A stretch of DNA of 32,142 nucleotides from Sunxiuqinia sp. (GTDB lineage: Bacteria; Bacteroidota; Bacteroidia; Bacteroidales; Prolixibacteraceae): NCBI GenBank assembly GCA_003246935.1, contig QKCF01000474.1, positions 1-32,142 on the forward strand. Direction: 5' to 3'. Under the pieces are notes generated by a model, which was given only the letters and a program-made list of their open reading frames with translations, did no database searches and had not been told where the DNA came from. Of the stretch, positions 1 through 32,142 are shown in pieces; the stretch's first letter is position 1; the number at the start of each line of letters is the position of its first letter. The position numbers and the translations under genes are program-made.

Positions 1-138
1 ATCACCAATCTGCTGATAAATCTTGTTCAGCTTACTGAAACGTAAAACATACATAATGAATTTAGCCAGGTTCTCGCCCCCAAGGTAAGCTAGGTAGGGA
101 CTGGCTTTCAGGATATCTTTCGGATTTACTAATTCCAT
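1..138 (-). CDS. N-terminal fragment of a putative lysophospholipid acyltransferase/hemolysin-like protein, truncated by the window edge
   Basis: Reverse-strand ATG at 138..136, open to the window edge: MELVNPKDILKASPYLAYLGGENLAKFIMYVLRFSKLNKIYQQIGD. Resembles the N-terminus of Bacteroidota glycerol acyltransferase-family proteins. Confidence 0.5.
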   Translation of the reverse strand, partial: MELVNPKDILKASPYLAYLGGENLAKFIMYVLRFSKLNKIYQQIGD

Positions 139-318
139 TCAGTGTGTTAAAAATGTGCTGCTAAATGTAAAAAATCGATTTCTATTTCATTCCAAAAGGC
201 GACTATTTTTTAATAAAATCGGGCGTTGCAAGCGTAGCTCCCTAAAAATAAGACCCCAAAGTCTTTTAAAATGCAGAAATCGAACTTACCTTTGCAGCGG
301 ATTAATTATTGAAAACGA

Positions 319-2160
319 GTGAATTTACTTTATCAGAAATACAAAACAAGCGACTGGCTCCCAACTACCAAGAAGGAAATGGAAGAACGGGGATGGGATC
401 AGTTGGACGTGATTCTTTTTACCGGCGATGCCTATGTAGACCATCCTTCGTTTGGAGCAGCGGTTATTGGGCGCGTTCTTGAAGCCGAAGGCCTGCGGGT
501 AGCTATTGTGCCGCAACCCAACTGGCAAGACGACCTGCGCGACTTTAAAAAACTGGGCGTGCCTCGCCTGTTCTTCGGTGTTACTGCCGGAAACATGGAC
601 TCGATGGTGAACCACTACACCGCCAACAAGCGTAAGCGCTCGAACGATGCGTACACGCCCGGCGGACAAACCGACAAGCGCCCGGATTACGCCACCATTG
701 TTTATTGTAATATTCTGAAAAAGCTATATCCCGATGTACCGCTGATTATTGGGGGAATTGAGGCCTCGCTGCGACGTGTAACCCATTACGACTACTGGCA
801 GGATAAACTGCATCCGTCGATCCTGGTAGACTCAAAAGCCGACCTGCTCTTCTACGGTATGGGGGAAAAGTCGATGGTGGAGTATGCCCGCCTGGTGCAA
901 AAGGGAGTCGACCCGCAAAGCCTGACCAACCTGCACCAAACCGCATTCTTAGTTGATGCCGACGCGCATTTTGCCACCCAAAAGAAATGGAAGAGCCTGG
1001 AGCTTCACTCATTTGAAGACTGCCAGAAGGACAAAAAGAAGTTTGCGCAAAACTTCATGCACATCGAAGAAGAATCGAATAAAGTGGATGCCAACAGGCT
1101 GGAGCAACGCACAGGCAACAAGCTGGTGGTGGTGAATCCGCCATGGCCACCGATGGAAGAAAAGGAGATCGACCATGTGTACGAGCTACCTTACACGCGC
1201 CTGCCGCACCCCAAATACAGAAACAAGGAAGCCATCCCGGCTTACGATATGATCCGCCACTCCATCAACATCCACCGCGGGTGTTTTGGTGGCTGTACTT
1301 TTTGTACCATTTCGGCGCACCAGGGCAAGTTTATTGCCAGCCGCTCGCAGGCTTCGGTCATGCGCGAGGTGGAACAGGTAACGCAGATGCCCGACTTTAA
1401 AGGTTACATCTCCGATTTGGGTGGCCCATCAGCCAACATGTACCAGATGAAGGGAATTCACCAGGAAATTTGCAACCGCTGTAAACGCCCGTCGTGTATT
1501 TTCCCCGATGTGTGTAAAAACCTGAATGTGGACCACAAGCCAATGCTCGACCTGTACCGCGAGGTACGCAAGCACCCGAAGGTGAAGAAAGCATTCATTG
1601 GCAGTGGTATCCGCTACGACATGATTCTGCATGAAACCAAAGACCCGCAGGTCAATAAAAATAACATGACTTACCTGCGCGAGGTAATTAAGCACCATGT
1701 TTCGGGCCGTTTGAAGGTAGCACCTGAGCATACATCGGACGATGTGCTGAAGATTATGCGGAAACCGTCGTTCAAGCTGTTCCACAAACTGAATAAAGTG
1801 TTCAACGAAATCAACAAACAGGAAGGGATGAACCAACAACTGATTCCCTACTTCATTTCGAGCCACCCGGGTTGTAAAAGCGTCGACATGGCCAACCTGG
1901 CTGCCGAGACCAAGCAGCTCGACTTCAAACTGGAGCAGGTGCAGGATTTCACACCAACACCTATGACGCTTGCAACGGTGATCTTCTACACGGGCTTCCA
2001 CCCGTACACCATGGAAGAGGTGTTTACAGCCAAAAGCAAAAAGGAAAAACTGAGCCAGCGCAAGTTCTTCTTCTGGTACAAACGCGAGTACCAAAAAGAA
2101 ATCCGCGACGAGCTAACACGCCTCAACCGGAAAGATTTGCTGAAGAAGATTTTGAATTAA
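319..2160 (+). CDS. ygiQ: YgiQ family radical SAM protein (UPF0313)
   Basis: 613 aa ORF with GTG start; radical SAM cysteine motif CFGGCTFC; YgiQ-typical N-terminus (WLPTTKKEMEERGWDQLDVILFTGDAYVDHPSFG). A TACCTTTG -7-like box lies just upstream (~287-294). Confidence 0.95.
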   Translation: MNLLYQKYKTSDWLPTTKKEMEERGWDQLDVILFTGDAYVDHPSFGAAVIGRVLEAEGLRVAIVPQPNWQDDLRDFKKLGVPRLFFGVTAGNMDSMVNHYTANKRKRSNDAYTPGGQTDKRPDYATIVYCNILKKLYPDVPLIIGGIEASLRRVTHYDYWQDKLHPSILVDSKADLLFYGMGEKSMVEYARLVQKGVDPQSLTNLHQTAFLVDADAHFATQKKWKSLELHSFEDCQKDKKKFAQNFMHIEEESNKVDANRLEQRTGNKLVVVNPPWPPMEEKEIDHVYELPYTRLPHPKYRNKEAIPAYDMIRHSINIHRGCFGGCTFCTISAHQGKFIASRSQASVMREVEQVTQMPDFKGYISDLGGPSANMYQMKGIHQEICNRCKRPSCIFPDVCKNLNVDHKPMLDLYREVRKHPKVKKAFIGSGIRYDMILHETKDPQVNKNNMTYLREVIKHHVSGRLKVAPEHTSDDVLKIMRKPSFKLFHKLNKVFNEINKQEGMNQQLIPYFISSHPGCKSVDMANLAAETKQLDFKLEQVQDFTPTPMTLATVIFYTGFHPYTMEEVFTAKSKKEKLSQRKFFFWYKREYQKEIRDELTRLNRKDLLKKILN

Positions 2161-2186
2161 GAACTGATTTTACAGATAGACAACAG

Positions 2187-2221
2187 AAAGGATGCGAGCC
2201 ACAGAGGCGATCGTGTCCTTT
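2187..2221 (+). terminator. Intrinsic terminator of ygiQ
   Basis: AAAGGATGCGA ... TCGTGTCCTTT forms an 11-bp stem including two G-U pairs, followed by a T-rich stretch. Confidence 0.6.
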
Positions 2222-2345
2222 TTTGTTTCGGGCCGGAACAAGTAAAAAGATTACATCGTCTTCGCTCCACCTACTCACAATGACTCACATTGTTTTTTTT
2301 ATGCAAAAGGACATTTGTAATTTGGTCTTCCTGCAAGCTGAAACT

Positions 2346-2434
2346 AAAAAAGGATGACCACTGCCATCCTTTTCTCAAACTAACCAAAATCTATCTTTAT
2401 GAAAAAAATCTACTTTTTACTTTCTCTTTTTGTA
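2346..2434 (-). ncRNA. Putative small RNA, copy A of a three-member family
   Basis: Minus-strand -7 box TATCTTTG (2447-2440); intrinsic terminator GGATGGCAGTGGTCATCC + TTTTTT (2369-2346); core similar to two other loci at 19013 and 19175. The 5' end is estimated from the -7 box. Confidence 0.7.
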
Positions 2435-2439
2435 TGAAC

Positions 2440-2484
2440 CAAAGATAGCCCTCTTTAGTGTTAACACCTGCCAAACACTGTTAA
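2440..2484 (-). promoter_or_regulatory. Promoter/operator of sRNA copy A
   Basis: Minus strand: TTAAC-N14-GTTAAC-N12-TATCTTTG. The same spacing is found at the other two copies. Confidence 0.65.
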
Positions 2485-2584
2485 AGATTGTTAGGATAGA
2501 CTCCTTTATGCACTTCAAAATTTGAACAAAGCGACCTGTTTAATTGCTTTAATTACAGAACAGAAACAATTAAACAACATAGCT

Positions 2585-2782
2585 ATGAAACGGAAATTAA
2601 TGACATTTTTAGCGCTGCTGATTACAGCCCTTACCGCCTCTGGACAAACCCCCGAGATGTACCCCCCACCGGTTCCAGAGCCCTTGGAGCTTACGCCCCT
2701 CAACGTTATTCTTTATATCGTCATTCCGGTACTACTAGTTATTTTCCTGATTTATTACCGGCGCAGAAAACGAAAACAATAG
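2585..2782 (+). CDS. Small membrane protein with signal-like N-terminus and C-terminal TM helix plus basic tail
   Basis: MKRKLMTFLALLITALTASGQTPEMYPPPVPEPLELTPLNVILYIVIPVLLVIFLIYYRRRKRKQ. The ATG at 2585 is a more likely start than 2522 because it gives a clean signal peptide. Confidence 0.65.
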   Translation: MKRKLMTFLALLITALTASGQTPEMYPPPVPEPLELTPLNVILYIVIPVLLVIFLIYYRRRKRKQ

Positions 2783-2791
2783 CGTTAGCTC

Positions 2792-4969
2792 TTACTCTTC
2801 CACAAAGTAGCGCAATTGATCGAGCATAATGGGAACATCGTCGTGATCGATACCCTGTTGCAACAATTGCGGTAAGTCTTCTGCAAATACGTTCATAAAC
2901 TCAGCCTCAGTGAAACCTTCCTTCGAGATGGACTTCATATAATAATCCAATGCAGCTTTGCGGTTGCCCAAGCTCCATTGCACGTGCCCCATATTCATCA
3001 GGTCGTGCTGATTGGGCTGATCATCCATCAACATTTGAAAATACTTTTCAGCCTGTTCCTTTTTGCCGGTCAGGAACGAACACCAGCCAATCGGGCGCCA
3101 TACTTTTTTGCTGCCCGGTTTCAGGTATTCCACTTTAAAATAATATTGCAAGGCCTCCTCGTAACGCCCCAGCTCGAGCAAACAATGTCCTGTATTCAAA
3201 TGATTGGATAAATCGTCGTGGTTCAACGCCTCAACAGCCTTGTAATATTCCAGTGCTTTCAGCGGTTGCTTCAGGTTACGATAGCACAAGGCAATCTTTT
3301 TGAGATTCCACACCCGATTCAGGTCGAACAATTCAGCCTTTTGGTACGCATCCAGCGCTTTTTCGTAGTCGCCCATTTTCTGATGGCTAAAGGCCAACTT
3401 CTGATATAATTCGCCATCCTGTGCATCGGCTAACAGGTATTCATAAATTTCGACAGCCTCTTCGAAATGATTCTTTGTGAAATAGTATTCACCAATATTC
3501 CGAACGATCGCCCGATCCTCTTTCAATATAGCCCCCAACGTTAACTTATTATGGAAGTCGAAACGCCAGCTAAACAAATCTTCAAAGTCGTGACGACGCG
3601 GGTGCAGCTTAAAAAAACGGTACAAATCCTGAATATACTGGTTTGAAATGAAACCCGCTTTCCGCCCCGGGTTACTCAACGCCTCATCCTCCTCAATTTC
3701 GTGAAACTGATCCAATTCCGACTGCAAGCCCTGAAACATAAATTCGCGATTTTGCTTCGGAATTTGCTGCATACTCAGGCTAAACGAATATTTATCGGAG
3801 TTACACAACAGCGGTGCCTGTGCCATCACCTCCACAAAACGCCGAGTTAGGTCGTCGGAAAGATCGAGGACTTTATCCAAATCCGGATTTTCTGAGAAAA
3901 AAGGCATAAACCAATTCGAGATCTCATGGAAAAACACAAAAGACTTTAACATCGCAAATGAGCCCATAAAAACATCGGCCCCTTCCATCTGCAGCTCCGA
4001 AAATTCCTGCATTTTATCCATTAGCTGTGGCGATTCTTCAATCATTTCCTGCCATTCCGGATTCTTATCTTCAGCAATCCCCTCTTCCATCAAGCTATCG
4101 AGCTCAATTTTATCCTTCAGGTTTGCACTTATTTTAATCATCTCCGGCATAATCTCATCGCGGATCCGTTGTTGCAGCTTCTCAGTTTCCTTGGCGCGAA
4201 TCAACTGGATAATTACCCGCTCCAGATTGTGTTTAAACTCAGGATCGTCGTTCAGCAGTTTCAACCGCCCCGTAATACCGCCATAATAAGGCATGCGCGA
4301 ATCGTATTGATACAAGCTAATCAACAAGCCCACCAATGCCCGTTGCTTGATTGCTGACTCATCGGCTTCATAGGCATCAAACAGCAAGGTGAATTTCTGC
4401 TCATCGAAATAGCGCTGCAAGCTCAATGTCACGGCTGTAACGATAAATGATTTGTAGGCCGATATAATGGTTGGGCTGGCCAGGAACTTCCTAAGAAACC
4501 GAAGTCCTTCTCCGCTCAAACGATCCTGAAACCATAGGTGATAAAACAAGCGATGTATCTGACGATGATTTTCGGATGCCGCTGCAGGATTCTCAGCTTC
4601 TGCTTCAAATCGGCTCAGGAACGCATCAAAATCGGTTATGAACTTCTCCATAAAGTTTCGCTTCTTTTCGTACTCCACCGACGAAGCATATTTCAAGCGT
4701 AATGCTTCATAAACTTTATCAGCCAGCTCGTAGGTCGAATCGATCAACTTGCGGTAAACTTTCTGCCGCTCAGGATCCTGAATACCCTCCAGAGTGTACT
4801 GCAACATGTAATGGTAGGTCTGGTTCAGATCCCGCCATTCATCATGAAAAAGCCCCAGCCCGTTATCGGTGATCAGCGTTTCAAGCTGATCAAAAGCAGG
4901 CTTCATGCGTCGCTTCGCCAAATGATTGCAGATTGCTTTATATTGTCTCTTGATTTCCTTGTTCTCCAT
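2792..4969 (-). CDS. Tetratricopeptide repeat protein
   Basis: C-terminal TPR-like repeats (e.g. GELYQKLAFSHQKMGDYEKALDAYQKAELFD; SNHLNTGHCLLELGRYEEALQYYFKVEYLKP). Likely start MENKEIKRQYKAIC at 4969. Confidence 0.85.
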   Translation of the reverse strand: MENKEIKRQYKAICNHLAKRRMKPAFDQLETLITDNGLGLFHDEWRDLNQTYHYMLQYTLEGIQDPERQKVYRKLIDSTYELADKVYEALRLKYASSVEYEKKRNFMEKFITDFDAFLSRFEAEAENPAAASENHRQIHRLFYHLWFQDRLSGEGLRFLRKFLASPTIISAYKSFIVTAVTLSLQRYFDEQKFTLLFDAYEADESAIKQRALVGLLISLYQYDSRMPYYGGITGRLKLLNDDPEFKHNLERVIIQLIRAKETEKLQQRIRDEIMPEMIKISANLKDKIELDSLMEEGIAEDKNPEWQEMIEESPQLMDKMQEFSELQMEGADVFMGSFAMLKSFVFFHEISNWFMPFFSENPDLDKVLDLSDDLTRRFVEVMAQAPLLCNSDKYSFSLSMQQIPKQNREFMFQGLQSELDQFHEIEEDEALSNPGRKAGFISNQYIQDLYRFFKLHPRRHDFEDLFSWRFDFHNKLTLGAILKEDRAIVRNIGEYYFTKNHFEEAVEIYEYLLADAQDGELYQKLAFSHQKMGDYEKALDAYQKAELFDLNRVWNLKKIALCYRNLKQPLKALEYYKAVEALNHDDLSNHLNTGHCLLELGRYEEALQYYFKVEYLKPGSKKVWRPIGWCSFLTGKKEQAEKYFQMLMDDQPNQHDLMNMGHVQWSLGNRKAALDYYMKSISKEGFTEAEFMNVFAEDLPQLLQQGIDHDDVPIMLDQLRYFVEE

Positions 4970-5151
4970 AAACGTCATTCGTAAGAATAATATACGAAAA
5001 CCAGAGGTATCAAGAAACACTCCAAACGTAATTCGCATGACAGAAGTGCAGAAAAATCCGAAAAATTCTTCGCTTTCGTCAGTATGTAAGGCTGTATCTA
5101 AATTTCATTCCAGAACACATTTTTATACCTTGTACTGAAAATAACATACAA

Positions 5152-5553
5152 ATGAAATACACAGGATCATGTCTTTGCGGAGCCGTTACTTTTGAAATCG
5201 AAGGTGATTTCGACCGCTTTTTTCTTTGTCATTGCAGCCGTTGCAGAAAAGACACCGGATCCGCTCACGCAGCCAATTTATTTTCGTCTTCAGCCAGTCT
5301 AAAATGGCTATCAGGCGAAGACTTGGTTAAAACCTTTCAACTTCCGGCAACACGACATTCGAAAAGTTTTTGTACGGAATGTGGTTCCGCACTACCCCGG
5401 AAAAAAGAAGGCGGAAAGTTGTTAGTCGTTCCGGCTGGTTGCCTCGACACGGATATATTGATCAAACCATATGCCCACATATTTACCGGCAGCAAAGCCA
5501 ATTGGGACAACGAGCTTGAAAAGATCCGGCGATTTGACCAGTTACCGGAATAG
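5152..5553 (+). CDS. GFA family protein (glutathione-dependent formaldehyde-activating enzyme/CENP-V fold)
   Basis: MKYTGSCLCGAVTFEIEGDF...CHCSRCRKDTGSAHAANLF...FCTECGSALPR: GFA zinc-binding cysteine pattern. Confidence 0.9.
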   Translation: MKYTGSCLCGAVTFEIEGDFDRFFLCHCSRCRKDTGSAHAANLFSSSASLKWLSGEDLVKTFQLPATRHSKSFCTECGSALPRKKEGGKLLVVPAGCLDTDILIKPYAHIFTGSKANWDNELEKIRRFDQLPE

Positions 5554-5583
5554 TATTCCAGACCGGCCTTCAAAATAAGCCAA

Positions 5584-6214
5584 TCAAAAAATATGGAATA
5601 AGATTAAGCCATAAATTCCAAAACGCACAAAACGAAACAAAGCCCACAATAAATAGCTTTTGAGTTTGTACTTAATCAAGCCACAGGCCAGACCTACAAT
5701 GGAATGTGGCAAAGGCAGCATAGCGCCTATAAATACAAACAGCCCGCCCCACTTTCTCAAGTTCACAATGTGTCGCGCAATCTTTATTTCGATGTGATTT
5801 TTCACCGACGGGATTAAGAACAGCCGATTGCCTGCCAGGTAAGCCACAATACCACCGAAATAGGAAAGTGATGCCAAAACGGCAAGGAACAGCCAAGGCG
5901 TTTCAGCCTTCGAAGCTCAGGCAATAAAGATTTCAGGAGGAAGTAAACCTAAAACCGTTTCAGACGCAAAAAATGTTGAAAACACCACGGTCGGCGAATA
6001 GGTTTCGACCAACTGGTTCAACAAGGCATCAAAAATCGAGACCAAAATATTCCAGTCCAACAAGGATGGCGACAAAGACACCGATTACGATACCTCCCTT
6101 AACGGAGGTATCGCGAATGAAATCGTAAAAACGGGTGATCCGGTAATAGCGGTTTAATAAAACAAGGCGCTTTACAGCAACCGGGCTGGTTCTGACTCTT
6201 CTATTTGCTTTCAT
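5584..6214 (-). pseudogene. Disrupted DedA/SNARE-associated (VTT domain) membrane protein gene
   Basis: ORF 6214-6029 and ORF 5877-5584 join conceptually as GLEYFGLDF/DALLNQLVETYSPTVVFSTFFASETVLGLLPPEIFIA(*)ASKAETPWLFLAVLASLSYFGG. This needs a 1-nt correction in a T5 run (~6033-6037) and read-through of a TGA where W is expected. Confidence 0.75.
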
Positions 6215-6345
6215 GGGCTGATTAATTACACTGAATATTTGAAACCGCCAAATAAGTAAGAAGGTTTACAAAAAGTAAGATAATTGTCTTCATATTTACA
6301 GAAAGCAAGAATAAGGTTGCAGAAAGGCATTTTTATCCCTCACCT

Positions 6346-6389
6346 AAAAAAACAATCCCCGTGCTTACCAATGGGTAGTCACGGGGATT
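6346..6389 (-). terminator. Intrinsic terminator of the TlpA-like gene
   Basis: Inverted repeat AATCCCCGTG (6354-6363) / CACGGGGATT (6380-6389), followed on the minus strand by GTTTTTTT. Confidence 0.9.
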
Positions 6390-6410
6390 GCGATTGCACC
6401 AAACGATCTT

Positions 6411-7625
6411 CTATTCCGCAATCAAGCGTTGAATAAAGTGATCGAATTCGTTTTGATAAGCGATATATTTATCGCCTGTTGCAGGACCATCGAATCCGGT
6501 ATGAATCCGGCGAACTTTACCTTCTTTATCAATGACAATGCTGGTTGGGTAGGACATAATCCGACTCAACTCCGGTATTTTTTCAGAAGCCATTTTACGA
6601 TCTTCCGAACCGTTCATCGCTAACAAAATCGGATAATCAACACCAACTGATTTTTTCAGTCGTGAGATGGCTGCAAAACAGGCCGAATCAGTTTTGGCAT
6701 ACTCAAATGCCAAACCAACGAATGCTATGGGTTGGTCTTTATGCGCTTTGGCATAGTCCACAAAATAGCGTGTTTCGTCGAGGCAGTTCGGACACCAGCT
6801 TCCCATAATCTGCACTACCACAACTTTATTTTTAAATGCGTCATCTGCTAGCGAAACTGTGTTACCGTTTTCATCCGGGAAGCTGAAACTGATGCTGTCA
6901 AATCCCGGCTTCAAGGTTGTTAAACTTTCCGGATCTGGTAGTTCATAGACATCGTTACGACTTCCGGCAAAGGCCTCCTTCCAGGTATTTTTCGAGTAAA
7001 ACTGACCATTCAACGTACTATCAGTTACCGTTGCTGTAAACAGGAATAAGTGAACACCATCAAATGAAGATAATTTCAGTTGATCTCCATCCATCACCCC
7101 TTCCAAGAATCGATAGTCTCCGGTAGGCGTTCGGAAAGTACCTGTTACTTTGCTACCCTCCTGCTCAAATACACCTTTGGCCCAGCTATTCTGATCCGTT
7201 GAATCATTACCAAACAGCACTTCCCATCCTCCTGTTATATCAACTGTTGGCTCGACTGCCACAGCAAAACGCTCATTTCCTGCTTCAGCGTGAAAAGGTA
7301 CCTTGTAGTTAGCACCCGGCTTGGAGTAGTAGCCACTCAAGCGACCATTCTCTTCAACTTTCGCTTTGATAAAGCTGTCGAACACCGGCATGTTAATCGT
7401 AACTGAATCATTTGCATAATTGACCTCATCGACTGAAATAACTTCATTACCATTATAAACCTCCAACCTGCTCGGAGAAGTAACCTTGAAGATGAACGGA
7501 ATTTCCTTTTCGTCCTGCGCTTCAAACACCCCCCGGTATGTATCAGGTTGCAACCGTGAAACTTTCGGCTGACAGGCCGCCAACGCCAAAAGAACGACTC
7601 CTCCCAAATAAAAACGTATGCTCAT
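6411..7625 (-). CDS. TlpA-family thioredoxin-like lipoprotein
   Basis: Lipobox LALAAC near the N-terminus; redox motif GSWCPNC; TlpA/AhpC-TSA-like C-terminal domain. Confidence 0.9.
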   Translation of the reverse strand: MSIRFYLGGVVLLALAACQPKVSRLQPDTYRGVFEAQDEKEIPFIFKVTSPSRLEVYNGNEVISVDEVNYANDSVTINMPVFDSFIKAKVEENGRLSGYYSKPGANYKVPFHAEAGNERFAVAVEPTVDITGGWEVLFGNDSTDQNSWAKGVFEQEGSKVTGTFRTPTGDYRFLEGVMDGDQLKLSSFDGVHLFLFTATVTDSTLNGQFYSKNTWKEAFAGSRNDVYELPDPESLTTLKPGFDSISFSFPDENGNTVSLADDAFKNKVVVVQIMGSWCPNCLDETRYFVDYAKAHKDQPIAFVGLAFEYAKTDSACFAAISRLKKSVGVDYPILLAMNGSEDRKMASEKIPELSRIMSYPTSIVIDKEGKVRRIHTGFDGPATGDKYIAYQNEFDHFIQRLIAE

Positions 7626-7776
7626 AGTTTCCTCTGTTTTGTTCGGAGCCTAAAATAGTTGAACTAAAATGCTTGTAAAATGATAATTACCCTCACTATT
7701 GAAAAAGTAAAAAACAAATAACACTGCTCGTACAAAAGCCCGCTAACAGCAGCTGATTGGATTTGCCTCGTTTTTC

Positions 7777-7784
7777 TATCTTTG
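7777..7784 (+). promoter_or_regulatory. Bacteroidota -7 box upstream of pabB-like gene
   Basis: TATCTTTG matches TAnnTTTG, 8 nt before ATG 7793. This makes the ORF-track start at 7757 unlikely. Confidence 0.55.
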
Positions 7785-7792
7785 TGCACCTC

Positions 7793-8776
7793 ATGTATAC
7801 CATCGGAAAAGATATCATAAGCAAGATGAATGAGTTAGGACAACAGAAGCGTCCTTTCGTTTTCCTTTTCGACTTCGATTGCCGGCAATCCCGCGTAATG
7901 GAATGGGGCGACTGCGGAACTGATCTACTTTGGAGAACACCACATCATTCAAATTTCAGGCAGGTACCACATGATAAACATCCTGTTGAGTGGGAAATTG
8001 AACCGGTAAGTTTCGAGCGCTACCAAAAAGCTTTCGAACTGGTGCAAAAGCACATCCACGGAGGTGACAGCTACTTGCTCAACCTTACGATGCCGACAAA
8101 AGTCAATACCAATCTGACACTTGGTGAAATTGCGCATAAAAGCCAATCGCCCTATTTGGTGTATCTGAAAAATGAATTCGTATGCTTTTCGCCCGAGATT
8201 TTTGTGCGGATTGAAGGAGGTAAAATCTCTTCATACCCCATGAAAGGCACCATTGATGCCAACATTCCCAATGCGGCAACGCTCCTCAAAACCGACCGGA
8301 AAGAACTGGCTGAGCATAACACAATCGTCGATTTAATCCGTAATGACCTGAGTCGTATTGCGGATCAAGTCGAGGTAAAGCGCTTCTGTTACCTGGATGA
8401 GATCCAATCGAACCAAGGTAAACTGCTTCAAATGAGCTCTGAAATTAATGGCCAACTAGAAAGTGACTACCACGCTCATTTGGGAAATATCTTTGCAGGA
8501 TTATTGCCGGCTGGGTCGATTACCGGTGCCCCCAAGCAGAAAACAGTCGAAATCATTGAAGCGGCTGAACAATACAATCGTGGCTGGTATACGGGTATTT
8601 TTGGCGTATTTGATGGCGAGAATGTAGACAGCTGCGTATTGATCCGCTATTTGGAACAAAGTGGCGATAAGTTTACCTTTAAAAGCGGTGGCGGAATTAC
8701 CCACCTGAGTAACTGCCACGAAGAATATGAGGAACTGATAAAAAAAGTATATGTGCCAATTATTGGAAACCATTAA
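7793..8776 (+). CDS. pabB: Aminodeoxychorismate synthase component I (PabB-like, chorismate-binding)
   Basis: Chorismate-binding motifs (FSPEIFVRIEGGKISSYPMKGTID; AEHNTIVDLIRNDLSRIA; GSITGAPKQKTVEIIEAAE; YTGIFG). The start could instead be ATG 7826 (MNELGQQKRPFVFLFDFD). Confidence 0.88.
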   Translation: MYTIGKDIISKMNELGQQKRPFVFLFDFDCRQSRVMEWGDCGTDLLWRTPHHSNFRQVPHDKHPVEWEIEPVSFERYQKAFELVQKHIHGGDSYLLNLTMPTKVNTNLTLGEIAHKSQSPYLVYLKNEFVCFSPEIFVRIEGGKISSYPMKGTIDANIPNAATLLKTDRKELAEHNTIVDLIRNDLSRIADQVEVKRFCYLDEIQSNQGKLLQMSSEINGQLESDYHAHLGNIFAGLLPAGSITGAPKQKTVEIIEAAEQYNRGWYTGIFGVFDGENVDSCVLIRYLEQSGDKFTFKSGGGITHLSNCHEEYEELIKKVYVPIIGNH

Positions 8777-9347
8777 GCTCGAAGACGGGCAGCTTTTCAA
8801 CCTAACCTACCATAATCGCCGGATGAATGCTGCTCGCAGGGAATTGTTCGGCATAACTTCCCCTATTGATTTAGCAGAATACATTCAAATTCCGGAAACT
8901 TGCATTGACGGTCTGTATCGATGCCGCATAATATATTCTAAAGAAATAGAAAATATCGAATTCATTCCGCAAAAGGAACGTTCTTTCACAAGCCTGAAGA
9001 TTGTCAGCTGTAACGAAATCGACTACCACCTGAAATTTGCTGACCGCACACTTTTAAACGATCTGTATGCTCAGCGTGGCAAGGCCGACGAAATTATTAT
9101 CGTACGCAAAAACGAAATCACAGACTGCAGCATTGGCAACCTTTTGTTTTTTGATGGTGAAAACTGGGTTACTCCCGCAGAGCCGCTACTCAAAGGAACA
9201 CAACGTCAGAAGTTACTGGAGACAGGGCATATTCAGGAAGAATTTATAACCATCGAGGACCTCCATACCTACGAAAAAGTTGGTATAATTAACGCTTTTT
9301 ACGACCTAAAAAACATGCCAATTATTGAAATTGAGAATATTTTCTAA
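8751..9347 (+). CDS. Aminotransferase class IV, aminodeoxychorismate lyase-like
   Basis: MCQLLETIKLEDGQLFNLTYHNRRMNAARRELFG...DEIIIVRKNEITDCSIGNLLFFDGENWVTP. Overlaps the end of the pabB-like gene by 26 nt. Confidence 0.8.
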   Translation: MCQLLETIKLEDGQLFNLTYHNRRMNAARRELFGITSPIDLAEYIQIPETCIDGLYRCRIIYSKEIENIEFIPQKERSFTSLKIVSCNEIDYHLKFADRTLLNDLYAQRGKADEIIIVRKNEITDCSIGNLLFFDGENWVTPAEPLLKGTQRQKLLETGHIQEEFITIEDLHTYEKVGIINAFYDLKNMPIIEIENIF

Positions 9348-9550
9348 ACATTAAAATAATTGTAACCTACTATCCACCAAATGGGTAAACAGCTATCAAT
9401 AGCAAGCAACAACCGATATTTCAAGTTTTTTTAGGTGTATGCTTTTGAAGCTATTTTTTTATTCTTTCATTTTTGTATTTTGCGACCATAATAAAACAAC
9501 TAAGAACGAATGATCAACGCCTTTAGGGCTAAGAGGATAAGGAGGAATAG

Positions 9551-9928
9551 ATATGGCATAAGGATTACGAAAAATTAGAAGAAACGACTAAAGAGCAAAT
9601 CAAACTGGAATACCCGAATGGTTTCAGTCAAAACCTGATCACTTTCACCAACAAAGACGGAATGTTGGTCAGCGCACTTCCTTTTGAGACTGAAGACAAA
9701 TACTATTTGGTTCGTATGACTACGCAGGAAGCAATCGATATCATTAGTGATGACGATGATTACGATGAAGAAGGTACATTGAAAGAAGAATCACGCGAGG
9801 CATACGAAGACAAATATTCAGAAGAAATGGATATCCCTGCCGACGACGATGATGAAGATGATTCGTACGACGATGATGAAGATGATTCTGATGATGACGA
9901 AGGAGAAGATGAAGAAGACGATTTTTAA
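9551..9928 (+). CDS. Conserved small protein with acidic Asp/Glu tail; N-terminus uncertain
   Basis: The frame is open from 9551 (after TAG 9548-9550): IWHKDYEKLEETTKEQIKLEYPNGFSQNLITFTNKDGMLVSALPFETEDKYYLVRMTTQEA...DDDDEDDSYDDDEDDSDDDEGEDEEDDF. The first in-frame ATG is 9662, but coding-like sequence extends upstream to an AGGAGG (9540-9545). Confidence 0.7.
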   Translation: MWHKDYEKLEETTKEQIKLEYPNGFSQNLITFTNKDGMLVSALPFETEDKYYLVRMTTQEAIDIISDDDDYDEEGTLKEESREAYEDKYSEEMDIPADDDDEDDSYDDDEDDSDDDEGEDEEDDF

Positions 9929-9939
9929 TCTACAATAAT

Positions 9940-9968
9940 AAGAAAGCCCGGAAATTCCGGGCTTTCTT
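9940..9968. terminator. Bidirectional intrinsic terminator between convergent genes
   Basis: AAGAAAGCCCGGAA-A-TTCCGGGCTTTCTT inverted repeat between the + acidic-protein gene and the - DUF1015 gene. Confidence 0.9.
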
Positions 9969-9991
9969 ATTAAATTATTGTTAATCAATCT

Positions 9992-11242
9992 TTAGTCTAA
10001 TTTGTGAATCACCAATCCTGATCGAAGCTTGGGCTCGAACCAGGTTGTTTTCGGCGGCATAATATTACCGGTATCTGCAATATGAATGAGCTGGCCCATT
10101 GATACCGGGTAAAGTGCAAATGCAGCTTTCATGACTTTACTGTCGACCCGTTGTTTCAATTCATCCAATCCCCTGATTCCACCGACGAAATCGATGCGTT
10201 TGGAAATCCGGAGATCTTGTATATCCAATATCGGAGCAAGTACTTGCTTGTAAAGAATGGTCACGTCCAGCACATCAATCGGATCATCATTATTGAAGGT
10301 TCCTTCTTTGGCTGTCAACTTATACCAGCTGCCGTCCAGGTACAAGCTAAATTCATGTAAACAAAAAGGTTTGTATGCTTTTACCCCCATCGCCTCAACA
10401 TTGAACCCTGCATCCAACTTCGCCAGAAACTCATCAGCACTTAAGCCGTTCAGGTCTTTCACCACCCGGTTGTAATCAATGATCTGCAATTGGTTATCCG
10501 GAAAATGAACCGCCATAAAGTAATTGTAAGATTCATCTCCTGTATGGTTCGGGTTCTGAGTTTTGCGTTCCATGCCAATACGTGCAGCAGCAGCAGTACG
10601 ATGATGTCCATCAGCAACATAGGTTGCAGGTACTTTAGTCGCAAATAAATTTTCGATTTGGTGATTTAATTCGTCCTCACGTATCACCCAAAAGCGATGC
10701 CCAAAACCATCTTCTGAAACAAAGTCGTAATCAGGTTGATTATTGGCGACTGTTGCTGCAACAATTTCATCGATCTCAGGAACTGATTTGTATGAAAAAA
10801 ACACGGGTTCGATATTCGCGTTGAGGTAACGGGTCAATATCATTCGGTCTTCTTCCTTATCCGGACGGGTAAGTTCATGCTTTTTGATTATGCCTTTGTG
10901 ATAATCATCGCAAGCCGCTGCACCAACGATACCATATTGCGTTCGACCCTTCATGGTCTGTGCATAGATGTAAAATCTTGCCTCTTCATCTTCAACCAGC
11001 CAGCCTTTTCGCTGAAAAGCCAGGAAGTTTTCGACGGCTTTATTATATACTTCTTCGGAATGATTATCTACACCCTGTACACAATCAATCTCAGCGCGGG
11101 TAATGTGTAAAAGGGAGTTTGCTTTACCTTCAGCCATCCGGGCTGCCTCTTCGGTGTTCATTACGTCGTAGGGCAAGCAAGCCAAATCACTGACAATCTC
11201 CTGCGGAGGACGAAGTCCCCTGAAAGGTTTCACAGTAGCCAT
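9992..11242 (-). CDS. DUF1015 family protein (COG4198)
   Basis: MATVKPFRGLRPPQEIVSDLACLPYDVMN...TYVADGHHRTAAAARIG; DUF1015 hallmark motifs. Confidence 0.9.
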   Translation of the reverse strand: MATVKPFRGLRPPQEIVSDLACLPYDVMNTEEAARMAEGKANSLLHITRAEIDCVQGVDNHSEEVYNKAVENFLAFQRKGWLVEDEEARFYIYAQTMKGRTQYGIVGAAACDDYHKGIIKKHELTRPDKEEDRMILTRYLNANIEPVFFSYKSVPEIDEIVAATVANNQPDYDFVSEDGFGHRFWVIREDELNHQIENLFATKVPATYVADGHHRTAAAARIGMERKTQNPNHTGDESYNYFMAVHFPDNQLQIIDYNRVVKDLNGLSADEFLAKLDAGFNVEAMGVKAYKPFCLHEFSLYLDGSWYKLTAKEGTFNNDDPIDVLDVTILYKQVLAPILDIQDLRISKRIDFVGGIRGLDELKQRVDSKVMKAAFALYPVSMGQLIHIADTGNIMPPKTTWFEPKLRSGLVIHKLD

Positions 11243-11302
11243 ATCGGGTAATTTTAGTTAGTACCTTCTAAAATAGAAAATCCTAATGAAAAGCCCTATA
11301 TG

Positions 11303-12223
11303 TTATTTATTCACACGGAATGTTTCGTCACCCTTCTCAAAGAAGCCAACAATTTGTTCTGCAGCGGCAACTCCGGCATTTGTGTTCGCTTCCTGCGTTT
11401 GTGCCCCAATTTTTTTCGGTGTAAAGTAATAATGCCCCGCAAACTTTTCAGCAAAAACAGCAGCACAATCCGGCGTAATATCCGACAAGTATTTCACATC
11501 ATTACGTTGCGCCATAAAAGCACACAGTTCATCTTCATTTACAACTTCTTTACGAGCTGTATTGATCAGAATAGCATCTTCTTTCAAGTGTTTGAGCACT
11601 GCCATGCTTACCGACTTGATGTGCTCTCCGCGAGCCGGAACGTGAATAGAAACGACATCGGATAGCGCGTAGAGCTCTTCCAGCGAACCCGTCACCTCTA
11701 AGCCTTCCGCTGTAGCCTGCGACTTACTGTAACGTGTATACACAATTACTTTCATTCCAAAAGCACGGGCAATACGATGCACATTACGAGCTACGTATCC
11801 ATATCCATGCAAACCCAAAGTTCGCCCGCGCAATTCGCCGCCCGACTTTCCGGAAAAGAATTCTCGGACACCATAAATTGCTAAGCCAATTGCTAACTCT
11901 GCAACGGCATTGGAATTTTGCCCGGGCGTATTCATCACCACAACTGACTTTTCCCTGGCATAATCCGTGTCAACATTGTCGTAACCGGCACCGGCCCGCA
12001 CAACAAGCTTCAAATTAACTGCTGCATCCAGTACTTCACGGTCCACAAGGTCGCTACGAACAATCATTGCGTCAACATTTGACACAGCGATTAATAACTC
12101 AGATTTTGATTGATATTTTTCAAGTAGAACAGGTTCATACCCTGTCTCACGAAGGACTCGTGTGATTTGGCTGATAGCCGACGAGGCAAACGGTTTTTCC
12201 GTTGCAATTAATACCCTTTTCAT
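11303..12223 (-). CDS. serA: D-2-hydroxyacid dehydrogenase, probable 3-phosphoglycerate dehydrogenase
   Basis: MKRVLIATEKPF...LVVRAGAGYDNVDTDYAREKSVVVMNTPGQNSNAVAELAIGL...LGLHGYGYVARNVHRIARAFGM...INTARKEVVNEDEL. Adjacent to serC. Likely start at 12223. Confidence 0.85.
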   Translation of the reverse strand: MKRVLIATEKPFASSAISQITRVLRETGYEPVLLEKYQSKSELLIAVSNVDAMIVRSDLVDREVLDAAVNLKLVVRAGAGYDNVDTDYAREKSVVVMNTPGQNSNAVAELAIGLAIYGVREFFSGKSGGELRGRTLGLHGYGYVARNVHRIARAFGMKVIVYTRYSKSQATAEGLEVTGSLEELYALSDVVSIHVPARGEHIKSVSMAVLKHLKEDAILINTARKEVVNEDELCAFMAQRNDVKYLSDITPDCAAVFAEKFAGHYYFTPKKIGAQTQEANTNAGVAAAEQIVGFFEKGDETFRVNK

Positions 12224-12290
12224 ACCCAGTTTAGTTTTGATTAGAAAAAGAAAAAGCAGGACCCCCATCCTGCTTTCTCTCTATATTTGA

Positions 12291-13361
12291 TTAATGGTTT
12301 GCTTCAAACTCAGCCATCACATCGATCAGCGCCTGAACGCTTTCTTTAGGCATCGCATTGTAGATTGAAGCGCGGAAACCACCAACAGAACGGTGTCCTT
12401 TCAGACCGACCATTCCTTTTGATGAAGCGAATTCGTTGAATTCTTTTTCCAATGCTTCATATCCTTCAGCCATTACGAAAGTAACGTTCATTCGAGAACG
12501 GTCTTCCTCTGCAGGTACAGTAGGAACGAACAATTTGTTGCGATCCAACTCTGCGTATAACAAGTCAGCTTTTTCAATATTGATTTTCTCCATTGCTTCA
12601 ACACCACCTTGTTCTTTCAACCAAATCAATGTTTGCAAACAAGCATAAACAGCGATGGTTGAAGGAGTGTTGAACATTGAATCATTTTTGATGTGTGTTT
12701 GGAAATCCAACATAGTCGGGATTGTACGACCTGTTTTGTCCAAAGCTTCATTTTTAATGATCACCAATGTAGCACCTGAAGGTCCTAAGTTCTTTTGAGC
12801 ACCTGCATAAATCATATCGTATTTAGCAACATCGATCGGACGGCTGAAAATGTCAGAAGACATATCAGCGATCAACTGTACAGGCACGTCTAAATCAGCT
12901 TTAATTTCAGTACCGAAAATCGTGTTGTTAGTTGTGATGTGCAGGTAATCAGCATCAGCTGGTACTTCAAATGCTTTAGGGATATAATTGAAGTTTTTAT
13001 CTTTTGAAGAAGCTACCTCAACAACTTCACCAAAATATTTTGCTTCTTTCATGGCTTTCGATGCCCATGAACCTGTATTCAAGTATGCTGCTTTGGATTT
13101 CAACAAGTTGTAAGGAGCCATCAGGAACTCGAGGCTCGCACCACCTTGCAAAAACAACACCGAGTAACCTTCAGGAACCTTCAGCAATTCCTTAACCAAG
13201 GCAACAGCTTCGTCCATCACAGCAACAAATTCCTTGCTACGGTGCGATACTTCCATAACAGAAAGACCTGTGCCTGCAAAGTCAACGGCTGCTTCAGCTA
13301 CTTTTTGTTTGGTGAATTCGGGTAGGATTGAGGGTCCTGCATAAAAATTATGCTTCTTCAT
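12291..13361 (-). CDS. serC: Phosphoserine aminotransferase
   Basis: [24 protein letters not shown]...[18 protein letters not shown]...[18 protein letters not shown]...[13 protein letters not shown]. Confidence 0.95.
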
Positions 13362-13560
13362 GGTATGTTATTTTAGGGTTAAATAAAATTATTATTTTTT
13401 GTTTTTGTTCTTAGTCTTTTCAAAATAAACAAATCTGTCCAACTTTTCTGATGAGATATATCAGCAGTTCTGTTCGCTCTATTATTTGTAGAACATGCTG
13501 ACAATACAGAAAATCAGACAAATATAGGTTCCATATCTCTTTTCAATTGGCGATGCAAAG

Positions 13561-14286
13561 TTAGGAAACCGCAACCAAATCTCCATCGGAAAATTGAGGA
13601 ACAACGGTTGTAAAATCCGGCTGGTGACAAAATTCGATACAATCATCTAAGCCTTTGGCTGCCAGGCGCCCTTTTTGAGCTGCCTTTTGAATGTAACCGT
13701 TCAAATCAGTTTTTGCAATCGACCATAAGTCCAACGACGCAATAACTGCATCACAGATGGTTTCATATTTGCCAGATTCAAGTAGTTTTTCGGCTAAAGC
13801 TCCTGCAAAGACTGTATCCTCCAAGCTGAAACGGTCTTTCCACGACGCGCAGAAAATCAGCACAGGAGCATCTTGTTTGATCAACCAATCAGTTAACGCC
13901 GTTAAATTTAAAAACGAACCAATCACAACAGCCTTTGAATGGCTTGCCATATGGATACAACGGGTCCCGTTGGTAGTTGAGTAAACAATTTCTTTATCTT
14001 TTACCCGATCAACAGTAAAGTTAAAAGGGGAATTTCCAAAATCTGCGAAATCAAGCACATAACCATCCCGTTCCGAAGCAACAATAAATCCTTCTTCTTT
14101 CTTTACTTTCGCTTCTTCAACCGTTGCAACAGGAATTATGCGCTTAACGCCATTGTGCAAAGCCGTACAAATTGACGATGTTGCGCGGAGGATATCTACC
14201 ACGACCACAATGTTTTCGTCGTTTGCATGCTTGGAGTACATAGCAGGAGATAAACAGGTTTCTAACCTCAGTTTAGCATTTTTCAT
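13561..14286 (-). CDS. comB: 2-phosphosulfolactate phosphatase (ComB) family protein
   Basis: VVVVDILRATSSICTALHNGVKRIIPVATVEEA...ASERDGYVLDFADFGNSPFNF...YSTTNGTRCIHMA. ATG at 14286. A TATCTTTG -7 box lies on the minus strand at 14320-14313. Confidence 0.85.
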   Translation of the reverse strand: MKNAKLRLETCLSPAMYSKHANDENIVVVVDILRATSSICTALHNGVKRIIPVATVEEAKVKKEEGFIVASERDGYVLDFADFGNSPFNFTVDRVKDKEIVYSTTNGTRCIHMASHSKAVVIGSFLNLTALTDWLIKQDAPVLIFCASWKDRFSLEDTVFAGALAEKLLESGKYETICDAVIASLDLWSIAKTDLNGYIQKAAQKGRLAAKGLDDCIEFCHQPDFTTVVPQFSDGDLVAVS

Positions 14287-14343
14287 CTTCAGCTTCAACG
14301 TTATTAGGAGCGCAAAGATAAAAGATAATTAACGCCGAGATAT

Positions 14344-14374
14344 AAAAAAGCCCACCAAAAACAATTTGGTGGGC
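14344..14374 (-). terminator. Intrinsic terminator of gcvT
   Basis: GCCCACCAAA (14350-14359) / TTTGGTGGGC (14365-14374), with TTTTTT following on the minus strand. Confidence 0.9.
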
Positions 14375-14407
14375 AAAGGTTAAAGTAAAGTTGCAAGATT
14401 TTCCCTC

Positions 14408-15496
14408 TTACTGTTTCAAGAAAGGAACCTTTACAATTTTTGCCTTCAATTTCTTATTACGAACTCCAACATAAATCTCGGTCCCTATGCTAGAATAAGC
14501 TTTAGCAACGTAGCCCATTCCAATGCCGACGTTCATCATCGGTGACTGTGTCCCAGAGGTGACTTCTCCTATTTTATTACCAGCTTCATCGAACAGCTCG
14601 TACCCATGACGAGGAATACCGCGATCGATCATTTCAAAACCTCTTAACTTACGGCTCACACCTTCGTTTTTCTGAACTTCAAAGATGTCTTTATTAATGA
14701 AGTTATTATTCTCATTGAATTTAGTAATCCATCCCAAGCCTGCTTCAATCGGCGAGGTGGTATCATCAATGTCGTTACCATATAAACAGTATCCCATTTC
14801 GAGGCGCAAAGTATCGCGAGCACCTAACCCAATTGGCTGAATATTGAACTCTGCTCCGACTTCGAAGATTGCATTGTAGATTGTTTCGGCATCCTGGTTA
14901 TGGAAATACAATTCAAATCCACCCGCTCCTGTATATCCGGTTGCAGAAATAATAACCTCTTTTACTCCTGCAAACTCACCTGTAGTAAACGTGTAATACT
15001 TTAATTCTCCCAAATCTACGGATGTCAGCTTTTGAAGAACAGCCGCCGCATTCGGTCCCTGAATTGCCAATTGACTGATTGAATCTGATGCATTTTCCAA
15101 TTCTGCTCCAAATTTATTCTGCGAAACAACCCAGTTCCAGTCTTTATCGATGTTGGCTGCATTAACGACCAACATATATTTTTCAGGCGCATAATAATAA
15201 ACCAGCAAATCATCAACAATTCCGCCTTTTCCATTCGGGAAACAAGAATACTGTGCCTGCCCAGGTGTCAAAACCGAAATATCATTTGTCGTTACATACT
15301 GAACCAGATCTGCGGCATGCGGACCTTTCACCCAAAATTCCCCCATGTGCGAAACATCAAACACACCTACATTTTCACGTACCGCAAGGTGTTCTGTTTT
15401 AATACCGGCAAATTCTACAGGCATCTCAAAACCTGCAAATTCCACCATTTTTCCTCCAGAGTTCTTATGAATTTCATTAAATACAGTCTTCTTCAT
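14408..15496 (-). CDS. gcvT: Glycine cleavage system aminomethyltransferase (T protein)
   Basis: [53 protein letters not shown]...[12 protein letters not shown]...[21 protein letters not shown]. Confidence 0.96.
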
Positions 15497-15670
15497 GCGC
15501 TTATATTTTGGGTTCGTAAAACTATAGCTTCCAAACTCCTAAAATTATGAAATATATCAGGAAAAGTTTGTGGTCAATTTTACAGAACAAGTCGATTTCG
15601 TTGAATACAAGTAATTTTTTTTTACTATTATTGTCTGAATAGAAGAAGAAAAGCCAATTAACTTTACGCG

Positions 15671-16030
15671 ATGAATGAAAATAAATTGACCAGTTTAGCT
15701 TACTTGGATGAGGTTACTGGAGGGGATCCTGAAATTACCAAAGAATTCATTGAGATGTTCTTCGAGCAGATCATTGAATTCAAAACGGGACTAAGAGACT
15801 TCCTTAGTCAGAAGAAGTATAAAGAATTAGGTGAACTAGCCCATAAAGCGAAATCGTCGGTAATGACGTTCGGAATGAACGACTTAGGCATGAGACTTAA
15901 GCAACTGCAGCTAAAAACGCAGAAGCTTGAAGAAATTGACAGTTACGAGGAACAAGTTGTAGAATTTGAGACACTCATTGAACAAGCTCAAAAAGAACTT
16001 TCCGAAATATTAGAAACCATAAAAAAATAG
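15671..16030 (+). CDS. Histidine phosphotransfer (Hpt) domain protein
   Basis: 119 aa helical protein with the Hpt-like motif ELAHKAKSSVMTFGMNDLGMRLKQLQ. Confidence 0.8.
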   Translation: MNENKLTSLAYLDEVTGGDPEITKEFIEMFFEQIIEFKTGLRDFLSQKKYKELGELAHKAKSSVMTFGMNDLGMRLKQLQLKTQKLEEIDSYEEQVVEFETLIEQAQKELSEILETIKK

Positions 16031-16060
16031 ACACCAAAATTGGTGTCTATTTTTCTTTTT
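16027..16060. terminator. Intrinsic terminator between Hpt gene and clpB (convergent)
   Basis: ATAGACACCAA-AA-TTGGTGTCTAT followed by TTTTCTTTTT. The hairpin includes the Hpt gene stop codon. Confidence 0.85.
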
Positions 16061-18642
16061 ATGCTTTTCTAAATACCAGCTCTTCGTTCTGCAGATCGAT
16101 CAGAATCTCCTGATCAGCAGAAACCTGCCCTGACAAGATTTCTTTCGACAGCTCATTCAACACAAACTTTTGCAACAACCGGTTAACCGGACGAGCACCA
16201 AATTGCGGATCATAACCTAAAGTCGCCAACCACTGTACGGCAGCATCCGAAATCTGAATCCGAATATTTTGGTTGCCCAAACGTTTAATAATCCGGCTGA
16301 ACTGAATCCGAACAATCTTTTTCATATCCTCACGACCTAGTGGCGTAAACATAATGGTCTCATCAATCCTGTTCAGAAATTCCGGACGAATTGTCTTGCG
16401 TAACAAATTCATGACCTGTGCCCGGGTTTGCTCAAACACTTCATCCTTGTTGGTCTCATTCATTCTTTCAAAACCTTCCTGAATCAAATGTGATCCTAGA
16501 TTTGAAGTCATGATAATGATTGTGTTCTTAAAGTTAACAACCCGCCCTTTGTTATCGGTCAATCGACCATCATCCAACACCTGCAAAAGAACATTGAACA
16601 CATCCGGGTGTGCCTTCTCAATTTCATCGAAAAGCACTACAGAATAAGGTTTACGCCTTACAGCCTCCGTCAGCTGACCTCCTTCGTCGTAGCCCACATA
16701 TCCCGGAGGAGATCCAATCAAACGAGTAACCGAGAATTTTTCCTGATATTCCGACATATCAATCCGGGTCATCATATTCTCGTCACAAATACTCTGCTAA
16801 TGCTTTTGCCAATTCCGTTTTACCAACTCCGGTTGTCCCCAGGAAGATAAACGATCCGATTGGTCGTTTTTCATCCTGCAAACCGGCGCGGCTTCTCCTT
16901 ACCGCATCAGCAACTGCTCTAATCGCCTCATCCTGCCCTACTACCCTATTGTGCAACTCTTCTTCCAAATGAAGCAGCTTTTCACGCTCGCTTTGCAGCA
17001 TTTTACTAACCGGAATTCCGGTCCAGCGAGCCACAACTTCAGCGATATCTTCCGAATCTACTTCCTCCTTAATCAATGACTCACCTTGAATCTCCTGCAA
17101 TTCTTTCTGCAAACGTTCAATCTCAGCTTCCGCTTCTTTTATTTTTCCGTAACGGATTTCAGCTACCTTGCCGTAATCACCCAAACGTTCCGCCTGTTCC
17201 GCCTCAAATTTGAAGTTTTCAATATCTGTTTTATTTTGTTGGATACCTTCGATGACCGATTTCTCCATCTCCCATTGAGCGCGGTAACGTGACTGCTCTT
17301 CTTTTAAATTAGCAATCTCCTCGTTTAGCGAAGCAAGTTTTACTTCATCCTTTTCCCGTTTGATCGCTTCTCGCTCAATTTCGAGTTGCTTGATTTTGCG
17401 TTCAATCTCATCCAACTCTTCAGGAACAGAGTCCATTTCCAAACGCAACTTTGCAGCCGCTTCATCCATCAAGTCGATTGCCTTATCGGGCAAGAACCGA
17501 TCAGAAATGTAACGTTGCGACAACTCAACAGCCGCAATAATGGCATTATCCTTAATCCGAACTTTGTGGTGCGACTCGTAACGTTCTTTCAATCCACGTA
17601 AAATTGAAATCGCACTCAGCGTATCGGGCTCATTAACCATTACAATCTGAAAACGACGCTCCAAGGCTTTATCTTTTTCAAAATATTTTTGGTATTCGTC
17701 CAAAGTCGTAGCACCAATGGCACGCAACTCACCACGAGCCAGAGCTGGTTTCAGAATATTGGCAGCATCCATTGCCCCCTCGCCTTTCCCTGCACCAACC
17801 AAGGTATGAATCTCATCAATAAATAAGATAACCTCACCTTCCGCTTTGATCACTTCATTGACGACTGCTTTTAACCGTTCCTCGAACTCACCTTTGTATT
17901 TTGCGCCCGCAATTAACGCACCCATGTCGAGTGAAAAAAGCTGCTTCGACTTCAAATTTTCAGGCACGTCGCCACGAACAATCCTATGGGCCAAACCTTC
18001 GGCAATAGCTGTTTTACCGGTACCTGGCTCCCCAATCAGGACAGGATTGTTTTTTGTCCTTCTCGAAAGAATTTGCAATACCCGACGGATCTCCTCATCA
18101 CGACCAATAACAGGATCCAATTTCCCATTACGAGCCTGTTCATTCAGATTGATGGCAAACCGGCTCAATGAATTAAATTGATCTTCGGCCGTTTGGCTTT
18201 CAACTTTTGCACCTTTCCGCAACTCGGTAACAGCAGCCTCCAAGTCTTTTCTGTTAATCCCATTATCTTTCAAAAGACTGGAAATAGTATCTCCGCTCTC
18301 CAATAATCCCATCAGAATATGCTCAACCGACACAAACTGATCACCCATTTTGCGGGACAGATCTAATGATTTCTGCAAAGCCTTGTTAGCTTCAGATGAC
18401 AAATATTGTTCGCCACCACTAACCTTAGGATAGCCATCTACAATACGATCCAGTGCTTGTTGAAACACCGGCATATTAACACCCAGCTTTTTCAATAAAA
18501 AGCCGGTAACATTTTCAGCTGCATGAAGCAAACCTTTCAAAATGTGGCCGGTATCTACAGCTTGTTGTTGCTTTGCCTGCGCTACTTCGAAAGCGTGCTG
18601 CAAAGCTTCCTGCGATTTAATTGTGAAATTATTAAAATTCAT
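16059..18642 (-). pseudogene. clpB: ATP-dependent chaperone ClpB, split by a frame-disrupting deletion in the D2 AAA+ domain
   Basis: ORF 18642-16783 ends ...[21 protein letters not shown] 16775-16059 begins MMTRIDMSEYQEKFSVTRLIGSPPGYVGYDEGGQLTEAVRRKPYSV. Together they cover full-length ClpB. Junction is TAT TTG TGA CGA GAA TAT GAT GAC. Confidence 0.85.
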
Positions 18643-19012
18643 AGCTTCTACTTATTTCTGTTTCATCCATCTCGCCAATTATTTCATCAGGCGAGACACG
18701 AGCCTTGTGGCAAAAGAAAAGCCAAATCCACAATCTACGTTATGATAAGACAAAATGTCCGTATTGAATAGATAAGGTCTGAAAATTAGTCGTAATCAAT
18801 CTCCAACAACACGAACTTTTGTCAGAAACTAAAACAATTTTACTTGCAGAAAATCTTCAACCGAATTGCAACTTGAGAAGAAAGGAATGAACTTTCCATC
18901 ACAGGTCACTTCAAAATATAGGCCCAGTGGTCATTTATAAGTAAAAGAAGAGAAGAGATAACGGGAAAATAGCTTCTATTTACGCTTCAGCGTGATCAAC
19001 TTTGTGAAAATG

Positions 19013-19092
19013 AAAAAGGACGGTGTCCCGTCCTTTTGTAAACTAATCAAACTATTCTATGAAAAAAAATCCTTAATTACTGTGCTAATGTG
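19013..19092 (-). ncRNA. Putative small RNA, copy B of a three-member family
   Basis: Minus-strand -7 box TACTTTTG (19105-19098); terminator GGACGGGACACCGTCC + TTTTT (19033-19013); shared core CATAGAATAGTTTGATTAGTTTACAAAAGGA. Confidence 0.65.
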
Positions 19093-19097
19093 TACTC

Positions 19098-19142
19098 CAA
19101 AAGTACAGAGAAGTTCCGTTAACGACTGACAAGAAATGTTAA
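19098..19142 (-). promoter_or_regulatory. Promoter/operator of sRNA copy B
   Basis: TTAAC-N14-GTTAAC-N12-TACTTTTG on the minus strand; same spacing as copies A and C. Confidence 0.62.
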
Positions 19143-19174
19143 AATATCTTACATCTCAATTTTCCTTGGCAAAT

Positions 19175-19261
19175 AAAAAAGGATGGTAACACCATCCTTT
19201 TTTAAACTTAACCAAACCTATCTCTATGAAAATTCTATGCTTACTATCTTGCTCTTTTGTA
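19175..19261 (-). ncRNA. Putative small RNA, copy C of a three-member family
   Basis: Minus-strand -7 box TATCTTTG (19274-19267); terminator GGATGGTGTTACCATCC + TTTTTT (19197-19175); core CATAGAGATAGGTTTGGTTAAGTTTAAAAAAGGA. Confidence 0.7.
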
Positions 19262-19266
19262 CAAAA

Positions 19267-19322
19267 CAAAGATAGACTGCAATTCAGTTAACAGATGACA
19301 AGCAACGTTAATAAACGTTAAC
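19267..19322 (-). promoter_or_regulatory. Promoter/operator of sRNA copy C, with a third GTTAAC box
   Basis: TTAAC-N14-GTTAAC-N12-TATCTTTG on the minus strand. On the + strand GTTAA occurs at 19287, 19307 and 19317. Confidence 0.65.
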
Positions 19323-19729
19323 AAAACAACCTCTAGTTATTATTACAAACTAGTTATCAGCCAAAAAAACAACCTTCCCCAGGGCTTTAAATACTCGAAT
19401 TTAAATGGATAAAAGGAAAATGAAACACAAAAAAGGAAGCTTGATAAAAAGCAAACAGCACGTCGCATTTCAATAAATACAATAAATAAGAAGCGTGTTC
19501 ATCCGCATTATTAAGCAGGGCCAATTTGTTTTTAAAGTTAATGATAGGTTTTTAGTTTCTAGTCATAAACCTATTCAAAAACATGTGTTAGGATAAGCTA
19601 AACGACATAGCTATAAAACATCTGACCGTAATCCCGCTGATTCTTCTAATTAAAAAAATTTACGGTTACATTAGTGACTCGAAATTAAACTTTACTAATT
19701 GTCCAATCAACCAAAAAATCTTAAAATCT

Positions 19730-22438
19730 ATGGCAAAATACGTTTATACATTTGGGAACGGAAAAGCCGAAGGGAAGGCAGATATGAAGAACCTGCTGGG
19801 TGGTAAAGGAGCAAATTTAGCTGAAATGAACTTAATCGGAGTTCCGGTGCCACCAGGCTTTACTATCACAACTGAAGTTTGCACACTTTACAATCAGCAA
19901 GGCAAAGACGCGGCAGTCGCGGCAATTAAACCAGAGGTTGAAAAAGCAGTAGCGCTAATCGAAGAACTAACAGCAACTAAATTTGGCGACAAAGACAATC
20001 CTTGCCTCGTTTCGGTACGCTCCGGAGCACGAGTGTCAATGCCGGGAATGATGGACACTGTATTAAACCTGGGATTGAACGATTCTGCAGTACAGGGAAT
20101 CTCTAAAAAATCGGGCAACGAACGATTTGCATGGGACTCTTACCGTCGCTTTGTGCAAATGTACGGCGATGTTGTATTAGGTATGAAACCTGAAAGCAAA
20201 GAAGATATAGATCCTTTTGAAGCTATCATGGAAAACGTGAAGGAAGAAAAAGGAATTGAACTGGATACAGACTTCTCTACCGATGATCTGAAAAGACTGG
20301 TTTCTGAATTTAAAGAAGCCGTTCTGAAAGTTACCGGCAAAAGCTTCCCCGACGATCCTTGGGAACAATTATGGGGAGCAATCTATGCTGTATTCGACAG
20401 CTGGATGAACGAGCGCGCCATTTATTACCGCAAGCTTAATGCAATCCCGGCTGAATGGGGAACAGCAGTAAACGTGCAGGCAATGGTGTTTGGAAATATG
20501 GGTGGATCATCGGCAACTGGTGTGGCTTTTACGCGGGACGCTGCAACAGGTGAAGATATTTTCAACGGAGAATATTTAATTAATGCACAAGGTGAAGATG
20601 TTGTGGCCGGTATCCGTACGCCTCAACAAATTACACTTGAAGGCAGTAAGCGCTGGGCAGAATTAGCTGGCATAGATGAAGAACTACGTAAATCACACTT
20701 CCCCTCACTTGAAGAAACAATGCCCGCGCTTTATGCTGAACTCAACGCTGTTCAGGAAAAACTGGAGAGCCACTATAAAGACATGCAAGACCTTGAATTT
20801 ACCATTCAGGAAGGTAAGCTATGGCTGCTTCAAACACGCAACGGTAAACGAACCGGTGCTGCAATGGTGCGAATTGCCGTTGAAATGCTTGAACAAGGAG
20901 TTATCGATAAAAAAACGGCATTGCAGCGCATTGAGCCCAACAAGCTGGACGAATTGCTCCACCCGATATTCGACCCTGAAGCATTGAAAAAAGCTAATAT
21001 ATTGGCAAAAGGACTTCCTGCTTCTCCTGGCGCAGCAACAGGTCAGATTGTATTCTTTGCCGACGAAGCAAATAAATTCGAATCATCTGTTTTGGTGCGT
21101 ATCGAAACCTCCCCGGAAGATCTGGAAGGTATGAACATCGCCAGAGGTATCTTAACTGCCCGCGGAGGTATGACATCGCATGCTGCAGTAGTTGCCCGCG
21201 GAATGGGCAAATGCTGTGTTTCCGGTGCCGGCACTGTCCGAATCGATTACAGGGCAAGAACGATGACTGTTGGTAGTGTCGTTTTAAAAGAAGGAGACTG
21301 GATTTCTCTTAACGGCTCTACCGGTGAAGTTTGTGAAGGAAAAGTAAAAACACGGAACCCGGACTTAGGTGGGGATTTTGGCAAAGTCATGGAACTGGCC
21401 GATGAGTTTACAAGAATGTCCGTTCGCACCAATGCAGACACTCCCCACGACGCTCAGGTTGCCCGCAACTTTGGGGCAAAAGGTATCGGACTTTGCCGTA
21501 CCGAGCATATGTTTTTCGAAGGTGAACGCATCAAAGCAATGCGCGAAATGATCCTGTCAAACACCATTGCCGAGCGAGAAAAAGCACTGGCAAAACTGCT
21601 GCCATATCAACGAAGTGACTTTGAAGGAATTTTTCAAGCAATGGCCGGCTACGGTGTTACGGTTCGTTTACTCGATCCACCGTTGCACGAGTTCGTTCCT
21701 CACAACAAGGCAGCACAAGAAGACTTAGCTAAAGAAATGGGGATTTCCTTGAACCAGCTTCTTTCTAAAATTGAAGATCTAGAAGAATTTAACCCGATGT
21801 TGGGCCATCGCGGTTGCCGTTTGGGAATTACCTATCCCGAAATTACAGCAATGCAGGCACGCGCCATCATTGAGGCTGCTTTAAACCTGAAAGCCAAAGG
21901 AATTGACGCTAAACCTGAAATCATGGTTCCACTTGTTGGTACTATTGCCGAATTGAAAAACCAGTCAGCAGTTATTCGTGAGACTGCAGAGCAAGTTTTT
22001 GAAGAAAAAGGTGACCGAATTGATTTCATGCTTGGAACAATGATCGAAATACCAAGAGCTGCTCTTACAGCTGATTTAGTTGCGGAAGAAGCAGAATTCT
22101 TCTCATTTGGAACAAATGACTTAACCCAGATGACCTTTGGTTATTCGCGTGACGACGCTGGCAAATTTATGCCTGACTATCTGGCGAAAAACATCCTAAA
22201 AAACGATCCGTTCCAGGTGCTTGACCAAACAGGTGTAGGCCAACTGGTTAAAATGGGAGTTGAAAAAGGTCGCTCAACCAAACCCAAATTGAAAGTTGGG
22301 ATATGCGGCGAACACGGCGGCGAACCCAGTTCGGTTATGTTCTGCGACAGTGTTGGTTTAGATTATGTGAGCTGTTCTCCTTACCGGGTACCAATTGCCC
22401 GCGTTGCAGCAGCATTAGCAAACATCTCTAAAAGTTGA
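19730..22438 (+). CDS. ppdK: Pyruvate, phosphate dikinase
   Basis: 902 aa; LLGGKGANLAEMNLIGVPVPPGFTITTEVC; GGMTSHAAVVARGMGKCCVSGAG; GLCRTEHMFF; CGEHGGEPSSVMFC. Confidence 0.97.
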   Translation: MAKYVYTFGNGKAEGKADMKNLLGGKGANLAEMNLIGVPVPPGFTITTEVCTLYNQQGKDAAVAAIKPEVEKAVALIEELTATKFGDKDNPCLVSVRSGARVSMPGMMDTVLNLGLNDSAVQGISKKSGNERFAWDSYRRFVQMYGDVVLGMKPESKEDIDPFEAIMENVKEEKGIELDTDFSTDDLKRLVSEFKEAVLKVTGKSFPDDPWEQLWGAIYAVFDSWMNERAIYYRKLNAIPAEWGTAVNVQAMVFGNMGGSSATGVAFTRDAATGEDIFNGEYLINAQGEDVVAGIRTPQQITLEGSKRWAELAGIDEELRKSHFPSLEETMPALYAELNAVQEKLESHYKDMQDLEFTIQEGKLWLLQTRNGKRTGAAMVRIAVEMLEQGVIDKKTALQRIEPNKLDELLHPIFDPEALKKANILAKGLPASPGAATGQIVFFADEANKFESSVLVRIETSPEDLEGMNIARGILTARGGMTSHAAVVARGMGKCCVSGAGTVRIDYRARTMTVGSVVLKEGDWISLNGSTGEVCEGKVKTRNPDLGGDFGKVMELADEFTRMSVRTNADTPHDAQVARNFGAKGIGLCRTEHMFFEGERIKAMREMILSNTIAEREKALAKLLPYQRSDFEGIFQAMAGYGVTVRLLDPPLHEFVPHNKAAQEDLAKEMGISLNQLLSKIEDLEEFNPMLGHRGCRLGITYPEITAMQARAIIEAALNLKAKGIDAKPEIMVPLVGTIAELKNQSAVIRETAEQVFEEKGDRIDFMLGTMIEIPRAALTADLVAEEAEFFSFGTNDLTQMTFGYSRDDAGKFMPDYLAKNILKNDPFQVLDQTGVGQLVKMGVEKGRSTKPKLKVGICGEHGGEPSSVMFCDSVGLDYVSCSPYRVPIARVAAALANISKS

Positions 22439-22460
22439 TTTTAATAAACGCAAAAAGTGA

Positions 22461-22490
22461 AAAGCCGCCCGAGATTCGGGCGGCTTTTTT
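22461..22490 (+). terminator. Intrinsic terminator of ppdK
   Basis: AAAGCCGCCCGA-GAT-TCGGGCGGCTTT followed by TTT. Confidence 0.95.
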
Positions 22491-22565
22491 CTCCATCAAG
22501 CCACAAAAAAACGGCTATCATGCAGAAGCAATCAGGCCGTTCTATATTCTTAATTCACTTCGATT

Positions 22566-23108
22566 TTAAAAACGTGCCGACAAATTCAAACTAATATGAG
22601 GTGCCAAACGATAACCGTGATCACAACGTTCAAAAGCCAAATCACCGACCCGGAAATATAGATGCCCGCCAACGTTCACTCGCTCATAGCCGCCCGGTAG
22701 ATCAACAAACACATAACCTGAAGGAATAGCGACTTGCACATACCCAACACGAGGTTGATATCTGTAATAATGACCTCCATGGTAGTACATATCGCCTTTT
22801 GCATATCTTAATCGCACGGGAGTTTTATAAAATCGTTTGTAGACATTCCCATACTTCGGATGATGATACGCAAAACGACTGTCATCATATCTGCTATAAT
22901 TATCAAAACGGGTGTCTCTTCTATAATCCCTTTCGCTGTAGTAATGATTTTTCTTATCGTACTTATTATTCTTCTTTTCTAAATACTTGTATTCCTTTCT
23001 GCTCTCTTTTTTAGAGTTGTTGCGTTGCGCTTGAGCCGAAAAACTAGTTAATCCAAGTCCAACCAACAGCGCTATCGCTACTATTTGATATTTAAAAATT
23101 GCTTTCAT
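22566..23108 (-). CDS. Secreted Tyr/Arg/His-rich protein, DUF6515-like C-terminus
   Basis: Signal peptide MKAIFKYQIVAIALLVGLGLTSFSAQAQ; low-complexity KK/YY/RR region; C-terminal YYHGGHYYRYQPRVGYVQVAIPSGYVFVDLPGGYERVNVGGHLYFRVGD. Confidence 0.65.
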   Translation of the reverse strand: MKAIFKYQIVAIALLVGLGLTSFSAQAQRNNSKKESRKEYKYLEKKNNKYDKKNHYYSERDYRRDTRFDNYSRYDDSRFAYHHPKYGNVYKRFYKTPVRLRYAKGDMYYHGGHYYRYQPRVGYVQVAIPSGYVFVDLPGGYERVNVGGHLYFRVGDLAFERCDHGYRLAPHISLNLSARF

Positions 23109-23301
23109 GACTTTAATTCGTTAAGGTTAAACAATCATCTTTTCGAATTTACCGGTAATTGTTATTACATCATTTACAATTCGCATGCCAAAACACTATC
23201 CAGCTATGATATAGCTAATTACAACAAACAACAAAGACAATATTCTCAGCAATACTTCCAGAATGAAAATAGAATATTACTTTTGTGGCAAAATTTCGCT
23301 A

Positions 23302-23721
23302 GTGGGAAGAATATTAGCTATTGATTACGGGAAAAAGCGTGTTGGTCTGGCTGTTACAGATCCGATGCAGATTATTGCCAACAAACTAACAACAGTACCG
23401 AGTCACCAAATCTTCGATTTTCTAAAGGACTATTTTCTAAAGGAGAATGTTGAAAAAGTGATCATTGGTTACCCAAGGCAATTGAACAATGAAGCATCGG
23501 AAGCCGTTCTGTATATCAATCCTTTTTTAAAGCGCTTCCAAAAATTATATCCTGATATGCCGATTGAACAGGTCGATGAAAGGTTTACCTCACGAATGGC
23601 ATTTCAGACAATGATTGATGCCGGATTAAAAAAGAAGGACAGACAGAACAAAGCAACCATTGATGCTGTTAGTGCAACCATCATATTGCAATCGTATTTA
23701 GAACAAAAAAAATTCAGATAA
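23302..23721 (+). CDS. ruvX: Holliday junction resolvase-like protein RuvX/YqgF
   Basis: GRILAIDYGKKRVGLAVTDPMQIIA...VIIGYPRQLNNEASEA...VDERFTSRMA...DAVSATIILQSYL. GTG at 23302 is preferred because a TACTTTTG -7 box (~23277-23284) lies inside the longer ORF. Confidence 0.88.
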   Translation: MGRILAIDYGKKRVGLAVTDPMQIIANKLTTVPSHQIFDFLKDYFLKENVEKVIIGYPRQLNNEASEAVLYINPFLKRFQKLYPDMPIEQVDERFTSRMAFQTMIDAGLKKKDRQNKATIDAVSATIILQSYLEQKKFR

Positions 23722-24261
23722 TGATTTACCCAATTACTGTATACGGCGACCCCGATTTCAAAAGACTACCCGAACTTTGATCAGTTCGTAAAAGATATGT
23801 TCGAAACCATGTATCATTCTGATGGTGTGGGTTTAGCGGCGCCCCAAGTTGGATTATCTATCCGGATGTTCGTCGTTGATGCCTCTACTGCAGCCGATGA
23901 AGAACCCGAATTGGAAGGATTCAAAAAAGCATTCATCAACCCGGAAATTCTGGAATTAAAAGGAGATGAATGGACGATGAACGAAGGTTGTTTGAGTTTA
24001 CCTGAAATCCGTGAAGATGTTTCGAGACCTGAGTTCGTAAAGATCAAGTACTACGATGAAAACTTTGTTGAGCACATCGAAGAATATGGTGGCTTTGCAG
24101 CCCGTGTCATCCAGCACGAGTACGACCACCTGGAAGGAAAAATGTTAATTGACTACCTAAGTCCGCTAAAAAAAAGAATGTTGAAAAGTCGTTTGACTAA
24201 CATTAGCAAAGGGAAGGTCAGAACCAGTTACAGGATCATTATTCCAGGAACACGAAAATAA
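23721..24261 (+). pseudogene. def: Peptide deformylase, disrupted near the N-terminus by a ~23-bp deletion
   Basis: ATG 23721 gives MIYPITVYGDP then goes out of frame (DFKRLPEL*). The +1 frame continues ISKDYPNFDQFVKDMFETMYHSDGVGLAAPQVG...NEGCLSLPEIRE...QHEYDHLEGK. The expected ~8 residues (VLRKVA[ED/KE]) between P and I are replaced by one nucleotide. Confidence 0.85.
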
Positions 24262-24343
24262 CGCTTCGTATAGCCAAATACGCATTTCGTAAGCCAGAAC
24301 CTATAGCTCATAAAATAAACTAAAGTTTACTGGCAAAAGATGA

Positions 24344-24390
24344 AAATTCACTGTAATTTGAAGGTAATACAACCTTACTACAGTGAATTT
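24344..24390. repeat. Perfect 12-bp inverted repeat; candidate def terminator overlapping the comEC start
   Basis: AAATTCACTGTA (24344-24355) and TACAGTGAATTT (24379-24390), with an inner AAGGT/ACCTT stem. A T run follows. The 3' arm includes the comEC GTG. Confidence 0.75.
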
Positions 24391-26224
24391 TTTCTCAAAC
24401 AACCCTTTCATTAAGCTATTGGGATTTTGGATCATCGGTATTTTGATCGCCAAATACCTCCCAATACTGCTCCTTGCCTTTATCGTTTGGCTAATCATTG
24501 GTAGCATTTGGTTCTTTAAACTTTACCAAACAAAACGGTATCCATTTGATTTCATCGGTTCACTGTTGCTTGCATCCATACTAATTCTTCTTTCATCCTT
24601 AAATTTTAAGCTGCAGCATCCCTCCATTCCTCGCCTCCCCAATCGCACTATTGAATTTTCAGCTATTGTTCTGGAAAATCCTCAAGAAAAGGGAAACAGC
24701 ATTCAAACGGTCCTTCGAATTGAGCAAGCTGATGTTGATTCGCTAATCGGATTCAAGCTACTGACCTGGGTTCAAAAAGATTCGATGATGCCGACGATTT
24801 CAGCCGGTTCAAGCATATTTGCCTCGACACAAATACAATCAATTGAAAATAGTGGTAATCCTTTCGAGTTCGATTATAAATCCTACATGGCACTGCAAGG
24901 TATCCACTACTGCTGTTATATTTCAAAGAAAGGAACAACTGTTCTCGAATCCAAGACTCGCAACCTGCGTTTACAGGCTGAAAACTTTCGGGAAAGACTA
25001 CTTGATCAGTTACGATTAGCCCTTGCAAAGCAAGAAAGCTTCGAGGTTATTTCGGCTTTAACCCTGGGATACCGGAAAGAACTAAGCCCGGAAACAAGGG
25101 AAAGTTTCACGGACACAGGTGCAATGCACGTACTGGCAGTAAGTGGGTTACATGTTGGCTTAATCTTCCTTTTCCTTCTTCAATTATTTAAGTTTTTAAA
25201 TCGGTTAATAGGCGGGAAATGGATCAAACTCATCGTCATTAGTACTTTTCTTTGGGGCTACGCCATGATTACCGGCTTCTCCCCTTCTGTTCAGCGAGCA
25301 ACGACTATGTTCACATTCCTTTTAGTTGCCGAAACATTAAACCGACGAAGCTCAATCTATAACTCCATCGCAGCATCAGCGTTCGCACTGTTGCTTATCA
25401 ATCCCGACATTCTTTTTGCTGTTGGCTTTCAGCTATCTTATGCTGCTGTTCTGAGCATTGTTTACTTTTTTCCAATCATGGAAAAGCTGCTGTCATCCCA
25501 AAACCCTTTCATTAAGAAGCCTTGGCAGCTACTGTGCGTTTCTTTGTCGGCGCAAATTGGGACATTCCCGCTGAGCCTCTATTATTTCAACCAATTCCCT
25601 GTCTATTTTTGGTTAAGCAATTTCATCGTTATTCCAGCTGCCTTTGCTCTTTTAAGCACAACGTTCCTGTTCTTTCTAACTTCCGCAATACCTCCGCTTT
25701 GCCATTTTATTGCTTTCATCCTTGACAATACAAATAGCGTTTTACTCTATGGCTTACAAAAGATCAGCAAACTGCCGGGTGCTGTTGTTCAGCAAATCTC
25801 CATATCGGGTTGGGAACTCACGTGTCTATTTGCAGTCATCATCTTTTTCGTTCTCTTCATTAATTTCAAAAAAGCACGCTATCTGCAATTTGGTCTTCTC
25901 TGCTTTCTCTGTTTCCTGATCATCGGACTAAAAACAAAGTTTGATCTGCTCGACCAGCACCAAGTCATCGTCTACAAAACAAAAAATCAGACTATTCACT
26001 TTATAGATGGTAGAGAAAACTACATCTTGAGTAAAGACACAGCTAAACTTAGCAATTATCTTTACGGAAATGTGCTCACTAGGCTATGGCTAGCCCCTCC
26101 TATTATCCTACCAATCTCCTATAAAACAACTTATATAAGCAACAATTTCATACTCAATGATGATATATGTCAATTTGGTGATCAAACCTTCAATTTAGAT
26201 GAGTTGCGTTCGATGAACAAGTAA
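24383..26224 (+). CDS. comEC: ComEC/Rec2 family DNA-uptake/competence membrane protein
   Basis: 613 aa polytopic membrane protein with DTGAMHVLAVSGLHVGLIF and GFSPSVQRATTMFTF (ComEC/Rec2 motifs). Confidence 0.88.
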   Translation: MNFFSNNPFIKLLGFWIIGILIAKYLPILLLAFIVWLIIGSIWFFKLYQTKRYPFDFIGSLLLASILILLSSLNFKLQHPSIPRLPNRTIEFSAIVLENPQEKGNSIQTVLRIEQADVDSLIGFKLLTWVQKDSMMPTISAGSSIFASTQIQSIENSGNPFEFDYKSYMALQGIHYCCYISKKGTTVLESKTRNLRLQAENFRERLLDQLRLALAKQESFEVISALTLGYRKELSPETRESFTDTGAMHVLAVSGLHVGLIFLFLLQLFKFLNRLIGGKWIKLIVISTFLWGYAMITGFSPSVQRATTMFTFLLVAETLNRRSSIYNSIAASAFALLLINPDILFAVGFQLSYAAVLSIVYFFPIMEKLLSSQNPFIKKPWQLLCVSLSAQIGTFPLSLYYFNQFPVYFWLSNFIVIPAAFALLSTTFLFFLTSAIPPLCHFIAFILDNTNSVLLYGLQKISKLPGAVVQQISISGWELTCLFAVIIFFVLFINFKKARYLQFGLLCFLCFLIIGLKTKFDLLDQHQVIVYKTKNQTIHFIDGRENYILSKDTAKLSNYLYGNVLTRLWLAPPIILPISYKTTYISNNFILNDDICQFGDQTFNLDELRSMNK

Positions 26225-26477
26225 ATATGACATCTTCGGGACGCAACACGAACGTCTAAACTTCCTTGTTATCAACTCGTAATTCATCCTATTTAAAGTA
26301 GGCGCTTGCACTAACAGCACACGTTTAAAGTCGTACTCATTCTATAACTTTATCCCCACACAAAGCTCAACCAAAACGACTCCTTAACATCCGGCAAAAA
26401 AAAAATCAATTCCGTGGTAATTCATGTTTTTATGTGTTACTTTGCTTGGCGAATTTTAACGAAGTACGAAATACTCA

Positions 26478-27812
26478 ATGAAAATTGTTATTGTTGGAGC
26501 TGGAGAAGTTGGGACTCACCTGGCAAAGATGTTGAGCCGCGAAGATCACGACATCGTTTTGATGGATGATGATACCGAAAAACTTAACAAACTATCCAGC
26601 CAAGTAGACCTGCTTACCATTACCGGTTACGCCAATTCTTTTAAAGATTTAAAAGATGCCGGTGTTTCAAAATCCGATTTATTAATTGCTGTTACACCTT
26701 ACGAGGAACGCAATATCATGGCCTGTGTTATGGCAAAAGATATGGGCGTTGGAAGAACAGTTGCCCGCATTAATAATGCGGAATATTTGGAAGAGAAGTA
26801 CAAAGAAAAACTTCGCAACCTTGGTGTTGACGAGTTGATTTACCCTGAAAGTTTGGCGGGAAAAGAAATTGCATCATCTGTAAAGCAGGTTGGAACGCGG
26901 CAGTTAATTGAGTTTTCCGGTGGCAAGCTCATCCTGATGGGGATTAAAATTCGTGAAAATGCCCCTGTTTTGAACAAATCTTTTGAGGAACTTTCGTACA
27001 TCGAATCAGAAATACGTGCTGTTGCGATTAATCGCGAAAACCATACAATTATCCCTCACGGACACGACTATGTTCGCGCTGGAGATATCATCTTCTTTAT
27101 CACAACCCGAAACTATATGAATAAAGTTTTTGAGTTGACCGGTAAAGAAATTTTCCCTGTTCGGAATATCATGATTCTTGGAGGTAGCCGAATTGCTCAA
27201 AAGACAGTTGAACGGTTAGGCGACCACTACAACATTAAGATCATTGAAAGCGATAAAATCCGTAGCCAAAAAATTGCCGACCGGCTCGAAAATGTCCTGG
27301 TCATAAATGGCGATGGCCGTAACCTCGAATTGCTGAAAGAAGAGCGAATCGAGCGCATGGATGCCTTCATCGCCGTAACAGGAAACTCAGAAACCAATAT
27401 TTTATCGTGCCACATGGCAAAAAAACTCGGTATCAAAAGAACGGTGGCCGAGGTTGAAAATATTGACTTCATGGGAATTGCTGAAAGTATGGATATTGGT
27501 AGTTTGATCAATAAAAAGCTGATTGCTGCCAGTTACATTTACAAATACACATTGGGAGCACAAGTTGCGCAAGCAAAATGTTTGACTGCTTCGGAAGCTG
27601 AAGTATTTGAGTTTATCGCCAGCGAGGGCTCTAAAATTACACAAGCACCGGTTAAAGACCTTGGCTTCCCCGAGGATGCAACCTTGGGTGGTGTTGTCCG
27701 TGGGCAAATGGCCTTTGTTGCAAAGGGTGAGACAATCATTCAGGCAGATGACAAAGTGGTAGTATTTGCGCTTCCATCAGCCATCCGCAAACTCGATAAA
27801 TTCTTTAAATAA
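26478..27812 (+). CDS. trkA: Trk system potassium transporter regulatory subunit TrkA
   Basis: Two RCK/TrkA-N domains (MKIVIVGAGEVGTHLAKMLSREDHDIVLMDDD; NIMILGGSRIAQKTVERLGDHYNIKIIESD). Confidence 0.95.
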   Translation: MKIVIVGAGEVGTHLAKMLSREDHDIVLMDDDTEKLNKLSSQVDLLTITGYANSFKDLKDAGVSKSDLLIAVTPYEERNIMACVMAKDMGVGRTVARINNAEYLEEKYKEKLRNLGVDELIYPESLAGKEIASSVKQVGTRQLIEFSGGKLILMGIKIRENAPVLNKSFEELSYIESEIRAVAINRENHTIIPHGHDYVRAGDIIFFITTRNYMNKVFELTGKEIFPVRNIMILGGSRIAQKTVERLGDHYNIKIIESDKIRSQKIADRLENVLVINGDGRNLELLKEERIERMDAFIAVTGNSETNILSCHMAKKLGIKRTVAEVENIDFMGIAESMDIGSLINKKLIAASYIYKYTLGAQVAQAKCLTASEAEVFEFIASEGSKITQAPVKDLGFPEDATLGGVVRGQMAFVAKGETIIQADDKVVVFALPSAIRKLDKFFK

Positions 27813-27834
27813 TCATCGCTCAGCATTTCAGCAT

Positions 27835-29283
27835 ATGTTTAACTTCAAAGCTATAATAAAGATTCTCGGATTCTTATTAATCGTTGAAGGCGCATTTATG
27901 CTGATTTCGATGCTGGTTGCAATTCTTTACAGTGGCCCCGATGTATCGCCTTTATTAAACTCTGCATTAATAACGCTGGGCGTTGGCGGACTTACTGTCG
28001 GTGCAATGTTCAAAGCTGAAAAAAGAATCAGCAAAAATGATGGGTTCATCATTGTTAGTCTGGTTTGGATCGTTTTCTCATTTTTCGGAAGCTTACCCTA
28101 CCTGCTCAGCCATTCGATGCCAAGTCTTAGCGACGCTTTTTTCGAAACTATGTCCGGCTTTACAACCACCGGGTCATCTATATTAAATGATATTGAAGCC
28201 CTGCCACATGGAATTTTATTTTGGCGAAGCTTGACTCAATGGCTCGGAGGAATGGGAATCATCGTATTGTCTTTGGCAATCCTTCCGGTGTTTGGTATCG
28301 GCGGTATGCAGCTGTTTGCGGCCGAAGTTCCCGGTCCTGTTCCGGACAAGCTGAACCCTCGCATCCAGCAGACTGCAAAAAACCTGTGGGCGATCTATGT
28401 GTTGTTTACATTGGCAGAAGCACTGCTATTATGGCTCGGGGGAATGACTTTTTTCGATGCCATCAACCATTCTTTTACAACCATGGCAACCGGAGGTTAT
28501 TCCACAAAGCAAGCATCTATCGCATACTGGGATTCTCCGTTCATCCAATATGTCATCATTTTCTTCATGTTTATTGCCGGTACCAATTTCACGTTAAGCT
28601 ATAGCGCCTTTACCGGTAAGTTCGATAAGGTTTATAAAAATGAAGAATTCAAATATTACGTTCTGTTTATCGTCATTTTTACAGCGATTATATTCTCAGG
28701 CTTGTTGCTGACAACGCAGCTTGGTTACGAACAAGCATTCCGCGACACCTTATTTCAAGTTGTGTCCATCATCACGACAACAGGCTATGCTACGGCCGAC
28801 TACCTCACTTGGATTCCATTCCTGATGGTATTGATTTTCACCTTGTTTTTCTTCGGTGGTAGCGCCGGATCAACAGGTGGTGGTATCAAAATCATGCGGA
28901 TTGTTCTCCTTCTGAAAAACAGCTACTACGAGTTGCGTCGATTGTTGCATCCCAATGCGGTAATCCCTGTGCGTTTTAACAAGCGTTCTGTTTCGGAGCA
29001 AATTATCACCAACGTACTCGCTTTTTTCATGATCTATTTAATCATTTTCTTCGTGAGTACCATTGCGTTTACGCTGATTGAACCTGATTTGAACTCATCG
29101 ATGGGAGCTGTTGCTACCTGTCTGGGAAATATTGGACCAGGTTTGGGTAAATTTGGCCCTGCCGAAAACTTCTCTCAGGTTCCGGCAATTGGAAAATGGT
29201 TCCTGTCGTTCTTAATGTTACTAGGCCGCTTAGAACTCTTTACCGTGTTGGTATTATTCTCTCCTGCATTCTGGAAGAAGTAA
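27835..29283 (+). CDS. trkH: Trk potassium uptake protein TrkH
   Basis: Start MFNFKAIIKILGFLLIVEGAFML; selectivity-filter-like motifs FTTTGSSI, MATGGYST, TTTGYAT; GSAGSTGGGIKIMR. Confidence 0.94.
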   Translation: MFNFKAIIKILGFLLIVEGAFMLISMLVAILYSGPDVSPLLNSALITLGVGGLTVGAMFKAEKRISKNDGFIIVSLVWIVFSFFGSLPYLLSHSMPSLSDAFFETMSGFTTTGSSILNDIEALPHGILFWRSLTQWLGGMGIIVLSLAILPVFGIGGMQLFAAEVPGPVPDKLNPRIQQTAKNLWAIYVLFTLAEALLLWLGGMTFFDAINHSFTTMATGGYSTKQASIAYWDSPFIQYVIIFFMFIAGTNFTLSYSAFTGKFDKVYKNEEFKYYVLFIVIFTAIIFSGLLLTTQLGYEQAFRDTLFQVVSIITTTGYATADYLTWIPFLMVLIFTLFFFGGSAGSTGGGIKIMRIVLLLKNSYYELRRLLHPNAVIPVRFNKRSVSEQIITNVLAFFMIYLIIFFVSTIAFTLIEPDLNSSMGAVATCLGNIGPGLGKFGPAENFSQVPAIGKWFLSFLMLLGRLELFTVLVLFSPAFWKK

Positions 29284-29393
29284 AACTTCTGTTTTTTGAA
29301 GCCGATTTCACAAACGACTAAAGCGTAGAATTATTGGCTCATCCCTTGACTATTCGTGAGTGCTTCGTAGTATTCGCAAAATCATGAATAATC

Positions 29394-30014
29394 TTAGAGC
29401 TCGACCTTGCCTTTTCCTTGACGGGTCACTTCCGGCTCCCCTGAAGTACAATCAATAACGGTAGAGGGAATATTCCCGCCAAATCCACCATCGATCACCA
29501 AGTCAACCAGTTTCTCAAATTTTTCGTCAATCAACTCCGGGTCTGTAGTATACTCCACAATCTCATCCTCATCCTTTACTGATGTAGACAAGATCGGATT
29601 CCCCAGTTCACGCACAATGGCCTGAATAATTGAATTATCGGGAACACGAATACCAACAGTCTTTTTCTTTCCCTTAAAATACTTGGGCACCTGATTATTG
29701 GCTTCTAGAATAAATGTAAAGGGACCGGGCAAGCATCGACGAATCAACTTAAAAATGTGGTTTGGAATAGGCTTGGCATAAGTTGCCAGATGACTTAAGT
29801 CACTGCAAATAAACGAAAAGTTCGACTTGGCAACATCAACACCCTTGATTCTTGCAACTCTTTCAACAGCCTTGGCATTGGTAATATCGCACCCAATCCC
29901 GTAAATTGTATCGGTTGGATATATGATAATACCACCATCACGCAGAACCTCGACAACCCGCATGATTTCCCGCTCATTCGGATTTTCATCGTAAATTTTA
30001 ACAAGCATTTGCAA
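29394..30014 (-). CDS. L-threonylcarbamoyladenylate synthase (Sua5/YciO/YrdC family)
   Basis: GGIIIYPTDTIYGIGCDITNAKAVERVARIKG...LPGPFTFILEAN...VGIRVPDNSIIQAIVRELGNPILSTSV. Confidence 0.92.
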   Translation of the reverse strand: MQMLVKIYDENPNEREIMRVVEVLRDGGIIIYPTDTIYGIGCDITNAKAVERVARIKGVDVAKSNFSFICSDLSHLATYAKPIPNHIFKLIRRCLPGPFTFILEANNQVPKYFKGKKKTVGIRVPDNSIIQAIVRELGNPILSTSVKDEDEIVEYTTDPELIDEKFEKLVDLVIDGGFGGNIPSTVIDCTSGEPEVTRQGKGKVEL

Positions 30015-30091
30015 GAGTTTTAAAAACAGTTAAATGTAACCCAAATTTATGGAGGCCTCAAATAAATTCCCGAAATTCGCCATTCATTAGA

Positions 30092-30760
30092 ATGAAAATG
30101 GATAGAGAAATCATTTTGACAGAAGACGGTTCACACACCTTATATGTACCCGAATTGAACGAACATTTTCATTCAGTTCACGGGGCGATACAGGAGTCAA
30201 TGCACGTCTTTATTAAAAACGGGCTGTTTAAATCTGTAAAACAAGAGCTTTGCATTTTTGAAGTAGGGTTTGGAACCGGATTAAATGCACTGCTGACTTT
30301 GGCAAACAAGGGAGATAAAACCATTCACTATTATAGTATTGAAAAATACCCGCTGAAGCCGGAAGAGTATTCATTGTTAAACTTCACCCAACAGTTGCCT
30401 GAAAGTTTATCTCAACAGTTTGAACTAATGCATCAATCAGAATGGAACAGTGCCCAACAAATTGAGCGCGGATTTCAACTGACTAAGATAGATGCCGACC
30501 TGACCATTTTCAACTTTGACGTACTTCCCAAATTCGATTTGGTCTATTTTGATGCCTTTGCACCAAACAAGCAACCGACGATGTGGGACGAAAACTTGTT
30601 TGCCAAAATTGCTGCCCATACGAATGCGGGTGGATTATTTGTAACTTACTGTGCACAAGGTGAAGTACGGAGAAAACTAATGCGAAGCGGCTTCGAAATG
30701 CAACGAGTACCAGGCCCTCCTGGCAAAAAGGAAATGTTATTCGGGGAGAAACCTGCATAG
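30092..30760 (+). CDS. mnmD: tRNA 5-methylaminomethyl-2-thiouridine methyltransferase MnmD-like
   Basis: IFEVGFGTGLNALLTL...YFDAFAPNKQPTMWDENLFAKIAAHTNAGGLFVTYCAQGEVRRKLMRSGFEMQRVPGPPGKKEML. Confidence 0.9.
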   Translation: MKMDREIILTEDGSHTLYVPELNEHFHSVHGAIQESMHVFIKNGLFKSVKQELCIFEVGFGTGLNALLTLANKGDKTIHYYSIEKYPLKPEEYSLLNFTQQLPESLSQQFELMHQSEWNSAQQIERGFQLTKIDADLTIFNFDVLPKFDLVYFDAFAPNKQPTMWDENLFAKIAAHTNAGGLFVTYCAQGEVRRKLMRSGFEMQRVPGPPGKKEMLFGEKPA

Positions 30761-30814
30761 ATTAAGTCAGTTCGAAAAATTACCCTATCTTCGTAGCTCA
30801 TAAAAAAATAGAAT

Positions 30815-31426
30815 ATGTCAGAACAAAACGAAAACAAACGATTGGAAGATTTCAGCTATGCTCTTGGATTGAGCATTGCAAGCAATCTAATTCAGTCGGG
30901 TGTAAAAACAGTTGACCCGGAAAATTTCATGAATGCGATTGAAGATGCATTTACCGGCAAGCAACCTAAGTTAAGCGTACAGCAAGCCAATCAAATTCTG
31001 CAGGACTTCATGGCTGAACAACAAAGCGGAGAAGCGACTCAAAACCTGGAAGCAGGTGTTAAATTCTTAGCCGAAAATCAAAAAGATCCTGAGGTTACAG
31101 AAACTGTGAGCGGCCTACAATATAAAGTATTGGTTGACGGCGATGGTGAAAAGCCATCAGCAACCGACGAAGTGCGTTGCCACTACCACGGTACATTAAT
31201 CGACGGAACGGTATTCGATAGCTCAGTACAACGTGGCGAACCTGCGACATTCCCTGTAAACGGCGTTATTCAAGGATGGGTTGAAGCCCTTCAACTGATG
31301 TCGGTAGGATCAAAATGGCGTTTGTATATTCCATCGGACTTGGCTTATGGTGAACGTGGCGCAGGTGGTGCTATTGGTCCAAACAGCACGCTTATTTTCG
31401 ATGTCGAATTATTGGAAATTGTCTAA
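30815..31426 (+). CDS. FKBP-type peptidyl-prolyl cis-trans isomerase, no signal peptide
   Basis: SGLQYKVLVDGDGEKPSATDEVRCHYHGTLIDGTVFDSSVQRGEPATFPVNGVIQGWVEALQLMSVGSKWRLYIPSDLAYGERGAG. Confidence 0.93.
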   Translation: MSEQNENKRLEDFSYALGLSIASNLIQSGVKTVDPENFMNAIEDAFTGKQPKLSVQQANQILQDFMAEQQSGEATQNLEAGVKFLAENQKDPEVTETVSGLQYKVLVDGDGEKPSATDEVRCHYHGTLIDGTVFDSSVQRGEPATFPVNGVIQGWVEALQLMSVGSKWRLYIPSDLAYGERGAGGAIGPNSTLIFDVELLEIV

Positions 31427-31447
31427 TATTACCTTAACAAATTGAAT

Positions 31448-32142
31448 ATGAATTTTAAACCTGTTCTTGTGGCAATTGCTGCAGTAACTGCATTTACAGC
31501 ATGCCAGCCTAGTGGTCATTCTCCTGCGAAACTGACTACAAACATCGATTCAACAAGCTATGCTTTAGGTGTTGTAATCGGAGATATGGAAAAACAACGT
31601 ATCGACGCGACTCCTGGGACGAAAGACCTTGATATGGATGTTCTTCTTTCTGCTTTAACTGAAAAATTAAAAGGAGAAGAAACGCAAATGACTCCGGATG
31701 ATGCACGCAAAGTAATTCAAACATATTTTGCAGAAGCATCAAAAACCGAAGCTACAGAAAACCAGAAAAAAGGCGAAGATTTCCTGGCTGCTAACAAAGA
31801 AAAACCGGGTATTACAACAACCGAAAGTGGTCTTCAATATGAAGTATTGGTTGAAGGTACAGGCCCAAAACCAACTTTAGACGACAAAGTGAAATGTCAC
31901 TATACAGGTACACTGATTGACGGAACTGTTTTCGACAGCTCTGTTGAGCGTGGCGAACCTGCAGAATTCCCCGTTAAAGGCGTAATCAAAGGTTGGACAG
32001 AAGCCCTTCAAATGATGCCTGTTGGTTCAAAATGGAAATTGTATGTTCCTTCAGAGCTTGCATACGGTGAGCGTGGTGCAGGACAAGACATTGCACCAAA
32101 CTCAGCATTGATTTTCGAAGTTGAATTACTTGAAATTGAGAA
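31448..32142 (+). CDS. FKBP-type peptidyl-prolyl cis-trans isomerase lipoprotein, 3' end truncated by window
   Basis: MNFKPVLVAIAAVTAFTACQPSG (lipobox FTAC)...SGLQYEVLVEGTGPKPTLDDKVKCHYTGTLIDGTVFDSSVERGEPAEFPVKGVIKGWTEALQMMPVGSKWKLYVPSELAYGERGAG. Open to the window end. Confidence 0.92.
   Translation, partial: MNFKPVLVAIAAVTAFTACQPSGHSPAKLTTNIDSTSYALGVVIGDMEKQRIDATPGTKDLDMDVLLSALTEKLKGEETQMTPDDARKVIQTYFAEASKTEATENQKKGEDFLAANKEKPGITTTESGLQYEVLVEGTGPKPTLDDKVKCHYTGTLIDGTVFDSSVERGEPAEFPVKGVIKGWTEALQMMPVGSKWKLYVPSELAYGERGAGQDIAPNSALIFEVELLEIE

Follow-up and report, generated by a model that had tools for sequence, protein, structure and literature searches.

Three loci, termed A, B and C, in the window (the whole analysed stretch of 32,142 nucleotides from Sunxiuqinia sp., Prolixibacteraceae, part of a 4-Mb MAG) are probably copies of a multicopy family of trans-acting small RNAs (sRNAs) that is related to FopS and whose seed blocks susC starts. 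In the first-pass annotation, trans-repression of susC mRNAs by pairing across the start codon had been proposed. This proposal is supported by in silico complementarity, which backs the predicted pairing step; transcription of the RNAs, pairing inside the cell, repression of susC and the part of an RRM protein, be it as helper or antagonist, are inferred.

All three copies have the same layout on the minus strand: TTAAC repeats, a -7 box of the type TAnnTTTG, the core and, directly behind it, an intrinsic terminator (Table 1). Transcription start sites (TSS) were estimated as lying 7 nt downstream of the -7 box, and the leader ahead of the seed, counted from these estimated sites, is approximately 20-30 nt long. 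The terminator folds well, and its stem contains compensatory changes (among the paralogues, both sides are altered at 3 of its 10 pairs). As had been described, the cores are antisense to a sequence resembling a 5' UTR followed by an ATGAAAA start, and all three strings were found exactly. Their likeness to a poly-A start context held for A, B and most paralogues; copy C, which is the copy inside positions 19175-19261 treated in the first-pass annotation, matches less far, its core being ATGAAAATTCT. No Rfam family matched the window.

Table 1. Predicted sRNA copies and neighbouring genes in the window.
Feature	Position	Strand	Remarks
Copy A, predicted transcript (~88 nt)	2346-2433	-	Covariance models; TSS estimated
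Copy A, intrinsic terminator	2346-2373	-	
Copy A, seed	2376-2411	-	
Copy A, promoter	2440-2484	-	-7 box TATCTTTG at 2440-2447; TTAAC at 2460-2464 and 2480-2484
clpB	16059-18642	-	Left neighbour of conserved sRNA locus; two ORFs here
Copy B, predicted transcript (~79 nt)	19013-19091	-	Covariance models; TSS estimated
Copy B, intrinsic terminator	19013-19037	-	
Copy B, seed	19039-19072	-	
Copy B, promoter	19098-19142	-	-7 box TACTTTTG at 19098-19105; TTAAC at 19118-19122 and 19138-19142
Copy C, predicted transcript (~86 nt)	19175-19260	-	Covariance models; TSS estimated
Copy C, intrinsic terminator	19175-19201	-	
Copy C, seed	19203-19236	-	Antisense to start region of the type CTTAACCAAACCTATCTCT-ATGAAAATTCT
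Copy C, -7 box	19267-19274	-	TATCTTTG
Copy C, TTAAC repeats	19287-19321	-	19287-19291, 19307-19311 and 19317-19321; 20 and 10 bp apart
ppdK (pyruvate phosphate dikinase)	19730-22438	+	Right neighbour of conserved sRNA locus

A covariance model was built from A, B and C (model R1) and run against the genome. At E<0.01 it yielded 11 copies, i.e. the three copies of the window and eight further ones (two each on contigs C342 and C45, one each on C245, C449, C42 and C47). Because of these eight further copies, A, B and C were regarded as more than a chance resemblance. From the 11 copies, a second covariance model comprising seed and terminator, with the promoter left out, was generated (model R2). 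It recovered all 11 and a twelfth copy with its own -7 box at C187:961-1051, which is its sole independent find, the other 11 being its training set. The seed is of the type CATAGAGATAGGTTTTGGTTAG in most copies, CATAGAATAGTTTGATTAG in B, and CATAAGTTTAGG in C47 and in the copy at C45:9155; a 5'-proximal seed was found only in the class formed by C47 and C187. On the minus strand of contig C454 (L160; positions 3488-3638 and 3707-3852), two tandem, mutually similar and terminator-ended units with TTTTTTTCATACATACACAGAG were noticed. They scored E 0.15-0.24 against model R1 and are perhaps a further divergent sRNA pair.

Complementarity to translation starts was analysed with 43 susC genes, identified using TIGR04056, against a background of 762 genes from the same genome. 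The latter were taken from a home-made ORF list for about 1.0 Mb, or one quarter of the genome, with the first in-frame ATG as start codon. Complementarity was enriched at susC starts in comparison with the other genes and with shuffled sRNAs, as had been anticipated in the first-pass annotation; the lack of enrichment named there as refuting was not seen. An uninterrupted helix of at least 13 bp running through the AUG was formed with any of 8 copies by 23/43 susC genes versus 26/762 others. Duplex energies at susC, computed irrespective of target structure, were better for A, B, C and three paralogues than for 50 of 50 dinucleotide shuffles (z -3.8 to -6.9). The p-values given here serve as guides and overstate the significance, since susC paralogues are related and A-rich at their start and thus not independent.

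The same comparison bears on the reading that these RNAs act as repressors of any mRNA starting with ATGAAAAA, a start shared by many secreted and outer-membrane proteins, with susC merely the largest class. Signal-peptide genes did score slightly above other genes (AUC ~0.57), some secreted non-SusC proteins also matched well, and several lipoproteins and outer-membrane proteins were among the best non-susC matches. However, susC ranked above signal-peptide genes (AUC 0.65-0.77) and also above genes matched for ATGAAAAA: helices of at least 11 bp were found for copy B in 20/20 susC versus 15/46 such genes (p=8e-8) and for copy A in 18/20 versus 11/46 (p=6e-7), and helices of at least 9 bp for copy C in 18/20 versus 9/46 (p=9e-8). 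Copy C paired most weakly with susC and reached 11 bp at only 1 of the 43 starts. When only UTR and AUG were considered, susC still exceeded other genes (p=0.03 for A, 0.001 for B, 2e-5 for C and 6e-7 for the C47 copy), and this UTR-only signal was absent from signal-peptide genes in general. A general action on ATGAAAAA starts is therefore considered somewhat unlikely. With the full-length antisense as target pattern, the search of the genome returned the sRNA genes, and no other gene was matched.

Within susC, predicted targets tended to be more frequent among STN-type SusC than among other SusC (20/27 versus 7/16, p=0.06), a trend in which three misses probably reflect a mis-chosen start, as seen afterwards. 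The best predicted targets are likewise dominated, as a trend, by STN-domain SusC. In SusC genes with an N-terminal STN domain (transducer type; L004, L007, L010 and L019), AAACTT or AAATTT tends to precede ATGAAAAAAA.

The distribution of the family was determined with model R2. At E<=0.001, matches were obtained in 58/61 genomes and in 23/23 genera of the Prolixibacteraceae, with 10-15 copies per genome in three sister species of the same genus and 1-7 in the rest of the family. One sister species carries a tandem array of about nine copies within 2 kb. Within the Bacteroidales, 92/248 genomes gave a match at E<=0.01, and many of these matches consist of TTTTTTCATAGTTAAGGTTTAGGTTAA plus a terminator; at E<=0.001, 37 genomes of the order outside the family (~15%, counted from our table) were positive. 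Outside the order, 8/199 genomes of a phylum-wide sample had a match, one each, which is a background of approximately 4%.

Loci were compared by searching the flanks of the matches in relatives with the proteins of the window; for the arrays of the sister species, flanks of up to about 1.5 kb were used. Copies B and C are located between clpB and ppdK. Relatives from four other genera carry these sRNAs between the same two genes (L210, L214, L215, L217, L219, L220 and L227), and in at least three more the sRNA is flanked by ppdK (L218, L221 and L229). In several genera, RNAs of the C47 type adjoin homologues of a single protein that has no Pfam match (L144:13487-14239). On contig C45 (L179, 9155-12122), two sRNA copies lie on either side of one outer-membrane beta-barrel gene (PF14905); a homologue of this gene also adjoins the tandemly arrayed copies in a sister species (L209). 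The clpB gene of the window consists of ORFs 16783-18642 and 16059-16775, as if frameshifted near 16776-16783; this split may come from faulty sequencing or assembly of the MAG.

FopS has been described as a family of the Bacteroidaceae. In Bacteroides thetaiotaomicron its members are 14 paralogous sRNAs, roughly 65-70 nt in length, which have their seed at the 5' end and canonical sigmaABfr promoters; 12-15 copies per genome are published for Bacteroides (PMC11697453). The site on susC to which these RNAs bind surrounds the start codon, and translation is repressed; RbpB, which binds the RNAs via the U-rich seed region, counteracts this (PMC11697453). Six named genomes were obtained through a search with a B. 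thetaiotaomicron SusC peptide, B. thetaiotaomicron not being among them. FopS-type RNAs were found by model R2 in five of the six, with marginal E-values for single copies: roughly 10 copies per genome in Bacteroides cellulosilyticus, B. stercorirosoris and B. caecigallinarum, and small numbers in Parabacteroides faecis and Dysgonomonas. Most of the Bacteroides RNAs are GCACTGTGTTTTTCATAGTATTAGATTTAAGGTTAACAAAGGTTGGAGTACAGCGGTACTCCTTTTTTT or nearly so and are 69 nt long. When a model made from them (model R3) was run on 31 genomes of the genus, each gave 3-16 copies, and most of the larger ones gave 10-16. Since these numbers are in line with the published ones, and the length, promoter and 5' position of the seed agree with the published description, the Bacteroides RNAs are almost certainly FopS.

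The first-pass annotation had suggested a divergent FopS-like family. The multicopy nature, the sequence relation and the antisense seed were borne out, and the RNAs of the source genome and the FopS-type RNAs of the named Bacteroides find each other reciprocally with models R2 and R3; seed position, length and promoter differ. Shared with FopS of B. thetaiotaomicron (PMC11697453) are multiple short sRNA copies, the TAnnTTTG -7 box, the intrinsic terminator and the U-rich seed antisense to the susC mRNA start region, the last being seen here in silico. In FopS the seed is at the 5' end, whereas in A, B and C it follows the leader (only the C47/C187 class resembles FopS in this respect), and the predicted transcripts of 79-88 nt are longer than those of FopS. 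Tandem arrays, the conserved clpB-ppdK locus and a seed fitted to the susC starts of the own lineage also distinguish the source family from FopS. Because the 5' seed, the canonical promoter and the FopS length are not found in A, B and C, the copies were not filed as FopS proper, and FopS-related is the safer term. GibS of B. thetaiotaomicron (PMC7366714, PMC11697453) shares the idea of a seed of the type called R1 there and pairing at translation starts, but is one sRNA with a second seed (R2 of GibS), a non-canonical promoter (PM2) and other targets, and was set apart by description. As far as the literature searched shows, the family is new outside the Bacteroidaceae.

The promoter of FopS combines a TTTG at -33 with TAnnTTTG at -7; in the source family the -7 box is kept, and TTAAC repeats stand in the place of the -33 box. 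In 28/30 promoters of the family, TTAAC precedes the -7 box by exactly 17 bp and again by 37 bp (own genome: 8-9 of 9), often with a third repeat at 47 bp, compared to 0/20 FopS-type promoters. Conversely, TTTG with a spacer of 19-20 nt occurred in about 15/20 FopS-type promoters and was essentially absent from those of the source family. In about 1 Mb of the genome, a sample that includes the sRNA contigs by design, 9 of 11 occurrences of TTAAC-N15-TTAAC were sRNA promoters. These repeats may be an activator site that takes the place of the -33 box. Their spacing is similar to that of LytTR-type direct repeats, a similarity that is no more than a lead. A TTAAC-N15-TTAAC site, TAACAAGTCGTTAACAAATGTTTGGCGCAATTAAC, was also observed upstream of a gene for a 365-aa secreted protein on contig C449 (L172), where its distance from the TAnnTTTG box differs from that in the sRNA promoters.

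That promoters are completely different, and that the similarity is concentrated in a seed which is itself constrained by the start codon, would fit a convergent likeness to FopS, with antisense-to-start-codon sRNAs having evolved independently in both lineages. Against this, model R3 placed all 11 copies within the top 12 matches of 976 kb of the source genome (E 0.0004-0.45), and intermediate sequences (TTTTTTCATAGTTAAGGTTTAGGTTAA and similar ones) are present in other families of the Bacteroidales. Convergence is thus judged unlikely, and a relation to FopS is the preferred reading.

A link to an RbpB-type protein had also been suggested, and RRM proteins are indeed encoded in the genome (four matches, three of them intact short RRM proteins). 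One of them may take part in regulation by the family. The U-rich core could even be mainly a binding site through which the RNAs titrate such a protein, with complementarity to susC being secondary; the binding of RbpB to this region of FopS and its antagonism of repression (PMC11697453), as well as the multicopy tandem arrays, would suit such a sponge. Protein binding alone, however, does not predict the lineage-specific match between seeds and susC starts that was seen in a swap test. FopS-type RNA gave z -8.1 on susC of B. cellulosilyticus and z -2.2 on susC of the source genome, and in the reverse direction the RNAs of the source genome scored better on their own susC. The RNAs of each lineage match their own susC starts best, and a primary role as sponge appears improbable.

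It is very improbable that the plus strand is the functional one, whether as decayed or tiny genes or as duplicated start regions. In favour of it, the plus strand of A reads MKKIYFLLSLFV followed by a stop, much as a signal peptide would over its first 12 codons, and a short T-run accompanies the terminator hairpin on either strand. Against it, the plus-strand frame of B has 5 codons, the longer T-run as well as the conserved TTAAC/TAnnTTTG promoter indicate the minus strand, and the pattern is kept throughout the family.

In the preferred reading of a FopS-related, trans-acting family, each RNA would consist of a leader of 20-30 nt, a U-rich seed free of structure (in the typical case UUUUUUUUCAUA and then a stretch complementary to the UTR) and an intrinsic terminator. 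On many susC mRNAs the seed would pair with the end of the 5' UTR and across the start codon, and ribosome binding would be blocked. Different seeds (CAUAGAGAUAGG, CAUAGAAUAG and CAUAAGUUUAGG) would serve different susC variants, and an RRM protein could modulate repression. More tentatively, and with rather less than even confidence, a family-wide regulon can be envisaged: an activator bound to the TTAAC repeats, which are phased at 10/20 bp and stand in for the -33 box, would switch on about a dozen sRNAs together, partly from tandem arrays; these would jointly shut down many susC genes, preferentially of the STN-domain type, and the seeds would co-evolve with the susC starts of each lineage across the Bacteroidales.

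If this is right, control of glycan uptake by families of antisense-to-start-codon sRNAs would be widespread in the Bacteroidales, with seeds matched to each lineage. The joint silencing of dozens of polysaccharide utilization loci could then be studied in the Prolixibacteraceae as an independent system, whose promoter is different and appears to be a dedicated one.
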